Of a DNA stretch of 64,000 nucleotides, positions 1 through 64,000 are shown in pieces. Positions within the stretch are counted from its first letter, which is position 1, and each line of letters starts with the position of its first letter. Source of the stretch: Mucilaginibacter celer (GTDB taxonomy: Bacteria > Bacteroidota > Bacteroidia > Sphingobacteriales > Sphingobacteriaceae); the NCBI RefSeq assembly GCF_003576455.2, contig NZ_CP032869.1:496001-560000 (forward strand), given 5' to 3'. The notes beneath the pieces were generated by a model, which saw only the letters and a program-made list of their open reading frames with translations, was not told where the DNA came from and did no database searches. The position numbers were made by a program, and so were the translations under genes.

Positions 1-726
1 ATTGGCGACAGCATTAAACAATTTGAGGCAGGCGATATGGTGTTGGTAGGATCAAACCTGCCCCACTATTGGCGGTTTGACGATGTTTATTTTGGTGATG
101 GGGGAGAAGTGCAACCTACAGACACTATCGTAGTGCATTTTAACGAAAATTTTTGGGGTGAACAGTTTTTACAATTGCCCGAAAATAAGCTGATTAAAGT
201 GCTGCTCGAGCGTTCAAAACGTGGGCTGCAAATTACCGGAAAAACCAAGGAATCTCTGGCCGGAATTCTTACCTCCATGCTTAATACCGATGGTGCCGAG
301 CGGATTATCATGTTGCTCAGAGCACTGAACACACTGGCTGGTGCATCACTTCATTACTTAACTTCAATTGGTTTTAAGTATGATCATAACGAATTGGAAA
401 GTGACAGACTCAATAATATTTATGAGTACTCGATGCGCAACTTCCGCAAAAAAATTTACCTCGAAGAGATTGCTGACGTAGCCGGCGTAAGCGCCAACTC
501 ATTTTGCAGATACTTTAAATCAAAAACCCGTAAAACTTACTCGCAGTTTGTTATTGAAATAAAGGTTGGCTATGCATGTAAACTGTTGATTGAAAATAAA
601 CTGAATATTAAGCAATTGTGTTATGATAGCGGCTTTAATAACTTCTCCACTTTTCATAAACATTTTAAGCAGGTAACGGGCAAAAGCCCGCTGACGTATC
701 AGAAAGAGTTTACTAAAAAGAACTGA
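1..726 (+). CDS. AraC-family transcriptional regulator (5' end outside window)
   Basis: The reading frame is open from the first base, so the N-terminus lies outside the window. The visible 241 residues start in what looks like the end of a cupin-type sensor domain (G-D-M-V-L-V-G-S-N-L-P-H-Y-W), as in sugar-responsive AraC proteins. The last 100 or so residues form the paired helix-turn-helix AraC domain, with the first HTH around IADVAGVSANSFCRYFK and the second around LCYDSGFNNFSTFHKHFK, closing with the usual G-K-S-P-L-T-Y. It stands just upstream of, and in the same direction as, the fucose catabolic genes. I infer that it is their local activator responding to fucose or a pathway intermediate. 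The ligand cannot be read from the sequence. Confidence 0.9.
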   Translation: MGDSIKQFEAGDMVLVGSNLPHYWRFDDVYFGDGGEVQPTDTIVVHFNENFWGEQFLQLPENKLIKVLLERSKRGLQITGKTKESLAGILTSMLNTDGAERIIMLLRALNTLAGASLHYLTSIGFKYDHNELESDRLNNIYEYSMRNFRKKIYLEEIADVAGVSANSFCRYFKSKTRKTYSQFVIEIKVGYACKLLIENKLNIKQLCYDSGFNNFSTFHKHFKQVTGKSPLTYQKEFTKKN

Positions 727-847
727 TCGTTCTTATCAACGGTACTATGCCAAAAAAGCTGAACGTTTTGGCCAATTTTCGATAATTATTTACCCTTAAA
801 CCTTATTTCTTTGTAATACCGATATAAACTTTTTTGAGAGCTATTCT

Positions 848-1180
848 ATGAGCCAACGATACTGTTTAACCCTCGACCTGAAAGACGATGCGGCCCTGAT
901 TGCCGAATACGAAAAGTATCACGAAAGCATCTGGCCCGAAATTCACGAAAGTATCACCGCCAAGGGAATTACCAATATGGAGATTTACCGTTTCGATACC
1001 CGCATGTTCATGATTATGGAGGTTAACGATAATTTTAGCTTTGATGAGGCCGCTGCTATGGATGCCGCAAATCCTAAAGTTAAGGAGTGGGAAGATTTAA
1101 TGTGGAGCTACCAATCGCCGGTAAAAAATGCGCCTGAGGGTGTAAAATGGGTTTTGATGGATAAAGTTTTTACATTATAA
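848..1180 (+). CDS. L-fucose/L-rhamnose mutarotase (DUF718 family)
   Basis: A 110-residue protein of the RhaM/DUF718 family, cytoplasmic enzymes that interconvert the alpha and beta anomers of 6-deoxyhexoses. The family block is clear: H25-E-S-I-W29-P30-E31 near the N-terminus and M-E-I-Y-R-F about 20 residues later. Length matches the family (about 104-115). The same family sits in the Campylobacter jejuni fucose locus, and here it lies 6 bp upstream of an alpha-L-fucosidase and opens the fucose operon, so L-fucose is the likely substrate. L-rhamnose cannot be excluded, because a rhamnose operon lies 15 kb away. The ATG at 848 gives the family-typical N-terminus. Confidence 0.85.
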   Translation: MSQRYCLTLDLKDDAALIAEYEKYHESIWPEIHESITAKGITNMEIYRFDTRMFMIMEVNDNFSFDEAAAMDAANPKVKEWEDLMWSYQSPVKNAPEGVKWVLMDKVFTL

Positions 1181-1186
1181 ACAGGG

Positions 1187-2545
1187 ATGGGTATGTTAAA
1201 AAAAATACAATTGCTTGCTGTGTGTTTTTCGCTGATCTGCTCATCAGTATCAGCGCAAAAAATGATAGGCACCGAAACCGATGCCCAAAAAGAAAAACGC
1301 ATGGAATGGTGGAAGGACGATCGCTTTGGCATGTTTATTCACTGGGGCCTGTACGCGCAGGCTGCCCGCCACGAATGGGTTAAAAACCATGAACACATCA
1401 CAAACGATGTGTATCAAAAATATTTCGACCAGTTTAATCCCGACCAGTTCGAGCCGCAGAAATGGGCTAAAGAGGCAAAAGCAGCAGGCATGAAATACGC
1501 TGTGCTTACCACTAAGCACCACGAGGGTTTTTGCCTGTTTGATTCAAAATATACCGATTATAAAGCGCCTAATACCAAAGCCAAACGCGATTTGGTACGC
1601 GAGTATGTGAACGCTTTCCGCGCTCAGGGCTTAAAAGTGGGTTTTTACTATTCGCTGTTAGACTGGCACCACCCGGATTACCTGGTTGATGCTTATCATC
1701 CGCAGGCACCTGCCGATAAAAGTGATGCCAGCTACGCCAAACTGAATAAAGGCCGCGATATGGCCAAATACCGCCAGTACATGCGTAACCAGATCACCGA
1801 GTTGTTAACCAACTATGGTAAGATCGATATTCTTTGGCTCGATTTTTCATTCCCGAATAAAAACGGCCACGGCAAAACCAAGGACGATTGGGGTGCCGTT
1901 GAACTGGTAAAACTGATCAGGAAACTACAGCCGGGCATTATAATCGATAACCGCCTGAACCTGGAAGAATATAAAGACGGTGCCGACTTTGAAACGCCCG
2001 AACAGGTAAGCACCGAAGAACTGGCCAAATACCGCGGCAAAACCTGGGAAACCTGCCAAACGTTTTCAGGCTCATGGGGATATTATCGTGATGAAAACAC
2101 CTGGAAAACCCACCGCCAGCTGCTCGATCTCTTAATTACCTCAACAAGCAATGGAGGTAACCTGATCCTGAACGTTGGTCCTACTGCCCGCGGCGAGTTT
2201 GATTACCGCGCTAACAGGGCTTTGGATAGTTTGGCGTACTGGATGCATGCCAATGGCAAAGCTATATACAATTGCACTTTTGCTCCTGATACCTATAAAG
2301 TACCTGAAGGAACCAAGCTTACTTATAACAAAGCTGCCGGTAAACTGTATGTGCAACTGTTCAATTATCCGCAAGGTAAACTGGTGTTGCCCGGGTACAA
2401 AGGCAAAATTAAATACGCCCAGTTTTTGAACGATAGTTCAGAATTGTTATATAAAGAAGCTAATGGTAACGATTTGGAATTGACATTGCCGGCACAAAAA
2501 CCGCCATACGAAATTCCGGTAATTGAACTCACGCTTCAGCAATAA
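1187..2545 (+). CDS. Alpha-L-fucosidase, GH29 (first copy)
   Basis: A 452-residue secreted glycoside hydrolase that removes alpha-linked L-fucose from glycans. Residues 1-24 are a signal peptide ending S-V-S-A-Q, so it should act in the periplasm or at the surface. GH29 hallmarks are the F-I-H-W-G motif at about 50-54, the H-H pair at 111-112 and the nucleophile region I-L-W-L-D-F with Asp219. A C-terminal beta-sandwich follows from about residue 360. It lies 6 bp after the mutarotase and is followed within 50 bp by the dehydratase, so fucose release and breakdown are probably co-transcribed. A second, clearly different GH29 lies at 5212; the pair may split linkage preferences. Linkage specificity is not visible. 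Confidence 0.95.
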   Translation: MGMLKKIQLLAVCFSLICSSVSAQKMIGTETDAQKEKRMEWWKDDRFGMFIHWGLYAQAARHEWVKNHEHITNDVYQKYFDQFNPDQFEPQKWAKEAKAAGMKYAVLTTKHHEGFCLFDSKYTDYKAPNTKAKRDLVREYVNAFRAQGLKVGFYYSLLDWHHPDYLVDAYHPQAPADKSDASYAKLNKGRDMAKYRQYMRNQITELLTNYGKIDILWLDFSFPNKNGHGKTKDDWGAVELVKLIRKLQPGIIIDNRLNLEEYKDGADFETPEQVSTEELAKYRGKTWETCQTFSGSWGYYRDENTWKTHRQLLDLLITSTSNGGNLILNVGPTARGEFDYRANRALDSLAYWMHANGKAIYNCTFAPDTYKVPEGTKLTYNKAAGKLYVQLFNYPQGKLVLPGYKGKIKYAQFLNDSSELLYKEANGNDLELTLPAQKPPYEIPVIELTLQQ

Positions 2546-2591
2546 GCCAAAAAATATTGTCCCTGCAAAAAAGGACCGATCATAAAAACTA

Positions 2592-4253
2592 ATGTCAACA
2601 CAAAAACAAACATATTTAAGGATCCATCCGCATGATAACGTACTGGTGGCCCTGCAAGATCTGGAGCAGGGAACAGTTATCACGTTTGAGGGACAAACAT
2701 TCCCACTGGTAAACAAAGTGGCAGCCAAGCACAAATTTGCCATCAATGAACTGCCGGTAGATAAGGAAATTCACATGTACGGCGTACTGGTAGGCAAAGC
2801 ATCTTCGTTTATTCCGCAAGGTGGCTTGCTCACTACCGAAAACGTATACCATGCCGCCGATGGTTTTCGCCTTGGCGAACGCAAGCTCGACTGGCACAAA
2901 CCCGATACCAATAGCTTTGAAGGCAAAACCTTTATGGGCTACCACCGCGAAGATGGTTCGGTAGGTACTGCTAATTACTGGGTAGTTGTTCCGCTTGTTT
3001 TTTGCGAGAACAGAAACATCAACGTACTAAAAGAAGCCTTGGTTGATAAACTGGGCTATAAAAAAGCCAAAAGCTACGAAGGTGATGTGGAACAACTGAT
3101 GGAGCTTTACCAGGCCGGGAAATCGGTGGAGGAAATTCTGAACGCGGATATCAATTCATCCGAAGAAAAACCAAATTCAAAACGCCTGTTCAAAAATATC
3201 GACGGTATCAAATTTCTGAATCATAGCCTGGGTTGCGGCGGTACGCGCGAAGATTCGGACGCACTTTGCGGATTGATTGCCGGATACATTACGCATCCTA
3301 ACGTGGCAGGTGCAACTGTATTGAGTTTAGGCTGCCAGCACGCACAGGTAAGTATTTTACAAGCCGAGATTGCTAAACGTGATGCCAACTTCAATAAACC
3401 ACTGGTGATATTGGAGCAGCAAAAAGTAGGTACAGAAAGCGAATTGTTAAAACAAGCTTTGAAGCAAACCTTTGCCGGTTTGGTAAAAGCAAATGAAACC
3501 AGTCGCCAGCCTGCACCACTTTCAAAACTTTGTATTGGGCTGGAATGCGGTGGCTCAGATGGCTTTTCGGGCATCTCGGCCAATCCTGCCCTGGGTTATG
3601 TATCCGATTTACTGGTTACCATGGGCGGCTCGGTGATCCTGGCCGAGTTTCCGGAACTATGCGGTGTAGAACAGGAACTAAGCGACCGTTGCGTTGACGT
3701 TGATACCGCCAACCGCTTTATGAACCTCATGACAACCTATAATGCCCGTGCCGAGGCCGATGGCTCCGGTTTTTACGCTAACCCATCTCCGGGCAATATC
3801 CGCGATGGTTTAATTACCGATGCCATTAAATCGGCCGGGGCGGCAAAAAAAGGAGGTTCATCGCCGGTAACAGCTGTGCTGGATTATCCTGAAAAAGTAA
3901 CTAAGCCAGGCTTAAATCTATTATGTACCCCTGGCAGCGACGTAGAAAGCACTACCGCAGAGGTGGGCTCCGGCGCTAATATCGTATTGTTTACTACCGG
4001 TTTGGGCACGCCAACAGGCAACCCCATCACCCCGGTTATCAAATTATCAACCAATACGGCTATGTTTCAGCGCATGCCAGATATTATAGATATCAACTGC
4101 GGAACTATTATTGAAGGTTCTGAAACCATCCAGCAGGCCGGCGAGCGGATCCTGGATTACGTAATACAGGTAGCCAGCGGTGAAGCGGAACCAAAATCGG
4201 TTAAGCTGGGGCAGGATGACTTTATTCCGTGGAAGCGAGGGGTATCGCTGTAA
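2592..4253 (+). CDS. UxaA-family dehydratase, probable L-fuconate dehydratase
   Basis: A 553-residue cytoplasmic protein of the altronate dehydratase (UxaA) family. It has an N-terminal SAF-like domain (about 1-95) and the large catalytic domain with the Cys-rich motifs S-L-G-C-G-G-T-R-E-D, L-S-L-G-C-Q-H-A and G-L-E-C-G-G-S-D-G-F-S-G, which the family uses to bind a divalent metal or iron centre. True altronate dehydratases act in hexuronate breakdown. Here every neighbour belongs to fucose use, and a UxaA homologue (in two genes) is known in the C. jejuni fucose locus. I therefore infer L-fuconate to 2-keto-3-deoxy-L-fuconate. The unfused full length (SAF plus catalytic) is normal for the family. 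Biochemical substrate is unproven. Confidence 0.8.
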   Translation: MSTQKQTYLRIHPHDNVLVALQDLEQGTVITFEGQTFPLVNKVAAKHKFAINELPVDKEIHMYGVLVGKASSFIPQGGLLTTENVYHAADGFRLGERKLDWHKPDTNSFEGKTFMGYHREDGSVGTANYWVVVPLVFCENRNINVLKEALVDKLGYKKAKSYEGDVEQLMELYQAGKSVEEILNADINSSEEKPNSKRLFKNIDGIKFLNHSLGCGGTREDSDALCGLIAGYITHPNVAGATVLSLGCQHAQVSILQAEIAKRDANFNKPLVILEQQKVGTESELLKQALKQTFAGLVKANETSRQPAPLSKLCIGLECGGSDGFSGISANPALGYVSDLLVTMGGSVILAEFPELCGVEQELSDRCVDVDTANRFMNLMTTYNARAEADGSGFYANPSPGNIRDGLITDAIKSAGAAKKGGSSPVTAVLDYPEKVTKPGLNLLCTPGSDVESTTAEVGSGANIVLFTTGLGTPTGNPITPVIKLSTNTAMFQRMPDIIDINCGTIIEGSETIQQAGERILDYVIQVASGEAEPKSVKLGQDDFIPWKRGVSL

Positions 4254-4259
4254 AAATTT

Positions 4260-4292
4260 AAGACTTACGAAGTTTTAAGCTTCGTAAGTCTT
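4260..4292. repeat. Palindromic hairpin after the UxaA gene
   Basis: A perfect 13-bp inverted repeat (AAGACTTACGAAG at 4260-4272, CTTCGTAAGTCTT at 4280-4292) with a 7-base loop begins six bases after the UxaA stop. There is no clear T-run after it, so it may be a weak terminator, an RNA-stabilising hairpin or a repeat element. It resembles the hairpin at 13578-13610 (same CGAAGTTTTAA core), which suggests one repeat family. Confidence 0.6.
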
Positions 4293-4309
4293 GCTATACT
4301 AAACTAACT

Positions 4310-4414
4310 GTCATCCTGAGGAACGAAGGATCTTCTTCGCGAGGACACTCAAGATGGTAGGTCCGGGCGCAAATTGGATAGCACAGAAGATTCTTCGCTG
4401 TCGCTCAGAATGAC
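4310..4414. repeat. GTCATCCTGAGGAACGAAGG-type palindromic repeat
   Basis: An imperfect palindrome of about 105 bp opens with GTCATCCTGAGGAACGAAGG and closes with the diverged complement ending in CAGAATGAC. It belongs to the same dispersed family as the copies at 8240, 40801 and 61727. It sits inside the fucose operon, between the dehydratase and the SDR gene, where it could form a large RNA hairpin. Confidence 0.65.
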
Positions 4415-4434
4415 AAACAAACACCAGAATCAAA

Positions 4435-5199
4435 ATGTTCAAACTAACCAATAAATCAGTAATCATAACAGGCGGCGGCAGCGGCATAGGCAAAGCCATG
4501 GCCGTATTATTCGCGCAGCAAGGTGCCGAAGTACACATTATCGAATTAAACGACCAGGCAGCGGCCGATACCGTCAGCGAGATAACAGCCGCGGGCGGCA
4601 AAGCAACCAGCTACGCGTGTGATGTAAGCAACCAGCAGCAGGTGATAGACACTTTTGCTAAAGTTGGCAAAATAGATATCCTGATTAATAATGCGGGTAT
4701 AGCCCATATTGGCAAAGCCGATACAACCAGTACCGAAGATTTTGAGCGTGTATTTAACGTAAACGTTAAAGGTGCTTACAACTGCCTTTACGCAGCCATC
4801 CCGGCGCTTAAGGCAAATGGCGGTGGTATTATCCTTAACACGGCATCCATTGCGGCCAGCGTGGGCATAACCGATAGATTTGCTTATTCGATGAGCAAAG
4901 GCGCTATCCACGCCATGACCCTATCCGTAGCACGCGACTACATCAATGACAATATCCGCTGCAATTGTATTTCGCCGGCCCGGGTGCATACGCCTTTTGT
5001 AGATGGCTTTATTGCTAAAAACTACGCGGGCAGGGAAGAAGAGATTTTTGAAAAGCTCTCAAAAAGCCAGCCGATAGGCAGGATGGGTAAACCGGAAGAA
5101 GTTGCGGCATTAGCGCTGTACCTTTGCTCGGACGAGGCCGGTTTCATTACCGGTACCGATTATCCTATCGATGGCGGCTTTATCACGCTGAATAATTAA
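4435..5199 (+). CDS. SDR dehydrogenase, probable 2-keto-3-deoxy-L-fuconate (or L-fucose) dehydrogenase
   Basis: A 254-residue classical short-chain dehydrogenase. The NAD(P)-binding motif TGGGSGIG is at 12-19, NNAG at 85-88 and the catalytic triad is Ser138, Tyr151 and Lys155. The acidic residue after beta-2 (I-I-E-L-N) suggests NAD rather than NADP. In the non-phosphorylated fucose pathway two oxidations are needed: fucose to fuconolactone and 2-keto-3-deoxyfuconate to the 2,4-diketo acid. Only this one SDR is in the locus. Its position between the dehydratase and the FAH hydrolase favours the second step, but the first is possible. It is followed 12 bp later by the second fucosidase. Confidence 0.8.
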   Translation: MFKLTNKSVIITGGGSGIGKAMAVLFAQQGAEVHIIELNDQAAADTVSEITAAGGKATSYACDVSNQQQVIDTFAKVGKIDILINNAGIAHIGKADTTSTEDFERVFNVNVKGAYNCLYAAIPALKANGGGIILNTASIAASVGITDRFAYSMSKGAIHAMTLSVARDYINDNIRCNCISPARVHTPFVDGFIAKNYAGREEEIFEKLSKSQPIGRMGKPEEVAALALYLCSDEAGFITGTDYPIDGGFITLNN

Positions 5200-5211
5200 A
5201 CCCGATTTGAT

Positions 5212-6501
5212 ATGATCAAAAAGCTATTATTAATGGGTATGCTGCTTGGTGTCGTGCGCGCCGGCGCTCAGACCTACACGCCAACGGCCGATAACCTTGC
5301 CGCAAGGCAGAACTTCCAGGATCTGAAATTCGGTCTGTTTATTCACTGGGGTATTTACAGTGAGCTTGGAGCGGGCGAGTGGGTGATGAACGAGAAGCAT
5401 ATCCCTTATGATAGCTATAAACGCCTGGCCGATTTCTTCAATCCGCAGGCTTTCAACGCGCACGATTGGGTGATGTTTGCCAAAAAAGCAGGCATGAAGT
5501 ATATCACCATTACTTCGCGCCACCATGATGGCTTCAGCATGTTTGGTACTAAGGCATCACCCTATAATATTGTTGATGCCACGCCGTACCATAAAGACCC
5601 CTTGATGGAACTGGCGCAGGAATGCGTTAAAGAAGGCATCGAACTTCATTTTTACTATTCGCTGTTAGATTGGGGCCGCAAAGATTATGCTTATGGCAGC
5701 CCTATTGTTGACGGCAAACCCGTAAAAGGTGATTGGGACAGCTACATCAACTTTATGAAGGCCCAGCTTACTGAACTCATTACCAAATATCCGGGTGTTA
5801 AAGGCATCTGGTTTGATGGCCATTGGGAGCGCGATGTAAACTGGCATTATGATGAAATTTACGGGTTGATCCATAAATTAAATCCGGCTATCCTAATAGG
5901 TAACAACCACCACCTCGAACCCAAAGAAGGCGAAGATTTCCAGATGTTTGAGAAAGATTTGCCAGGTGCCAATACCACCGGTTTCAGCGGCAAGTCAAAA
6001 ATAGGCACATTGCCTCTCGAAACCTGCGAAACCATCAATAACAGCTGGGGTTTTAACATAACCGACCATAGCTTTAAATCATCAAAACGCATTATCCATT
6101 ACCTGGTTAACGCAGCAGGTTTAAATGCCAACTTCCTGTTAAATATCGGCCCCATGCCAAACGGCAAAATTCAATCTGAGTTTACCGATACATTGGCCAT
6201 AGTAGGCGCATGGATACAAAAAAACGGCGAAGCTATTTACGGCACCCGCGGCAGCGGCATCCCGGCGCAACCATGGGGCGTTATCACCCAAAAAGATAAA
6301 AACCTTTACGTGCATGTGATGACGCCGCCGCAACAGCCTTACATATTTATCCCCCAGTTAAAAGGCAAGATAACCAAAGCCGCTTTACTGGCCGATGGCA
6401 GCGTGGTTAAATTTAAACAACAAACCGAGGGTGTGTTTGTATATTTAAACGGTATAGCAGCCGACCCTAACGATACTATTATTAAGCTTATAACTAACTA
6501 A
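5212..6501 (+). CDS. Alpha-L-fucosidase, GH29 (second copy)
   Basis: A 429-residue secreted fucosidase with a signal peptide ending R-A-G-A-Q at residue 20. GH29 motifs are F-I-H-W-G at 43-47, the H-H pair at 104-105 and the nucleophile block G-I-W-F-D-G-H-W-E with Asp202. The sequence is well diverged from the copy at 1187, especially in the region after the nucleophile (W-F-D-G-H-W-E against W-L-D-F-S-F), so the two probably differ in linkage or aglycone preference. It lies 12 bp after the SDR and 10 bp before the FAH gene, inside the catabolic operon, so it should be induced with fucose breakdown. Gene order alternates hydrolase and catabolic genes. Confidence 0.95.
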   Translation: MIKKLLLMGMLLGVVRAGAQTYTPTADNLAARQNFQDLKFGLFIHWGIYSELGAGEWVMNEKHIPYDSYKRLADFFNPQAFNAHDWVMFAKKAGMKYITITSRHHDGFSMFGTKASPYNIVDATPYHKDPLMELAQECVKEGIELHFYYSLLDWGRKDYAYGSPIVDGKPVKGDWDSYINFMKAQLTELITKYPGVKGIWFDGHWERDVNWHYDEIYGLIHKLNPAILIGNNHHLEPKEGEDFQMFEKDLPGANTTGFSGKSKIGTLPLETCETINNSWGFNITDHSFKSSKRIIHYLVNAAGLNANFLLNIGPMPNGKIQSEFTDTLAIVGAWIQKNGEAIYGTRGSGIPAQPWGVITQKDKNLYVHVMTPPQQPYIFIPQLKGKITKAALLADGSVVKFKQQTEGVFVYLNGIAADPNDTIIKLITN

Positions 6502-6511
6502 AACATACAAA

Positions 6512-7363
6512 ATGAAATTAATACGCTTTGGCGAGCCAGGAAAAGAAAAACCGGGCGTTATCCTGAACGATAAAAAATACGATGTATCTGCCTTTGGCGA
6601 AGACTATACCGAACAGTTTTTTGAAACCGACGGTATTAACCGCCTTGCCGCTTTTGTACAGGATAACCTGCTGCCCGAAGTGGCCGAGGATGTACGCTTA
6701 GGCAGCCCGATCACTCGCCCGTCAAAACTGGTTTGCATTGGTTTGAACTATGCCGATCACGCCAAAGAAACCAACGCACCGCTGCCGCCCGAGCCGGTTA
6801 TCTTCATGAAATCAACCACCGCTATTGTTGGTCCGTTTGATGATATCATGATCCCTAAAAACTCGGTAAAAACCGATTGGGAAGTGGAGCTGGCTGTGGT
6901 TATCGGCAAAAAAGCATCGTATGTGGAAGAAGCCGAAGCCATGGATTATGTTGCCGGTTATGTGCTGCACAATGACGTAAGTGAGCGCGAGTTTCAACTG
7001 GAGCGTAACGGCACCTGGGATAAAGGTAAAGGCTGCGATACTTTCGCGCCGCTTGGCCCCTTTTTAGCTACTCCGGATGAAATTGCCGATCCGCATAACC
7101 TGCGCCTTTGGTTAAAAGTTAACGGCGAAACCATGCAGGATGGTACCACCTCAAACTTCATCTTCAACCTGCCGCACCTTATTTCATACACCAGCCAGTT
7201 CATGACTTTGCTGCCGGGTGATATCATCTCGACAGGTACTCCTGCAGGCGTAGGTTTAGGCATGAAGCCGCCTATCTACCTCAAAGCAGGCGACGTGGTT
7301 GAGTTAGGCATCGAAGGTCTTGGCGAATCGAAACAAAACGTAATAGCTTATGCTAAAAATTGA
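6512..7363 (+). CDS. FAH-family hydrolase, probable 2,4-diketo-3-deoxy-L-fuconate hydrolase
   Basis: A 283-residue cytoplasmic enzyme of the fumarylacetoacetate hydrolase family. The catalytic domain begins about residue 70 (K-L-V-C-I-G-L-N-Y-A-D-H) and shows the metal-binding carboxylates in D-W-E-V-E-L-A-V-V-I-G-K and the terminal G-D-I-I-S-T-G-T-P-A-G-V-G motif. Family members named in fucose and rhamnose pathways cleave the 2,4-diketo acid into pyruvate and L-lactate, avoiding an aldolase and lactaldehyde. The neighbouring dehydratase, SDR and lactonase make this the natural last step here. Its last 14 bases overlap the start of the next gene, indicating translational coupling. Confidence 0.85.
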   Translation: MKLIRFGEPGKEKPGVILNDKKYDVSAFGEDYTEQFFETDGINRLAAFVQDNLLPEVAEDVRLGSPITRPSKLVCIGLNYADHAKETNAPLPPEPVIFMKSTTAIVGPFDDIMIPKNSVKTDWEVELAVVIGKKASYVEEAEAMDYVAGYVLHNDVSEREFQLERNGTWDKGKGCDTFAPLGPFLATPDEIADPHNLRLWLKVNGETMQDGTTSNFIFNLPHLISYTSQFMTLLPGDIISTGTPAGVGLGMKPPIYLKAGDVVELGIEGLGESKQNVIAYAKN

Positions 7364-8180
7364 TGCGCATCAGCATTTCTGGCAATACAACCCGGTAAGA
7401 GACAGCTGGATCACCGCAGATATGCAGGTAATAGGTCGGGATTTTTATCCGGAAGACCTGTTACCTGTACTACAGCAATACAGCATAGATGGCTGTATTG
7501 CCGTTCAGGCCGATCAATCCGAAAAAGAAACCGAGTTTTTGCTCGATCTGGCTTCCGTAAACCCTTTTATAAAAGGCGTAGTAGGCTGGATTGACCTGAA
7601 AGCCGATGATTTGAATGACAGGCTGCATCATTTTAAGAAATATGAAAAGCTTAAGGGCTTCCGCCACATATTGCAATCCGAGCCCGATGAGCAATATATG
7701 CTTAATCCGGCTTTTAAAAAAGGCATAGCTGCTTTGGCGGAGTATGGTTATACTTATGATATCCTGATCTTCCCCAATCACCTGCCATACGCAGCACAAC
7801 TGGTTGCCGAATTTCCGGATCAGAAATTTGTACTCGATCACATAGCCAAACCCTATATCAAAGCCGGTAAAATTGATGGTTGGAAACAGGATATCGAAAA
7901 GCTGGCCACCTATCCAAACGTATACTGCAAAGTATCGGCCCTGCTTACCGAAGCAGATTGGAACAATACCCCGGCTGCAGATTTTATCCCTTATATTGAT
8001 ATTGTATTTAACGCTTTCGGTATCAGCCGCGTAATGTTTGGTTCAGATTGGCCGGTTTGTTTACTGGCCGGTGGTTATGAAAAAACGATGGAGGTAATGG
8101 GGCTTTATGCGGAAAAATTATCCGTTACCGAAAAGGAATTGTTTTTTGGTGGGAATGCGATAGCGTTTTATAATTTATAA
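7350..8180 (+). CDS. Amidohydrolase-superfamily lactonase, probable L-fuconolactonase
   Basis: A 276-residue member of the amidohydrolase_2/COG3618 lactonases, related to L-fucono-1,5-lactonases. The N-terminal D-A-H-Q-H-F-W carries the HxH pair, V-L-D-H-I-A-K-P a further His, and the C-terminal F-G-S-D-W-P-V the conserved Asp. It hydrolyses the lactone made by fucose dehydrogenase to open-chain L-fuconate. The ATG at 7350 overlaps the FAH gene by 14 bp and gives the expected start only three residues before the metal motif (M-L-K-I-D-A-H). It is the last gene of the fucose operon; the next 540 bp hold no convincing gene. Confidence 0.87.
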   Translation: MLKIDAHQHFWQYNPVRDSWITADMQVIGRDFYPEDLLPVLQQYSIDGCIAVQADQSEKETEFLLDLASVNPFIKGVVGWIDLKADDLNDRLHHFKKYEKLKGFRHILQSEPDEQYMLNPAFKKGIAALAEYGYTYDILIFPNHLPYAAQLVAEFPDQKFVLDHIAKPYIKAGKIDGWKQDIEKLATYPNVYCKVSALLTEADWNNTPAADFIPYIDIVFNAFGISRVMFGSDWPVCLLAGGYEKTMEVMGLYAEKLSVTEKELFFGGNAIAFYNL

Positions 8181-8726
8181 AAGTTTCCACAAACCGGCGG
8201 TCATCTCTCCAACAACTCTACTAACCTTAGTAGAAAAGCCGTCATTGCGAGGAACGAAGCAATCGCACGGAGGCAGGGCCGCTCTGTATAGTTCGCGATT
8301 GCTTCGTTCCTCGCAATGACGACGTGGTAATACCTATCGTAAAATCGTCTCCTGTCCCCAAAAAAACTCATCCACAAAAAATACTTTTCAACATTTTTCA
8401 CCCCAAAATCCGCCGCCGCCAACGCCAGTCATCGTCAAAAAACGATACTTCGCCACTGTACTGAAATCAATAAAGTGTACTGTATATTATTTATTTCAAA
8501 ACCATAACAGGTTTAAACATCAAAGCGGTTAAAAATTCAAATACTTTATTGTAAATCAACTAAATAAGCCTCCCTGTGTAATTTTCACACAATAAATAGC
8601 GTCAAATAAATATGTGGCACACAATTAGCTATAAGTGCGCCATGATGGGTATAAATATAACCGTTTAGGGGTAAACCATTTATCGCGTGGTAACGTTATA
8701 TATGTACCAATCAGACTTAAATTTTT
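8181..8726. other. Gene-free stretch after the fucose operon
   Basis: No convincing protein gene is seen in these 546 bases. The first part holds the palindromic repeat at 8240-8321. The rest is A+T-rich and contains a CATCCACA stretch near 8369-8376, close to a DnaA box in reverse but with mismatch. A minus-strand reading frame at 8201-8422 crosses the repeat and is not believed. The promoter of the small membrane protein gene at 8727 should lie at the right end, but no clear TAnnTTTG element is seen. Confidence 0.5.
8240..8321. repeat. GTCATTGCGAGGAACGAAGC palindromic repeat, perfect copy
   Basis: A perfect 27-bp inverted repeat: left arm 8240-8266 beginning CGTCATTGCGAGGAACGAAG, right arm 8295-8321, with a 28-base loop. 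It is the best-preserved copy of a dispersed family in this window (others at 4310, 40801, 61727 and a degenerate one at 15687). It would form a strong hairpin in RNA and could serve as transcription end for the fucose operon. Confidence 0.8.
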
Positions 8727-8945
8727 ATGTTAGATGTTATGTACACAACCCTATTACAAGTTGTAGCCCTGCTTGCGGTTTTCGTTTTGCCAATGTTAAT
8801 TTTTGGCAAAAGGATCAGGAGCAAAAAAGTAAAGACCGTAAATTACAAAATAGATACCGACACCTCCGAGGCCCGATATGCTATTAACGAAAATGGTTTC
8901 CTGGAAGAAATTAATACAGGTAAACTATCAAAGCACCGTGGATAG
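8727..8945 (+). CDS. Small single-pass membrane protein, unknown function
   Basis: A 72-residue protein not recognised as a named family. Residues 5-27 form one hydrophobic segment (L-L-Q-V-V-A-L-L-A-V-F-V-L-P-M-L-I-F), followed by a basic patch K-R-I-R-S-K-K-V-K, so the C-terminal half should be cytoplasmic by the positive-inside rule. The soluble tail contains I-N-E-N-G-F-L-E-E-I-N. Two ATGs are possible (8727 and 8739). A shifted frame starting at 8687 also runs through here but lacks the membrane pattern. A strong terminator follows immediately at 8951, which supports a real, single-gene transcript. Confidence 0.6.
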   Translation: MLDVMYTTLLQVVALLAVFVLPMLIFGKRIRSKKVKTVNYKIDTDTSEARYAINENGFLEEINTGKLSKHRG

Positions 8946-8950
8946 TGCTT

Positions 8951-9000
8951 AACACACAAAAGCCCGGCCCGCTAATGCCTGCCCGGCTTTTGTGTGTTTT
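8951..9000 (+). terminator. Rho-independent terminator
   Basis: A 14-bp stem (AACACACAAAAGCC at 8951-8964 with GGCTTTTGTGTGTT at 8985-8998) extended by a few inner pairs and followed by TTTTAATT. It ends the transcript of the small membrane protein gene. The A-rich left flank means it can also work for the convergent DinB gene on the minus strand. Confidence 0.85.
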
Positions 9001-9041
9001 AATTGTTCATCAGGTAAAGGTAGGGTGATTTTCTTATCCCA

Positions 9042-9539
9042 TTAAAGCCCCAAATCATCAGCGCTTGGGCCGTAACTTCCCGGAATAGGTACATCCAGCA
9101 ATCTTAAGTATACGCCCAATTGTGCCCGGTGGTGTACAATCTGGCAATAAGTCATCCTGATTACTTCCAGCTTGGTGCGTTGCGTAAGAATCTGCTCGCC
9201 ATTGCGCAAAGTCCAGGTCTCATCAAAAGTATTTACATCCGCTTTTTGCAGGTTGGCATAACTATCCGCTAACGAATCTTCAAAAACCTTTAATAATTCG
9301 GCAGTATTAGCAATCTTTTTGGGTTGGTAAGGCGAGGTGGCGAAATCCAGTTCGTCGGTATGCAGAGTAAGCGGAACCCAGGTAGGCAGTTCGGCAATAT
9401 GACTTGATAATTGCTCAATGGTCATGCTTTTGGCGTGGGGTTTCCACTGGTATTTATCGTCAGGAATGCGGCTCAGCATTTTTTCGGTGGTTTGAGCCTC
9501 TTGTTCCATCTCTTTAAGCAATGATTTCAAAGTATCCAT
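9042..9539 (-). CDS. DinB-family protein
   Basis: A 165-residue four-helix-bundle protein of the DinB/YfiT superfamily. The three metal-binding histidines of the family are visible: one in L-S-S-H-I-A-E-L near residue 47 and the V-H-H-R-A-Q-L pair near residue 138, followed by the typical G-V-Y-L-R-L-L-D-V-P-I-P-G-S-Y-G-P-S ending. Members bind a metal ion and often act as thiol-dependent transferases, but most, including this one, have no assigned substrate. It is transcribed alone on the minus strand and converges on the terminator at 8951-9000. Confidence 0.85.
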   Translation of the reverse strand: MDTLKSLLKEMEQEAQTTEKMLSRIPDDKYQWKPHAKSMTIEQLSSHIAELPTWVPLTLHTDELDFATSPYQPKKIANTAELLKVFEDSLADSYANLQKADVNTFDETWTLRNGEQILTQRTKLEVIRMTYCQIVHHRAQLGVYLRLLDVPIPGSYGPSADDLGL

Positions 9540-10184
9540 AATGTTGTGTTTTTGTTTGATGATGTAAAGTAACGGCGGGCTAATGACAGCCCTATGTCAG
9601 GAGGAATTGTTGATTGAAAAAAATAATTGCGGGTATGATTTCGGAATTCGGATGTGCGATTTCGGATTTATTTGTCTGAACCATGATTTTTAGGATTAGA
9701 GGATTCTCAGGATGCTCATTTGGAGAATAAATTTCTAAATCATCGAAAAGTGTCAGCAGAAAAGTTTCGGGCGAAAATGGGTAAAACAATGGTGGGCGGT
9801 GCGGCTGCAGGGGCATAGCTACTTTTTGCAGAAGGGCGAGGCAATCGCGCGTGAAACAGGGCAAAATTTAGCAGCCCGTGGTTTTACCCATTTTGCAGGG
9901 AAGGCAAGCGGTGGCCCCGTGGAGCGGCCAGGTGCGGCAAAGAAACCTCTCTGATGACCTGATTTTTTGGTTACTTTTGTATCAAGACAAAAGTAACAGC
10001 ACCCGCGGCAATTGAGCGGCGAATGATTGTAAGATAACACAAAAGCTCAATTAAGGGAATGGCGTTGCCTGCGGCCCGGGCTTTCCGCTCATACGCCTGC
10101 GGGCATTACGCACAAGGCCGGTATCCGCTGCAATCCCTAACGCAAACAGGCGTTAGTAACCTACTTTCGTCGCAACAACAAACT
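9540..10184. other. Gene-free, repeat-filled stretch
   Basis: These 645 bases hold no convincing gene. Small reading frames on both strands are artefacts of repeats. From about 9630 to 9670 there are runs such as TTCGGAATTCGGATGTGCGATTTCGG, echoed near 56360-56465. From 9779 to 10156 a long composite repeat follows (separate entry). The real start of the downstream kinase gene is placed at 10185, after the repeat. Confidence 0.5.
9779..10156. repeat. Composite intergenic repeat with hairpins
   Basis: A stretch with several internal inverted repeats: GGGTAAAAC at 9779-9787 with GTTTTACCC at 9881-9889, and the hairpin GTTACTTTTGT/ACAAAAGTAAC at 9970-9997. The right part, around GCTTTCCGCTCATACGCCTG and ACAAGGCCGGTATCCGCTGC, is of a kind I recognise as common repeated sequence between genes in many bacterial genomes. 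No transposase is seen. Exact ends are uncertain. Confidence 0.5.
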
Positions 10185-10982
10185 ATGAACTACACAGCAC
10201 CACAGCTTCGCACTGTAAACGTAACCCGTTACGTAACGCCCCTGCGCGAAGGCGGCTCCCTACCCGCTATTGCCGAGGCCGACGACGGCTTTTTATATGT
10301 ACTCAAATTTCGCGGCGCAGGCCAGGGCGTAAAAGCCCTCATTGCTGAATTAATCGGCGGCGAAATAGCCCGCCTGCTTGGCTTTAAAGTACCCGAACTG
10401 GTTTTCGCCAACCTTGATGAAGCCTTCGGCCGCTCCGAAGCCGACGAAGAGATCCAGGACCTGTTAAAATTTAGCGAAGGCCTTAACCTTGCGCTTCACT
10501 ATTTATCGGGCGCAATCACTTTCGATCCGGCAGTTACCATTGTTGATGCCAAACTGGCCTCGCAGATAGTATGGTTTGATTGCCTGCTCACCAATGTTGA
10601 TCGTACGGCCCGCAATACCAATATGCTCATCTGGCATAAAGAGCTCTGGATGATTGATAACGGTGCCGCACTATATTTTCATCACTCGTGGCATAACTGG
10701 CAGGAAATGGCAACCCGTCCGTTTGCGCAGGTGAAAGACCATGTGCTATTAGCAAGGGCTACCCAACTGGATGCCGTTGATACCGAATTTAAAGCCATAC
10801 TAACACCCGAAAAGATCCGCGATATTGTAGCGCTGATCCCCGACGAATGGATCACCTACCGCGATTTTGAAGAAACGCCCGACGAAGTGCGCAACATTTA
10901 CGCCGAATTTATCATAACCCGGCTGGCCGCGTCGGATATATTTGTTACAGCAGCAAAACAAGCCCTATATGCAGGTATTTGA
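10185..10982 (+). CDS. HipA-like kinase-fold protein
   Basis: Starting at the ATG at 10185 this is a 265-residue protein of the HipA-like kinase family (HipA_2 type), shorter than true HipA (about 440). Conserved blocks are L-K-F-R-G-A-G-Q-G with E55 and the G-G-E-I-A-R-L-L-G-F segment, the catalytic-loop-like N137-V-D139-R-T-A-R-N-T-N146 and the metal-binding-like M-I-D158-N-G-A-A. The frame stays open upstream to a possible GTG at 10059, but that part is repeat sequence, so the later start is chosen. It overlaps the DUF3037 gene by 14 bp; this pairing is common in bacteria. A toxin-like or regulatory role is suspected but not shown. Confidence 0.8.
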   Translation: MNYTAPQLRTVNVTRYVTPLREGGSLPAIAEADDGFLYVLKFRGAGQGVKALIAELIGGEIARLLGFKVPELVFANLDEAFGRSEADEEIQDLLKFSEGLNLALHYLSGAITFDPAVTIVDAKLASQIVWFDCLLTNVDRTARNTNMLIWHKELWMIDNGAALYFHHSWHNWQEMATRPFAQVKDHVLLARATQLDAVDTEFKAILTPEKIRDIVALIPDEWITYRDFEETPDEVRNIYAEFIITRLAASDIFVTAAKQALYAGI

Positions 10983-11343
10983 GTACGCCGTAATCCGCGT
11001 TGTACCCAGGGTAGAGCGTGAGGAGTTTATCAATATCGGGGTGATATTGTTTTGTGCCAAACAAAAGTTTTTAAAAGTATTGTTCAGTCTTGATAACAAG
11101 CGCCTGGCAGGCTTCTGCGGCGACTTGGATCTGGATTGCCTGAAAGATAACGTCAACTCGCTCGAGCGTATCTGCAACGGCGAAAAAGATGCCGGACCGA
11201 TAGCGCTGCTTGATCAGCCCTCACGTTTCCGTTGGCTTACCGCTACCCGGAGTACGGTGGTGCAGGCATCCAAAGTGCATCCGGGGATGACTGCTGATGC
11301 AGAGGCTACGTTGAATAAGTTGTTTGAGCAGATGGTTTTGTGA
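10969..11343 (+). CDS. DUF3037 protein, partner of the HipA-like kinase
   Basis: A 124-residue protein (from ATG at 10969) with the DUF3037 opening Y-A-V-I-R-V-V-P-R-V-E-R-E-E-F-I-N-I-G-V. The family is a small cytoplasmic domain of unknown function that travels with HipA-like kinases. An alternative ATG at 10942 would add nine residues from the end of the kinase reading region; the start at 10969 fits the family better and gives a 14-bp overlap, indicating coupled translation. Whether it is an antitoxin, a substrate or a modulator of the kinase is not known. Confidence 0.8.
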   Translation: MQVFEYAVIRVVPRVEREEFINIGVILFCAKQKFLKVLFSLDNKRLAGFCGDLDLDCLKDNVNSLERICNGEKDAGPIALLDQPSRFRWLTATRSTVVQASKVHPGMTADAEATLNKLFEQMVL

Positions 11344-11359
11344 TAAAGCTCGCAAAGAC

Positions 11360-11383
11360 AAAGCATAAGGCACTATGCTTTTC
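11360..11383 (+). terminator. Possible terminator after the HipA-like/DUF3037 pair
   Basis: An 8-bp perfect stem (AAAGCATA at 11360-11367, TATGCTTT at 11374-11381) with a 6-base loop lies 17 bases after the DUF3037 stop. The T-run is short, so termination strength is uncertain. Confidence 0.4.
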
Positions 11384-11413
11384 AGATTAAATATTTATTA
11401 CATTTATGAATAA

Positions 11414-11782
11414 ATGAGTACAACAAATAATAAAACCAAAATCTGGATTAGTATAATCGGTTTACTTGGGGTCATAATTCCTGCAATAATTAAATTTTAC
11501 CCATGGAAAGATTCTAAAAGTCTTCCTGCTGCCAATAGCACATTGATTGTATCTGGATCAATAGTAGATGAAGCCACTAATAAGAGTATTGAACAAGCAG
11601 AAATTTCAGTTGTCGGCCGCAATGAAATCTATTATTCCGAGCACAATGGAAATTTTCGACTTAATATTAAAGATTCAATCAGTAGTGTCAGGATACGAGT
11701 TGTAAAAAAGCATTATCACACTTATGACAAATCTTTTGATATTCCCAATAGCAATGTAATAATTCCGTTAACTTCAGAGTAG
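11414..11782 (+). CDS. Membrane-anchored protein with carboxypeptidase-regulatory-like domain, unknown function
   Basis: A 122-residue protein with no recognised name. After a polar N-terminus (N-N-K-T-K) there is one membrane segment at about 10-29 (I-W-I-S-I-I-G-L-L-G-V-I-I-P-A-I-I). The remainder is a beta-rich domain of the carboxypeptidase-regulatory type: V-S-G-S-I-V-D-E-A-T-N then A-E-I-S-V-V-G then N-G-N-F-R-L-N-I. The gene and its follower are visibly richer in A+T than their neighbours and use A/T-ending codons, which suggests recent acquisition. It ends 2 bp before the next gene, so the two form one unit. Confidence 0.65.
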   Translation: MSTTNNKTKIWISIIGLLGVIIPAIIKFYPWKDSKSLPAANSTLIVSGSIVDEATNKSIEQAEISVVGRNEIYYSEHNGNFRLNIKDSISSVRIRVVKKHYHTYDKSFDIPNSNVIIPLTSE

Positions 11783-11784
11783 GA

Positions 11785-12597
11785 ATGAAATACATTGCAT
11801 TAGTAATGATATTATTTAGTCTGACTTCTAAAGCACAGCAGATATCAATTACAGGACAAATTTATGATAACAAAAAAGAACCTGTTAAATTAGCAACTAT
11901 TGACATCGTTGGAATAAATGCAAATGGAACATCTGACGATCGCGGAGTCTTTCTGATACTTTTACCTGCATCGTTAAAGCGCGGGGACGTTGTTATCTTA
12001 AGAGTTTCAAAGTCAGGCTACCAGACGTATACTAAGCAGGTGTCAGTTTCCTATCTATCTATTCCTATTGAGTTGAATAAACTGAAGAATTCCAAAAAAG
12101 AAACAACTCACGCTTCAATAAATCAAGCATCGTTGATTCAAAAAGAAAAGCCCATAGTGCAAATAATAAATCAAAATCAACAAGGTGGAATGGCGGGAGT
12201 TTTCAATTTGACAGTTCCTGAAGACAAGGACCTTCCGATTGAAAATAATATTATAGTTAAACAAATCACTCCAACCTTAATTCAATTTTCTCCGATTCAG
12301 GGCACCTGGAAAATTCCTTATGTGGAACTGTTAGATAGCGATAATCAAACAATAAATCCAATCTGGTATTGGAATAAATATGGTGGAACAATCTCAATTT
12401 CTGTCAGCTATACTTATTGGAATCGAACAATTGGTAATAGGGGGCAGGAAAAATTTGTAAGGATGATAACAAATGGGCCATCAGCTTCCCGAACTGTTCC
12501 TTATTTTCTTGAATTTTCTAAAATGCCAAGAGTTATCATTGTTGGTGACCAAAGTGATACTTCCAAGATATATGTCTGGGAAACAACCAAGCAATAA
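11785..12597 (+). CDS. Secreted protein with carboxypeptidase-regulatory-like domain, unknown function
   Basis: A 270-residue protein with a signal peptide ending T-S-K-A-Q at about residue 18. Residues 19-95 are a carboxypeptidase-regulatory-like beta domain (I-T-G-Q-I-Y-D-N-K-K-E-P-V then A-T-I-D-I-V-G then S-D-D-R-G-V-F). The rest is not recognised; it has several aromatic-rich strands (P-I-W-Y-W-N-K-Y-G-G). It follows the preceding membrane protein by 2 bp and shares the same domain and low G+C, so they probably arrived and work together. A weak hairpin overlaps its stop codon. Confidence 0.65.
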   Translation: MKYIALVMILFSLTSKAQQISITGQIYDNKKEPVKLATIDIVGINANGTSDDRGVFLILLPASLKRGDVVILRVSKSGYQTYTKQVSVSYLSIPIELNKLKNSKKETTHASINQASLIQKEKPIVQIINQNQQGGMAGVFNLTVPEDKDLPIENNIIVKQITPTLIQFSPIQGTWKIPYVELLDSDNQTINPIWYWNKYGGTISISVSYTYWNRTIGNRGQEKFVRMITNGPSASRTVPYFLEFSKMPRVIIVGDQSDTSKIYVWETTKQ

Positions 12598-12716
12598 TCG
12601 TTTTTATTGCTATTGATATATTTACTCTCCCCTACATTACCTCTCATTCCCTCATTTTTCCATCACCCTAAACCCAAATCCCTTAGTTTTATATCCACAA
12701 TTATAAACACACGGAA

Positions 12717-13565
12717 ATGATGATTAACCGAACCATGATTAACCGGGCCATGCTGTTTACTGCCATCCTTATTATGGCTGTTTTTACGACGATAAACACC
12801 AACGCCCAAAGCAAAAAGAAATTTAAAGTAATAGCTTTTTACACGGGCAGGGCCGATCTGGCCCATATCAGCTTTATGCACGAGGCCAATCGCTGGTTTC
12901 CCAAAATGGCCGAAAAATATAATTTCACTTACGATAGCACCAACAACTGGGCTAACATGAACCCCGAATTTTTGGCCAAATACCAGGTGGTGGTATTTTT
13001 AGATACCCGTGCAGATAACCCTGAACAACGCGCCGCTTTTGAGCAATACATGAAAAACGGTGGTGCCTGGATGGGTTTTCACTTTTCGGCCTTCGCGCTT
13101 ACGCCGTCGGCTTTTCCACAAAACTGGGATTGGTACCATAACGAGTTTTTGGGCTCGGGACAATATGTAAGTAATACCTGGCACCCAACCCCTGCCATAT
13201 TACACGTAGAAGACCCTAAACACCCGGTAACCAAAGGCCTGCCTCTCACCTTTAAAACCAACCCTAACGAATGGTACCGTTGGGAACACGACCTGCGCAA
13301 AAATCCGGATATCGATATCTTGCTGGCGGTTGATTCTACAAGTTTCCCATTGGGTACCGGTCCGAAGCAGTACGAAATCTGGCATAGCGGTTATTATCCG
13401 GTAGCGTGGACAAACAAAAAATATAAAATGGTTTATTTTAATATAGGTCACAACGCTATGGATTACGATGGCGGCACTAACCAAGAACTATCACAAACCT
13501 TTGAAAATGATGATGTGGATAAACTAATTATAAACTCCTTGCTGTGGTTGGGCCGGGGTAAATAA
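12717..13565 (+). CDS. Secreted ThuA-domain protein
   Basis: A 282-residue protein with a signal peptide (A-I-L-I-M-A-V-F-T-T-I-N-T-N-A-Q, cut near 31) followed by a ThuA-like domain. ThuA proteins have a class I glutamine-amidotransferase-like fold and are frequent among sugar-use genes of Bacteroidota; the name comes from trehalose utilisation but the reaction is mostly unknown. Family features are V-V-F-L-D-T-R-A-D at the end of a strand, the glycine-rich G-G-A-W-M-G-F-H stretch and the late M-V-Y-F-N-I-G-H-N segment. Several ATGs lie near the start; 12717 is the first. A hairpin terminator follows. Confidence 0.8.
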   Translation: MMINRTMINRAMLFTAILIMAVFTTINTNAQSKKKFKVIAFYTGRADLAHISFMHEANRWFPKMAEKYNFTYDSTNNWANMNPEFLAKYQVVVFLDTRADNPEQRAAFEQYMKNGGAWMGFHFSAFALTPSAFPQNWDWYHNEFLGSGQYVSNTWHPTPAILHVEDPKHPVTKGLPLTFKTNPNEWYRWEHDLRKNPDIDILLAVDSTSFPLGTGPKQYEIWHSGYYPVAWTNKKYKMVYFNIGHNAMDYDGGTNQELSQTFENDDVDKLIINSLLWLGRGK

Positions 13566-13577
13566 CTTGACAACTTG

Positions 13578-13613
13578 AAACTTGCGAAGTTTTTAAAACT
13601 TCGCAAGTTTTTC
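13578..13613 (+). terminator. Hairpin terminator after the ThuA gene
   Basis: A near-continuous palindrome (AAACTTGCGAAGTTTT at 13578-13593, AAAACTTCGCAAGTTT at 13595-13610) followed by TTTCT, starting 12 bases after the ThuA stop. The core is like that of the hairpin at 4260-4292. Confidence 0.75.
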
Positions 13614-13615
13614 TC

Positions 13616-13982
13616 CATTTGTACGCGGCTCAACCTCAAAAACCTTTACATCTTCGCGCCTTTGTATGCTTAAAACTCTCAAACTATTCCACAAAAATAC
13701 GGCGTCTTAGCTCCCTTTGCGTACTTAAAATCTACAGTTATCCACAAAAAAACTTAGCGTCTTCGCGCATTTGCGTGCTCAAAACTCTCAAACTATTCCA
13801 CAAAAATATTGCGTCTTAGCCACCTTCGGGTACTTAAAATCTACGGTTATCCACAAAAAAACTTTGCACCTTTGCTCAACCCTCTTCCCTAAACTTCGTC
13901 TCCTTAAAGTAAATAAAAATACCCATCGGTATATTTCAAACAGGATTGTTTATTTTGCGTGCGCAAACCTCTGCACATACCG
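13616..13982. other. Gene-free stretch with tandem repeats
   Basis: No convincing gene is seen here. Most of it is the 109-bp tandem repeat (separate entry) with a partial older copy at 13621-13671. The last 90 bases lead into the alpha/beta hydrolase gene and contain TATATTTC near 13931, one base off the Bacteroidota -7 consensus. Confidence 0.5.
13672..13889. repeat. Two tandem copies of a 109-bp unit carrying TTATCCACA
   Basis: Two adjacent copies of a 109-bp unit (13672-13780 and 13781 to about 13889) share AAAACTCTCAAACTATTCCA, then GCGTCTTAG, TACTTAAAATCTAC and GTTATCCACAAAAAAACTT. Each contains one TTATCCACA, identical to the strict DnaA box (13738-13746 and 13847-13855), and one ATTCCACAAAAAT. 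The upstream 50 bases look like a decayed partial copy. There are no spacers of a CRISPR kind. Confidence 0.75.
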
Positions 13983-14834
13983 ATGAAGAAATTCAAAACC
14001 ATATTTAACCAGGTAAAAGCCCTTGAAGGCGCTGAAACTCCCGAACTGATCAGCCTGTTGTGGCAACTGATCTACTACTCGCCAAAAATGCCGGTACGCC
14101 TGCAACAGCAGCAATTGCTTAATGAGGCTAAAGCTTTTACGCTTGAAGTTGATGATCCGCATTTTGCCAAAGCAAACTTAAAGTTCAACGGCTTTATTTG
14201 GGGCGAAGGTAACCGCCGGATATTGGTTACCCACGGCTGGGGGTCAAAAGCCGCTGATTTTGCAGAACTCATCACCGCGTTGAAAAACCTGCCGGACACC
14301 CAAATAATCGGCTTCGATGCGCCGGGGAATGGTAGTTCGGAGGGAGAATTATCAAACCTGATACTTTTTGCCAAAGCGGCAACTGCCATTATAAAAACTC
14401 ATGGTGTGCCTGATGTGCTTATAGGGCATTCCTTAGGTGCAATGGCTAATGCCTTAGCTATTAAGGATACAGGTATCGAACCAGAGTTGTTGATCAGCAT
14501 TACGCCATTAATCAACTTAAAAGAAAACTTTATAGCAACGCTAAACTCGGCAGATGTAAGCCGGGAGGTACAGGCTAAGTTCTTTGCCGATTTTGAGCAG
14601 CTTTTTGAAATGCAGGCATCCGATTTTATTATGGATAAAGTATATCCGGCCGGATTGATCAATCGCCACTGGCTGGCCTTTGATCCGGAAGATAAGGTTG
14701 CTCCGGTTGGGTTTTTGAAAAGTTTCCTTAACCTCCACCCGGAGATAGAAACAAGGATTTACGAGAACCTCGGGCATGAAAGGATTATCAAAGATGAAAC
14801 TTTGATAGCGGATATCATCAACTTGATAAGCTAA
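13983..14834 (+). CDS. Alpha/beta hydrolase
   Basis: A 283-residue cytoplasmic alpha/beta-hydrolase. The oxyanion strand is V-T-H-G-W-G-S-K, the nucleophile elbow I-G-H-S-L-G-A-M has the catalytic Ser, and L-G-H-E-R-I near the C-terminus gives the His; the acid is probably in F-D-P-E-D-K-V. No signal peptide is visible. The ATG at 13983 is preferred over a GTG at 13959 in the same frame. It ends exactly one base before the end of the convergent deacetylase gene. The substrate is unknown. Confidence 0.8.
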   Translation: MKKFKTIFNQVKALEGAETPELISLLWQLIYYSPKMPVRLQQQQLLNEAKAFTLEVDDPHFAKANLKFNGFIWGEGNRRILVTHGWGSKAADFAELITALKNLPDTQIIGFDAPGNGSSEGELSNLILFAKAATAIIKTHGVPDVLIGHSLGAMANALAIKDTGIEPELLISITPLINLKENFIATLNSADVSREVQAKFFADFEQLFEMQASDFIMDKVYPAGLINRHWLAFDPEDKVAPVGFLKSFLNLHPEIETRIYENLGHERIIKDETLIADIINLIS

Positions 14835-15617
14835 CTACTTAGCTGCCACTACCTCATCCATCGCTTTCATAAAGGTGGTTACCTCAATTTCATCGCGATG
14901 CGCTTTTAAATAAGCCAAAAGCTGGCGATGGGCATCGGCCGGGGTAATGAGGTAATCGCCGCCAACGCCGTGAAACATAAACACGCCCATGCCTCCGCTT
15001 TGCTGTACCTTTTTCACAAAGGCTATCAGCGCTTCGCCGGTTACGGGATTGCCGGTAACCGCGAATGACGGTACCCTGAGCGGGTCGAGGTTTTTAAAAT
15101 CGGTAATTACGGCGTCCGGGCCGCCGCCAATGCGGGCGTATTTGGCAAGGCCTGCTTTGCGCAGGGTATCTACGTAGTTTACACCGCCAACCTCTTCTTC
15201 GGTACAGGGATAAGCATAAGTGCGGGTGCCTGTTTTACCATCAAGGGCGTAGAGCAGGGTATTCATCTGGTTAATCTCGCGCAGCATCATATACGGTGTA
15301 TAAGCAGCCGAATTATTGGCGGGATTGGCTTTTACCGTGGTAAGCAGGCAAGGATGGTATAAAGTATGATTAGCCAGTTCGTAACCTTTTTTTGCTGTTT
15401 CCCGCCAGCGGGCGATCGATGTTTCCGACATTCCGCCGGTTAAGAAGAAGGTGCCGGTAAGGTGTGCCGAATCAAGCTGGGGGATAGCGATGTTGAGTTG
15501 GGAGTTGATGCCGTCATCGTAGGTAAGTACGATGATGGCTTTTTTATGTTTTGACGGCTGGGCGTGGACAGTAAATGCAAAACAGAATGATAATAAAAAC
15601 AAAGCTATCCGTTTCAT
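14835..15617 (-). CDS. Secreted polysaccharide deacetylase-family protein
   Basis: A 260-residue protein with signal peptide (F-C-F-A-F-T-V-H-A-Q) and a NodB-type carbohydrate esterase 4 domain. Motif 1 is L-T-Y-D-D-G (in place of T-F-D-D-G) and motif 2 is A-N-H-T-L-Y-H-P, giving the metal-binding Asp and two His residues; A-Y-P-C-T fits motif 3 loosely and V-F-M-F-H-G-V-G motif 5. Members remove N- or O-acetyl groups from chitin, peptidoglycan or other glycans. The target here is unknown. Its stop abuts the stop of the convergent alpha/beta hydrolase with no gap. Confidence 0.85.
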   Translation of the reverse strand: MKRIALFLLSFCFAFTVHAQPSKHKKAIIVLTYDDGINSQLNIAIPQLDSAHLTGTFFLTGGMSETSIARWRETAKKGYELANHTLYHPCLLTTVKANPANNSAAYTPYMMLREINQMNTLLYALDGKTGTRTYAYPCTEEEVGGVNYVDTLRKAGLAKYARIGGGPDAVITDFKNLDPLRVPSFAVTGNPVTGEALIAFVKKVQQSGGMGVFMFHGVGGDYLITPADAHRQLLAYLKAHRDEIEVTTFMKAMDEVVAAK

Positions 15618-15686
15618 AATTGAGGATGTTGGTTGCCCTAAAATAAAAAAAAACGGCTGATAACCGGATTATGTTAATCTAAAAAA

Positions 15687-15839
15687 TGTCATTTCCGATA
15701 GAGCAACGGGCGGTAAGTGTACAGGGACGAAAGAGATCTTCTACGCCCTGTAACGCGGCTTTGCATCCGTAAAAGCAGGGCGTAGAAGATTTCTCCTCAC
15801 ACCACCCGCTATGCCCTCCCGCTGTTCGTCGAAATGACA
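15687..15839. repeat. Degenerate palindromic repeat
   Basis: A 150-bp imperfect palindrome with outer arms TGTCATTTCCGA.../...GTCGAAATGACA and a nested inner pair CTTCTACGCCCTG/CAGGGCGTAGAAG. It looks like a diverged relative of the GTCATTGCGAGG family, lying between the deacetylase gene and the end of the rhamnose operon. The remaining bases of the 15618-15867 gap show nothing else. Confidence 0.55.
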
Positions 15840-15867
15840 AGCGGGAGATTGGACGGGATGCACTACA

Positions 15868-17256
15868 CTACACCACCTCACTCTGCACCCCCGAATAATA
15901 TTTTAGCTCGATCAAATCATGCGGCAACGGTTTACTATTCCAATGCTGGTGTATGGCCAAAGCCGTACCCACAGCCGTTGCCTGTGCCATAGAAGCGGCG
16001 TAAACTTCAAGGTGTGGAAACGCACAGGCCAACAGGTGCATAAATACGCTGTTTTTACTAAAGCCGCCGTCAACAAAAATACGTTTCACGGTACAACCGT
16101 TTAAAACATAATTGGTGGAGATGGTTTGCTGCGCGATGATATCCAGCATCAGTTGATGATAGGCTTCCACATCATTTGTAAATGCACCAAGATCACGCTG
16201 TTCAAATGCCGATTTTTGTAGCTCACCATCCTTTTCATTGGCTTTTAAAGCCGGCTGGTTTTGTAGTTTAGCCACAACTGCCGGGTCAAACTGGATGGTA
16301 CGATACCTGATCTCGTCCTGGTTAAAATGAGCGGCTATGCGTTTTACTTGCTGCTCGTACTCGTAGCCGGTAAACAGGCGCGAGGCTTTTACCGGTTTGC
16401 CTTTGTATTGCAGGTAATTGAGGCAATCGTGCTTCAATTCATCTGCCGTTAATGGTGTTTGATTGAACGGATTCAGGCTGATTGACCAGGTACCTGTAGA
16501 GATCAGCACAAAAGGCATATTAAAGCTCACCAAATAAGGAATGAGCGCTGCCGAGCTATCGTGCAAGCCGATACCAACTTTATAGCCATTGCCGGGAAAC
16601 TCGGCAGTAAGTACGCTATCTGCCGGATGCAGGGGTGCCATTTTAAGCAGGATATTTTCCTGTTTCAACCAGTTATGGTAATTGTTTTTGCCGAAATTCC
16701 AAAGGGCGGTATGGCAGCCGATGCTGGTTAAATCGCTTACCATTTGCCCGCTAATGAGGTAGCTCATGTATTGCGGTAAATGAAGCGCGTACTTTATCTT
16801 TTTAAAAACGTCCGGTTGCTCATATTTAAGCCTGTACAATTGTAAACCCGAATTAAGGTTGCCCAAAACAGGCGACGCGGTTTCTAAAGCAAACCCGGCT
16901 TCATCGCCGTAACTGTTATAAAACTGCCTGCCCAGTTCAGGCGGATATGGTTTAAGGTAATTGTACAGCGGCGTGAGCGGCTTGCCGTATTCATCTACAT
17001 AAACAAAGCTGGCCCCATAAGTCGAGAAATTGATCGCTTTCAGATCAAACTCTTTATGTTTAATGATTTCTCGCAGCGAATCGAACACTGAAAGCCTGAG
17101 GCTATCAAGGTTTTCGCAGGTGTCGCCATCCTCGTCGTGGGTTTCCAGGAAACGGGCTGTGCGCTCAAAAACTATCTTATAGTTCTCGTCGAACAGGAAG
17201 AGTTTCTTGTTGGTTTTACCCACGTCAAAAACAGCTATAACTGGTATCGGCTCCAT
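15868..17256 (-). CDS. FGGY-family carbohydrate kinase, L-rhamnulose kinase
   Basis: A 462-residue FGGY kinase. The N-terminal phosphate-binding loop is V-F-D-V-G-K-T-N-K-K-L, with the Lys of the rhamnulokinase-type variant, and S-T-G-T-W-S-I-S-L lies in the second domain. It phosphorylates L-rhamnulose to L-rhamnulose-1-phosphate in the cytoplasm. The assignment rests mainly on context: it is the last gene of a minus-strand operon with RhaT, RhaEW and RhaI, and it starts only 4 bp after the isomerase. Length is slightly below E. coli RhaB (about 489). Family membership is certain; the exact sugar is inferred. Confidence 0.85.
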   Translation of the reverse strand: MEPIPVIAVFDVGKTNKKLFLFDENYKIVFERTARFLETHDEDGDTCENLDSLRLSVFDSLREIIKHKEFDLKAINFSTYGASFVYVDEYGKPLTPLYNYLKPYPPELGRQFYNSYGDEAGFALETASPVLGNLNSGLQLYRLKYEQPDVFKKIKYALHLPQYMSYLISGQMVSDLTSIGCHTALWNFGKNNYHNWLKQENILLKMAPLHPADSVLTAEFPGNGYKVGIGLHDSSAALIPYLVSFNMPFVLISTGTWSISLNPFNQTPLTADELKHDCLNYLQYKGKPVKASRLFTGYEYEQQVKRIAAHFNQDEIRYRTIQFDPAVVAKLQNQPALKANEKDGELQKSAFEQRDLGAFTNDVEAYHQLMLDIIAQQTISTNYVLNGCTVKRIFVDGGFSKNSVFMHLLACAFPHLEVYAASMAQATAVGTALAIHQHWNSKPLPHDLIELKYYSGVQSEVV

Positions 17257-17260
17257 AGAC

Positions 17261-18535
17261 TTACAATCCGGTTGACACTGCTTTAGCTCCGCGTTCGTTT
17301 ACCAGTTGCTGCCTGATGCTTTGTTGCCTGTAAACAGTTAGTGGGTTCAGCGCGCCACCTGCACGTAAACGTGCTTCGGCTAATAATGGCCTCACATCGG
17401 TGCGGTAGGCTTGTTGTAATATTTCCTGTGCCAATACCACATCGTTATCCTGTTGTGCCTGCACCAAAGCAGGGGTATCAACCAATAAAGCCTGTGCGTA
17501 GGCAATTTTGATGGCTTCTACCGATTGCAGCAGATCTTCAATAGGATCTTTTACATTGTGCGAGGCGTCGATCATCCAGCCGATAGAAGTGGCGTGAGTC
17601 ATGCCCCGGGCATCCATACCTTCAACCAGTTCGTTAAATATCAGGAATAGCTGGTATGGATTGATACTGCCTACGGTAAGGTCGTCATCTCCATATTTCG
17701 AATCGTTAAAGTGGAAACCTGCAAGTTTGCCCTCCATCAGCAATAATGAAACTATTTGCTCAATGTTGGTACTGCCTAAGTGGTGACCGAGGTCAACCAG
17801 GGTTTGCGCTTTTTGGCCTAATTTGGATGACAATAAATAGGATTGACCCCAATCACCAATGGTAGTTGAATAAAAGTTAGGCTCGTATGGTTTGTACTCT
17901 ACCCAAATTTTCCAGTCATCGGGCAAAGCATCGTAAATTTCCTGCAAGCTTTCTAACGTACGTTCAAATGCCCCACGCATATTTAGCTGACCGGGGAAGT
18001 TTGAACCATCCGACAGCCAAACAGATAATGCTTTCGAATCCAGCTCAACGCCGTATTTGATCACCTCGATATTATGGGCGATAGCCTGCTTACGCACAGC
18101 CTTATCCACATGGTGTAACGAACCAAATTTATAGCTCAGTTCCTGGTTTGGCTGATCCTGAAAAGTGTTGGAGTTAACCGCGTCGAAATGCAAACCCAAC
18201 TGCGCCGCATGTGCTTTAACAGCCAAAGCATTTGAAGGGATATCCCATGGAATATGCAACGAAATAGAATTACTGCTGCGGTTAAGCGCATGGATCAAAC
18301 CTACATCTTCAATTTTTTCTTCCAAACTGCGCGGCTCACCACCACCCGAAAACCTACCGAAACGTGTACCGCCGGTGCCTAAGGCCCAGCTTGGTATGGC
18401 GATGTTAAAATCGATCAGTTTTTGCAGGATAGTATCCAGGTTTTTTACATCAGCCGCAACAAAATCAAACTTGCGCTGATGGCTGTTGAGCTGTTGATGA
18501 TTGGCTTCATCAATTTTATATTTTTCTAACTGCAT
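17261..18535 (-). CDS. rhaI: L-rhamnose isomerase, RhaI type
   Basis: A 424-residue sugar isomerase of the Pseudomonas stutzeri RhaI type, distinct from E. coli RhaA. It is a TIM barrel with metal ligands visible in W-V-E-Y-K-P-Y-E-P, V-D-L-G-H-H-L-G and F-H-F-N-D-S-K-Y-G-D-D-D; the motif G-T-G-G-T-R-F-G-R-F lies near the N-terminus. It converts L-rhamnose to L-rhamnulose. It lies between RhaEW (247 bp upstream, with a repeat and a hairpin in between) and the kinase (4 bp downstream). The gap before it could allow separate regulation by RNA processing. Confidence 0.9.
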   Translation of the reverse strand: MQLEKYKIDEANHQQLNSHQRKFDFVAADVKNLDTILQKLIDFNIAIPSWALGTGGTRFGRFSGGGEPRSLEEKIEDVGLIHALNRSSNSISLHIPWDIPSNALAVKAHAAQLGLHFDAVNSNTFQDQPNQELSYKFGSLHHVDKAVRKQAIAHNIEVIKYGVELDSKALSVWLSDGSNFPGQLNMRGAFERTLESLQEIYDALPDDWKIWVEYKPYEPNFYSTTIGDWGQSYLLSSKLGQKAQTLVDLGHHLGSTNIEQIVSLLLMEGKLAGFHFNDSKYGDDDLTVGSINPYQLFLIFNELVEGMDARGMTHATSIGWMIDASHNVKDPIEDLLQSVEAIKIAYAQALLVDTPALVQAQQDNDVVLAQEILQQAYRTDVRPLLAEARLRAGGALNPLTVYRQQSIRQQLVNERGAKAVSTGL

Positions 18536-18556
18536 AATTGGTATTGGTTATCATTC

Positions 18557-18586
18557 GCAAGTTCAGGCGTGGACGCCTGAACTTGC
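18557..18586. repeat. Perfect hairpin in the rhaEW-rhaI gap
   Basis: A perfect 13-bp inverted repeat (GCAAGTTCAGGCG at 18557-18569, CGCCTGAACTTGC at 18574-18586) with a 4-base loop lies 22 bases upstream of the rhaI start. In the operon RNA it would sit in the rhaI leader, where it could block a ribosome or stabilise the downstream message. Confidence 0.6.
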
Positions 18587-18596
18587 TGAGTTCTTT

Positions 18597-18735
18597 AATT
18601 CCCTCCCTCGGGAGGGGTGCGCGGGCCTGCGAGGTGGCAGGGAGGGGTTTGTACGCCATGCTTAACGGATAAGCAAATCGAAGAAACCCCTCCCTACACC
18701 CTCCCGGGGGAGGGAATCGCACAGGCCTACGCTTT
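18597..18735. repeat. CCCTCCC-rich palindromic repeat (copy 1)
   Basis: An imperfect palindrome whose arms are AATTCCCTCCCTCGGGAGGG and its complement ending GGGAGGGAATCGC, with inner GGGAGGGGTTTGTACG and AACCCCTCCCT stretches. Two further copies lie at 38051-38171 and 60671-60791, so it is a dispersed element. Here it separates rhaEW from rhaI. Confidence 0.7.
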
Positions 18736-18782
18736 TTAAATCTCTATTTTCAGACCATGAACCATGGTCTATCCCCTATGAA

Positions 18783-20903
18783 CTATCTCACAAACGCCAT
18801 CGCCACCCCACCATCAACATTCAACACGTTGCCGGTTGATTTGTTGAGCAGTCCGCCGGTAAAGGCAAAGCAGGCATTGGCAATATCGGCAGGTAAAATA
18901 ACTTCGTTCAATAATGTGCGTTTAGCATAGTAAGCAGGCAACTCATCAACAGTAACGCCATAGGCTTTAGCACGACCTTCGGCCCACCCGCCGGCCCAGA
19001 TATTGCTATCGCTGATCACCGCATCAGGGTTAACCACGTTCACGCGAATCTTATCGGTACCCAGCTCGGCCGCATTTAACCTGCTCAGGTGTAATTGCGC
19101 CGATTTTGCCGAGCCGTAACCCGCGTTGTTCGGACCGCTAACCAGGGCGTTTTTACTTACAATATTAATGATATCGCCACCAATATCCTGTTTTTTCATT
19201 ACAGCTACAGCAGCCTGGGTAATAAAGAACTGGCCTTTCACCAATACATCATAAAGCAGATCCCAATCTTTCTCGGTATGATCGGCAATTGATTTGGAGA
19301 TGGATAAACCGGCATTGTTCACCACGATATCCACACCGCCAAAAGCTAAAGCGGCTATTTCAAGGGCCTCGTTAATCTGGTCGGCTTTGGTAACATCGAG
19401 TATAGCAGTAGTATATGAATCTTTACCGTATTGTTTTTTAAACTCTTCGCCGGCACCTTCCAAACGTTCGGCATTCATATCATTCAGAATTATAACCGCC
19501 CCCTCATCAACAAATTTTTTGGCGATAGCTTTACCTATACCGCCTGCACTGCCGGTTATCAGAGCTATTTTGCCCGATAAAGCTTTAGGCTTAGGCATAC
19601 GCTGTAGTTTTGCCTCTTCCAGTAACCAGTATTCAATATCAAAAGCTTCCTGGCGTGGCAGTGAAGTATATTCAGAAATAGCCTCAGCGCCTTTCATTAC
19701 GTTAATGGCGTTGGTATAAAACTCCGCGGCAACACGTGCGGTTTGTTTATCTTTCGAGAAAGAGAACAGACCTACACCGGGATACAGGATAATTACCGGG
19801 TTAGTATCCCTGATAGCCGGACTGTTATCATGCTTACAGGTATTATAGTAATCGGTATACATTTGGCGGTAAGCCTCAAACGCAGGTGCCAAACGGCCTT
19901 TTAAGGCGGCAACATCGCTCAAATCTTCGCCCGGTGCAAGGTCAAGTACCAACGGACTGATCTTGGTGCGCAAAAAGTGATCCGGGCAACTGGTGCCCAG
20001 CGGGGCCAAACGATCCAGATCGTTCGAGTTGATGAACTCCAGCACACGCGCATCATCAGTAAAATGGCCAACCATATGGCGGTAGCTTGAACAAAAACCA
20101 CGTAATACCGGTGCAAGGGCAGCGGCTTGTTTTTTACGACCGATTTCATCCAAACTTTCAACTTTCTGTCCGCCAAAAACAGGGCCTTTTTTGCCATAGT
20201 TTTCTTCCAGGTATTCGGCGCAACGCTCAATTACCTCCAGGGTGTTCATATAGCTTTCGTAAGCGGTATCGCCCCAGGTAAATAAACCGTGCGATCCTAA
20301 CATAATACCGCGGATACCAGGGTTTTCGTCCAAACACTGTTTTAATTGCAGGCCCAGTTCAAAGCCCGGTTTTTTCCATTCAACCCAACCAATAGTGCCG
20401 TTAAATAACTCCTGGGTTATTTTTTTACCATCTTTTGCTGCCGCTATGGCAATAGCCGCATCGGGGTGCAGGTGATCAATGTGTTTAAATGGCAGGAAAC
20501 CGTGTAATGGTGTATCGATAGATGGCGCTTTCGAGTTAAGATCGTAAATGCAGTGGTTAAACAGTTCAACCATTTCATCTTCAAATTCAACCCCGCGGTA
20601 AATATTTTTTAGGCTGCGTAGGCGATCAACGTAAAGTGCTGCCAGTCCGCTTTTTTTAAGTGTGCCGATATCACCGCCTGAACCTTTAATCCACATTACT
20701 TCAACGTTATTACCGGTAAGGGGATCTTTGCTTTGCAGCTTGCAAGATGTATTGCCGCCGCCATAATTGGTAAGGCGCAGATCGGCACCTAACAGGTTTG
20801 ATCGGTATATGAGCAGGGCTACTTCATCGCCTTCCAGTTCGGCGGCTTTGGCATCATCCCAAAGGTAACTTACATGCTTAAATTGTGTTGTTTTAACAGA
20901 CAT
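18783..20903 (-). CDS. rhaEW: Bifunctional L-rhamnulose-1-phosphate aldolase / L-lactaldehyde dehydrogenase
   Basis: A 706-residue fusion. Residues 1 to about 420 are a class II aldolase with metal-binding histidines in H141-I-D-H144-L-H146 and a further G-S-H-G-L-F. From about 430 a classical SDR begins (T-G-S-A-G-G-I-G, then N-N-A-G and Y-G-S-A-K). This matches RhaEW: the aldolase cuts rhamnulose-1-phosphate to DHAP and L-lactaldehyde, and the SDR domain oxidises the lactaldehyde. It lies 47 bp downstream of rhaT and upstream of rhaI, so all four steps from uptake to lactate are in one operon. The fusion is normal for the family. Confidence 0.92.
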   Translation of the reverse strand: MSVKTTQFKHVSYLWDDAKAAELEGDEVALLIYRSNLLGADLRLTNYGGGNTSCKLQSKDPLTGNNVEVMWIKGSGGDIGTLKKSGLAALYVDRLRSLKNIYRGVEFEDEMVELFNHCIYDLNSKAPSIDTPLHGFLPFKHIDHLHPDAAIAIAAAKDGKKITQELFNGTIGWVEWKKPGFELGLQLKQCLDENPGIRGIMLGSHGLFTWGDTAYESYMNTLEVIERCAEYLEENYGKKGPVFGGQKVESLDEIGRKKQAAALAPVLRGFCSSYRHMVGHFTDDARVLEFINSNDLDRLAPLGTSCPDHFLRTKISPLVLDLAPGEDLSDVAALKGRLAPAFEAYRQMYTDYYNTCKHDNSPAIRDTNPVIILYPGVGLFSFSKDKQTARVAAEFYTNAINVMKGAEAISEYTSLPRQEAFDIEYWLLEEAKLQRMPKPKALSGKIALITGSAGGIGKAIAKKFVDEGAVIILNDMNAERLEGAGEEFKKQYGKDSYTTAILDVTKADQINEALEIAALAFGGVDIVVNNAGLSISKSIADHTEKDWDLLYDVLVKGQFFITQAAVAVMKKQDIGGDIINIVSKNALVSGPNNAGYGSAKSAQLHLSRLNAAELGTDKIRVNVVNPDAVISDSNIWAGGWAEGRAKAYGVTVDELPAYYAKRTLLNEVILPADIANACFAFTGGLLNKSTGNVLNVDGGVAMAFVR

Positions 20904-20950
20904 ATTTTTAATTAGTGAATTATTGACTTAGTGAATTAGCGAATTTTTAA

Positions 20951-22084
20951 TTATTGATTTGTTTTGATTGTTGGCTTGATTAACTCGGCTTTTGCCTTGG
21001 GTTTCGGCTTTATCTTGTTACCATAACCTACCACCAGTACAGATAACACAATTACCGCTATACCTGCTATTACTGTACCGAATGCTTTTTTGCTTACACC
21101 TTTCCATTCTTTCAGCACCAATCCCCAGGTGTTGGCTATGAGGATGATGAAGGCCATGTGCAATATCCATGAGCTGGCACCGTTACCCATTTTACTTTCG
21201 CCCATGCCGTAAAAAAAGAACTGTAAAAACCAGGTGGTACCGGCCAGCGCCGCAAACAGGTAGTTTTTAAGCAGGGGCGTTTTTTTGTCGGTATAATTAT
21301 TAAACGTTTTGTTGCGGGCATTCAATACCATGCACCATACAAAGTTGGTGGTGAGGCCGCCCCATAGTATCACGATGTAGGGCACATTGTTTGAGAACAG
21401 GAAATCGCCCTGCCCCGGATGCGAAGCCTGCCAGGTATGATTGGCAATTTCGGCCATCGGTTTACCGGCTTCAATACCGAAGTTGAAACAGGCGCTCAAT
21501 ATGCCCGATATTACGGCCACAACAATGCCTAATCCAAAACGATAATCCTTATTTTCCTCGGCTACAGTTTTATCGTTTGATAGTTCTTTCTCTTTCATGG
21601 TGCCGGCTTTACCGCAAATAATAATGCCGACCACACAAAGTAAAATACCTAATAAAACAAACTGCCCCCATTGGTTGTGCAACATCAGGGTAAAAGTATC
21701 TTTGCCCTCTTTAGGGAAAAGATCATAATATACCGAAGGTATTATCGCACCAAAAACCGAGCATAAACCTAATATGATGGTACTGCCCAGGGATACCCCT
21801 AAGTAGCGTACACCCAAACCGTATGTCAATCCGCCTATACCCCATAATAACCCCATCAAATATGTCCAGCCAAGCGTTGCCGAATCGGTATGGCTTATAA
21901 TGTCGGCAAAACCCGGCACGGTAAGCCATGCTGCCAGCGGCGGCACAATAAGCCATGAAAAAAAGCCGCCCACTATCCAGTAGCTTTCCCAGGCCCAGCC
22001 CTTTATTTTTTTGTAGGGGATGTAAAAACTCCCTGAAGCAAAGCCACCGATAAAATGAAAGATGACCCCTAAAATTACTTGCAT
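20951..22084 (-). CDS. rhaT: L-rhamnose/proton symporter RhaT
   Basis: A 377-residue inner-membrane protein of the RhaT family (drug/metabolite transporter superfamily). About ten hydrophobic segments are visible. The N-terminus has the family signature I-F-H-F-I-G-G-F-A-S-G-S-F-Y-I-P and W-E-S-Y-W-I-V-G-G-F-F-S-W. It imports L-rhamnose with protons. It is first in the minus-strand rhamnose operon, so the operon promoter should lie in the 218-bp region shared with the divergent gluconokinase gene. The protein is about 30 residues longer than the E. coli one, with a Lys/Pro-rich tail. Confidence 0.92.
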   Translation of the reverse strand: MQVILGVIFHFIGGFASGSFYIPYKKIKGWAWESYWIVGGFFSWLIVPPLAAWLTVPGFADIISHTDSATLGWTYLMGLLWGIGGLTYGLGVRYLGVSLGSTIILGLCSVFGAIIPSVYYDLFPKEGKDTFTLMLHNQWGQFVLLGILLCVVGIIICGKAGTMKEKELSNDKTVAEENKDYRFGLGIVVAVISGILSACFNFGIEAGKPMAEIANHTWQASHPGQGDFLFSNNVPYIVILWGGLTTNFVWCMVLNARNKTFNNYTDKKTPLLKNYLFAALAGTTWFLQFFFYGMGESKMGNGASSWILHMAFIILIANTWGLVLKEWKGVSKKAFGTVIAGIAVIVLSVLVVGYGNKIKPKPKAKAELIKPTIKTNQ

Positions 22085-22165
22085 ACTCTTAATTGGTTTA
22101 TATTGGTAAGGCTAATGTAGATAATATAAATGCCGGAACTATCCCCCTCTGTCTCTGTTGGTTTT

Positions 22166-22260
22166 GTCTGAATCAGAATTTACAGAATTATAGAATTTTC
22201 AGAATAAAGAGTTTTACGGCATTCTGTTAATTTAAAAATTCTGTAAATTCTGATTCAGAC
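22166..22260. repeat. GTCTGAATC palindromic element (copy A)
   Basis: A 95-bp element with perfect 24-bp inverted ends: GTCTGAATCAGAATTTACAG... at 22166-22189 and its complement at 22237-22260. It lies in the divergent promoter region between rhaT and the gluconokinase gene, so it may affect one or both promoters. Related copies lie at 28891, 56196, 57906 and 63816. Apart from it, the 22085-22302 gap shows no clear element. Confidence 0.8.
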
Positions 22261-22302
22261 AATCCCGGTTCTGTTTGCTATTTTGGCCTAAAATACATCA
22301 CC

Positions 22303-23796
22303 ATGCAGGCATATATTTTAGGCATCGATATAGGCACCGGCAGCACTAAAGCTGTAGCCATCAGTTTAACCGGCGAGGCCTTAGGTACAGTATCGGCTCA
22401 TTATCCTATCAATTCTCCCGAACCAGGGTACAGTGAGCAGGATCCTGAACTGATCTGGGATGCTTTTATAAAATGCCTTTCGGGGATTATCGCGAAATTA
22501 GGTACGCACCCACAGGCAGCAAGCCTGAGCAGTGCGATGCACAGCATTATTCCTGTTAATGAAGCAGGTAAAGCGTTGTACCCCATGATCACCTGGGCCG
22601 ATGCCCGGAGCGAGAATATTGCCCAGGCATTGAGAGCGACTGAAAAAGGTGCCTCGCTGTATCATAATTGTGGTACGGCCATCCACGCTATGTCTCCCCT
22701 AAATAAACTGTTATGGCTAAAAGATAACGAAGCGGCGGTTTTTGAATCTGCACATAAATTTATATCTGTTAAAGAGTATATCTGGTTTAAATTGTTCGGG
22801 GTTTTTGAGATTGATTATTCCATAGCCTCGGCGACGGGTATGTTTGATATTGTGACCAGGCGGTGGAATGTTGAAGCGCTTGACCTGATCGGCATCCCAA
22901 CTAATAAGCTGTCTGAGCCTGTCAATACAACTTATTATCGCGCTGATGTTAACGAATCTGTTGTATCATCAACAGGAATTTACGTCCAAACGCCTTTTGT
23001 TATCGGTGCAAGTGATGGCGCCTGTGCTAATTTAGGTAGCCATACTACCGGCGACGGGATTGCCGCTTTAACCATTGGCACCAGCGGAGCGGTAAGGATA
23101 ACGCATTCCAAACCGGTTTACAATTTCGAAGCTATGGTATTTAATTACCTGCTTGATGAACAGACTTTTGTTTGTGGTGGCGCGGTTAATAACGGAGGAA
23201 TAGCCCTGAACTGGCTACTGAAAAATTTCCTGAAAAAGGAAAATCCCGGCGGCGCTGATTATGATGCTTTATTTGGGGAGATAGCCACGGTACCTGCAGG
23301 TAGCGAAGGCCTGATATTTTTACCTTACCTGTATGGGGAGCGTGCGCCGCTTTGGGATACCAAAACCAGCGGCACGTTTTTCAATATCAAACCATCGCAT
23401 ACCCGTTCGCACTTTTTACGGGCCGGGCTTGAGGGGATTTGCTTTGCCCTGAACGATGTGCTCAGAACTTTAGAAGATGCCTCGGGCGGGATCACCCAAG
23501 TTAATATCAGCGGAGGTTTTACCAGTTCGGCGGTGTGGACACAGGTTTTGGCCGATATCACCGGAAAAAAACTGGCCGTGCTGCAATCTGAAGATTCATC
23601 GGCCATGGGGGCTATTTACCTTGCTGCACGGGTATTACACCCGGAACGTTATGAACAGCTAACTAAAGTTGAACACCAGGAAATCATCCAGCCAAATAAA
23701 AACAACCACAAAGTATACAGCCGGATGTTCCCGGTATTCAAAAAGCTTTATGCCGATTTAAAAGATACGATGCACCTGGTGGATAGCTGGGAATAG
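22303..23796 (+). CDS. FGGY-family gluconokinase
   Basis: A 497-residue FGGY kinase. The N-terminal motif is G-I-D-I-G-T-G-S-T-K-A-V-A, and the C-terminal domain has G-G-A-V-N-N-G-G-I-A-L-N-W and the sugar/nucleotide blocks L-P-Y-L-Y-G-E-R-A-P and I-S-G-G-F-T-S-S. These resemble FGGY gluconokinases (B. subtilis GntK type), which phosphorylate D-gluconate to 6-phosphogluconate. It is monocistronic, divergent from rhaT and convergent with the PAP2-like gene (3-bp gap). The family call is firm; gluconate as substrate is likely, with xylulose or another polyol acid as the alternative. Confidence 0.8.
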   Translation: MQAYILGIDIGTGSTKAVAISLTGEALGTVSAHYPINSPEPGYSEQDPELIWDAFIKCLSGIIAKLGTHPQAASLSSAMHSIIPVNEAGKALYPMITWADARSENIAQALRATEKGASLYHNCGTAIHAMSPLNKLLWLKDNEAAVFESAHKFISVKEYIWFKLFGVFEIDYSIASATGMFDIVTRRWNVEALDLIGIPTNKLSEPVNTTYYRADVNESVVSSTGIYVQTPFVIGASDGACANLGSHTTGDGIAALTIGTSGAVRITHSKPVYNFEAMVFNYLLDEQTFVCGGAVNNGGIALNWLLKNFLKKENPGGADYDALFGEIATVPAGSEGLIFLPYLYGERAPLWDTKTSGTFFNIKPSHTRSHFLRAGLEGICFALNDVLRTLEDASGGITQVNISGGFTSSAVWTQVLADITGKKLAVLQSEDSSAMGAIYLAARVLHPERYEQLTKVEHQEIIQPNKNNHKVYSRMFPVFKKLYADLKDTMHLVDSWE

Positions 23797-23799
23797 CGC

Positions 23800-24477
23800 T
23801 TATTGGAGGCCAAGCCATTTGGTTAACCGCCAGCAGCCATATACAAATAATGGCGCGGCTACAACATCTATGGAATAATGGATATGCTGAATGAGTAACA
23901 GTACTACTAACACTACTGCGCAGATTAAGGCGATGAATTTATCCCTGCGTTTTTGCAGGTGCAGGTAAACAAGCACCATGGTAGCCGTATGGCCCGAAAA
24001 AAATAAATCTTTAGTGATAAATGTGTGCCCGTAAAATACGCTGGTACTCGGATCGATTAAAGGTACAAGGCCGATAGGCGGGTTAAGTTTAACCAAAGTT
24101 ATGGTGATAAAACGGGCAATACATACAAAATTGAGCGTCCAGATATAACTGATGCACACCCTTGGGTTATACAATCCGCGCCACATCATTAACAGTCCCA
24201 TACTCCAGATGAGGATGAAAATCGGTACCGAAAGATCGTAGGATGGCAGGTGCGCCAGCACCCAGTCATGTAATACTACACCGTCTGTTCTCCGTTCTAT
24301 ATACTTAAAAAAAGAGGGGAGCAGGTTAATAATGACTACTATAACAATGGTGGCGCCTAATAACTTTAACCGGCTGCTTCGGGTGTTATAGGCCGCTTTC
24401 CAAAGCTGTTTTATATGGTATAGGGGGGCTAAATTCAATGTAATGTTAAAATAAAGGCCGCTAAAATACAGCTTCAT
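23800..24477 (-). CDS. PAP2-like (sphingomyelin-synthase-related) membrane protein
   Basis: A 225-residue integral membrane protein with five to six hydrophobic segments. Near the C-terminus the lipid-phosphatase-like signatures F-F-S-G-H-T-A-T-M and H-I-H-Y-S-I-D-V-V-A-A are visible, matching the PAP2_C group that also contains sphingomyelin synthases. The two His and the Asp would form the catalytic triad on the outer membrane-facing side. A lipid phosphatase or head-group transferase is likely; Sphingobacteriaceae make sphingolipids, so a role with them is conceivable but only an inference. It is divergent from merC, with a 106-bp shared region. Confidence 0.75.
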   Translation of the reverse strand: MKLYFSGLYFNITLNLAPLYHIKQLWKAAYNTRSSRLKLLGATIVIVVIINLLPSFFKYIERRTDGVVLHDWVLAHLPSYDLSVPIFILIWSMGLLMMWRGLYNPRVCISYIWTLNFVCIARFITITLVKLNPPIGLVPLIDPSTSVFYGHTFITKDLFFSGHTATMVLVYLHLQKRRDKFIALICAVVLVVLLLIQHIHYSIDVVAAPLFVYGCWRLTKWLGLQ

Positions 24478-24546
24478 TTTGTTAATATTAACTAATTGTC
24501 ACTAATTTGTTAATTTAAGTAAATCTGAGCGTGTGGTGGTTTTTAA

Positions 24547-24564
24547 TGCAATAATGTTGCAACA
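24547..24564. promoter_or_regulatory. Candidate Fur/Zur-type operator upstream of merC
   Basis: The sequence holds two overlapping palindromes: TGCAA-TAATG-TTGCA (24547-24561) and TGTTGCAACA (24555-24564), 20 to 37 bases before the merC start. GTTGCAAC recurs at 25087-25094, upstream of the Fur-family gene. Position over the probable promoter fits a repressor site for that regulator. This is an inference. Confidence 0.4.
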
Positions 24565-24571
24565 ACTTATC

Positions 24572-24579
24572 TATATTTG
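24572..24579 (+). promoter_or_regulatory. Candidate -7 element for merC
   Basis: TATATTTG matches the Bacteroidota -7 consensus TAnnTTTG exactly, but only four bases separate it from the ATG at 24584, which would give an almost leaderless message. No TTG at the usual -33 distance is seen. A longer start at 24533 would place it inside the gene. Confidence 0.35.
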
Positions 24580-24583
24580 CAGT

Positions 24584-24997
24584 ATGAATTTTCAAAAGCT
24601 ATCACCGCGGCTGGACAATATCGGTATTACAGCTTCAACTTTGTGCGCCATTCATTGTGCGGTGGTACCATTGATATTTACCAGTCTGCCGCTTATAGGT
24701 CTTGGCTTTTTGGCTGATGCCTGGGTAGAATGGGGGATGATCGTTTTTGCTTTGGCAATAGGCGTTTATTCAATAGGTTTATCTTACCGCACCCATCACC
24801 GTATTTTACCATTATTGATGCTGATTACTGGCTTCGGATTGATCCTTGCAGGCCATGCTTTTTCGGTATTTGTTAAAGAGTGGCTGGTGGTACCGGCAGG
24901 CGGCTTGCTCATTGCCTCGGCGCATTTTGTTAACTACCGGTATACCGGGGCCTGCAACCACCATTATAAAGTTTATAAACTTAAAAAGGTTGAATGA
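24584..24997 (+). CDS. MerC-domain membrane protein
   Basis: A 137-residue MerC-family protein with four membrane segments. The metal-binding-like pair is C-A-I-H-C in the first segment (T-L-C-A-I-H-C-A-V-V-P-L), and the C-terminus has G-A-C-N-H-H-Y. MerC proteins were named as mercury importers, but in Bacteroidota they usually stand beside a Fur-family regulator and are thought to move or sense another metal such as zinc. The ATG at 24584 is chosen because the family begins close to the S-P-R-L-D block; an in-frame GTG at 24533 is also possible. The stop overlaps the start of a 49-codon frame. Confidence 0.8.
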   Translation: MNFQKLSPRLDNIGITASTLCAIHCAVVPLIFTSLPLIGLGFLADAWVEWGMIVFALAIGVYSIGLSYRTHHRILPLLMLITGFGLILAGHAFSVFVKEWLVVPAGGLLIASAHFVNYRYTGACNHHYKVYKLKKVE

Positions 24998-25143
24998 TGG
25001 AAAAACGCCACCGGAAATTTTTTTATGCTTTTTTGATTTTTAATTGCTTTTTAAGTCCGGCATGTAACCATAACAGTCGTGAGCATGTTGCAACTAAGCT
25101 GCATAATAACAATGCAAAAAACAGCGTTATAAAAATTGTATAA
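24994..25143 (+). CDS. Possible 49-residue exported or lipoprotein-like peptide
   Basis: A short frame starting M-M-E-K-R-H-R-K then a hydrophobic stretch F-F-Y-A-F-L-I-F-N-C-F-L-S-P-A-C-N-H-N. It has a basic n-region, a hydrophobic core and a cysteine at residue 24, like a weak lipobox signal peptide, then a polar tail rich in His and Asn (N-H-N-S-R-E-H, L-H-N-N-N-A). Its ATG overlaps the merC stop (ATGA), a sign of coupled translation. Asn/His richness beside MerC and a Fur protein hints at metal binding. It is too short to be sure, and candidate operator palindromes lie inside it. Confidence 0.45.
   Translation: MMEKRHRKFFYAFLIFNCFLSPACNHNSREHVATKLHNNNAKNSVIKIV
25087..25116. promoter_or_regulatory. 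Candidate operator palindromes upstream of the Fur-family gene
   Basis: GTTGCAAC (25087-25094) repeats the core of the palindrome upstream of merC. Six bases later lies TGCAT-7-ATGCA (25100-25116). They stand about 50-80 bases before the -7-like element TAAATTTG at 25168-25175. Autoregulation by the Fur-family protein is an inference. Confidence 0.35.
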
Positions 25144-25167
25144 ATGCCACATATTATAAACCATTGT

Positions 25168-25175
25168 TAAATTTG
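25168..25175 (+). promoter_or_regulatory. Candidate -7 element for the Fur-family gene
   Basis: TAAATTTG matches TAnnTTTG exactly and lies 33 bases before the ATG at 25208. No well-spaced TTG is visible for the -33 element. Confidence 0.4.
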
Positions 25176-25207
25176 CAGCCTTATACATTATAACCCTAAG
25201 TAGTTAA

Positions 25208-25654
25208 ATGATACAAACCCGCGATACCCAGTATTTTGAGCACCTGCTTGACAAGCATCGCCTGAAAAAAACCGCCCCAAGGTTGCGCGTTTTATCAATG
25301 ATGTCGTCGAGAAATACGGCTACTTCGCAGCCCGACCTGGAGAACCTGATGCACGATATCGACAGGGTTACCCTTTACCGCATCCTGAGCGCGTTTGAAG
25401 AAAAGGGGATCATTCATAAAGTGTTCGATCTGAATGGCACGGCGAATTACGCACTGTGTTCATCAAACTGTACGGAGCATCATCATCATGATGAGCACCT
25501 GCACTTTAACTGTGTCCAATGCAAAAATGTGTATTGTTTAAATGATATGAATTTACCTGCCATCAATCTCCCGGCTGGTTTTGAGCCGCAGGGCTTTACA
25601 ATTTATGCTAATGGTTTATGCCCTAAATGCAGTAAAAAGGCGGTAAAAAAATGA
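25208..25654 (+). CDS. Fur-family metal-responsive regulator
   Basis: A 148-residue Fur/Zur-type repressor. An N-terminal winged helix (about 10-80, with V-T-L-Y-R-I-L recognition helix) is followed by the dimerisation/metal domain: H-H-H-H-D-E-H-L-H-F and two C-x-x-C type clusters, C-V-Q-C and C-P-K-C, for structural zinc. Its neighbourhood (MerC, His-rich small peptide) and the GTTGCAAC sites favour a zinc-type regulator (Zur), but iron or another metal cannot be ruled out. The gene overlaps the amidase start by 4 bp (ATGA), so the amidase is translated from the same message. Confidence 0.88.
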   Translation: MIQTRDTQYFEHLLDKHRLKKTAPRLRVLSMMSSRNTATSQPDLENLMHDIDRVTLYRILSAFEEKGIIHKVFDLNGTANYALCSSNCTEHHHHDEHLHFNCVQCKNVYCLNDMNLPAINLPAGFEPQGFTIYANGLCPKCSKKAVKK

Positions 25655-26466
25655 GGTGTGGTGTTTTCTTCGGGATAATTGTCCTGTTACTTTTATCTGT
25701 TCCTCTTATATCCATCGCGCAGCAAAAAGATACTATCCCTGCGGTTACTACCTTTAAATTTAAAACGGTTATTATTGATGCCGGGCATGGCGGTAAAGAT
25801 GCAGGGGCCAGGGGATCACATTCGTTTGAAAAAAACGTAACCCTATCTATCGCCCTAAAACTGAAAGCAGCAATGGATACGGCCATTACCGATGTTAAAT
25901 CTATCCTTACCCGTGCCGATGATACGTTTATCCCGCTTAACCAGCGTTCGGCCATAGCCAACCAAAATAAAGGGAACCTGTTTATTTCTATCCACTGCAA
26001 TTCATCGCCCGAGGGTACCGCCGCGCGTGCACACAAACAAAAAGGTGTATTGCTGCTGGTTTACGGTTTCCACAGGCTTAAGGAACAGGAAGAGGCCGTG
26101 CGCGAAAACGCCTCTATCTTCCAGGAAAAGGATTATAAGCAAAACTATGAGAGCTATGACGAGAGTGATCCCTCAAATCTCATCATCCTTAATGCCTACA
26201 TCCAGAAATACCGCAAGCAAAGCATCCTGTTTGGCGATTTGGTTGATGACGAATTTACCGGCATTGACGGCCGCGAAAGCAATGGCGTTAAAGAGCAGGG
26301 CGTACTGGTGCTGGCCCACAGCGCTATGCCTGCCGTTTTGATTGAAACCGGTTTTATCAACAATCCGGAAGAGGAAGAATACCTGAACTCTGACGAAGGG
26401 CAGCATGAAATTGTGATGTCGATTATCAGGGCTTTGCGTAATTATCGGAAGGCGATAGGATCATAA
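25651..26466 (+). CDS. N-acetylmuramoyl-L-alanine amidase (Amidase_3)
   Basis: A 271-residue secreted amidase with a hydrophobic signal peptide (about 1-24, ending I-S-I-A-Q). The zinc sites of the Amidase_3/AmiC fold are visible: I-D-A-G-H-G-G-K-D near residue 47, the Glu in S-F-E-K-N-V-T, S-I-H-C-N-S and the late catalytic Glu in L-I-E-T-G-F-I-N-N. It cleaves the bond between N-acetylmuramic acid and L-alanine in peptidoglycan, in the periplasm. It overlaps the Fur-family gene by 4 bp, so a zinc-dependent cell-wall hydrolase may be co-expressed with a metal regulator. The GH20 gene after it is probably separate. Confidence 0.9.
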   Translation: MRCGVFFGIIVLLLLSVPLISIAQQKDTIPAVTTFKFKTVIIDAGHGGKDAGARGSHSFEKNVTLSIALKLKAAMDTAITDVKSILTRADDTFIPLNQRSAIANQNKGNLFISIHCNSSPEGTAARAHKQKGVLLLVYGFHRLKEQEEAVRENASIFQEKDYKQNYESYDESDPSNLIILNAYIQKYRKQSILFGDLVDDEFTGIDGRESNGVKEQGVLVLAHSAMPAVLIETGFINNPEEEEYLNSDEGQHEIVMSIIRALRNYRKAIGS

Positions 26467-26582
26467 GCGCGGCGCCTTTTTGTAGAAACGCATAGGAGGC
26501 CCATGTGATTCTCTACGGTGATAAAAAAAATTGCCGTTCTCCATCATCAAAAAAAGTATATTCGGTTTTACATTTACTTTTG

Positions 26583-28883
26583 ATGATCAATTATTTCCGC
26601 CTTCCAATCCAGTCCATAAAAATATCGGCTGCCATGTTATTGCTCGCCGTATTCGCCGTTTCGGGCAAAGCACAGATCGCCGTTAGGGGCATCATTCCTC
26701 AGCCTTTAGTGGTAAAAAACGATCATGTGGTTTATACATTCCCGCTGCATCTTGCAATTGGTTTGGGGGATGACGTGGATGCTGATAACCTCACATTTTT
26801 TAAAAGTTATGTGCGTTCACTAACCGGAGTTGAACCATCTGTAAATAACAAAATGGTTTACCCTAACGTATGGCTTCAGCTTGATAGCAATGGAGTGCAA
26901 GCGAAAGAAGGCTATACATTAACTGTTAAACGCAACAAAATAACTATCACCGGGCATGACGAAGCCGGTGTTTTTTACGGCTTACAATCGCTTGCACAAT
27001 TGCTGAAAATATCTAACGGTAAATTAACGCTTGAAGGATATGATATTTCAGATCATCCCCGCTTCGCCTACCGCGGAATGCACCTCGATGTAAGCCGCCA
27101 CTTTTTTGAGCCTGCCGCAATTAAAAAATGGATCGATCTGTTAGCGCTTTATAAAATCAATACCTTCCACTGGCATTTAACGGATGACCAAGGCTGGCGT
27201 ATCGAAATTAAAAAATACCCGCTGTTGCAGAGTATTTCGGCTTATAGGGATGAAACCATTATCGGTCACAAAAAAGATAGTCCGCATCGGTTTGATGGTA
27301 AACGTTATGGCGGATATTATACCCAGGATGAGGTAAAGGATATTGTAAAATACGCCACGCAAAGGCATATCACCGTAATACCAGAAATTGAAATGCCCGG
27401 TCATGCGCTGGCAGCTTTAGCGGCTTACCGGCAATTGGGTTGTACCGGCGGCCCGTACAAAGCCGCAACCTTCTGGGGTATTTTTGATGATGTGTACTGT
27501 GCCGGTAACGATGAAACATTTACCTTTTTACAAAATGTAATGGACGAGGTGCTGCCGCTGTTCCCCTCAAAATACATCCACATTGGCGGCGACGAATGCC
27601 CTAAAACCAAATGGAAAGCCTGCCCCAAATGCCAAAAACGCATTCAGGACGAGCATATGAAAGATGAAAAGGAACTGCAAAGCTATTTCATAGGCAGGAT
27701 GGAAAAATACCTCAACAGCAAAGGCAGGCAGATCATTGGCTGGGACGAGATACTGGAAGGCGGCTTAACCCCCGGTGCAACCGTAATGAGCTGGACGGGC
27801 GAAGAAGGAGGCATAGCCGCTGCCAAGCAACACCAGGAAGCCATCATGACGCCCGAAAAATATGTTTATCTGGATTATTACCAATCGCTTTATCCCGAAG
27901 AGCCATTGGCTGGCGGAGGCTATACACCTTTAAGCAAAGTGTACAACTACGAACCAATAACCAACGAGCTAAGCGGAGAGGAGGCCAAATATATTAAAGG
28001 CGTACAGGCCAATGCCTGGAGCGAATACATGGCCAGCCCGGAACAGGCCGAGCGGCAACTGTTCCCGCGGATGTTGGCTTTGGCCGAAGTTGGCTGGAGT
28101 TCTAAATCAAATAAAAACTACGCTGATTTTTTAAAACGATTAAGATACCAGCAACCCTTATTAAAAAGACTGAAGGTAAACGCTGCCAATGTTTTTGATG
28201 AGATAATTGACTCGGTAACGGAAACGGCAAACCACCAGGTAGCTTTAACCCTTAAAACAACGCTGCCCGGCGCTAAAATAGCTTACCGGCAGGAGGGTGA
28301 TAAAGCATACACAACCAGTGAATCTAATTCAGTCACGATAGAACCTCACAGCTTTAATAAAGCTATTGTGTTGTTAAATGGCAAACAGGTTGGCCGTACT
28401 TATGAAAAATCGTTCACTTTTCACAAAGCCATAGGTAAAAAGGTAACGCTTAAAAACCAGCCGCAGGGAGGTTATAATCCCGGCAATACCTTTAGCCTGG
28501 TAAACGGTGTTTTTGGCAGTAAGCTTTATAATGATGGCCAATGGTACGGTTTCAGCGGCGATGACCTGGATGCGGTTGTTGATCTGGGTAGTGTGCAAAG
28601 CGTATCGCGCTTAGGTATCAACATCCTGAAATACCACTGGCAAAAAATGTGGGAGCCAACCTTGCTAACTTTCGAAGCATCCGCAGATGGTGTCAATTAC
28701 ACGGAAGTTTACCGCCAAACTGATTTTCCGGACAATGGCATTAACGAAGTAAGGGCGAATATTAAAACCCAACAAGCCCGCTACATCAGGGTAAAAGGAA
28801 CCAATAAAGGCATTATTCCGCCAGGCGAATATATTGCCGGGGCAAAGGCATGGCTGATGGTGGATGAGATAGTGGTGAATTGA
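26583..28883 (+). CDS. Beta-N-acetylhexosaminidase, GH20 (first copy)
   Basis: A 766-residue secreted enzyme removing terminal beta-linked GlcNAc or GalNAc. Signal peptide to about residue 30 (A-V-S-G-K-A-Q), a GH20b N-terminal domain, then the catalytic barrel from about 160 with F-H-W-H-L-T-D-D-Q-G-W-R and the catalytic pair D337-E338 in H-I-G-G-D-E-C-P. Residues from about 660 look like a galactose-binding-like (F5/8 type C) module. The frame runs upstream to a GTG at 26505, but those residues lack signal features and cross a repeat remnant; the ATG at 26583 gives a proper signal peptide. It is not inside the PUL, unlike the GH20 at 51446. Confidence 0.93.
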   Translation: MINYFRLPIQSIKISAAMLLLAVFAVSGKAQIAVRGIIPQPLVVKNDHVVYTFPLHLAIGLGDDVDADNLTFFKSYVRSLTGVEPSVNNKMVYPNVWLQLDSNGVQAKEGYTLTVKRNKITITGHDEAGVFYGLQSLAQLLKISNGKLTLEGYDISDHPRFAYRGMHLDVSRHFFEPAAIKKWIDLLALYKINTFHWHLTDDQGWRIEIKKYPLLQSISAYRDETIIGHKKDSPHRFDGKRYGGYYTQDEVKDIVKYATQRHITVIPEIEMPGHALAALAAYRQLGCTGGPYKAATFWGIFDDVYCAGNDETFTFLQNVMDEVLPLFPSKYIHIGGDECPKTKWKACPKCQKRIQDEHMKDEKELQSYFIGRMEKYLNSKGRQIIGWDEILEGGLTPGATVMSWTGEEGGIAAAKQHQEAIMTPEKYVYLDYYQSLYPEEPLAGGGYTPLSKVYNYEPITNELSGEEAKYIKGVQANAWSEYMASPEQAERQLFPRMLALAEVGWSSKSNKNYADFLKRLRYQQPLLKRLKVNAANVFDEIIDSVTETANHQVALTLKTTLPGAKIAYRQEGDKAYTTSESNSVTIEPHSFNKAIVLLNGKQVGRTYEKSFTFHKAIGKKVTLKNQPQGGYNPGNTFSLVNGVFGSKLYNDGQWYGFSGDDLDAVVDLGSVQSVSRLGINILKYHWQKMWEPTLLTFEASADGVNYTEVYRQTDFPDNGINEVRANIKTQQARYIRVKGTNKGIIPPGEYIAGAKAWLMVDEIVVN

Positions 28884-28890
28884 GAATGAT

Positions 28891-29009
28891 GTCTGAACCG
28901 GGATTTGGGGAGATTTTTGGGATCACAGGATTTGATATGTTCTTATGTTAGATAGGACAAGAAAAAAATACCATAAATCCTAAAAATCTCCCCAAATCCC
29001 GGTTCAGAC
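28891..29009. repeat. GTCTGAACC palindromic element (copy E)
   Basis: A 119-bp element with perfect 28-bp inverted ends beginning GTCTGAACCGGGATTTGGGG and ending in the complement with GGTTCAGAC. It starts eight bases after the GH20 stop. A tail of CAATCAGCG/CAACGTAATC words follows at 29025-29062, as also seen after copies at 56196 and 63816. It fills much of the 278-bp gap before the kinase operon. Confidence 0.8.
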
Positions 29010-29161
29010 AAAATCAACCCACAAGCAATCAGCGCAATCAACGTAATCAAAAAAATCAGCGGTTTTTTTTTATATTTTTATACCAAACACTAATGCATGC
29101 GTTATGTTGAGTAAAAAGTTTTAATATTTGTTACCAATACTGATACCCCAAGTATAACTCA

Positions 29162-30595
29162 ATGAGCAAAGTATTTACTATTACCGAAGGATTGGAAAAC
29201 ATGGGGGCTTTACGAACGGGAGGCCAGGGCTCCGTTTATAAAGGTCGCCGTTATGGTCCGATAATTACCGCGGTAAAACTCCTGCCTACCCCCATACATA
29301 CCGAAAGTACCGACGATAAAAACTTCCGTAATTTTCAAAACGAGGTTGAAAAACTAAAAAAAGTAAACGAAGAACCTAACCCCAATGTGGTTAAGATCCT
29401 TAATTCGGGCATTACCGAAAGTGGTTCGTTCCCGTTTATTGAGATGGAGTTTATTGATGGACCGGATCTGGAAGATCTGCTGAAACCGCCGCACGAGCCT
29501 GTTTTTACTATTAAAGAGATCATTAAACTGGCCGATCAGCTGGCTAATGCGCTATCGCATTGCCATAAAGTATCGGTTAAACATGGCGATATCAAAAGCA
29601 ATAACGTAAAGTTTAATGTGCATACCGGTAACTATGTTCTGTTGGATTTTGGTCTTTCGGCTATGTCTGATGATCAGCGCCGTACCAGTATCCGCCATGC
29701 CGGGGCTATTGAGTTTATGGCACCCGAGCAAAACGAAGGACTGATGTATTTCCAGACCGACGTGTACAGCTACGGTATTATTTTATACGAACTGATAGCC
29801 GGCCGCGTGCCGTTCCCTCTAAAAGATAATGGCGAAACCGCCCGCACAGCCGTAATGCTGGCCCATATGGAGCTGGAAGTTCCGGACGCGATGGAGTTAA
29901 GGCGCAAAAACCTACCCGAAAGCTGGACGGAAGAGAAGCGTGAACTTGAAATGATGGTGCCTTCCTGGTTACTTCAAATACTTAGCAAGTGCCTGCAAAA
30001 GGATATCAACAACCGGTTTGCCAGTGGCATGGAGTTACAGGATGCTTTGGTACAGGGAAGTATTGGCGCAATCAATACCAGTCACCCGGATGATGCCTGG
30101 AACAGCGATGTTTTACTGAAAGAGAATGAACGCCTGCAAGGCCTGGTGTTGTATTACCAGGAGAACGAAGGAAAGCAACCGGCCCCAACTGTAGTTACTG
30201 CACCGGATGATCCAAGATCGGTACGGATGTCGAAACCGATTTTTATCATGTTTATGATATTACTTTGCGGCTTTACGGTGTTTTCGGCAGTGGTGATGGA
30301 TAAGTTTGGCGGCCGCATTTATCATGGTGTGGTAAACCGACTTTTTAAACCATCAAAAAAACAACAGGATACTACTACTACACAGGTGTCTGTGCCCACG
30401 CGAAGAGATACGCAGGAGCAGAAACCCAGTATTAAGCCTTTGGAGGAAGAACAAAACAGTAACATTCCACCTGAGGTTGATTCGACCACAGATTCGATTT
30501 TGAGAAATATACAACGGATTAAAAAGCGAAATCAGGACGCGCAGTTTTACCGCGACAGCGTGAAGAAGGCGGATACCTCCAACTTAAATTTTTAA
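29162..30595 (+). CDS. Transmembrane Ser/Thr protein kinase (PknB-like, no PASTA)
   Basis: A 477-residue Hanks-type kinase. Kinase domain about 10-295: glycine loop R-T-G-G-Q-G-S-V-Y-K, ATP-binding Lys39 (A-V-K-L), catalytic loop H141-G-D143-I-K-S-N-N, D162-F-G164 and A-P-E at 187-189. All catalytic residues are present, but the loop reads HGD, not HRD, so it is a non-RD kinase. One membrane segment lies at 359-379, then a polar tail of about 95 residues outside the cytoplasm, without PASTA repeats. It opens a compact operon with FHA proteins, a PP2C phosphatase and a SEDS-PBP fusion, so it probably controls septal or lateral wall synthesis. Confidence 0.93.
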   Translation: MSKVFTITEGLENMGALRTGGQGSVYKGRRYGPIITAVKLLPTPIHTESTDDKNFRNFQNEVEKLKKVNEEPNPNVVKILNSGITESGSFPFIEMEFIDGPDLEDLLKPPHEPVFTIKEIIKLADQLANALSHCHKVSVKHGDIKSNNVKFNVHTGNYVLLDFGLSAMSDDQRRTSIRHAGAIEFMAPEQNEGLMYFQTDVYSYGIILYELIAGRVPFPLKDNGETARTAVMLAHMELEVPDAMELRRKNLPESWTEEKRELEMMVPSWLLQILSKCLQKDINNRFASGMELQDALVQGSIGAINTSHPDDAWNSDVLLKENERLQGLVLYYQENEGKQPAPTVVTAPDDPRSVRMSKPIFIMFMILLCGFTVFSAVVMDKFGGRIYHGVVNRLFKPSKKQQDTTTTQVSVPTRRDTQEQKPSIKPLEEEQNSNIPPEVDSTTDSILRNIQRIKKRNQDAQFYRDSVKKADTSNLNF

Positions 30596-30613
30596 TGATT
30601 TAGTAAATTATAT

Positions 30614-31579
30614 ATGGAACCTAAATCAACATTCTGGCAACGCATCGGTTTGCAGGATTGGTTTTTACCCAACGGCAAGCCTCTGAATAAAGAGGCCGAA
30701 AAGGTGAAAGCCCTCACTCCGGACGATGTGTACCTGTACATTATTGAAAAATTCAAAGAATCGATCAAGCAGCTTTCATTTGCCGATAGGGTGGTTTTTT
30801 ACCACGAGTTTATCATCAGCTTTAATGAAGAGGATTACCAGGAGTTTGTGAATAACCGCTCGGGCTTGCTCGGCATCATCGTTAACGAATCGGTAAAGAA
30901 ATTTTATGAGCTGCTACGCGAATACCAGGAGGTAGGCAAAAAGGTAGAGCCATCAAGCTCAAAATGGGTATTCAGGCTGGTATCGCACCCCGATTATAAA
31001 CGTGGCGACAAAGGTTTTATAGGTAAACTATTGCCGGGCAGTACGGCGAAGAAAGAAGAAAACCTGCGGGTTACGTTCATCCCCCGCCAAACAGGTGTGG
31101 CCCAAACGTTGGATATCAGCAATGATGTGCTGAAGGGCTTCACCTACTATAGCGAGGGGTATTATGAGCTTCCTTATGCTAATGATCTGCATTATAACGA
31201 GCGGGAGGTATCTAAAGCGGGCAACAAAGTATTGGCGCGCCTGGAAACCATTATGCCCGATAAGCAATTTGTTGGCCGCAAGGTGGAGTACCTGATTAAA
31301 GATGACGACATCGTGGTATCAGGCTCGGACGAGGAAAGGGATGAGCAGGCAGTGTTTAAAGTGCCATCCGAATGGGTGAACACGCCGCACCTGCGCATCC
31401 GCCTTAATAAAGCCGATGGCAAGTTTTACATGGCCTCCTTTGGCGAACGCACGTTGATTAATGAACAGGAAGTTGCGCCAAGTGATGTAAACGCGCCGGT
31501 TTGGGTAGAACTGCCTTTTAACTCGAGGATTTTGCTTAACGGGATAGTAGGTATTAACATTTTCAAACCCGAACCATAA
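30614..31579 (+). CDS. Cytoplasmic protein with degenerate FHA-like C-terminal domain
   Basis: A 321-residue soluble protein, no signal or membrane segment. Residues 1-110 are helical and charged; the middle (about 125-215) is beta-rich (W-V-F-R-L-V-S-H-P-D-Y). The last 90 residues follow the order of FHA strands: T-P-H-L-R-I-R-L where FHA has S-R-x-H-A-x-I, D-G-K-F-Y-M-A-S-F-G-E, L-I-N-E-Q-E-V where FHA has N-G-T-x-V-N, and a final V-G-I-N-I-F strand. The G-R of strand 3 and the phosphothreonine-binding Ser/Arg/Asn are not evident, so binding to phosphopeptides is doubtful. It is 18 bp after the kinase. Role as scaffold or kinase substrate is an inference. Confidence 0.7.
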   Translation: MEPKSTFWQRIGLQDWFLPNGKPLNKEAEKVKALTPDDVYLYIIEKFKESIKQLSFADRVVFYHEFIISFNEEDYQEFVNNRSGLLGIIVNESVKKFYELLREYQEVGKKVEPSSSKWVFRLVSHPDYKRGDKGFIGKLLPGSTAKKEENLRVTFIPRQTGVAQTLDISNDVLKGFTYYSEGYYELPYANDLHYNEREVSKAGNKVLARLETIMPDKQFVGRKVEYLIKDDDIVVSGSDEERDEQAVFKVPSEWVNTPHLRIRLNKADGKFYMASFGERTLINEQEVAPSDVNAPVWVELPFNSRILLNGIVGINIFKPEP

Positions 31580-31680
31580 TGTCGCAAATATTATCAGTAG
31601 GGTTGTTGGCTATATGTGTGCTGTTATTAATAGCTCATTTTATCGACATAAAAAATTCCAGTAAAAACCATGGCAAGTAA
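31579..31680 (+). CDS. 33-residue single-span membrane microprotein
   Basis: A frame of 33 codons, M-S-Q-I-L-S-V-G-L-L-A-I-C-V-L-L-L-I-A-H then a polar tail with several Lys. Residues 4-21 make one full membrane helix; the tail I-D-I-K-N-S-S-K-N-H-G-K is positively charged and should be inside. Its ATG overlaps the stop of the previous gene (TAATG), and its end overlaps the start of the PP2C gene by 11 bp, so it fills the only gap between those two genes exactly. This fit argues for a real translated gene, perhaps a small subunit or regulator of the kinase/phosphatase/SEDS system. No family is recognised. Confidence 0.6.
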   Translation: MSQILSVGLLAICVLLLIAHFIDIKNSSKNHGK

Positions 31681-33103
31681 TTTTTTCGGAATAACGGATA
31701 CCGGTAAACAAAGGCAAAATAACGAAGACGTTTTTATTGCCGAAAAATCGGGCGATGGCAATTTTATTATTGCCTGTGTGATTGATGGGGTAGGCGGCTA
31801 CGCAGGCGGCGAAATTGCCGCCGAAATTGCCCGTGCCACCATTTTAGAGCAGCTGCAATACATAGCCGGCGATATTGTGCCCCTGCTGGTGAATACCTTT
31901 AAAATTGCCAATCAGCGTATTTATGATGAAAAGGCACAAAATAAAGAACTAAGCAGTATGGCCTGCGTGCTTACGCTGGTCGTTGCCGACTTGTTGAACA
32001 ATAAGTTTTACTACGCCCACGTAGGCGATACCCGCTTGTACCTGCTGCGCGATTATTCGCTGATAAAAATCTCTAAAGATCATTCATTTGTTGGTTTCCT
32101 GGAAGATTCCGGTCGCCTTAGCGAAGAGGCTGCTATGGACCACCCTAAGCGCAACGAAATAAATAAAGCCCTTGGGTTTACCCGGGAGATTGACCACGAT
32201 CCGGAATTTGTAGAAACCGGCAGTTCGCCATTTTTGCCCGGCGATATCCTGCTGATCTGCAGTGACGGGTTAACCGATCTGGTTGATAAAAGCAAAATTA
32301 CCAATATCCTCACCACCGGCGAAGATTTGCCCGCCAAGGGTAAAAAGCTAATTGAGGCGGCCAATAATAAAGGAGGCAAGGATAACGTAACCGTGGTGCT
32401 GGTACATAACGATAAAGAACGGAAACAGCACGCTACAACCAAGCCAACATCTACAGCCACAAAACCTGTTGAACAGCAGGAGGTAGTTGCCAAACCGGTT
32501 GCTCAAAAAGAGCAGACTCCCGCTACTGTGGTGAAAACCAAAGGTAACGGCGGTACAGTAGCTATACTAAGCATTTTGTGTTTTATATTTTTAGGCGGAT
32601 TTATCTGGCAGTTTAAAAAGAACAGCGAGTTTACGGTTATCCCCAAAAAAACGGATACACTGGCAGCGCAACCCATCAAAAACGCGCAGGAACTAAAATT
32701 ACAGGATACCATCAATAAGCTGAAAGGTAACACCCTGGTGCTCTCGGCAGCAGATTTTAAACAGCCCATTGTTTTAACGGATACGCTGCATATCAATAAG
32801 GATAGCATCTACATCAAAACAAAAGGCGAAATCATCTTCAAAAAAGATTCTACCTATAAAGGCCCGGCTATTGTGCTGGCTGCTAAATGTAAATATGTGG
32901 TTTTGGATAGTGTGGCCTTTGACGGTTTCAGGGTAGGTATTGCAACCCGCAACGATGCCCTGGTGCTTAAAAACGTACGTTTTAACAATTGCGCTATCCC
33001 TGTACTAACCGGTTACCTGTTGCCTAACATGAAATATATTTCGGGCAGATCATTAGGCAGCTTGTTTAAAGCCGATACCATCCCTTCAAAAACTACGCAC
33101 TGA
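31670..33103 (+). CDS. PP2C-type Ser/Thr phosphatase with transmembrane and beta-helix-like outer domain
   Basis: A 477-residue protein. Residues 1-245 are a PP2C/PstP phosphatase: N-N-E-D at 17-20, D39-G-V-G-G, V-G-D-T-R-L-Y, C-S-D-G-L-T-D-L and G-K-D-N-V-T-V, which supply the metal-binding aspartates. A Thr/Pro/Lys-rich linker leads to one membrane helix at 297-313. The outer 160 residues contain repeating short strands (I-Y-I-K-T-K-G-E-I-I-F, K-Y-V-V-L-D-S-V-A-F, A-L-V-L-K-N-V-R-F) like a right-handed beta-helix, a fold often used to bind glycans. It should reverse the phosphorylation made by the operon's kinase. It ends 3 bp before the fusion gene. Confidence 0.92.
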   Translation: MASNFFGITDTGKQRQNNEDVFIAEKSGDGNFIIACVIDGVGGYAGGEIAAEIARATILEQLQYIAGDIVPLLVNTFKIANQRIYDEKAQNKELSSMACVLTLVVADLLNNKFYYAHVGDTRLYLLRDYSLIKISKDHSFVGFLEDSGRLSEEAAMDHPKRNEINKALGFTREIDHDPEFVETGSSPFLPGDILLICSDGLTDLVDKSKITNILTTGEDLPAKGKKLIEAANNKGGKDNVTVVLVHNDKERKQHATTKPTSTATKPVEQQEVVAKPVAQKEQTPATVVKTKGNGGTVAILSILCFIFLGGFIWQFKKNSEFTVIPKKTDTLAAQPIKNAQELKLQDTINKLKGNTLVLSAADFKQPIVLTDTLHINKDSIYIKTKGEIIFKKDSTYKGPAIVLAAKCKYVVLDSVAFDGFRVGIATRNDALVLKNVRFNNCAIPVLTGYLLPNMKYISGRSLGSLFKADTIPSKTTH

Positions 33104-33106
33104 TAA

Positions 33107-36100
33107 ATGGCCCAGGAAAAAATTAAATCGCCCGGAAGGATGCTTGAACGTGTGTTCCTGCTGCTTACCGGCATCGTATTGGCCGTTTTATTTGTAAGGC
33201 TTTATAGTGTACAGCAACTTAAATTTGTTGATGTTGATAAACGCCTGAAGGACGGCACCATAGTAAACCTTAACGCGCCCAACACTGCCCAAAACGTAAA
33301 GGCGCTGCTGCAAAAAGGTTATTATTTTGATGATCCGAAAGATATAGACTACATCGAATCTGTAATTGCCGAACGTAAATCGGCCGGTGATGTGGTTGAT
33401 AACACCGGCGAACTGAACAAACGCAAATACTATGTTAATGCCGATGAGGCTTTTAATAAAGGTGGCGCGCTGTTTAAACAACGGGTGCTTACATCCCGCA
33501 CACTGTTGGGTTATACCGGCGATGATTCCATCCGTTTTGATCAGGAGCTGAAAAGCCCACCATCCTTAGGTGCCCAAACTGATCTTGGTCTTGGCGAGTA
33601 CAGCATCAAAGGCACCATCGAACATAAAGGCCAAGCTATCCCCGGTGTACTGGTAAAATTGACCATGATTTTGCCGCGCGACAGTATTTTTAGTGATGAG
33701 GAAACAGCAGCTAAATCAAGCTGGGCTGAAAATAGTTCGGCCTATAAAAAAGTGTACGTTGTAAATGATCAGCATAAAAAAGTACTGCAATCATTAACCG
33801 CTTTTGCCCGTACCGACGCAGCCGGAAGGTTTGTATTTGCCCAGCTACCTACGGGGAAAGCTTTTTCGGTACTGCCTATGCAACCCGGCTTTGAATTTGG
33901 CCGTTCGCAGGGTGTGGATGATTTGGAAAAAGATGTAAGTTTCAAATTTGCGCAAGCGCCGCACAGTATTAAACTACTTTCCACGCGCGATTTTAATATC
34001 CTTAAAAAAGAAGGTGCTTTTATTGTGCGTTACCAGGATGAGTTTAACGAATGGTACTGGATTATAGCAGGCAGTTTCTTTTTAGGCTTTATCCTGCTGC
34101 ACCTGCTGCTCAGCGCCCGTTACCCCGAGGCCGATCAGCTCATTTTGCCCTTGATTATGATGCTTACCGGCATCTCGTTTTTAACCCTGTTAAGTTTACA
34201 GGACCCTTTGCGTGATAGGTTTTTGGCAAAGGATACTTTAATCTATTTGGCCATTGGCGTTTTAGGTATTTGCCTTATCCAGCTATTCAATCTCCGCAAG
34301 CTAAACCCCGATTCGGGTTTTTACCGCCTGCTGATATTTAAATGGAGCAGAAGTGCGGCCAATGGCTGGCCATGGGCTATTGTGGCTATGGGCATTTTGT
34401 TCAGCACTATTTTATTTGGCTCGGGGCCTGAGGGTAGTGGGGTTAAGGTGAACCTGTTAGGTTTTCAGCCAAGCGAAATTGTTAAATACCTCATCGTTAT
34501 TTTCCTCGCGGGATTTTTTGCCACTAACGAGCGCTTTATCAGCCAGTACGCCAGTTGGGGTAAACGCTGGTCGTTTTTTTCTTTCGCGCTTATCGCCACC
34601 ATTATCACCCTGCTGCTGTTTTTGGTTTTGGGCGATTTGGGCCCGGCCATGGTGATCTGTTTTACGTTCATCATTTTGTTCTCCTTTTCGCGCGGCGACT
34701 TTTTGTATATGGCCGGCTTTGTAGTGCTGTTTGTATTGGCCACTTGGTTTTTTGATAATGTACTCATCAGCGCGGGTATTACCTTCTTTGTGCTGGGCGG
34801 TGTTGTTTTCTTTAGGCGGAGAAGGATGAGCGAGTCGGCTATAATGGCACTGGTGGTTATTACCGCTTTCCTCACTATTGATAAAATTCCAGGTCTCGAT
34901 AAAATCATCCCCGGTCCTGTGGAACGGTTGGTTGAACGTAAAGCCATCTGGCAGGATGCCTGGAATAACGAAGTTTACGGTGGCGACCAGGTAGCCAACG
35001 GCCTTTGGGCTATGGCCAGCGGCGGCGTAACCGGGCAGGGCGTAGGGCAGGGCTTTGCCAAAACCATCCCCGAAGCCCATACCGATATGATACTTCCATC
35101 CATCGGTGAAGAATTTGGCTGGGCCGGTATGGCAGCCGTGTTCATCCTGTTTTTGATGTACCTTCACCGTTCTATCATTATCGGCAGGCAAACGGGTATG
35201 CCGCTGTTGTTTTACCTGAGCGCGGGCATTGGCGTGTGTACCTTCGTGCAGTTTTTATTGATTGCCGGTGGTTCGATAGGGGCTTTGCCATTATCCGGTG
35301 TGTCTTTACCTTTTGAAAGTTACGGCGGTTCATCATTGGTGATTAACCTGCTGGCCGCCGGTTTCCTGCTATCCGTATCAAGGGTGAGGGGTACAGCTGT
35401 GCAGATGGATTACATCACCAAACAACAGGATAAAAACCTGGTACCGGCATTGGCCGCCGCACTGGCCGGTGTGGTGCTGTTGGTTGTGAATGTATCGCGC
35501 TATACTTCAAACAATAAACAATGGGTGGTAAAACCTGCCCTGGTTGCCGATAAAAGCGGCCTGCGCATGTTTAGCTATAACCCGCGCATAGCCATTTTGA
35601 TGAACAGGCTACAGGCCGGCACCATTTATGATCGTAACGGCTTAATCCTTGCCACAAGCAAGCCCGAACTCATCGAAAAACAAAGAAAAAAACTCAGCGA
35701 ATCGGGCATGCTGCATTATAACCTCGATTCTGCGATGCACAAAAGGCTCGACAGGTTTTACCCTTACGAGGAGCAAATGTTTTTCTGGACCGGCGACCAA
35801 AACACCGGCGTATTTAATGGCAGCACCAACGGCTACTTTGCCGAGTACGAACACGCTGCCGAACTTCGCGGTTTCCACATGCCTATCACCAGTTATAACG
35901 TAAAAGCCTCCCGCTACCAGGAAGACAGGTTTTTACCCCGCGGCATGAAAGAAATGAGCGTTGCCAAAAAAGATTACAGCGCCCTGGCTACCCTGCTTGT
36001 AAGCGATATTAATGGCCCCGAAGTGGCAGCCTTTAAAAATAAAAACCGCGATGTGAAGCTTACTATGGATGCCGATCTGCAAACCAGCATCCAGCAATCA

Positions 36101-37198
36101 ATGGCTTCGGATACTTCTTTATTGGATAATAGGGTATCGGTGGTGATTATGGAAGCTGGTACCGGCGATGTACTTACATCGGCACAATACCCATTGCCGC
36201 CTATCCATAACTGGGATCAGTTGACCATGCCGCTGGCCGATCAGAATAAACTGGCCACCTGGGTAACCACTACCGATCTGGGTTTTACCTATGCCAGTCA
36301 GCCAGGTTCTACAGCAAAAGTGCTTACGGCTATGTCGGCATTTAATAAACTGGGCATAGGAGCTTCAGAAATTCAGTATCATGTAAGCACCGAAGAGCGG
36401 ATCCGTACAAAAGGCATCGAACCGGACGAAACCGGGATGATCACCATGGAGCGGGCCATTGCCAAATCAAACAACGTATACTTTATTAAACTGGCCAACC
36501 AGGAACATCTGCAGGAATACATGGCTACCCTGTATATGAAAACCGGTATGTTTTTACGCGGAGTTGGCGGTTATTACTACAACAAGCCACCGCAAAACGA
36601 TGCCCAGGAAGAAAAATGGCGCACCCTGTGGCGCAAAACCGAGTTTGATACCCGGCCACGGTACGATCCTAATAACATCCATAAAACCAGGGCCAAAGGT
36701 ATTTCGGGTATGGCCTGGGGGCAGGGCGAATTGATAGCCACACCGGCGGCTGTAGCCAGGCTGGTATCGGGCGTGGCAAACCAGGGCCTGTTGCTGCCCA
36801 ACAGGTTTGCGCTAAAAATAGCCGATTCGACGGTGGCCGTGCAGCATGGTATTAAGCTGGCCGAAGATCCGCGCTACGCCGGTTTATTAACGCAGTACAT
36901 GATAGAGCAAAGCGCGCCGAAAGAGCCTATATTAGGCATTAAGGTGGCCGGTAAAACCGGTACGCCCGAGCGTATTGTTCACAATGTGAGCGTAAACGAT
37001 GGCTGGTATGTGTTTTTTGCCCCGGAGGTAAAAGGCAATGGCAATATGGTGGTTTGTATCCGGATAGAATCGACCAGAGGATCGTCGGACGCGGTACACC
37101 TCGCCGCAAACCATGTGATCCCATTTTTATTGAAAAAGGGTTATATTAAAAGTATGGCGCCAAAAAGTGCAGAGGCCGAAACCATAGATAACGAATAG
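33107..37198 (+). CDS. SEDS (RodA/FtsW) glycosyltransferase fused to class B penicillin-binding protein
   Basis: A 1363-residue protein joining both peptidoglycan polymerase partners. Order: membrane helix 13-32; outer region to about 315, including a carboxypeptidase-regulatory-like domain (160-285, Y-S-I-K-G-T-I-E-H-K-G-Q-A-I-P-G and T-D-A-A-G-R-F-V-F); SEDS core 318-765 with about ten helices, Q-P-S-E-I-V-K at 454-460, G-D-L-G-P-A at 509, the loop E656-A-H-T-D660-M carrying the catalytic-type Asp, and F-E-S-Y-G-G-S-S at 736; another helix 779-796; then the transpeptidase domain from about 836 with S1068-T-A-K1071, S1121-N-N and K1283-T-G. All key residues are intact. It polymerises lipid II and cross-links glycan. 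The C-terminal PBP lies outside the membrane. Confidence 0.95.
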   Translation: MAQEKIKSPGRMLERVFLLLTGIVLAVLFVRLYSVQQLKFVDVDKRLKDGTIVNLNAPNTAQNVKALLQKGYYFDDPKDIDYIESVIAERKSAGDVVDNTGELNKRKYYVNADEAFNKGGALFKQRVLTSRTLLGYTGDDSIRFDQELKSPPSLGAQTDLGLGEYSIKGTIEHKGQAIPGVLVKLTMILPRDSIFSDEETAAKSSWAENSSAYKKVYVVNDQHKKVLQSLTAFARTDAAGRFVFAQLPTGKAFSVLPMQPGFEFGRSQGVDDLEKDVSFKFAQAPHSIKLLSTRDFNILKKEGAFIVRYQDEFNEWYWIIAGSFFLGFILLHLLLSARYPEADQLILPLIMMLTGISFLTLLSLQDPLRDRFLAKDTLIYLAIGVLGICLIQLFNLRKLNPDSGFYRLLIFKWSRSAANGWPWAIVAMGILFSTILFGSGPEGSGVKVNLLGFQPSEIVKYLIVIFLAGFFATNERFISQYASWGKRWSFFSFALIATIITLLLFLVLGDLGPAMVICFTFIILFSFSRGDFLYMAGFVVLFVLATWFFDNVLISAGITFFVLGGVVFFRRRRMSESAIMALVVITAFLTIDKIPGLDKIIPGPVERLVERKAIWQDAWNNEVYGGDQVANGLWAMASGGVTGQGVGQGFAKTIPEAHTDMILPSIGEEFGWAGMAAVFILFLMYLHRSIIIGRQTGMPLLFYLSAGIGVCTFVQFLLIAGGSIGALPLSGVSLPFESYGGSSLVINLLAAGFLLSVSRVRGTAVQMDYITKQQDKNLVPALAAALAGVVLLVVNVSRYTSNNKQWVVKPALVADKSGLRMFSYNPRIAILMNRLQAGTIYDRNGLILATSKPELIEKQRKKLSESGMLHYNLDSAMHKRLDRFYPYEEQMFFWTGDQNTGVFNGSTNGYFAEYEHAAELRGFHMPITSYNVKASRYQEDRFLPRGMKEMSVAKKDYSALATLLVSDINGPEVAAFKNKNRDVKLTMDADLQTSIQQSMASDTSLLDNRVSVVIMEAGTGDVLTSAQYPLPPIHNWDQLTMPLADQNKLATWVTTTDLGFTYASQPGSTAKVLTAMSAFNKLGIGASEIQYHVSTEERIRTKGIEPDETGMITMERAIAKSNNVYFIKLANQEHLQEYMATLYMKTGMFLRGVGGYYYNKPPQNDAQEEKWRTLWRKTEFDTRPRYDPNNIHKTRAKGISGMAWGQGELIATPAAVARLVSGVANQGLLLPNRFALKIADSTVAVQHGIKLAEDPRYAGLLTQYMIEQSAPKEPILGIKVAGKTGTPERIVHNVSVNDGWYVFFAPEVKGNGNMVVCIRIESTRGSSDAVHLAANHVIPFLLKKGYIKSMAPKSAEAETIDNE

Positions 37199-37222
37199 TG
37201 TTTAAGCAGAAAGGAATAGCGT

Positions 37223-38011
37223 ATGGTATTTAATTTATTCAGAAAAAGTGACGATAATCAGCCTCATGATGTGAAAAGTCTTCGCGAGGCGATACTGCGT
37301 TTCATCAAAGAATCGTTACAAAAAATAGAAGGCGGCGAAGGCGGCCATATCAAGGAGCTTAAGCTTTTTATCGATAACCATACCGAAGATCTCAGCATGT
37401 ATGAAGGTGCTGTTTATATCCACGATAAGCAGTTGTTTAAAAACGAAATCCAACGCATAGCCGATGATTTTGCCATCAACCTGCCCGATGACTGGACGCT
37501 GGATGTTGACTTTACCGACCGCCTCCCATCCGATGCCCGCCGCGCTAATGACCTGGATGTGGCCTTTATCATGCACACCCGCAAGCAGGTAGCCCATAAT
37601 TCGGCATCGTTTGTAGCTTATTTAAGGATCCTGAACGGCGAAGCCGAACAGGAAGAATACCTGATCAAAGCCACCGATCCGAAACTGAACATCGGCAGAG
37701 ATAAAAAATCGGTTACCGAAAACGGCTCGTTCCGGTTAAACCAACTCGTTTTCCCAGGTGATAGCAAGGATGAAAGCAATAAATACATCAGTCGCCAGCA
37801 TGCCCATATCGAGTTTGATATGGAAAGCGAGCGTTTTATGATTTTTGCAGATGATGGCGGCGTACCTCCACGCAATAAAACCAAGATCCATGTAGCTGCT
37901 GATGGCAGAATGATCAAGCTAAATTCCACCCAGATAGGCCACCCACTTCATGAAGGCGACCAGGTTATTTTAGGGGAATCGGCGGTGTTTTTGTTTAGTG
38001 CGGTGAAATAA
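37223..38011 (+). CDS. FHA-domain protein (FhaA/FhaB-like)
   Basis: A 262-residue cytoplasmic protein. Residues 1-110 form an alpha/beta N-terminal region that could correspond to the FhaA N-terminal domain of actinobacteria, though I cannot confirm the match. The FHA domain covers about 145-262: G158-R159 in L-N-I-G-R-D, S190-R-Q-H193-A-H-I and a late L-H-E-G-D-Q-V-I-L-G-E. The phosphothreonine-binding Gly, Arg, Ser and His are present; the usual N-G-T is replaced by R-N-K-T. It probably binds phosphothreonines made by the operon's kinase and links them to the wall machinery. It starts 24 bp after the fusion gene and closes the operon. Confidence 0.9.
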   Translation: MVFNLFRKSDDNQPHDVKSLREAILRFIKESLQKIEGGEGGHIKELKLFIDNHTEDLSMYEGAVYIHDKQLFKNEIQRIADDFAINLPDDWTLDVDFTDRLPSDARRANDLDVAFIMHTRKQVAHNSASFVAYLRILNGEAEQEEYLIKATDPKLNIGRDKKSVTENGSFRLNQLVFPGDSKDESNKYISRQHAHIEFDMESERFMIFADDGGVPPRNKTKIHVAADGRMIKLNSTQIGHPLHEGDQVILGESAVFLFSAVK

Positions 38012-38050
38012 AGTATATACCCGCCATCGAAAAAGCATGGGCTTTGTGCG

Positions 38051-38171
38051 ATTCCCTCCCCTGGGAGGGTGTAGGGAGGGGTTTGGCCGCTATGTAAGCC
38101 AACAAGTATAGCGTACAAACCCCTCCCTGCCACTACACAATCCCCCCGCACCCCTCCCTTGGGAGGGAATT
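38051..38171. repeat. CCCTCCC-rich palindromic repeat (copy 2)
   Basis: A palindrome with arms ATTCCCTCCCCTGGGAGGG and CCCTCCCTTGGGAGGGAAT and inner GTAGGGAGGGGTTTG/CAAACCCCTCCCTGC. It lies 40 bases after the FHA gene and could end the kinase-SEDS operon transcript. Copies at 18597 and 60671 share the same plan. Confidence 0.75.
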
Positions 38172-38245
38172 AAAAATCTCTCCTCAAAAAATCCTTCCCC
38201 CCGTTTTTCTTATCCTACATCAAGTGTCCCGCGCCATATTCGCTG

Positions 38246-38253
38246 TAATTTTG
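38246..38253 (+). promoter_or_regulatory. Candidate -7 element of the dioxygenase/esterase operon
   Basis: TAATTTTG matches the Bacteroidota -7 consensus TAnnTTTG, 49 bases before the ATG at 38303. A well-spaced TTG for -33 is not seen. Confidence 0.4.
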
Positions 38254-38302
38254 AATCATAATAACAAAGCAGTTATTACTGATTTTAAAAACAACGAAAA
38301 CA

Positions 38303-39238
38303 ATGGAAAACACTATAAACGGCATTCACCACATTACAGCAATTGCTGGTAACGCCAAAAAAAACTATGATTTTTATACACGTGTATTGGGCTTAAGGTT
38401 GGTTAAAAAAACCGTAAACTTTGACGATCCCGGTACCTACCACTTATATTATGGCGACGGAAACGGTACGCCAGGTTCTATCCTTACATTCTTCCCATGG
38501 GAAGGTATTTCTGCAGGTAGAAGAGGTGCAAGGCAGGTAACCGAGATTGGTTACTCGGTACCCGAAGGAAGCCTGGATTTCTGGTTAAAAAGGTTTGAAG
38601 ATAACAACGTGATCTACAACAAACCAGCCGAAAAATTTGGCGAGCAGTACCTTACCTTCCTCGATCCTGATGGTTTAAAATTTGAGTTGATCGTACCTAA
38701 AGCAGCCGACAATCGCACACCATGGGAAACTGCCGAAGTAACTGCCGCCAACGCAACCAAAGGCTTCCACAGTATCACCATTACATCAAACAAAATTGAG
38801 GCTACCGCCAAAATCCTGACTGATGTTTTAGGCTACCGTTTGCTGGAACAGCATGTTAACCGCTACAGGTTTGTAACCGATGCGGTTGAGAACGCAGCTA
38901 TTGTGGATTTGGTTGAAGTTCCGGGCGAAGTTGCCGGGCATGTAGCCGGTGGTTCGGTTCACCACGTGGCCTTCCGCGTGCCAAACGAAAAAGTGTTGAT
39001 GGAGTACCGTGAAAAAATTGCCAAACTCGGTTTACACATCACCGATAAAATAGACAGGAACTATTTCTACTCATTATACTTCCGCGAACCGGGTGGTGTA
39101 TTGTTCGAAATAGCTACCGATAACCCGGGCTTCGCGGTTGATGAGCCGGTTGAATTATTGGGCACAGGCTTAAAATTACCAGCACAGCATGAACATTTGC
39201 GCGGCGAATTAGAAAAAGCCTTGCCATCGTTAATATAA
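38303..39238 (+). CDS. Ring-cleaving dioxygenase, glyoxalase/VOC superfamily (MhqO/PcpA-like)
   Basis: A 311-residue cytoplasmic protein of two VOC modules. The first starts G-I-H-H-I-T-A-I-A-G, the second region has G-S-V-H-H-V-A-F-R-V and F-E-I-A-T-D-N-P-G-F, giving the 2-His-1-Glu iron site of extradiol dioxygenases. Family members (B. subtilis MhqO, PcpA-type hydroquinone dioxygenases) open hydroquinone rings and help detoxify quinones. The gene is 3 bp upstream of an esterase of the MhqD kind; the two families occur together in the MhqR regulon of Bacillus, which supports the assignment. The physiological substrate is not visible. Confidence 0.85.
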   Translation: MENTINGIHHITAIAGNAKKNYDFYTRVLGLRLVKKTVNFDDPGTYHLYYGDGNGTPGSILTFFPWEGISAGRRGARQVTEIGYSVPEGSLDFWLKRFEDNNVIYNKPAEKFGEQYLTFLDPDGLKFELIVPKAADNRTPWETAEVTAANATKGFHSITITSNKIEATAKILTDVLGYRLLEQHVNRYRFVTDAVENAAIVDLVEVPGEVAGHVAGGSVHHVAFRVPNEKVLMEYREKIAKLGLHITDKIDRNYFYSLYFREPGGVLFEIATDNPGFAVDEPVELLGTGLKLPAQHEHLRGELEKALPSLI

Positions 39239-39241
39239 GGA

Positions 39242-39874
39242 ATGTTAATTATGTACAGTCACACAAAACAGGTTATTGAGGCGGGCTTGCCCGCCGAAAA
39301 GGCCAAAAAGGCCATCATCATGCTGCACGGCAGGGGCGCATCGGCATCGGGCATTATATCTCTAAAAGATCACCTGGATCTTGAAGGTTTTACGATCGTT
39401 GCGCCACAGGCTACCGAACATAGCTGGTATCCGTACAGTTTTCTCGCCCCGGTTCAGAATAACCAACCGGCGCTTGATTCGGCATTGGAAGTTATCGGCA
39501 GCGTAGTTGATGATCTGAAACAGCAAGGCATCGCGCAGGAAAATATTTACTTCCTCGGTTTTTCGCAGGGCGCATGTTTAACCTTGGAATATACCACACG
39601 CAATGCCGGCCAGTACGGCGGCATCATAGCCCTCACCGGGGGACTGATAGGCGAAAAACTGGTTAATGAAAACTACCAGGGCGATTTTAATAATACCCCG
39701 GTACTGATCACCACCGGCGATCCTGATCCGCATGTACCGGTAAGCAGGGTTAATGAAAGCGTTGATATTTTAAAAGAATTGAAAGCGGATATCACCTTAA
39801 AAATATACAAAGGCCGTCCGCATACCATAACCGGCGAAGAACTGGCATTAGCCAACGCTATTTTAACAAGATAA
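39242..39874 (+). CDS. Phospholipase/carboxylesterase-family hydrolase (MhqD-like)
   Basis: A 210-residue alpha/beta hydrolase of the Abhydrolase_2 (carboxylesterase/phospholipase) family. It shows M-L-H-G-R-G-A-S-A-S-G, the nucleophile elbow G-F-S-Q-G-A-C, the acid in T-G-D-P-D-P-H-V-P and the His in R-P-H-T-I-T. No signal peptide. An alternative ATG lies three codons in (39251). It follows the dioxygenase by 3 bp; such pairs act in quinone detoxification in Firmicutes, where the esterase may process ring-cleavage products. The function here is by analogy. Confidence 0.85.
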   Translation: MLIMYSHTKQVIEAGLPAEKAKKAIIMLHGRGASASGIISLKDHLDLEGFTIVAPQATEHSWYPYSFLAPVQNNQPALDSALEVIGSVVDDLKQQGIAQENIYFLGFSQGACLTLEYTTRNAGQYGGIIALTGGLIGEKLVNENYQGDFNNTPVLITTGDPDPHVPVSRVNESVDILKELKADITLKIYKGRPHTITGEELALANAILTR

Positions 39875-40031
39875 TTGTTTTCAGAGTTGAGTGTTTTAAG
39901 AGTGAAGGGTAGTCTGGAGAGGCTGCCCTTTTTTGTTTATCAGCAATAGGTAAAACTTACTTTGTATAAAGAGGGATTTGTAACAACACCGATACTTTTT
40001 GTCGTTTTATGCGTCCATTAACCTAATTTAT

Positions 40032-40046
40032 GCAAATATTATTTGC
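40032..40046. promoter_or_regulatory. Palindrome upstream of the ECF sigma gene
   Basis: GCAAAT-ATT-ATTTGC is a perfect 6-3-6 inverted repeat about 120 bases before the sigma factor start. It may be an operator, but A+T-rich palindromes also arise by chance. The rest of the 39875-40167 gap shows no clear element. Confidence 0.25.
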
Positions 40047-40167
40047 AAATTACTGAATGCTAAGTGCTTTATAACCAATAGATAGGGCTATTTGTACTTT
40101 TTGGGGATAATAAATTAATATTTAAGTAATTTTAGCATAAAGTTTTCTGTTAGCTTAATTATAAACT

Positions 40168-40749
40168 ATGCCCGATAAAATATTGATGAGTGATGTGCAG
40201 CTCATTGGCTTGCTTAAAGCTGATGATGAGGCAGCACTTACCATTATTTATAAACGCTATTGGGCATCGCTTTTTAGCGCAGCTTATAATATTTTAAAAG
40301 ACAGGCAGGCCTGCGAGGATATTATCCAGGAGTTATTTATTAAACTTTGGGATTGCCGTGCCGAAGTGGAGATCAGCGTATCACTTAAAGCGTACCTGTA
40401 TGCTTCGGTGCGTTACGGCGTTTACCGGCAAATAAAAACAGGTTCGGTGCGGAGCGAAATTTTTGATGATCTGATAGAGCGCCTGCATACCCCAACCACC
40501 CACGGAAGTATCGAGCATAAAGAACTCCTGTTGCAGATTAACCGGGTTATTGATACCCTGCCCGACAAATGCCGTGAGGTTTACAAGCTTAGCCGCGAAG
40601 AATGCCTTAGCCATAAGCAAATAGCCATGCAGTTGAATATCTCTACCAAAACTGTCGAAAACCATTTAACCAAAGCTCTGCGCGAATTGCGAGGGTCCTT
40701 AGGTGCGGCTTTTATTATGGAGGCGTTGATGTTTTTGTTGGATAAATAA
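40168..40749 (+). CDS. ECF-type RNA polymerase sigma factor of a PUL
   Basis: A 193-residue sigma-70 family ECF factor. Region 2 covers about 25-90 (Y-K-R-Y-W-A-S-L-F with D-I-I-Q-E-L-F-I-K-L-W for -10 recognition) and region 4 about 125-180 (L-P-D-K-C-R-E-V-Y then H-K-Q-I-A-M-Q-L-N-I-S-T-K-T-V-E-N-H). It belongs to the Bacteroidota group that pairs with FecR anti-sigma factors and SusC receptors with an STN domain. It should activate the PUL at 42378-56194 when the receptor senses its glycan. A 265-bp gap with a palindromic repeat separates it from fecR. Confidence 0.92.
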   Translation: MPDKILMSDVQLIGLLKADDEAALTIIYKRYWASLFSAAYNILKDRQACEDIIQELFIKLWDCRAEVEISVSLKAYLYASVRYGVYRQIKTGSVRSEIFDDLIERLHTPTTHGSIEHKELLLQINRVIDTLPDKCREVYKLSREECLSHKQIAMQLNISTKTVENHLTKALRELRGSLGAAFIMEALMFLLDK

Positions 40750-40800
40750 GATTAAAGCATTTCATCCTTCTTTAGAAGTTGCTTAAAAACATATAAAAGC

Positions 40801-40895
40801 CGTCATTGCGAGGAACGAAGCAATCGCATGGGAGCAGAGCGGCTATGCAAATCCGCTTTGTATAGTTCGCGATTGCTTCGTGCCTCGCAATGACG
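40801..40895. repeat. GTCATTGCGAGGAACGAAGC palindromic repeat
   Basis: A 95-bp element with 27-bp inverted ends beginning CGTCATTGCGAGGAACGAAG (one mismatch between arms), inside the gap between the sigma factor and FecR genes. Its loop has its own short inverted parts. Same family as 8240-8321. Confidence 0.75.
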
Positions 40896-41014
40896 TTGGG
40901 GATATATCAGTTTTCAGATCAATTTCTTCTCCCCCAAAAAATATTTCAATTTTTTTTATTTCCGCGTAGGGGATACCCCCGTTTTTTTACTCTCCCTATT
41001 AAAACCAACCAATT

Positions 41015-42175
41015 GTGCAAAAACACGAATTTTTAAAACTAATAGATAAATATCTTGCCGGGCAGGCCACTGCTGCCGAGAAGAAACAGTTATCTGTTTT
41101 TTTTGAAAGTTTTCAGGGTGATGCAGAATGGGACGAAAAAGTTTTGGGTGTAAAGCAGAAACTGGAAGATAAAATGCTGGCCAACATCCGGCAGGCCATC
41201 GTACAACCAGAACCTATCGCTCAGCCAAAAATTGTAAACCTGCACCGTTTCCGCAATGTGGCTGCCGCTGTTGCCGCTTTAGCGGTAATGGGCACGGCGG
41301 TTTACCATTGGATCGGTAAACACCAGTATCCGGCTCAGCTTGCTCAAAACAAAGCAGTAGTTAAGCACGATGTTGATCCCGGCGATAACAGGGCTGTTTT
41401 AACCCTAGCCAACGGACAAAAAGTAATATTGGATTCGGCCAAAATAGGTTTGCTTAACCAAAGCGGCGATATCAGCATAAATAAAACCGATGACGGACAG
41501 GTGGTTTATACCGATGCGGATAAAGATCATGCCCCGGCCGGTGCCCTTGCTTACAACACGATCAGCACACCTCGTGGAGGCCAGTTTCATGTTGTGCTGC
41601 CCGACGGTACCACCGTTTTCCTGAACGCCGCGTCATCGCTTAAATTCCCGACAACCTTTTCGGGCAATCAGCGCGATGTTGAGTTAACAGGCGAAGGATA
41701 TTTTGAGGTAGCCCATAACAAGGCGAAACCATTTACAGTGCAGGTAAAAGATGCACAGGTTAGGGTGTTGGGCACGCATTTTAATGTTTCGGCCTATAGT
41801 GATGATAAAGGGATAAAAGCCACCCTGCTTGAAGGAGCTGTTAAGCTGATTCGCGGTGATGTGAGCAATACGCTTAAACCCGGCCAGCAGGGCATTATAA
41901 ATGATAATGGCATAAAAGTAATTGATGTTGACACGGACGAAGAGCTGGCCTGGAAAAATGGCCTGTTCAACTTTAACCGCTCAAACATACAAGATATTAT
42001 GAAGGAGCTTTCGAGGTGGTATGATACCGAGGTGGTATACGAAGGTAAGATACCTGACGATGAGTTTGTTGGTAAGATCAGACGCGATGTAAAACTATCG
42101 CAGGTGCTGCACATTTTGGAGTTGAGCCATGTGCGTTTTAGGATAGAGAACAAAAAGATAATTGTTGCCCCTTAA
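41015..42175 (+). CDS. FecR-family anti-sigma factor
   Basis: A 386-residue inner-membrane protein. The N-terminal 80 residues are cytoplasmic and hold the sigma-binding region (Y-L-A-G-Q-A-T-A-A-E-K-K-Q-L), a single helix lies at about 81-100 (A-A-A-V-A-A-L-A-V-M-G-T-A-V-Y), and the periplasmic part contains the FecR domain (S-T-P-R-G-G-Q-F, V-L-P-D-G-T-T-V-F-L-N-A-A-S) and the DUF4974 C-terminal domain (F-N-R-S-N-I-Q-D-I-M-K-E-L-S-R-W-Y). It should hold the ECF sigma factor until the receptor signals. The start is GTG at 41015. No other in-frame start nearby is better. Confidence 0.92.
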   Translation: MQKHEFLKLIDKYLAGQATAAEKKQLSVFFESFQGDAEWDEKVLGVKQKLEDKMLANIRQAIVQPEPIAQPKIVNLHRFRNVAAAVAALAVMGTAVYHWIGKHQYPAQLAQNKAVVKHDVDPGDNRAVLTLANGQKVILDSAKIGLLNQSGDISINKTDDGQVVYTDADKDHAPAGALAYNTISTPRGGQFHVVLPDGTTVFLNAASSLKFPTTFSGNQRDVELTGEGYFEVAHNKAKPFTVQVKDAQVRVLGTHFNVSAYSDDKGIKATLLEGAVKLIRGDVSNTLKPGQQGIINDNGIKVIDVDTDEELAWKNGLFNFNRSNIQDIMKELSRWYDTEVVYEGKIPDDEFVGKIRRDVKLSQVLHILELSHVRFRIENKKIIVAP

Positions 42176-42285
42176 AATAACCGGAAACTGAATTTTAATC
42201 CCCCAAACTCAAAAACCTATGAAAAAACACTAACTAAAGCTCTCAAAAAAGAAATTCCAACCTAAAACCCTTGTCCTAAGAAAAA

Positions 42286-42311
42286 GCCGGAAGCGCTGCA
42301 ACGCTTCCGGC
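42286..42311 (+). promoter_or_regulatory. Leader hairpin before susC
   Basis: A perfect 10-bp stem GCCGGAAGCG/CGCTTCCGGC with a 6-base loop, 67 bases before the susC start, without a following T-run. Such hairpins in the 200-base leader could end most of the fecR transcript, stabilise the susC message or be bound by a regulator. The remainder of the leader shows nothing else. Confidence 0.45.
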
Positions 42312-42377
42312 ATAATGTTGTGGATCAAGCTTGTCGTATTTCGTTAACTCAATTTTTAACCCAAACATTACGAAGTT

Positions 42378-45300
42378 ATGCATTTAAACTTTACTGGTAA
42401 AGTATTTAGTGCCACAGGTACCTATTCAAAACTATTTTTGACCATGAGATTAACGGTCTTATTGATTACTATCGGTTGTTTGCAGTTAAGCGCTAAAAGT
42501 TTTTCACAGTCTATCACATTAAACGAGAAGTCGATAAGTATCGACAAGGCCTTCAAAGCCATTGAAAAACAAAGCGGCTATTATTTTTTTTACAGGTACA
42601 AGGATATTTCAAAAGCCAAACCTATCTCTTTACAACTCAGTAATGCATCGTTGGATGAGGCATTAAAACAATGTTTTAAGGATGAACCACTAACTTATGT
42701 TATCGAAAACAAAAACATCATTGTAAATAAAAAAGAAACTGTTGAAGCAGCAGCTGTGCCCATAACCGTTACGGGGACCGTTACAGATAATAAAAACCAG
42801 CCTTTGCCCGGTGTTAATGTTAAGATAAAAGGAACCAATGTAGGCGCTGTAACAGATGTGAATGGCAAATTTACATTGAGTGCCGATGATAATGCTACTT
42901 TGGTATTTACCTATATCGGCTTTCAAACCAAAGAAGAACCGGTTAATAAGCGAACCACCATTAACGTGGTTTTAGCCGAAGACAACCAGGAGCTGAAGGA
43001 GGTTGTGGTAGTAGGCTACGGTAACCAGGAACGCAAGGATGTTACCGGCGCCGTAGGCTCGGTTAAAATGAGCAACATTAAAGAGATTAAAGCTGCCAGC
43101 GTTGATTTAAAACTGGCAGGCCAGTTGGCGGGTGTTACCGTAAACCAGGTAACGGGCACACCGGGTGGTGGCGTATCCATCAACATCCGCGGCGCAGGTT
43201 CGGTTGGTGCCGGCGATGATCCTTTGTATGTAATTGACGGCTTCCCGATCTCTCCGGGGTTCGATCAGTATCAAAACCCTTTAAGTACCATCAATCCCGA
43301 TGATATTGAAAATATAAGCGTATTGAAAGATGCGGCCTCGACAGCTATCTACGGGTCGCGTGGCTCAAATGGTGTTATCCTGATCACCACAAAAAGAGCA
43401 AAAAAAGGCGAATCGAGCGTTACGGTAAACACATCCACAGGCATCCAGACCATCTTGCCTAAAAGTAAGCTGAAAATGATGACCGCCGCCGAGTTTGCCC
43501 AGTGGCGTAAAGAGGCTATTCAGGATGCCAATGCGGTGAACGGCACTCATACCCCAATCCCGGCAGAATATCAAAACCCATCTAAATATGGTTTTGGCAC
43601 CGATTGGTTTGATGCGGTAACACGCAACGCACCTATGCAAAACTATGATGTTACCGTATCAAACGGTACCGAAAAAGTAAGGTCATTATTTTCGATGGGC
43701 TTTTTTGATCAGCGCGGTACGGTGCTGAATACCGGTTTCCGCCGGTACTCTATCAAAGGCAATATGGATGCCGATATCGCCAAAAACCTTACCGTGGGTT
43801 TAAGCATAGCGCCAACTTACAGCCAGCGTAACCTGCAGCAAACAGATGGTCACTTCCTTACCGCGGCATTAAGCCAGGCCTACCTGGAAAGCCCGCTTGT
43901 ACCCGTAAAACGGCCCGATGGCTCATATACCCATGTAATTGGTTCGCCGGGTACATTTCAAAACAATAACCCGGTGAGTGCCCTGGTTAACACCACCAAT
44001 ATGTATAAAGATTTCCGCACGCTGGCTAATACATACATCACCTGGCAGCCAATTAAAGGGCTCGATATCAAATCAACCTTTGGTGTTGATTACCAAAACA
44101 GCAACGGCGACTACTTCAGGCCATCTTTTCTGGGCGGTTTTAATGCGCCCGATGATGGTACAGGCACACGTGTTAAAGCCCAGGGTAATTTCAGTTCAGG
44201 AAACTCGCTTAACTGGCTTAACGAAAACTCCATCACCTATAAACAAACCTGGGGTAACCATACTTTAACTGTTTTAGGCGATTATTCATTGCAGCAGGAA
44301 AATACCCATTTCAGGTTTGCGTATGGTACGGGCTTTCCTGATGATGTGATAAAATCATTAAATCATGCTACTATTGTTACTGCCGATGCCGGTGATGAAG
44401 AATGGCGCCTGCAATCATTAATTGCAAGGGTAAACTATGCCTATAAAGATAAATACCTGTTGGGTGCCTCTATCCGTCGCGACGGTTCATCAAGGTTTGC
44501 ACCCGGTCATCAATGGGGGACTTTCCCTTCGATATCGGGCGGCTGGCGTATTTCGGATGAATCATTCTTCCCTAAAACCAGCTTTATAGATCAGTTAAAA
44601 TTTACCGGCAGCTACGGCCACGCAGGTAATAACAGCGTGGGCAACTACCAATCCATCCCGCCGGTTGATCCGGCCAATTACACTTTTGGCGGTGTGCTGG
44701 TTCCGGGTGCAGCATTAAGCGATCCGGGAAATACGCAGTTGGGCTGGGAAACCACGCGCCAGCTGGATATAGGTATGGACCTCTCGCTGTTTAAAGGCAG
44801 GGTTTACATTATAGCAGAGTATTACAACCGCTATACGCAGGATATGCTGCAGTTTATTACTATCCCTGGCTCATCGGGTTACACAGGGGCACTCTCAAAC
44901 GTAGGTAATGTGCGCAACAGGGGCTGGGAGTTTACAGTTACCACTAAAAACATAGTAAGTAAAGATTTTACCTGGAATACCGATTTTAACCTGTCATTTA
45001 ACCGCAACCTGGTGTTGAGTCTTGGATCAACAGATCATATTTACGATGCGCCTATCAATGATAACCCAACCAGTATTACCAAAGCAGGCCTGCCGCTGGG
45101 GCAATTTTTTGGCTACATATTCGAGGGCATCTTCCAAAACCAGGCCGAGCTGGATAAGTACCCTCATTTTGACGGCGAACAGGTGGGGAATATCCGCTAT
45201 AAAGATGTTAACAATGATGGCGTAATTGACGGCAGCGACCAGGTGCCTATCGGCAACCCATGGCCTAAATTTACTTTTGGTTTTAATAACCACTTTGCAT

Positions 45301-45764
45301 ACCATGGCTTTGATATGAATATCATATCGGCAGGCTCGGTAGGCGGGCATGTGTTTAACATGTACAAGCAATTCACCACCAATTTGGATGGCGTGTTTAA
45401 TGTTGAGCAAAGCGTTATGGCTCGGTGGCGTTCGGCCAAGCAGCCGGGCGCAGGTTTGTTGCCCACAACGGTATCAAACACCAACCTGGCCCGCGATTAT
45501 TATCCATCTTACTGGGTTGAGAGCAATTCATACCTCGCCGTGAAGAACATTGACCTTGGCTATAACTTCAAAACCAAATTCAGCAAAAACTTCAGGGTTT
45601 ATTTCAGTGCACAGAACGCTATACTGATAACCGGTTATAAGGGTGGTAATCCCGAAGTGGGCATTGAAGGGCAGGACGGTAACCGATCCCTATCGCCTAA
45701 TGTAAACTTTACCGGCTACCCGGTATCGGCAGTTTATACGCTGGGTTGCAACGTTACATTTTAA
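42378..45764 (+). CDS. SusC/RagA-type TonB-dependent receptor with STN domain
   Basis: A 1128-residue outer-membrane transporter. Signal region near residues 22-44 (L-T-V-L-L-I-T-I-G-C-L-Q-L-S-A-K-S-F-S-Q), STN domain 46-116 for signalling to FecR, carboxypeptidase-regulatory-like domain 130-200, TonB box around K-E-V-V-V-V-G-Y-G (207-215), plug from 216 (N-I-R-G-A-G-S-V, S-I-Y-G-S-R-G type A-I-Y-G-S-R-G-S-N-G-V) and the beta-barrel to the C-terminal aromatic Phe. It imports oligosaccharides with SusD as lid. The STN domain matches the upstream ECF sigma/FecR pair. SusD follows 10-46 bp later. Confidence 0.95.
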   Translation: MHLNFTGKVFSATGTYSKLFLTMRLTVLLITIGCLQLSAKSFSQSITLNEKSISIDKAFKAIEKQSGYYFFYRYKDISKAKPISLQLSNASLDEALKQCFKDEPLTYVIENKNIIVNKKETVEAAAVPITVTGTVTDNKNQPLPGVNVKIKGTNVGAVTDVNGKFTLSADDNATLVFTYIGFQTKEEPVNKRTTINVVLAEDNQELKEVVVVGYGNQERKDVTGAVGSVKMSNIKEIKAASVDLKLAGQLAGVTVNQVTGTPGGGVSINIRGAGSVGAGDDPLYVIDGFPISPGFDQYQNPLSTINPDDIENISVLKDAASTAIYGSRGSNGVILITTKRAKKGESSVTVNTSTGIQTILPKSKLKMMTAAEFAQWRKEAIQDANAVNGTHTPIPAEYQNPSKYGFGTDWFDAVTRNAPMQNYDVTVSNGTEKVRSLFSMGFFDQRGTVLNTGFRRYSIKGNMDADIAKNLTVGLSIAPTYSQRNLQQTDGHFLTAALSQAYLESPLVPVKRPDGSYTHVIGSPGTFQNNNPVSALVNTTNMYKDFRTLANTYITWQPIKGLDIKSTFGVDYQNSNGDYFRPSFLGGFNAPDDGTGTRVKAQGNFSSGNSLNWLNENSITYKQTWGNHTLTVLGDYSLQQENTHFRFAYGTGFPDDVIKSLNHATIVTADAGDEEWRLQSLIARVNYAYKDKYLLGASIRRDGSSRFAPGHQWGTFPSISGGWRISDESFFPKTSFIDQLKFTGSYGHAGNNSVGNYQSIPPVDPANYTFGGVLVPGAALSDPGNTQLGWETTRQLDIGMDLSLFKGRVYIIAEYYNRYTQDMLQFITIPGSSGYTGALSNVGNVRNRGWEFTVTTKNIVSKDFTWNTDFNLSFNRNLVLSLGSTDHIYDAPINDNPTSITKAGLPLGQFFGYIFEGIFQNQAELDKYPHFDGEQVGNIRYKDVNNDGVIDGSDQVPIGNPWPKFTFGFNNHFAYHGFDMNIISAGSVGGHVFNMYKQFTTNLDGVFNVEQSVMARWRSAKQPGAGLLPTTVSNTNLARDYYPSYWVESNSYLAVKNIDLGYNFKTKFSKNFRVYFSAQNAILITGYKGGNPEVGIEGQDGNRSLSPNVNFTGYPVSAVYTLGCNVTF

Positions 45765-45810
45765 TGCGGCGGGTATGGTTAATTATCAACACTTTAACAA
45801 TCAACAGATC

Positions 45811-47301
45811 ATGAAAATATATATCTACGTTTTTCTTACTGTTATCACCATTGGCTTTGCCGGTTGTAAAAAAGATTATCTCTCGCTTCAGCCAACCGAT
45901 TCGCAAACCAAAGAAAATTTTTATAAAACCAAGGCTCAGTTTCAGCAGGCCATAAACGGCGCGTATGCTCCGCTGCAGGGCATCTACAACGGCTCGATGT
46001 GGGCCATGGCCGAGATGCGGTCTGACAATACCTCGTACGAATATGATCCCTATGATCGTTCGGCTACCAATAAAGAGGAGATAGATGAGTTTAGGGAACT
46101 GAACAATAACGATATAGTTGAATCATTTTTCAATAACTCGTATGCCGATATTCAGCGCTGTAATGTAATCCTCGCCAGGCTCCCCACAGGCACCGTTGAT
46201 GCTGCTTCGGCCGATACCATTGGTGGGCAGGCCTATTTTTTACGCGCCTTTAACTATTTTAACATCGTACGCATGTTTGGCGATGCACCGTTGGTAATTA
46301 CCGAAACTCAATCGGTAGGTGATGCTTTCAAAACCGCAACTAAAACATCGGTAGCTAATATATACACCCAGATTATTGCCGATGCGCAGGCTGCTATAAC
46401 CAAGCTTCCGTTAAGGTTTACTGCTCAAACCGACAAGGGCCGTGTTACCAAAGGAACAGCCGAAACCATGCTGGCCGAAGTTTACATGACCCAGAAGAAA
46501 TTTGATCTGGCCATACCCTTACTCCGCAGTATTATATCATCGGGGGTTTACAGTTTGAATAATGATTATGCCGATAATTTTGACATCAAAAAGGAAAACG
46601 GTCCTGAGTCGATTTTTGAGATCCAATATATTGAAGGCCCTAACGGGCTGGGCAGCGATTTTGTAGATACCTTCATCCCCTGGGATTATTACGATACCGA
46701 TATCACCGGCTATGAGATAGCCAACGGCGCCCCCAACGGCTGGAATATCCCAACGCAGGACCTGGTAAACGCTTATGAAGATGGTGATGCAAGGAGGGAT
46801 GCCTCACTAACCGACTTTACATCGGATGAGTATGGCATCGATCTGCCCTTCATCAAAAAATACCAGAGCATTGGCGCAGTACAAGGCATTACCGGTAACA
46901 ACTTCCCGGTTTATCGCTACGCCGATGTTTACCTGATGCTTGCCGAATGCCTGAACGAACAGGGTTTTGGTAGCAGCGATGCATTTAAATACCTTAACCT
47001 GGTTAGGCACCGAGCCGGTCTCGATCCTAAATCAATCGGAAATTCCAATCCTGATCTGAATGTAAGCACTCAGGAACAGTTCCGCACAGCAATAGCTCAC
47101 GAACGCCAGGTTGAGCTTGCTTTCGAAAACCACCGCTGGTTTGATTTATTGCGTACCGGCAAAGCTACCGAAGTAATGAAAGCCCACGCAGCCAGCGAAC
47201 GCGCTTATAAAAATGATTCGTGGCAGATTAATTCGGCTGCTTATGCCAATATCCGTTTGCTGTACCCTTATCCATTAAACCAGGCCAACCTCGAACACTA
47301 A
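45811..47301 (+). CDS. SusD/RagB-type glycan-binding lipoprotein
   Basis: A 496-residue surface lipoprotein. The signal peptide ends in the lipobox F-A-G-C with Cys19, followed by K-K-D-Y-L-S-L-Q-P-T-D. SusD/RagB helices (A-E-M-R-S-D-N, Q-A-Y-F-L-R-A-F-N-Y-F, A-E-T-M-L-A-E-V-Y) and the late R-H-R-A-G-L and H-E-R-Q-V-E-L-A-F-E-N-H-R-W-F-D-L are visible. It binds glycan and closes the SusC receptor. The frame extends upstream to an ATG at 45775, but the lipoprotein signal begins at 45811. It is directly downstream of SusC. Confidence 0.94.
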   Translation: MKIYIYVFLTVITIGFAGCKKDYLSLQPTDSQTKENFYKTKAQFQQAINGAYAPLQGIYNGSMWAMAEMRSDNTSYEYDPYDRSATNKEEIDEFRELNNNDIVESFFNNSYADIQRCNVILARLPTGTVDAASADTIGGQAYFLRAFNYFNIVRMFGDAPLVITETQSVGDAFKTATKTSVANIYTQIIADAQAAITKLPLRFTAQTDKGRVTKGTAETMLAEVYMTQKKFDLAIPLLRSIISSGVYSLNNDYADNFDIKKENGPESIFEIQYIEGPNGLGSDFVDTFIPWDYYDTDITGYEIANGAPNGWNIPTQDLVNAYEDGDARRDASLTDFTSDEYGIDLPFIKKYQSIGAVQGITGNNFPVYRYADVYLMLAECLNEQGFGSSDAFKYLNLVRHRAGLDPKSIGNSNPDLNVSTQEQFRTAIAHERQVELAFENHRWFDLLRTGKATEVMKAHAASERAYKNDSWQINSAAYANIRLLYPYPLNQANLEH

Positions 47302-47310
47302 TAATGTTAC

Positions 47311-47340
47311 ATGGCCCGGTTAAAACTATTACCGGGCCAT
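47311..47340 (+). terminator. Hairpin after susD
   Basis: A perfect 10-bp stem ATGGCCCGGT/ACCGGGCCAT with a 10-base loop, nine bases after the susD stop. There is no good T-run, so it may reduce read-through or protect the susCD message rather than fully terminate. Confidence 0.5.
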
Positions 47341-47473
47341 AATACGTTTATACCCTATATTGCAATGAACGCATCATTTTACGGCCTGCTCAAAAAAAAT
47401 TACAGGTGCATATCAAAACAATATTGCTGTTAAAGTATATTTAATAGCATCAACTATTAAACCCCAAAAAGGT

Positions 47474-50248
47474 ATGTGTAAAAAGGTATGCACACGCATT
47501 ATTGTATTGCTTTTTTTGTATTTGCCGATAATTGTACTGGCGCAGAAAGCGCCGCCCGTTCCGCCGCCGTTCCGGGTTGATAACCTGATCTGCGAGTATA
47601 AGATCAACCCCATTGCTGTAGACCAGGCCAACCCGCGTCTCGGCTGGAAACTGATAACCCGCGACCGCAATATCCAACAAACGGCTTATGAAGTGAGGGT
47701 AGGCAGTAATGCCGTATCCCTGCTGAAAGGAAAAGACCTGATCTGGACATCAGGAAAGGTAACTTCGGGTGAATCGCTGCACGTTTATTATGGCGGGCCT
47801 ATGCTGGCCTCGCGCCAAAAGGTTTACTGGCAGGTGCGTGTTTGGAATAACCGCCAGCAGGTTACTCCCTGGAGCATGGTAAACTCCTGGAAAATGGGTT
47901 TGCTAAAACCTGCCGACTGGACAGCCAAATGGATAGAAGACAATTACCTTTCGGATACCACAGGCGGCCCCAGCCCCATGTTTCGCAAAACATTTAAGCT
48001 CGATCATAAAGTACGTGCAGCACATTTATACATCACAGCCCATGGCCTGTATGAAGCCCAGTTTAACGGCAAACGCATAGGCACTGATTATTTTGCCCCC
48101 GGCTGGACAAGCTACAACAAACGCCTGCAATACCAGGTGTATGATGTTACTGCCGATTTGCTGAAAGGCGATAATGCCGTTGGCGTAACCCTTGGTGATG
48201 GCTGGTACCGCGGCTATACTTACAACCGCAAAAAAAACGTGTACGGCAGCAAGCTGGGTTTGCTGTTCCAGTTAGAAGTGGTTTATACCAATGGCAAACG
48301 CGTAATTATCAATTCGGATAAAAGCTGGAAGGTTGCGTATGGGCCTATCCGCTCATCGTCGTTTTTTGATGGGGAGGTTTATGATGCCCGTAAGGAAAAG
48401 AAGGGCTGGGCAACCATTACTTATAACGCTGCCACCTGGGACTCGGTGCGTACCGATTCTGTAAGAGAAAATCTGGTTGCTACTTTTGGTCCGCCGGTGC
48501 GTAAGCACGAAATGTTTAAGCCCCTTAAGGTATTTACTACGCCGGCAGGCGAAAAGGTTGTTGATTTTGGGCAGAACCTGGTAGGATGGGTGCAGTTTAA
48601 GTTTAAAGCCAAAGCAGGGGATACTGTGAAGCTTTTTCATGCCGAGGTTTTGGATCAGCAAGGAAACTTCTACACAAAAAACCTGCGTACTGCCAAACAG
48701 GAAAATACCTATGTATTTAAAGGCGATAGCGTTGAAACCTTCGAACCGCATTTCACCTTTCAGGGGTTTAGGTACCTGAAGGTAGTTGGTTATAACGGCC
48801 CGATCGATTCAACCAGTGTAGCCGCTTTTGCCTTGTATTCGGATATGGCGCAAACCGGTAGCTTCTCTACTTCAAATCCGCTTATCAATCAATTACAGCA
48901 CAATATTCAATGGGGGCAAAAAGGAAATTTTATTGATGTGCCTACCGATTGCCCGCAGCGTGATGAACGTATGGGCTGGACAGGTGATGCACAGGCCTTT
49001 TCCCGCACCGCAACATTCAATATGGATGTGGCCGGTTTTTTTACCAAATGGTTGAAAGATCTCTCGGCAGATCAGCATAAAAACGGTGCCGTTCCATACG
49101 TGATACCTGATGTGCTTGGCGACAAAAGCTTGTCGGCGGCATCGGGCTGGAGTGATGTGGCAACTATTGCCCCCTGGAATATTTACCTGGCCTACGGCGA
49201 TAAAAAGGTACTGGAAGATCAATACGCCAGCATGACCGCCTGGGTCGGCTACATAACCGCCCACACCCGCGCCGGCTTATGGGATACCGGCAACCACTTT
49301 GGCGATTGGCTGTTTTACGCCGGCACCGATTATGAAGACGGTGCCGCCCTTACCGATAAAAACCTGATAGCCCAGGCCTTTTATGCATACTCAACCCAGT
49401 TGGTTGTCAATGCAGCCACCATATTGGGTAAGCAGGACGATGTTAAAAAATACACCCAGCTATTGGCCGATATTAAAAAAGCCTTCCAGGCAGAATATGT
49501 CACGCCAAATGGCCGCATGATTTCGGGCACGCAAACATCTTACGTGCTGGCGCTGAACTTTGATCTGCTGCCCGAAAACCTGCGCGAGTCTGCCGCGCAA
49601 AGGCTGGTTCACAATATTGAGGATTATGATGAACACATTACAACAGGTTTTTTAGGCACGCCCTACATCTGCCACGTGTTAAGTCGCTTCGGTCATACCG
49701 ATATCGCCTACGATCTGTTGATGAAGGAATCATACCCCTCATGGCTTTATCCCGTAAAAAACGGAGCAACTACTATATGGGAACGATGGGATGGCATAAA
49801 ACCCAACGGCACCTTCGAAGACCCGGAGATGAACTCATTTAACCACTACGCCTACGGTGCCATAGGCGATTGGATGTACCGCGTTGTAGCCGGTATTAAT
49901 ACAGATGAGGCTGATCCGGGTTTTCATAAAATCAATATTTTCCCGCACCCGGGCGGCAAACTCACCAATGCCCACGCCGAATTGGAAACCCTGTACGGAA
50001 AGGTGAAATCGGCATGGAGTATTGACAATGGCATTTTTACTTTAGATGTGATAGTGCCGCCAAACACCACCGCGCATGTTACCCTGCCATCGGTTAACGG
50101 TACGGTTACCGAGGGAAATGTTGATATCACTGCCAATAATGATATTACCAATGTTAAACCGGCAACCGGCAGCGATTTGCAAATGGACATTGGCTCGGGC
50201 ACATACCAATTTAAATACACATTAAAAACGCATAAAAAAAATAGCTAA
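47474..50248 (+). CDS. Alpha-L-rhamnosidase, GH78
   Basis: A 924-residue secreted enzyme that releases terminal alpha-L-rhamnose. Signal peptide to about residue 24 (Y-L-P-I-I-V-L-A-Q), N-terminal Ig-like and Bac_rhamnosid_N domains (the F-N-G-K-R-I-G-T-D and G-D-G-W-Y-R-G blocks), then the six-hairpin barrel with the general acid in C-P-Q-R-D497-E498-R-M-G-W-T-G-D and the second acid in T-I-W-E-R-W-D-G. It is downstream of SusCD and upstream of the acyltransferase-like gene. Rhamnose freed here can enter the RhaT/RhaI/RhaEW pathway at 15.9-22 kb. The PUL target is therefore probably a rhamnose-containing glycan. Confidence 0.94.
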   Translation: MCKKVCTRIIVLLFLYLPIIVLAQKAPPVPPPFRVDNLICEYKINPIAVDQANPRLGWKLITRDRNIQQTAYEVRVGSNAVSLLKGKDLIWTSGKVTSGESLHVYYGGPMLASRQKVYWQVRVWNNRQQVTPWSMVNSWKMGLLKPADWTAKWIEDNYLSDTTGGPSPMFRKTFKLDHKVRAAHLYITAHGLYEAQFNGKRIGTDYFAPGWTSYNKRLQYQVYDVTADLLKGDNAVGVTLGDGWYRGYTYNRKKNVYGSKLGLLFQLEVVYTNGKRVIINSDKSWKVAYGPIRSSSFFDGEVYDARKEKKGWATITYNAATWDSVRTDSVRENLVATFGPPVRKHEMFKPLKVFTTPAGEKVVDFGQNLVGWVQFKFKAKAGDTVKLFHAEVLDQQGNFYTKNLRTAKQENTYVFKGDSVETFEPHFTFQGFRYLKVVGYNGPIDSTSVAAFALYSDMAQTGSFSTSNPLINQLQHNIQWGQKGNFIDVPTDCPQRDERMGWTGDAQAFSRTATFNMDVAGFFTKWLKDLSADQHKNGAVPYVIPDVLGDKSLSAASGWSDVATIAPWNIYLAYGDKKVLEDQYASMTAWVGYITAHTRAGLWDTGNHFGDWLFYAGTDYEDGAALTDKNLIAQAFYAYSTQLVVNAATILGKQDDVKKYTQLLADIKKAFQAEYVTPNGRMISGTQTSYVLALNFDLLPENLRESAAQRLVHNIEDYDEHITTGFLGTPYICHVLSRFGHTDIAYDLLMKESYPSWLYPVKNGATTIWERWDGIKPNGTFEDPEMNSFNHYAYGAIGDWMYRVVAGINTDEADPGFHKINIFPHPGGKLTNAHAELETLYGKVKSAWSIDNGIFTLDVIVPPNTTAHVTLPSVNGTVTEGNVDITANNDITNVKPATGSDLQMDIGSGTYQFKYTLKTHKKNS

Positions 50249-50263
50249 GCAAGCTCAAGCATA

Positions 50264-51424
50264 ATGGCAACCATAGTATTCAATCCTCAGCAACCCGCCC
50301 GGGAATCAGGCACATCAAAAACAAAACGGCCTCGACTTTTATCGCTCGATTTTTTCAGAGGATTTACCGTAGCTGCCATGATATTGGTGAATGATCCCGG
50401 CGATTGGGGGCACATTTACTGGCCGCTTGAACACTCCAAATGGAACGGCTGTACACCTACTGATCTGGTGTTTCCCTTCTTTCTATTCATGGTCGGCGTA
50501 TCCATAGTTTACGCCATGGAAAGCAAAAAAGCCGAGGTTGAAAACCACAGTAAGCTGCTGCTATCCATTTTACGTCGAACTATTATTATCATAGCATTGG
50601 GCATTTGTTTGCCCCTGATAAACGATTTTCAGTTCGCGCATTTGCGCATTCCCGGTGTGTTGCAGCGCATCGGGCTCGTATTTGGCATAACTGCCTTGTT
50701 GTACGTTAAAACGGGTATCCGTACGCAGGTGATTATTGCCGTAATCTGCTTGATAGGCTATTATTTATTGATGACGTTGGTGCCTGTACCGGGCTTCGGT
50801 ACACCAAATCTTGAGCCGGCAACCAATTTAGGTGCCTGGATAGACCGCTCGGTGTTTACCGAAAATCACCTCTGGGGTGCATCCAAAACCTGGGATCCGG
50901 AAGGGTTGTTGGGCACCATTCCATCGGTGGCAACCTGTTTGTTGGGCGTGTTTACCGGTGCCTGGCTTAAAACAGGCAAATTCAAAACCAGTACCGATCT
51001 GTTTAAGATGATGGGCGTTGGAATCATTCTGATTGTTTTAGCACTCATCTGGAACACATTTTTCCCCATCAACAAACAGTTATGGACAAGCTCGTTTGTA
51101 TTATTGACCGCCGGGTTGGCCATTAATATCCTCGCATTATCCTACTGGTTTATCGATATAAAAGGTAACAAAGCCCTGCTGCCGCCGTTTTTGGCTTTTG
51201 GACGAAATGCGATAGCTGCGTATGTACTGGCCGATATTATTCCGGCTGTGCTGGCGGCCATCCCGGTGCAGAAAACCAATTTATGGTCGTTTGTTTATTA
51301 TCATGCGTTTGTGCTGTACCTGTCACCCGAGAATGCTTCGCTGGCGGGGGCAATCCTTACTGTGCTTATTATCTTTATCCCCGTGTGGATCCTTTACAAA
51401 AAGAATATCACCGTTAAAATATAA
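50264..51424 (+). CDS. HGSNAT-like membrane acyltransferase (DUF5009 type)
   Basis: A 386-residue inner-membrane protein with about ten helices and the opening R-L-L-S-L-D-F-F-R-G-F-T-V-A-A-M-I-L-V-N, then H-I-Y-W-P-L-E-H-S-K-W-N-G-C-T-P-T-D-L-V. This resembles the DUF5009/HGSNAT family; the human member transfers acetyl from cytosolic acetyl-CoA to glucosamine across the membrane. In Bacteroidota the family is common beside GH20 and other glycosidase genes. It lies 15 bp after GH78 and 21 bp before GH20, so it probably acts on an amino sugar or its oligosaccharide in the periplasm. The reaction is not established for this group. Confidence 0.8.
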   Translation: MATIVFNPQQPARESGTSKTKRPRLLSLDFFRGFTVAAMILVNDPGDWGHIYWPLEHSKWNGCTPTDLVFPFFLFMVGVSIVYAMESKKAEVENHSKLLLSILRRTIIIIALGICLPLINDFQFAHLRIPGVLQRIGLVFGITALLYVKTGIRTQVIIAVICLIGYYLLMTLVPVPGFGTPNLEPATNLGAWIDRSVFTENHLWGASKTWDPEGLLGTIPSVATCLLGVFTGAWLKTGKFKTSTDLFKMMGVGIILIVLALIWNTFFPINKQLWTSSFVLLTAGLAINILALSYWFIDIKGNKALLPPFLAFGRNAIAAYVLADIIPAVLAAIPVQKTNLWSFVYYHAFVLYLSPENASLAGAILTVLIIFIPVWILYKKNITVKI

Positions 51425-51445
51425 TCCTGTCTGTTATCTACCGAA

Positions 51446-53713
51446 ATGAATAAGCAATCATCATTAAAATATATTTTGCTATCGGCCATGCTGTTTTTAA
51501 CGGCAGCGGCCGAAGCGCAGTTTCATATTATCCCGCAGCCGGTTAGCCTGAAAGCAGGTAGCGGAAGCATGGTGTTAAGTAAAGCCGCTGTTATCGGCGT
51601 AAATAAAGAAACCGAGCCAATAGGCAGGTATCTGCAGGAATACCTCAATCAAAATTATGGTTTGGCAACGACGGTGAAGGTTTACGGGCAGATCCCTGCC
51701 AAAACGCCTATCAGGCTGAACAATGTATGGTCGAACCAGGAGGGCGCTTACACTATGCATGTGTCACCTGTTTCGGTAAGCATCAGCGGTAATGGCGCCG
51801 GTGTATTTTATGGGGTGCAATCGCTTATTCAACTGTTACCCACGGATAAAGGCGCACCATTAAAAATTGCGGCCTGTGCCATTGCCGATCAGCCCCGGTT
51901 TGGCTGGCGTGGTTTGAGTTTGGATGTGAGCCGTCATTTTTTTACTGTGGATGAAGTGAAAAAATACATCGATGTGATGGCGCACTATAAGCTCAACACT
52001 TTTCACTGGCATTTAACTGATGATGAGGGGTGGCGCATCCAGATAGATAAATACCCGCGCCTTACAGAAGTTGGCTCAAAAATCAGTTATTACGCAAAAA
52101 GAGGCGAATTCCGTAAGCTTGATAACCTGATAGATGATGGGCGTGATGGTTTTTACACCAAAGATGAGATTAGAGACGTGATTAAATACGCGCAGGACAG
52201 GTTTGTGACAATCCTCCCCGAAATAGAAATGCCCGGCCATAGCGAGGCGGCCATTTTTGCCTACCCGCAACTGGGCTGCCAGGACTCGACAGGAGCCAAA
52301 CACCGCGTTCGGATGCTCGACCCCGGCGAGTACACTTTTAAGTTTATGGAAGATGTACTTACAGAAGTGATAGAGCTATTCCCCAACCAATATGTACACA
52401 TAGGCGGCGACGAAGCCGAAATGGTGGACTGGCTGAAAAGCCCTACGGCTGTTGCCCTCATGAAGCGCGAACATCTGAAAAACGAGAAAGAGGTACAAAG
52501 CTATTTTATTAAACGGATAGAAAAATTCCTGCTCTCCAAAAATAAACGATTGGTAGGATGGGATGAGATACTGCAGGGTGGCCTTGCCGAATCGGCTACC
52601 GTTATGAGCTGGCAGGGTGAAGCCGGTGGGATAGCCGCCGCCAAAATGCGCCACCATGTGGTGATGACCCCGCTGCCTTACATGTATTTTGATGCCCCGC
52701 AGGCCAACGAAGAGCTGGAACCTATAGGCTGGAACCCGCCGGTTACCTGGCAAATGGTGTATAATTACGAACCTCAATCGAAAGAGTTAACTGCCGCCGA
52801 GGCTGAATACATTTTAGGCGCGCAGGGCAATATCTGGAATGAAAAGATTCCTAATGCGCAACACCTGCAATACATGGTTTACCCCCGTGCCCTTGCTGTT
52901 GCAGAGTTAACCTGGAGCCCGAAGAGCGAGAAGAACCTTGACCGCTTTGGCTGGAAAATGAAAAACCAGTACGGCTTGTTCAAACTTTGGAATTTTAACG
53001 CACGCTTGCCTGATATTGACGGAATTGACAACATAGTAACCAACAAAACCAGGCTTAAGTTAGTGATGAATTATCCGCTGAACGGAGCTAAAGTTCGTTA
53101 CAATATTAACGGTAAAATGCCCGATGCAAACAGCACCGCAGTACCTTTCCCGGTAAATATCAACGTCCCGCTGAAAGATAGCATCGGCTTACGAACTTTT
53201 ACCACCTGGACGCTGAATGATCAGCACATTCGCCAAACGGCAAATATTAAACGGGTAAGCATTAAACCGACCCATGAAAAACCGGCCAGCCTGAAACCGG
53301 GTATGGCCTATGAAATTTTTAAAACCCGCGAACGCGATATTGCCAAACTGGAAAATGAAAAGCCCTTTGAAACCGGTGTAACCAACCTTATTGTACCGTT
53401 TAAACCGGTTGCTGAAGAATATATTAACTGGGTGAAAATTAAAGGTTTTATTAAGATAGATAAAGAAGCTGATTACGAACTTACATCAGGTTTTGAAGTA
53501 AGCCCTGCCTTGTTTGTGGATAATGAGGAGGTAATTAAACCCGGATTTAACACTTACGTGGAGCCGCAAAAAGCATTGTTGCATCTGAAAAAAGGCGTTT
53601 ATGCTTTAAGCGGACATTATATGGCGGATAAGGCCAATGAAAATCAAACACTGATTGAGTTGAAAACAGTTGGAGGAGATAAGCTTTATCCGAAGTTTTA
53701 TCTGATACATTAA
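51446..53713 (+). CDS. Beta-N-acetylhexosaminidase, GH20 (second copy)
   Basis: A 755-residue secreted hexosaminidase. Signal peptide to about 25 (A-A-A-E-A-Q), N-terminal GH20b domain, catalytic barrel from about 150 with F-H-W-H-L-T-D-D-E-G-W-R and D322-E323 in H-I-G-G-D-E-A-E. From about 540 there is an extra beta-rich part with the chitobiase-type C-terminal domain and, after 640, a region that may bind sugar. It is the PUL-bound copy and differs in the C-terminal modules from that at 26583. With GH78, GH3 and the acyltransferase it suggests a target containing rhamnose and N-acetylhexosamine. Confidence 0.94.
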   Translation: MNKQSSLKYILLSAMLFLTAAAEAQFHIIPQPVSLKAGSGSMVLSKAAVIGVNKETEPIGRYLQEYLNQNYGLATTVKVYGQIPAKTPIRLNNVWSNQEGAYTMHVSPVSVSISGNGAGVFYGVQSLIQLLPTDKGAPLKIAACAIADQPRFGWRGLSLDVSRHFFTVDEVKKYIDVMAHYKLNTFHWHLTDDEGWRIQIDKYPRLTEVGSKISYYAKRGEFRKLDNLIDDGRDGFYTKDEIRDVIKYAQDRFVTILPEIEMPGHSEAAIFAYPQLGCQDSTGAKHRVRMLDPGEYTFKFMEDVLTEVIELFPNQYVHIGGDEAEMVDWLKSPTAVALMKREHLKNEKEVQSYFIKRIEKFLLSKNKRLVGWDEILQGGLAESATVMSWQGEAGGIAAAKMRHHVVMTPLPYMYFDAPQANEELEPIGWNPPVTWQMVYNYEPQSKELTAAEAEYILGAQGNIWNEKIPNAQHLQYMVYPRALAVAELTWSPKSEKNLDRFGWKMKNQYGLFKLWNFNARLPDIDGIDNIVTNKTRLKLVMNYPLNGAKVRYNINGKMPDANSTAVPFPVNINVPLKDSIGLRTFTTWTLNDQHIRQTANIKRVSIKPTHEKPASLKPGMAYEIFKTRERDIAKLENEKPFETGVTNLIVPFKPVAEEYINWVKIKGFIKIDKEADYELTSGFEVSPALFVDNEEVIKPGFNTYVEPQKALLHLKKGVYALSGHYMADKANENQTLIELKTVGGDKLYPKFYLIH

Positions 53714-53722
53714 TGGCTGTTT

Positions 53723-53861
53723 TGTAGAGACGTATCACATGCGTCTCCCTGTTTTTTGTAGACGCATCACATGCGCCTCCTTTAGGATAAGCTACCTGCA
53801 AGTCCGGGTTGCTTAGCTTTCGTGATTTGCATGCGGGAGACGCATGTGATGCGTCTCTACG
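53723..53861. repeat. GTAGAGACGCATCACATGCGTCTC-type repeat
   Basis: A 139-bp element with TGTAGAGACGTATCACATGC at its left end, a nearly direct second copy GTAGACGCATCACATGCGCC at 53758, and the inverted GGGAGACGCATGTGATGCGT at its right end. It fills the GH20-GH3 gap. A worn copy (GTAGAAACGCATAGGAGGCC) stands at about 26482-26517, before the other GH20. Confidence 0.7.
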
Positions 53862-53887
53862 TTAAAAATGATAAATTTATATTTCCT

Positions 53888-56194
53888 ATGCAAAAGAAAA
53901 TAGCCCTACTTATAGCCTTTGCTTTTGTAATAAAAACCGCCAACGCACAGGTTTATAAAAACCCGAAAGCGCCGGTAGCCGAGCGAGTAAAAGACCTCCT
54001 GGCCCGCATGACTTTGGAAGAAAAAGTAGGCCAGATGAGTATGAACTCCCTAAAAGGCTCGATGCAAAACCCCATAGCTTATGGCGTTTGTGAAAGTCCT
54101 TTTACAAATATCAATGATATTGCCACGCTATCCATCTCGGCAAAAAAATACGCCAAAGAACAAACCCGCTTAGGTATCCCGCCCATACAAATAGGCGAAT
54201 GTTTGCACGGGCAACTGGCCGCAGGAGCCACTATCTTTCCGCAGGCCATTGCGCAAGGCAGTACCTGGAACCCGGCATTGATAGAAAAAATGGGTTCGGT
54301 AATTGCTTATGAAGCCAGCTCATCGGGAGTAGACCAGGCATTATCGCCTCTGTTCGATCTCATCCGCGACCCGCGTTATGGCCGTAATGAGGAATGCTAT
54401 GCAGAAGACCTTTACCTCGTAAGCCGGATGGGAACTTCATTTGTTATAGGCATGCAGGGCGATCCGTCGCAAACTATCTATGGAATAGGGAAGGATAAGG
54501 TGATTTGTACAGCCAAACATTTCGCCGCTTACAGCATCCCGGTAGCAGGTATTAACCTGGCCCCGGCATCGGTAGGCGAACGGGAATTGCGGTCGATGTT
54601 TTTGCCGCCTTTTAAGGCCGCTGTACAAAAGGCAAATATTTACGCGCTGATGCCCGCCTACAACGAGATTGATGGCGTACCCGCGCATGCCAATAAGTGG
54701 CTGCTGCAAACTATATTAAGGCAGGAGTGGGGATTTAAAGGGTATGTTTTTTCTGATTATGAAGGCCTCAAGCATTTGTATACGTTTCATCATATCGCGC
54801 AAGATGCTGATAACGCTGCGCCCATAGGCCTCAACGCCGGGGTCGACCTGGAAGCACCCAGCCCGGATGTATATGAAAAGCTGATTAACTTGGTAAAAAC
54901 AGGAAAGGTAAAAGAGGCGCAGATTGACAGCGCCGTTGCCCGTATCCTCACCATAAAATTTAAAGCCGGACTGTTTGAAAAGGCCCTGCCTGATACATTG
55001 GCGCTAAAAAAACGTGTACATACGCCCGATCATATCGCGCTGTCACAACAGATAGCCGAAGAATCCATCATCCTGCTAAAAAATGAAAAACAGCTGTTAC
55101 CGCTTAATATAAACAGCCTGAAATCGCTGGCGGTGATTGGCCCCAACGCTAACCAGGTTCAGTACGGCGATTATAGTTCAACAAGGGATAGCCGTTCAGG
55201 CACTACCGTGTTGGATGGGATTAAACAATTGGCAGGCAATAAAATAAAGATCAATTATGCCAAAGGCTGTGCGCTCTCCGGATCGGACAAAAGCGGTTTT
55301 GAAGCGGCTGTTGATGCCGCCAGGAACAGCGATGCCGTAGTGGTGGTTTTAGGTACTACCAGTGTGGTATTTTCGGGTGTAGGCTGGAACGGGCACGCAC
55401 CCGAAAGTGAACCTAAAGATCCCTTTACCTGTGGTGAAGGGTACGATGTTACCGATATCAATCCGGATGGCGTACAGCGCGAGTTGCTACAGGAGGTGTA
55501 TAAAACAGGTAAACCGATTGTTTTGGTGCTGGTACACGGCCGCCCGCAAAGTATCAGTTGGGAAAAGGAAAACATCCCGGCCATTGTTGAAGCCTGGTAC
55601 CCCGGCGAACGGGGTGGCAACGCCATTGCCAATATTCTGTTTGGTAAGGTAAACCCATCCGGCAGGCTTACAGTTTCTATCCCCCAATCAACCGGGCATA
55701 TCCCGGTGTTTTATAACCACGTTGCATCAAACAAGGGTTTTTACCATAACCCCGGTTCGCCCGAAAAGCCGGGGCAGGATTATGTTTTTTCATCGCCTGG
55801 TGTGCTGTTTCCCTTTGGCTACGGGTTAAGCTATACATCATTTAAGTACAGCAATATGCAGGTGTCGTCACCTACGTTTAGCAAAGGAGAAGAGGTAACG
55901 GTTTCGGTTGATGTTACCAATAGTGGCAGCATGGAGGGAAAAGAGGTAGTGCAATTGTATCTCGGCAACAAAATAAATTCGGTAACTACACCCGTTATGG
56001 CCCTGAAGGGCTTCGACAAAATCAGCCTGAAACCCGGCGAAACCAAAACGGTAAAATTTAAGATAAAACCTGAGGATATCGCCGTTTGGAATGTTAATAT
56101 GAAGCTGGTTACAGAACCCGGTACGTTCGATGTGATGATAGCCCGTTCGGCAGAGGAGGTGGTGCTGAAGAAAACGTTGGAGTATAAGGAATAG
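53888..56194 (+). CDS. Glycoside hydrolase family 3 (beta-glucosidase/xylosidase type)
   Basis: A 768-residue secreted enzyme. Signal peptide to about 21 (V-I-K-T-A-N-A-Q), GH3 N-terminal barrel with K-H-F at 210-212 and nucleophile Asp290 in V-F-S-D-Y-E-G-L, GH3 C-terminal domain (I-L-L-K-N-E-K-Q-L-L-P-L and V-I-G-P-N-A), then a fibronectin-III-like domain at the end (V-T-N-S-G-S-M-E-G-K-E-V-V-Q-L-Y). It removes beta-linked glucose, xylose or a similar sugar. Reading-frame upstream to 53822 is repeat sequence, so the ATG at 53888 with its signal peptide is chosen. It is the last gene of the PUL. Confidence 0.93.
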   Translation: MQKKIALLIAFAFVIKTANAQVYKNPKAPVAERVKDLLARMTLEEKVGQMSMNSLKGSMQNPIAYGVCESPFTNINDIATLSISAKKYAKEQTRLGIPPIQIGECLHGQLAAGATIFPQAIAQGSTWNPALIEKMGSVIAYEASSSGVDQALSPLFDLIRDPRYGRNEECYAEDLYLVSRMGTSFVIGMQGDPSQTIYGIGKDKVICTAKHFAAYSIPVAGINLAPASVGERELRSMFLPPFKAAVQKANIYALMPAYNEIDGVPAHANKWLLQTILRQEWGFKGYVFSDYEGLKHLYTFHHIAQDADNAAPIGLNAGVDLEAPSPDVYEKLINLVKTGKVKEAQIDSAVARILTIKFKAGLFEKALPDTLALKKRVHTPDHIALSQQIAEESIILLKNEKQLLPLNINSLKSLAVIGPNANQVQYGDYSSTRDSRSGTTVLDGIKQLAGNKIKINYAKGCALSGSDKSGFEAAVDAARNSDAVVVVLGTTSVVFSGVGWNGHAPESEPKDPFTCGEGYDVTDINPDGVQRELLQEVYKTGKPIVLVLVHGRPQSISWEKENIPAIVEAWYPGERGGNAIANILFGKVNPSGRLTVSIPQSTGHIPVFYNHVASNKGFYHNPGSPEKPGQDYVFSSPGVLFPFGYGLSYTSFKYSNMQVSSPTFSKGEEVTVSVDVTNSGSMEGKEVVQLYLGNKINSVTTPVMALKGFDKISLKPGETKTVKFKIKPEDIAVWNVNMKLVTEPGTFDVMIARSAEEVVLKKTLEYKE

Positions 56195-56195
56195 T

Positions 56196-56349
56196 GTCTG
56201 AATCAGAATTTACAGAATTAAAGAATGAGCAGAATGCCAGGCAAATTGGTGAAAAAAAGTCTGAACCGGAATTTGGGGGAATTATTTGAATTTTTCGAAT
56301 TTGTAAAGCATTCTGTTAATTCCTTCATTCCATAAATTCGAGTTCAGAC
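56196..56349. repeat. GTCTGAATC palindromic element (copy B)
   Basis: A 154-bp element beginning GTCTGAATCAGAATTTACAG one base after the GH3 stop and ending GAGTTCAGAC. It carries an inner AAGTCTGAACCGGAATTTGG start, as if a second element of the family had entered the first. Tails with AATCGGTGTAATC words follow at 56392-56422. The rest of the 56195-56477 gap holds repeated AAATCCGAA words and no gene. Confidence 0.7.
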
Positions 56350-56477
56350 AAAAAATCCGAAGTCGAAAATCCGAATTCTGAAATCACACAGTAAATCGGT
56401 GTAATCAAAAAATAATCGGTGTAAACCCCAAAAAATAAATCCGAAATTGAACATCCGAATTCCGAAATAAAGATAGC

Positions 56478-57278
56478 TTACCACAGGGTGGTATATTCAT
56501 AGCCAAGTACCGGCCCCACGTTTATGCTGCGCACAATTTTCCATTCTTTTAACTCCCTTATAAACTCAGGTTTTTCAAGGCCTGATTGCATGGCCGCGTG
56601 GGTATAAAAATCAGCTTTTGCAGGGTGATGAGGAGCACATCCATTAAACAAATATCCAAAAGCATTTTTTGCCAATATCGCTTTACTTAATCCGATACAA
56701 TCGTCCAGGTGGATCAGATTAACAGGTGCATTTCCGTTCGGAATCTCTTTTTTTCCGGCAAAAAACCTGCCCGGGTTGCGTGCCGGGCCTATCAAACCTG
56801 CAAAACGGATAATCGTGGTTTTAAAGCTATCCTCAGTACGAAAAAGATTTTCGGCCTCCAGCAAAACCCGGCCTGCTTCAGTATTAGGGTGCGGATCGGT
56901 TTCTTCGTTTATCTGCCGGTTACTATCGGCATAAACTCCTGTCGAGCTGATGAATATTACGTTAGGTACAGCATGCTGCTTTATGGCATTGATAATGCCT
57001 TTTATCTTATCAACAAAAACAGCACCTTCGCCGCCGCGGCTTTTGGGCGGAATGGCTATCCACAACACATCACAATCAAAAAAAGCGGCATCATAACTTT
57101 CCTCGCCCGGTAAAAAATTAACAAGGTAGGGTTTAATACCTGCGGCCGCCAACTCATCCAGTTTGGCTACTGAGGTGGTTGATCCTTTCACCTGCAAACC
57201 ATCGGCAATCAATGCCTTTGCCAATGCACTGCCGTACCAGCCGCAGCCTAAAATACTGATGTTTGTTTTATGGGGCAT
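56478..57278 (-). CDS. NAD(P)-dependent epimerase/dehydratase-like protein
   Basis: A 266-residue extended/atypical SDR. The Rossmann start is I-L-G-C-G-W-Y-G-S-A-L-A, followed by V-K-G-S-T-T-S, and the F-I-S-S-T-G-V-Y-A-D-S block with the Tyr of the family. This resembles YeeZ-type proteins, whose substrates are unknown. No signal peptide. It is alone on the minus strand and divergent from the lipocalin gene, separated by 111 bp. A nucleotide-sugar role is possible but not shown. Confidence 0.8.
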   Translation of the reverse strand: MPHKTNISILGCGWYGSALAKALIADGLQVKGSTTSVAKLDELAAAGIKPYLVNFLPGEESYDAAFFDCDVLWIAIPPKSRGGEGAVFVDKIKGIINAIKQHAVPNVIFISSTGVYADSNRQINEETDPHPNTEAGRVLLEAENLFRTEDSFKTTIIRFAGLIGPARNPGRFFAGKKEIPNGNAPVNLIHLDDCIGLSKAILAKNAFGYLFNGCAPHHPAKADFYTHAAMQSGLEKPEFIRELKEWKIVRSINVGPVLGYEYTTLW

Positions 57279-57389
57279 GCTATAAAATAATGCTTTGGCG
57301 CAAAGGTAATTAAATAATGATATGCCCTTTGTATGTCATTTATGCGCCCGTTGCCTAAACATTTCAGGCGTAACGGGCGTTATTAATTT

Positions 57390-57911
57390 ATGAAGAAAGA
57401 GATCATTGCAGGTTCTGTAGCACTGGGTTTAGCTGCCATTGCCGCTCAGGCATTGCGGTGCCAACCGCTTGAAACCGTTCCCTATGTCGATTTAAAAAAA
57501 TATGTGGGTGCCTGGTTTGAGATTGCGGCTTTCCCGCAATGGTTCGAATCGGGATGCACCTTTACTTCGGCTGCTTATGGTTTGGCTCCTGATGGCGGCA
57601 TTATTGTTAAAAACAGGTGCATTAAGGATAATAAGATAAAAATTGCCGAGGGCCGGGCTTATGTGGCCGATAAAACGAGTAATGCCAAACTGGAGGTGCA
57701 GTTTCAATGGCCCTTTAAAGGTAAATACTGGATCATCGGACTCGGCGATGATTACAGTTATGCCATGGTTGGTCATCCCAATCGTAAATACCTGTGGATA
57801 TTGAGTCGGCGCTCGACGCTTGATGAGCAGATCTATAATAAACTGGTAGCGCAGGCGGCTGAGCAGGGCTTTGACGTGAGGAAGCTGGTGAGGACGATGC
57901 AGGGTGTCTGA
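57390..57911 (+). CDS. Lipocalin-family protein (Blc-like)
   Basis: A 173-residue protein with a hydrophobic N-terminus (S-V-A-L-G-L-A-A-I-A-A-Q-A-L) that is a signal or membrane anchor, then a Blc-type lipocalin barrel: Y-V-G-A-W-F-E-I-A-A-F-P-Q-W-F-E with the GxW signature, and Y-W-I-I-G-L-G-D-D-Y-S-Y-A-M-V-G. The family binds lipids or other hydrophobic molecules in the periplasm. The end is notable: the last codon (Val) and the stop TGA lie in GTCTGA, the first six bases of a dispersed repeat, so the original C-terminus may have been changed by the insertion. Confidence 0.87.
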   Translation: MKKEIIAGSVALGLAAIAAQALRCQPLETVPYVDLKKYVGAWFEIAAFPQWFESGCTFTSAAYGLAPDGGIIVKNRCIKDNKIKIAEGRAYVADKTSNAKLEVQFQWPFKGKYWIIGLGDDYSYAMVGHPNRKYLWILSRRSTLDEQIYNKLVAQAAEQGFDVRKLVRTMQGV

Positions 57912-58056
57912 ATCAGAATTTACAGAATTTTAAAATTAACAGAATGTCTGAATCAGAATTTTAGAGCTAACAGAATTAAAATAGCCCGCACGATCTATCT
58001 GCGGGCTGGTACTCTTAATTTTGAAAATTCTAAAATTCTGTAATTCTGATTCAGAC
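57906..58056. repeat. GTCTGAATC palindromic element (copy C)
   Basis: A 151-bp element starting GTCTGAATCAGAATTTACAG and ending TAATTCTGATTCAGAC. It has a second inner GTCTGAATCAGAATT start about 38 bases in, and a central AGCCCGCA...TGCGGGCT hairpin. The same plan is seen in the copy at 63816. It overlaps the lipocalin stop codon and ends eight bases before the convergent YhcH gene end. Confidence 0.8.
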
Positions 58057-58063
58057 GACAATT

Positions 58064-58678
58064 TTATTTCGCCACCCTTATCTTAATCACCAATTTCTTC
58101 ACCTTATCATACCCATCAACCTTAATATTAGGCCGGTGACCATCTGATGGGAAAAACAGGAAAAACTCGTCGGGCGTAGCTGTAAAATATTTACCCTCTC
58201 CGCTGTAATTGGCACCATCTTTAGCTGCATCGTAGGGTTTGGTAACGGTGAGGCTTTCGATGGGAGCTACACCAATTTTTTCTTTGCCGTTAATTACATA
58301 TTGTAAATCAATGTAGTTTTGGTGCGATTCCCAGGCCGATTGATCAAACTCTTTGGATGGGCCTTCGGTAACCGAGGCATAAACATTATCGCCATCTATA
58401 GGGTATTTGCCGGGGGGCATCAGGTCGAGGTTACGATCGCGTAAAAACTCGAAGGCTTTGTCCCAAAGGGGCTTGTTTGCTGCATATTGTTTGGCAAATT
58501 CAACATTATTGGTTGATGAGTTAAGCTTAAGTTTTAAGCCATTGGCCCATACGCGTTCCTTAACCCATGCTTTTGCACTTTTGGCGGTTATTTCCTGTTG
58601 TTGTGCAGATGCTATCTCTGTTATGAGCAAAAAAAGCGCAACTAAGGCTATGTTTTTGCAGGCTGATAAATGTTTCAT
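58064..58678 (-). CDS. Secreted YhcH/YjgK/YiaL-family protein
   Basis: A 204-residue protein with a signal peptide (V-A-L-F-L-L-I-T-E-I-A-S-A-Q) and a DUF386 cupin-like domain. Family motifs are E-S-H-Q-N-Y-I-D-L-Q-Y-V-I-N-G-K-E and F-L-F-F-P-S-D-G-H-R-P-N-I, with His and acidic residues that can hold a metal. The E. coli relatives (about 150 residues) are cytoplasmic and linked to sialic acid or uncommon sugar use; a signal peptide is unusual but frequent in Bacteroidota. It is divergent from kduI with 277 bp between. The reaction is unknown; anomerase action is a guess from family literature. Confidence 0.82.
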   Translation of the reverse strand: MKHLSACKNIALVALFLLITEIASAQQQEITAKSAKAWVKERVWANGLKLKLNSSTNNVEFAKQYAANKPLWDKAFEFLRDRNLDLMPPGKYPIDGDNVYASVTEGPSKEFDQSAWESHQNYIDLQYVINGKEKIGVAPIESLTVTKPYDAAKDGANYSGEGKYFTATPDEFFLFFPSDGHRPNIKVDGYDKVKKLVIKIRVAK

Positions 58679-58955
58679 AGTTTAGTATGGTTTACCGGTT
58701 GTTAAAGGGCGGTTTTGGTATTTTACACCACTTTATGCTTCAATTATACAAGCTTAATTAATTAAATTGATATGTAAAACCTTAAATATTTACTTAAACG
58801 TTATAGTTAAAGTTTAATTGGTTTTTTGCTGATAAGGAATTGTGATTTGTACTATAACGTTGGAGTGAAAATAAGGTTGAGAGCCCTTTTTTAATACTTT
58901 TTAAGATTGTAGACTTGTATCTGATAACCACGAATTTTCTAAAATAACATTTGCT

Positions 58956-59786
58956 TTGAAAACATTACACAGCGTCCATCCTTCGGATTTTAAAAGCTAC
59001 AATACCACCACCATACGCGAAAGATTTTTGATTGATAAACAGGTTAAGCCCGATGAGCTTAATTGCACCTATACCCATTACGACAGGATGATTGTAGGTA
59101 TGGCCAACCCGGTAAGCAACGTGCTTGAGTTACCAAACTATCCTAACCTACGTGCGGAGTATTTCCTGGAGCGCCGCGAAATAGGGATTATCAGCGTGGC
59201 CGGTCGGGGTGTGGTTAAAGCCGATGGACAGGTTTTTGAAACAAACAAACTGGACTGCCTGTACATTGGCAAAGGCACCAAAAACGTAACTTTTGAAAGT
59301 GTTGATGCTGCTAACCCGGCCGTATTTTACTTTTTATCGTCGCCCGCCCATGCAGTGTATCCAAAAACTTTATTAACTCATGCCGATGCTGTAAAGGTTG
59401 AACTGGGCTCATCGGCTACGGCCAACAAGCGTACCATTAATAAGTATATCCATTTGGAAGGTGTACGAAGCTGCCAGCTGGTGATGGGTTTAACCATTCT
59501 GCATGAGGGTAGCGTTTGGAATACCATGCCGGCTCACGTGCACGACAGGCGTATGGAAGCTTATTTTTATTTCGATGTGCCTGCCGGCCAAAAGATATTT
59601 CATTACATGGGCGAAGGGAACGAAACCCGCCACATCACCATGGATAATTACGACGCCGTGGTATCGCCGCCATGGAGCATCCATTCGGGCAGCGGCACGG
59701 CCAGCTACAGCTTTATATGGGGCATGGCCGGCGAAAACCTCGATTATACCGATATGGACGCCATCGCGATAGCTGATTTAAAATAA
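58956..59786 (+). CDS. kduI: 5-keto-4-deoxyuronate isomerase
   Basis: A 276-residue KduI. It isomerises 5-keto-4-deoxyuronate to 2,5-diketo-3-deoxygluconate in the breakdown of unsaturated uronates from pectin or glycosaminoglycans. The zinc site is seen in M-P-A-H194-V-H196-D-R-R-M-E201-A-Y-F-Y-F, with a further His in the V-S-P-P-W-S-I-H-S-G block. Length equals that of E. coli KduI (278). The only start that keeps the conserved N-terminus is a TTG at 58956; no ATG or GTG is in a suitable place. It is followed after 30 bp by an SDR gene, as is usual for KduI/KduD pairs. Confidence 0.92.
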   Translation: MKTLHSVHPSDFKSYNTTTIRERFLIDKQVKPDELNCTYTHYDRMIVGMANPVSNVLELPNYPNLRAEYFLERREIGIISVAGRGVVKADGQVFETNKLDCLYIGKGTKNVTFESVDAANPAVFYFLSSPAHAVYPKTLLTHADAVKVELGSSATANKRTINKYIHLEGVRSCQLVMGLTILHEGSVWNTMPAHVHDRRMEAYFYFDVPAGQKIFHYMGEGNETRHITMDNYDAVVSPPWSIHSGSGTASYSFIWGMAGENLDYTDMDAIAIADLK

Positions 59787-59816
59787 CAATACATCAACCC
59801 GAAAAATATAATTTAA

Positions 59817-60632
59817 GTGGATAATCAATTTTCATTGGCCGGTAAAGTAATAGTAGTAACCGGCGGAACAGGGATATTAGGTAAAGCATTTATTGATGGC
59901 ATAGTTGAAGCCGGAGGCGCTGTAGGCATTTTGGGTCGTAACGCCCAGGTAGCCGAAGAACGTGCTAACGCGATAAATGAGGCAGGTGGTAAAGCCATAG
60001 CTTTAGTTGCCGACGTAATGAACGAAACCGAACTGATAGCAGCCAAAGATAAATTGCTGGCTGTTTTTGGCCGGATAGATGGTTTAGTGAACGGCGCAGG
60101 GGGCAATATGCCCGAGGGCGTTTTACAACCCGATGAGGATGTTTTTAAAATGAACATCGAAGGGATGAAAAAAGTGATGGACCTGAACCTTTGGGGCACA
60201 CTGATCCCCACACAGGTTTTTGGTGAAGCCATTGCTAAAACGGGTAAGGGAAGTATAGTCAATATCTCGTCCATGAACTCTAAGCGTGCCATTACCAAAG
60301 TATTAGGCTATAACATGGGCAAAGCGGCTGTTGACTGCTATAACCAATGGTTTGCGGTTGAACTGGCCAACCGCTATGGCGACAGCATCCGCATGAACGC
60401 CCTTGCACCCGGCTTTTTCCTTACCGAGCAAAACCGTAACCTGCTTACCAAACCTGAAGGAGGTTACACCCAACGCGGCGAATTGGTGATCAAACAGACG
60501 CCATTTAAACGCTTTGGCCAGGCCGATGAACTGAAAGGCGCATTGGTATGGCTGTTAAGCGACGCCTCGGCATTTGTAACCGGATCGATGATTTGCGTGG
60601 ATGGCGGGTTTTCGATTTTTGGAGGAGTGTAA
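59817..60632 (+). CDS. SDR oxidoreductase next to KduI (KduD or mannonate oxidoreductase type)
   Basis: A 271-residue classical SDR starting with GTG at 59817. Motifs: T15-G-G-T-G-I-L-G22, N-G-A-G-G-N-M-P (replacing N-N-A-G), S-S-M-N-S then Y-N-M-G-K. The protein is longer than KduD (about 253) by an insert before residue 150 and one near the end. It fits the group annotated as D-mannonate oxidoreductase or gluconate 5-dehydrogenase in Bacteroidota. With kduI upstream it could make 2-keto-3-deoxygluconate from the diketo acid. KduD function is the first choice from context, fructuronate reduction the alternative. Confidence 0.8.
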   Translation: MDNQFSLAGKVIVVTGGTGILGKAFIDGIVEAGGAVGILGRNAQVAEERANAINEAGGKAIALVADVMNETELIAAKDKLLAVFGRIDGLVNGAGGNMPEGVLQPDEDVFKMNIEGMKKVMDLNLWGTLIPTQVFGEAIAKTGKGSIVNISSMNSKRAITKVLGYNMGKAAVDCYNQWFAVELANRYGDSIRMNALAPGFFLTEQNRNLLTKPEGGYTQRGELVIKQTPFKRFGQADELKGALVWLLSDASAFVTGSMICVDGGFSIFGGV

Positions 60633-60670
60633 TAAAAGGTATCAAACAAATAAAAAGCATAGGGCCGTGC

Positions 60671-60791
60671 GATTCCCTCCCTCAGGAGGGTGTAGGGAGG
60701 GGTTTCATCGCCATGCTCGTAAATATGCAAGGCGTACAATCCCCTCTCTGCCACCGCGCTTGCCCACCGCAGCCCTCCGGAGGAAGGGAAT
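60671..60791. repeat. CCCTCCC-rich palindromic repeat (copy 3)
   Basis: Arms GATTCCCTCCCTCAGGAGGG and the complement ending AGGAAGGGAATA, with inner AGGGAGGGGTTTC and CAATCCCCTCTCTGCC stretches. It lies between the SDR gene and the next ORF, in the putative uronate operon. More diverged than the copies at 18597 and 38051. Confidence 0.65.
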
Positions 60792-60808
60792 AAGAAAAAG
60801 CTATCATC

Positions 60809-61588
60809 ATGAAACTCAAATCATCATTAACCTGTCTATTCATCTTCGCCGGCTTTGCCGCAAATGCACAAACCGTAACGCTTGATTATTATTTCAACCA
60901 CGAAGTACATAAAAGTGCCAACGGCCAGCCCGAGCGTTTTCATTACCTGTGGGATGAAACGGATAACAACGGTTTTAAGATTTTTGGTGAGGCATTTACA
61001 AGTAAAGGTGCTAAACTGGATACCCTTGGTGTAGCGCCTACATTAAATAACCTGAAAGGATCATCGGTATATATTATTGTTGATCCGGATACCAAAAAGG
61101 AAAGCCCGAGGCCTAACTATATCCAGGAGGATGATATTGAAAATATATCGGCCTGGGTAAAAAAAGGCGGTGTGTTATTGATGATGGCTAACGATAGTGT
61201 TAATGTTGAGCTGCCGCATTTTAACAATCTTGCTGCTAAGTTTGGGATGCATTTTAATAATGATCTGCAAAATCATGTTGTGGATGACGCTCATTTTGAA
61301 GATGGGGCCATCTACGTAAAAAACAATCCTGTATTAAAAACAGCGGGTAAAGTTTTTATGAAAGATGCCTGTTCGATACGGTTAAGCGGTGCCGCCATTC
61401 CTGTGCTTAAAAATAAGGAGGGCGCTGTAATAATTGCTTCAACCAAATATGGAAAAGGTACCGTTATTGCTGTTGGCGACCCATGGCTGTATAACGAATA
61501 TGTAAACGGCCGTTTGCCGGCGGGATATGAAAATGATAAGGCGGCAAATGATATTGCCGGGTGGCTTTTGAAGCAGGCGAAAAAGTAA
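60809..61588 (+). CDS. Secreted GATase-like protein
   Basis: A 259-residue protein with a signal peptide (C-L-F-I-F-A-G-F-A-A-N-A-Q). The rest resembles the glutamine-amidotransferase-like (DUF4350-type) domain: V-Y-I-I-V-D-P-D-T, the helix A-W-V-K-K-G-G-V-L-L-M-M-A-N-D, and a late G-K-G-T-V-I-A-V-G-D-P-W-L-Y-N-E. Such domains are often fused to or beside unsaturated rhamnogalacturonyl hydrolases (GH105) in Bacteroidota. No catalytic Cys is seen, so it may bind rather than cut. It follows the KduI-SDR pair in the same direction, which supports a role in uronate-containing glycan breakdown. Confidence 0.7.
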   Translation: MKLKSSLTCLFIFAGFAANAQTVTLDYYFNHEVHKSANGQPERFHYLWDETDNNGFKIFGEAFTSKGAKLDTLGVAPTLNNLKGSSVYIIVDPDTKKESPRPNYIQEDDIENISAWVKKGGVLLMMANDSVNVELPHFNNLAAKFGMHFNNDLQNHVVDDAHFEDGAIYVKNNPVLKTAGKVFMKDACSIRLSGAAIPVLKNKEGAVIIASTKYGKGTVIAVGDPWLYNEYVNGRLPAGYENDKAANDIAGWLLKQAKK

Positions 61589-61979
61589 GTTTATCAATTA
61601 ACGCCATTCTTCGTTCTTACTCATGACGTGCTCAAAATAGTTGTCATGCTTAGCCTGTCGAAGCATGGTGGGCGGGGGCTCTACGCGTGCCCTTTCGATA
61701 AGCTACCCATGACATTTAAAACATGTTGTCATGCTGAGGAACGAAGCATCTTCTACAACTTGCATAGCCGCTATACAGGGCGAAGAAGATGCTTCGTTCC
61801 TCAGCATGACAAGATAGTAATGTAATATTTCTTTCAGAGGTCTTGGCTTTTACCTACTCAGGTTGTGACAGACCACCCCGCCTGAGGTATTATAAGCTTT
61901 CAGAAACGCCCGCTTTAGCTTACTTAGCAATAACGTTTTAATAATAAAGCCGGATGCTTTTACCATCCGGCTTTTTGTT
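61589..61979. other. Gene-free stretch with palindromic repeats and a terminator
   Basis: No gene is seen in these 391 bases. They contain a diverged TTGTCATGCTTAGCCTGTCG repeat at about 61641-61712, the palindrome at 61727-61811 and the hairpin at 61946-61974 before the DUF885 gene end. Confidence 0.5.
61727..61811. repeat. GTCATGCTGAGGAACGAAGC palindromic repeat
   Basis: An 85-bp element with nearly perfect inverted ends TGTCATGCTGAGGAACGAAG.../...GCTTCGTTCCTCAGCATGACA. Same family as 8240 and 40801, but with CTGAGG in place of GCGAGG. It may help stop transcription from the upstream operon. Confidence 0.75.
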
Positions 61980-61980
61980 T
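61946..61980. terminator. Bidirectional hairpin terminator
   Basis: A 10-bp stem AAAGCCGGAT/ATCCGGCTTT (61946-61955 and 61965-61974) with TTTGTTTTAT on the plus-strand side. It lies just beyond the DUF885 stop (minus strand) and closes transcripts arriving from both sides; the T-run is better for the plus strand. Confidence 0.7.
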
Positions 61981-63767
61981 TATAGTGTTTTCTCTTTCGG
62001 CACAAACTCATTCATCACCGCCTCACGGATCAACGCAGGTGGTAAAATGCCCTGCGATAATATAAAATCATGAAAATGCAGCGCATTAAATTTGCTGCCT
62101 AATGCTGCTTCAGTATCCTTACGTAAAGCTATCATCTTGGTAAAGCCATAAAAATAACTGTTAGCCTGGCCGGGCGCATTAATAGTATAGCGTTCAACCT
62201 CCTGGCGGGCAAAAGCGCGTGATTGTACTACATCGTTCATCAGCACATCCAGAGCCTGTTGCTGTGTGATTTTACCGGCCTGTAATTCCGGATCGAGGAA
62301 AGCGCGGGCTGCCCTTAACAGGCGATAATCTAACGATACCAACTGCCCTTCTAACGGCATGTACGGACGGGTAATGTATTCAGAATACAAACCCCAGCCC
62401 TCTACGTTTGTGGAGTTAAAAGCGTATAAAGCGCGAGCTTGCGATACGCCCTCTTCCACCATTTTATCAAATTGCAATTCGTGGCCTGGCCTTGCTTCAT
62501 GAGCAATGATGGTCCATGAAGCGGCATCGAAGGTGAAATCGTCGTATTTATCGGTAGCCTTTTCGCCGGGCGAGGCTGGCATATTTAATGGCAGCACAAA
62601 CACGCCGCGCTGGCCTGTATTGTTCAAAAATGGAGGCGGTACCATGTGCGGGGCGGGTCCTTGCGCCGTTTCGGCGGCTGATGCCAGGCGGATAATGGCC
62701 GGACGGGTTGGGAGGGTAACCAGTTGATGATCGCGGATAATGGCCTCAATATCTTTCAAATGCTGCTCATACAAGGGTATGATCGAATCCCCGTGAATCT
62801 GCTCTTTTTTCAACTCTCGGATCACATCACGGTAATCGCTCGATTTTAGGTTGCGTTTTTTTGCGATCTGCTCGGCAATGGGCTTCATCTCGTCCTGTAA
62901 CTCGTTAAACAGGGCATGAGCCATTTCAGCAACTTTAGCCGGGGGAATATCAATACCGTACGATTCGAGGTTCATGGCATATTCTTCAGGCGGCAGGCGG
63001 AAATCGGTGCGGGCTTTGGGTAAAACGTTGGCTTTTGTCCAAACATCGTAAGCCTCCAGTTGCTTTTTGAGCAGGGCGTAAGGTTGTTCCCAGCCAGTTA
63101 CCTTGTATTTGGTGCAAAGTTCGGCAATACCGCTAATGATGGCTGCATTACGCGATAGGTCAGTTCCCATGCGCTGTTTGGATGGGTAGATCATATTTTT
63201 ACCGGCCATCTGCTGCTGTACGCGTTCTTTATAAATGTCGGCAAGGGGTTTATAGCCTTTTTCCAATCCGGCATATTTACGCATCCGCATCACTGCCGAT
63301 TGGCGGCGGGCTTCGGGCGTTTGGTCGTCAAGTAAAGTTTCCAGTCCGCTGTAAACGGTTGATGCTGCGTTTAAAAAGGGTACCTGCCTGTTCAGTTCAA
63401 AATCCTGCTGGCGGAAGCCCAGTTTTAAATGAGTGATAATGATATTGATATCCTGCTTTATAAAATTGTTATGCTCGGTTTTAAGCGCTTCGGTAAGCTT
63501 GGCAACCACGGCCTCTTCGTCACGGCGCTCGGCTTTGATGTTTTGCAGGGTGGGTACGGCGATGTCCTTATCATATTCGGCCAAACCTTGCGATGAGCCG
63601 TACTCCGGCGAGTATTTTTTATCAAGTTCGATGATGATTTTGGTGTACTCGTTTGATTTGGCTACCCAGGCTTTGGTTCCGGCCGATTGCTGGGCACGCG
63701 AGCTGAAACAGGCAGCTGCCAGTAAAAGCATGGTGCCGCTTATTTTTAATGTAGATGGTTTGATCAT
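61980..63767 (-). CDS. Secreted DUF885-family protein, probable metallo-hydrolase
   Basis: A 595-residue protein with a signal peptide (A-A-A-C-F-S-S-R-A-Q) and the DUF885 domain. The metal-binding motif A-H-E-A-R-P-G-H-E-L-Q and the downstream N-V-E-G-W-G-L-Y-S-E-Y are typical for the family, which is distantly like zinc peptidases. Members are predicted peptidases or carboxyl hydrolases; substrates are not known. It is alone on the minus strand. Its start region is followed upstream by the repeat at 63816. Confidence 0.85.
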   Translation of the reverse strand: MIKPSTLKISGTMLLLAAACFSSRAQQSAGTKAWVAKSNEYTKIIIELDKKYSPEYGSSQGLAEYDKDIAVPTLQNIKAERRDEEAVVAKLTEALKTEHNNFIKQDINIIITHLKLGFRQQDFELNRQVPFLNAASTVYSGLETLLDDQTPEARRQSAVMRMRKYAGLEKGYKPLADIYKERVQQQMAGKNMIYPSKQRMGTDLSRNAAIISGIAELCTKYKVTGWEQPYALLKKQLEAYDVWTKANVLPKARTDFRLPPEEYAMNLESYGIDIPPAKVAEMAHALFNELQDEMKPIAEQIAKKRNLKSSDYRDVIRELKKEQIHGDSIIPLYEQHLKDIEAIIRDHQLVTLPTRPAIIRLASAAETAQGPAPHMVPPPFLNNTGQRGVFVLPLNMPASPGEKATDKYDDFTFDAASWTIIAHEARPGHELQFDKMVEEGVSQARALYAFNSTNVEGWGLYSEYITRPYMPLEGQLVSLDYRLLRAARAFLDPELQAGKITQQQALDVLMNDVVQSRAFARQEVERYTINAPGQANSYFYGFTKMIALRKDTEAALGSKFNALHFHDFILSQGILPPALIREAVMNEFVPKEKTL

Positions 63768-63815
63768 GTCAACTGAAAATAAAGAGGCAAGTTAATGATA
63801 TTAACTGTTGATTTT

Positions 63816-63956
63816 GTCTGAATCAGAATTTGCAGAATTTGGGAATTAACAGAATGTCTGAGTCAGAATTTGCAGAATTAAAAAGCCCGCGTGGTATACT
63901 TGCGGGCCATAGTCTTATTCTGAAAATTCTATAATTCTGTAAATTCTCATTCCGAC
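63816..63956. repeat. GTCTGAATC palindromic element (copy D)
   Basis: A 141-bp element starting GTCTGAATCAGAATTTGCAG and ending TTCTCATTCCGAC. As in copy C there is an inner GTCTGAGTCAGAATTT start and a central AGCCCGC.../...GCGGGCC hairpin. A tail AATCAACGCAATCAGCG follows to the window edge at 64000. It stands 49 bases upstream of the DUF885 start. Confidence 0.75.
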
Positions 63957-64000
63957 AAAGCAAAAAGGCTGTTAAAAAATCAACGCAATCAGCGTAATCA

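What the first reader, a model, noticed from the sequence alone, without database searches (positions are those of the whole stretch)
29162..38011. A kinase-FHA-PP2C-SEDS/PBP operon resembling the actinobacterial pkn/pstP/rodA/pbpA/fha locus, in a Bacteroidota genome
Six genes with gaps of at most 27 bp or overlaps encode a transmembrane Ser/Thr kinase, a degenerate FHA-like protein, a 33-residue membrane peptide, a transmembrane PP2C phosphatase, a fused RodA-type polymerase/transpeptidase and an FHA protein. Mycobacterial genomes keep fhaA-fhaB-pstP-rodA-pbpA-pknA-pknB together, and there the kinases control wall growth. The same parts list in a Gram-negative Bacteroidota, with outer domains on kinase, phosphatase and polymerase, suggests a dedicated phospho-regulated wall synthesis system separate from the standard mreB/rodA and ftsW/ftsI machines.
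Basis: partly seen in the sequence, partly recalled or inferred. Interest (0 to 1): 0.85.

Follow-up and report, generated by a model that had tools for sequence, protein, structure and literature searches.

The report
Gram-negative kinase-linked cell-wall synthase operon
Besides its two ordinary sets of wall-building enzymes, this Mucilaginibacter-like bacterium encodes a third wall polymerase and cross-linker fused into one protein, in an operon with a kinase, a phosphatase and an FHA protein that recurs in Bacteroidota and Acidobacteriota; it likely shares an ancestor with the growth operon of actinobacteria and is predicted to be switched by phosphorylation.

Summary
In detail: six tightly spaced genes encode a membrane Ser/Thr kinase, a protein with a degenerate FHA domain, a 33-residue membrane peptide, a membrane PP2C phosphatase, a 1363-residue SEDS-PBP fusion with its catalytic motifs, and an FHA protein. 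The genome also has mreB/mreC-PBP2-RodA and FtsI/FtsW/FtsA/FtsZ loci, so the fusion is a third SEDS-bPBP, found in 13 of 19 same-genus genomes listed. Of 72 loci with long flanks, 62 keep the whole set, in Bacteroidota and Acidobacteriota; one copy lies on a Spirosoma plasmid, and in Roseithermus the phosphatase is fused to the synthase. Likeness to the actinobacterial fhaA-fhaB-pstP-rodA-pbpA-pkn locus probably reflects descent: same core order; gene 2's N-domain model ranks the FhaA N-domain first in the PDB, and 15 of 15 non-Bacteroidia relatives show sub-threshold FhaA_N; the fused SEDS groups with actinobacterial RodA, apart from canonical RodA and FtsW. Differences: SEDS and PBP fused, extra periplasmic domain, no PASTA, FhaB's place taken by a micropeptide (70 of 73 loci). 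P0002 itself has no FhaA_N hit, the PBP tree is unresolved, and long branches weaken the SEDS tree. Phospho-control of this accessory synthase is inferred, not shown.

The parts
29162..30595 (+). Ser/Thr kinase P0001: kinase domain residues 18-287 (AVK, HGDIKSNN, DFG, APE present), one predicted TM at about 360-378, short tail beyond it without PASTA
   Evidence: best PF00069 match of the genome
30614..31579 (+). FhaA-like adaptor P0002
30695..31183 (+). N-terminal FhaA_N-like domain of P0002 (residues 28-190)
   Evidence: model me4186753d2df; top Foldseek and VIA match 2LC0 = Rv0020c_Nter
31217..31576 (+). degenerate FHA domain of P0002 (residues 202-321)
31579..31680 (+). 33-residue single-pass membrane micropeptide P0003, in the place that FhaB has in actinobacteria
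   Evidence: 70 of 73 loci have such an ORF; 4 FhaB proteins read here begin with a hydrophobic stretch
31670..33103 (+). membrane PP2C phosphatase P0004: catalytic domain about residues 9-246, linker, predicted TM 294-312, C-terminal part beyond the TM with a weak beta-helix-like signal
   Evidence: (pectate-lyase-like E 0.049); only PF13672 match of the genome
33107..37198 (+). SEDS-PBP fusion P0005 (peptidoglycan polymerase plus DD-transpeptidase in one chain)
33212..34051 (+). extra, predicted periplasmic N-terminal domain of the fusion (about residues 36-315) between TM1 and the SEDS part; weak CarboxypepD_reg-like match
   Evidence: TM scan; PF13620 E 0.039
34136..35386 (+). SEDS domain (about residues 344-760); the residue aligned to E. 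coli RodA Asp262 is Asp660, and those aligned to Glu114, Lys117 and Asp159 are also kept
36137..37078 (+). transpeptidase domain (residues 1011-1324) with STAK at 1068, SNN at 1121, KTGT at 1283
37223..38011 (+). FHA protein P0006 with G-R and S-R-x-H residues invariant in its 43-member alignment; N-terminal domain unrelated to FhaA
   Evidence: only PF00498 match of the genome at E 0.1

Best explanation
This is a conserved operon of Bacteroidota and Acidobacteriota that encodes a third SEDS-PBP wall synthase, fused into one chain, beside a membrane kinase, a membrane PP2C phosphatase, an FhaA-like adaptor, an FHA protein and a membrane micropeptide; it is likely a Gram-negative branch of the actinobacterial fhaA-pstP-rodA-pbpA-pkn operon and is predicted to switch the synthase by Thr phosphorylation. 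Shown by sequence: parts, order, conservation, catalytic motifs, coexistence with separate RodA/PBP2 and FtsW/FtsI loci, and patchy presence. Supported but not proven: common descent with the actinobacterial operon. Inferred mechanism: the kinase responds to an envelope cue through its tail beyond the membrane and phosphorylates Thr on itself, on the phosphatase's linker and/or on the synthase or lipid II supply; the FHA protein binds the phospho-Thr and, with the FhaA-like protein (which has lost its own phospho-Thr site in this lineage), holds or activates the fused synthase at the place of need; the PP2C, with its own domain beyond the membrane, resets the switch. The fusion ties polymerisation to cross-linking one to one, so a single decision would start both reactions.
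Confidence: 0.68

Rival explanations
1. Convergent assembly: a Gram-negative SEDS-PBP fusion of local origin collected generic kinase, PP2C and FHA genes independently of actinobacteria; it may still work as a phospho-controlled synthase.
For: PBP half unresolved; kinases without PASTA; P0006 N-domain unrelated to FhaA, and direct N-domain matches weak; long stems in the SEDS trees.
Against: Same core order FhaA-like, PP2C, SEDS, PBP; FhaA_N signal in 15 of 15 non-Bacteroidia relatives and rank-1 fold match; AU rejects fusion with canonical RodA (p 0.012) in the larger tree; shared signature residue.
Confidence: 0.2
2. The kinase-phosphatase-FHA circuit is a general envelope or stress signalling hub, and the fused synthase is only one of its outputs or merely co-transcribed.
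For: Kinase, PP2C and FHA proteins commonly act on many targets (general knowledge); in three loci of one unnamed genus the fusion lies with FHA genes but without nearby PP2C or kinase (L027, L028, L030).
Against: Conserved tight linkage across two phyla with changing flanks, PP2C fused to the synthase in Roseithermus, whole set on one plasmid.
Confidence: 0.15
3. The fusion is simply the housekeeping elongation or division synthase of these bacteria.
For: SEDS and transpeptidase parts with catalytic motifs.
Against: MreB, MreC, PBP2, RodA and FtsI, FtsW, FtsA, FtsZ loci in the same genome; missing from 6 of 19 same-genus genomes listed.
Confidence: 0.03
4. Part of a type VI secretion or antiphage kinase system (PpkA/PppA/Fha-like), with the synthase a passenger.
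For: Kinase scores against PADLOC kinase models (mad6, PD-T4-6), which Ser/Thr kinases in general would be expected to do.
Against: Of the other five operon proteins only the PP2C has a PADLOC hit, a weak one (26 bits); neighbours scanned are a GH20 hexosaminidase, a glyoxalase and an esterase; in relatives the flanks vary.
Confidence: 0.02

Closest known systems
Actinobacterial fhaA-fhaB-pstP-rodA-pbpA-pknA-pknB locus (M. smegmatis pstP operon, PMC6554272; seen here in Actinomyces oris L138, Nonomuraea L121, Arthrobacter L139, Tsukamurella L156)
   Same: Core order FhaA, (membrane piece), PP2C, SEDS, PBP, with kinase; FhaA_N-like plus FHA adaptor; SEDS in one deep group
   Different: SEDS and PBP fused, added N-terminal domain, kinase without PASTA, FHA-bearing FhaB replaced by a bare membrane peptide, a second FHA protein of other build downstream, organism with separate canonical RodA/PBP2
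Clostridial FHA-SEDS-PBP genes (Monoglobus, L144)
   Same: FHA gene directly before SEDS and PBP; SEDS falls on the same side of the tree
   Different: separate SEDS and PBP; no PP2C or kinase annotated in the 6.7 kb fetched (gene table incomplete)
Canonical RodA-PBP2 (mreBCD) and FtsW-FtsI (dcw) synthases
   Same: SEDS polymerase plus class B PBP chemistry
   Different: both present separately in this genome; other side of the SEDS tree
Other single-ORF SEDS-PBP fusions (PMC10449877 says examples exist, citing the Rhodococcus RHA1 genome; passages)
   Same: polymerase and transpeptidase in one chain
   Different: whether that example has the kinase/PP2C/FHA context or the N-terminal domain was not checked

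Membership tests
Actinobacterial fhaA-pstP-rodA-pbpA-pkn operon | core gene order FhaA, PP2C, SEDS, PBP | tested here: met
   kinase position varies
Actinobacterial fhaA-pstP-rodA-pbpA-pkn operon | FhaA with FhaA_N domain and FHA domain | tested here: inconclusive
Actinobacterial fhaA-pstP-rodA-pbpA-pkn operon | FhaB: membrane segment plus FHA domain between fhaA and pstP | tested here: not met
   only a 33-residue membrane peptide there
Actinobacterial fhaA-pstP-rodA-pbpA-pkn operon | PASTA-bearing kinase PknB | tested here: not met
   no PASTA hit in P0001 nor in 10 of 10 relative kinases scanned
Actinobacterial fhaA-pstP-rodA-pbpA-pkn operon | separate rodA and pbpA genes | tested here: not met
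   one 1363-aa ORF; relatives were found with the fused protein as query, and 93 of 93 loci hold an ORF of over 850 aa
Actinobacterial fhaA-pstP-rodA-pbpA-pkn operon | SEDS and PBP of the same lineage as operon RodA and PbpA | tested here: inconclusive
   SEDS: yes, 100/99, AU p 0.012 against canonical RodA, borderline 0.051 in the first tree. PBP: unresolved
SEDS glycosyltransferase (PF01098) | family match and catalytic Asp (E. coli RodA Asp262) | tested here: met
   143.1 bits, cut-off 26.4; Asp660 aligned
Class B PBP transpeptidase (PF00905) | SxxK, SxN, KTG motifs | tested here: met
   75.7 bits, cut-off 22.1; motifs at 1068, 1121, 1283
Stp1/PstP-type PP2C (NF033484) | curated score cut-off 230 bits | tested here: not met
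   206.4 bits, E 4.4e-61: a relative just below the cut-off; PF13672 met
Canonical RodA-PBP2 or FtsW-FtsI machine | mreBCD or dcw context and RodA/FtsW equivalog score | tested here: not met
   152.7 of 337.5 bits for TIGR02614 and 123.4 of 336.7 for TIGR02210; canonical loci lie elsewhere

The most novel reading that the evidence does not exclude
There is a third, anciently separate kind of SEDS-bPBP machine beside Rod and divisome: a kinase-gated synthase with FhaA-type adaptor, PP2C eraser and an obligatory membrane micropeptide (the bare membrane anchor of a lost FhaB), of which actinobacterial RodA/PbpA is the Gram-positive branch and the fused protein described here the Gram-negative branch, kept as an accessory, even plasmid-borne, wall-building module.
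Probability: 0.4. Interest if true: 0.88.

Novelty: new variant of a known kind. Interest (0 to 1): 0.73.

Why it matters
As far as I know (general knowledge), phospho-control of SEDS synthases has been studied mainly in actinobacteria and Firmicutes, where parts of it are essential and hard to dissect. Here a related set seems to exist as a dispensable, self-contained operon in Gram-negative bacteria that also have ordinary elongation and division enzymes, so its action could be studied by simple deletion. [quoted passage not shown] a Gram-negative relative would give it evolutionary depth. The micropeptide found in 70 of 73 loci is a possible unannotated subunit of a wall synthase.

Tried and rejected
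Defence or T6SS reading: PADLOC hits are generic kinase hits plus one weak PP2C hit; rejected. Housekeeping reading: rejected by the canonical loci. P0006 as FhaA: its N-domain matches neither FhaA nor P0002, and only 1 of 43 family members gives a weak FhaA_N hit of 0.14; rejected. P0002 and P0006 alone against PDB sequences found nothing at E 10; profile searches found FHA domains and, for A3, a few weak unrelated hits. PBP phylogeny as an independent test of descent: inconclusive. Thr-rich linker as docking site: Thr 8.8% in the PP2C linker against 5.7% in the catalytic part, kinase linker 5.9% against 5.4%; not conclusive. The loop-length signature near the catalytic Asp separates poorly (14 residues in 87 of 87 fusions; 14 in 4 and 15 in 2 of 6 actinobacterial/Monoglobus rows; canonical 15 in 18, 16 in 8, 17 in 13, 9 in 3 and unread in 2 of 44). 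In the Leu count 24 of 44 canonical rows did not match the search expression and are uninformative. The inverted repeat before the operon was considered as a regulatory element and dropped: it is a genome-wide repeat. The membership row on FhaA was lowered to inconclusive, and two probabilities lowered slightly, on rechecking.

Limits and rows dropped: two duplicate loci (L041, L119) were left out of the synteny and micropeptide counts; the 850-aa limit dropped no locus. 87 of 93 fusions passed the SEDS cut, and 26 and 14 of these 87 went into the trees. Own class A-like PBPs were dropped from the second PBP tree. Operon context was seen for Nonomuraea, A. oris and Tsukamurella RodA; Streptomyces L136 and Embleya L137 showed no FhaA or PstP within about 5 kb, and Streptantibioticus L155 was not examined. 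Locus labels come from iterated profiles whose last round lets the FhaA-like and FHA families overlap. The loci are unevenly sampled (many Pedobacter, Mucilaginibacter, Spirosoma), so counts are not independent events. One search scanned for two peptide patterns only and kept 80 of 250 relatives, so breadth is a lower bound. The list of genomes without a match is capped; same-genus genomes stand first in it. In one search the genes at the mreD and ftsQ places had no Pfam hit.

Papers: PMC6554272, PMC11898655, PMC10449877 and PMC4285798 were seen as passages; all others only in search listings. Searches listed no paper on this operon in Gram-negatives; the library holds open-licence papers only.

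Full report
What is there. The six genes are as described: kinase, FhaA-like protein, 33-residue membrane peptide, PP2C, SEDS-PBP fusion, FHA protein, with gaps of 24 bp or less. Relatives of gene 2 with 87% identity or more include several named Mucilaginibacter. By hydropathy the fusion has one TM, a stretch of about 280 residues, a second TM, the SEDS membrane domain, another TM and a class B transpeptidase; the sides of the membrane are inferred. The residues aligned to E. coli RodA Glu114, Lys117, Asp159 and Asp262 are kept (Asp262 as catalytic residue from a passage of PMC10449877; the others recalled), as are STAK, SNN and KTGT of the transpeptidase. Kinase and PP2C motifs are present (their meaning recalled).

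It is an extra machine. The single-contig 7.15 Mb genome has a separate FtsW and RodA and separate transpeptidases. A Pfam scan of their neighbours found MreB, MreC, PBP2 and RodA in one row and FtsI, FtsW, FtsA and FtsZ in the other (the genes in the mreD and ftsQ places, and the mur genes between, were named by position and look only). The fusion occurs in 13 of 19 same-genus genomes listed and 25 of 151 genomes of the family, 12 of 296 sampled Bacteroidota and 6 of 199 of the Acidobacteriota sample, the query's own genome counted. Among 13 same-genus genomes, 8 have it, and 7 of these 8 also show separate FtsW and RodA (the eighth is 58% complete); none of the 8 same-class genomes there shows it. 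So it is accessory. Within this genome the operon's FHA domain is the only PF00498 match and its PP2C the only PF13672 match, while 4 kinases pass PF00069.

Conservation. A scan of named genomes gave 80 loci: among others Mucilaginibacter, Pedobacter, Daejeonella, Spirosoma, Larkinella, Fibrella, Chitinophagaceae, Roseithermus, and eleven titled as Acidobacteria or groups within them (L042-L052). With the window and 12 stretches fetched earlier, less 2 duplicates, 91 loci were counted: PP2C upstream 68 of 76, FhaA-like gene 70 of 76, FHA gene downstream 82 of 84, full set with kinase 62 of 72. The flanking genes change from locus to locus. In Roseithermus the PP2C is fused in front of the SEDS-PBP, as in two entries of the 120 listed (98% and 82% identical to it). 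Spirosoma oryzicola carries the whole set on a 137 kb plasmid. A membrane ORF of 22-43 residues sits between the FhaA-like gene and the PP2C gene in 70 of 73 loci against 4% of shuffled segments.

How it likely works. Inference from the parts: the kinase writes phospho-Thr, the PP2C erases it, the FHA protein reads it, the FhaA-like protein scaffolds, and the fused enzyme builds and cross-links strands as one unit. In mycobacteria FhaA binds the phosphorylated lipid II flippase MviN and takes part in polar elongation (PMC11898655 passages); the analogous target here is unknown. Parts beyond the membrane on kinase, PP2C and synthase offer sensing sites; 4 of 24 PP2Cs score as Beta_helix in Pfam, P0004 itself only with a weak pectate-lyase-like hit.

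Verdict. A real, widely conserved operon, not found described in Gram-negatives in the library searched, and a variant of a known type. Homology to the actinobacterial operon is probable, not proven; phospho-regulation is predicted only.

Noticed in passing
L122 (Spirosoma oryzicola plasmid unnamed7, NZ_CP089545.1, 69767-80323): The entire operon (FHA, PP2C, two kinases, fusion, FHA) is carried on a 137 kb plasmid, so it can probably move between replicons.
   Followed up: partly
window 28890-29010: A 34-nt inverted repeat (97% complementary, 53 nt spacer) just upstream of the operon lies in a stretch with 106 matches in the genome, itself included: an interspersed repeat.
   Followed up: partly
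window 38051-38170: Two nested inverted repeats follow the operon, possibly another interspersed repeat or a terminator.
   Followed up: no
L031 and L041 (Roseithermus, 1384-aa ORF): PP2C, SEDS and PBP in one polypeptide; the following FHA protein has a HEPN_Swt1-like N-terminal domain (7.4e-22).
   Followed up: no
G298 (genome of L046) and G131 (L028, L032): Two different SEDS-PBP fusions in one genome; the second in G131 (L032, a 14.8 kb contig) lies without the usual PP2C and FHA neighbours.
   Followed up: no
after window 38011, compared with L021, L022, L023, L070, L087, L103, L118: Several Mucilaginibacter or same-genus relatives have a second kinase right after the FHA gene; the window lacks it.
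   Followed up: partly
L144 (Monoglobus pectinilyticus record): An FHA-SEDS-PBP gene row in Clostridia whose SEDS falls with the kinase-linked SEDS.
   Followed up: partly
L033:17218-19317 (own FtsI): The genome's FtsI ends in a PASTA domain (6.7e-11), although the operon's kinase has none.
   Followed up: no
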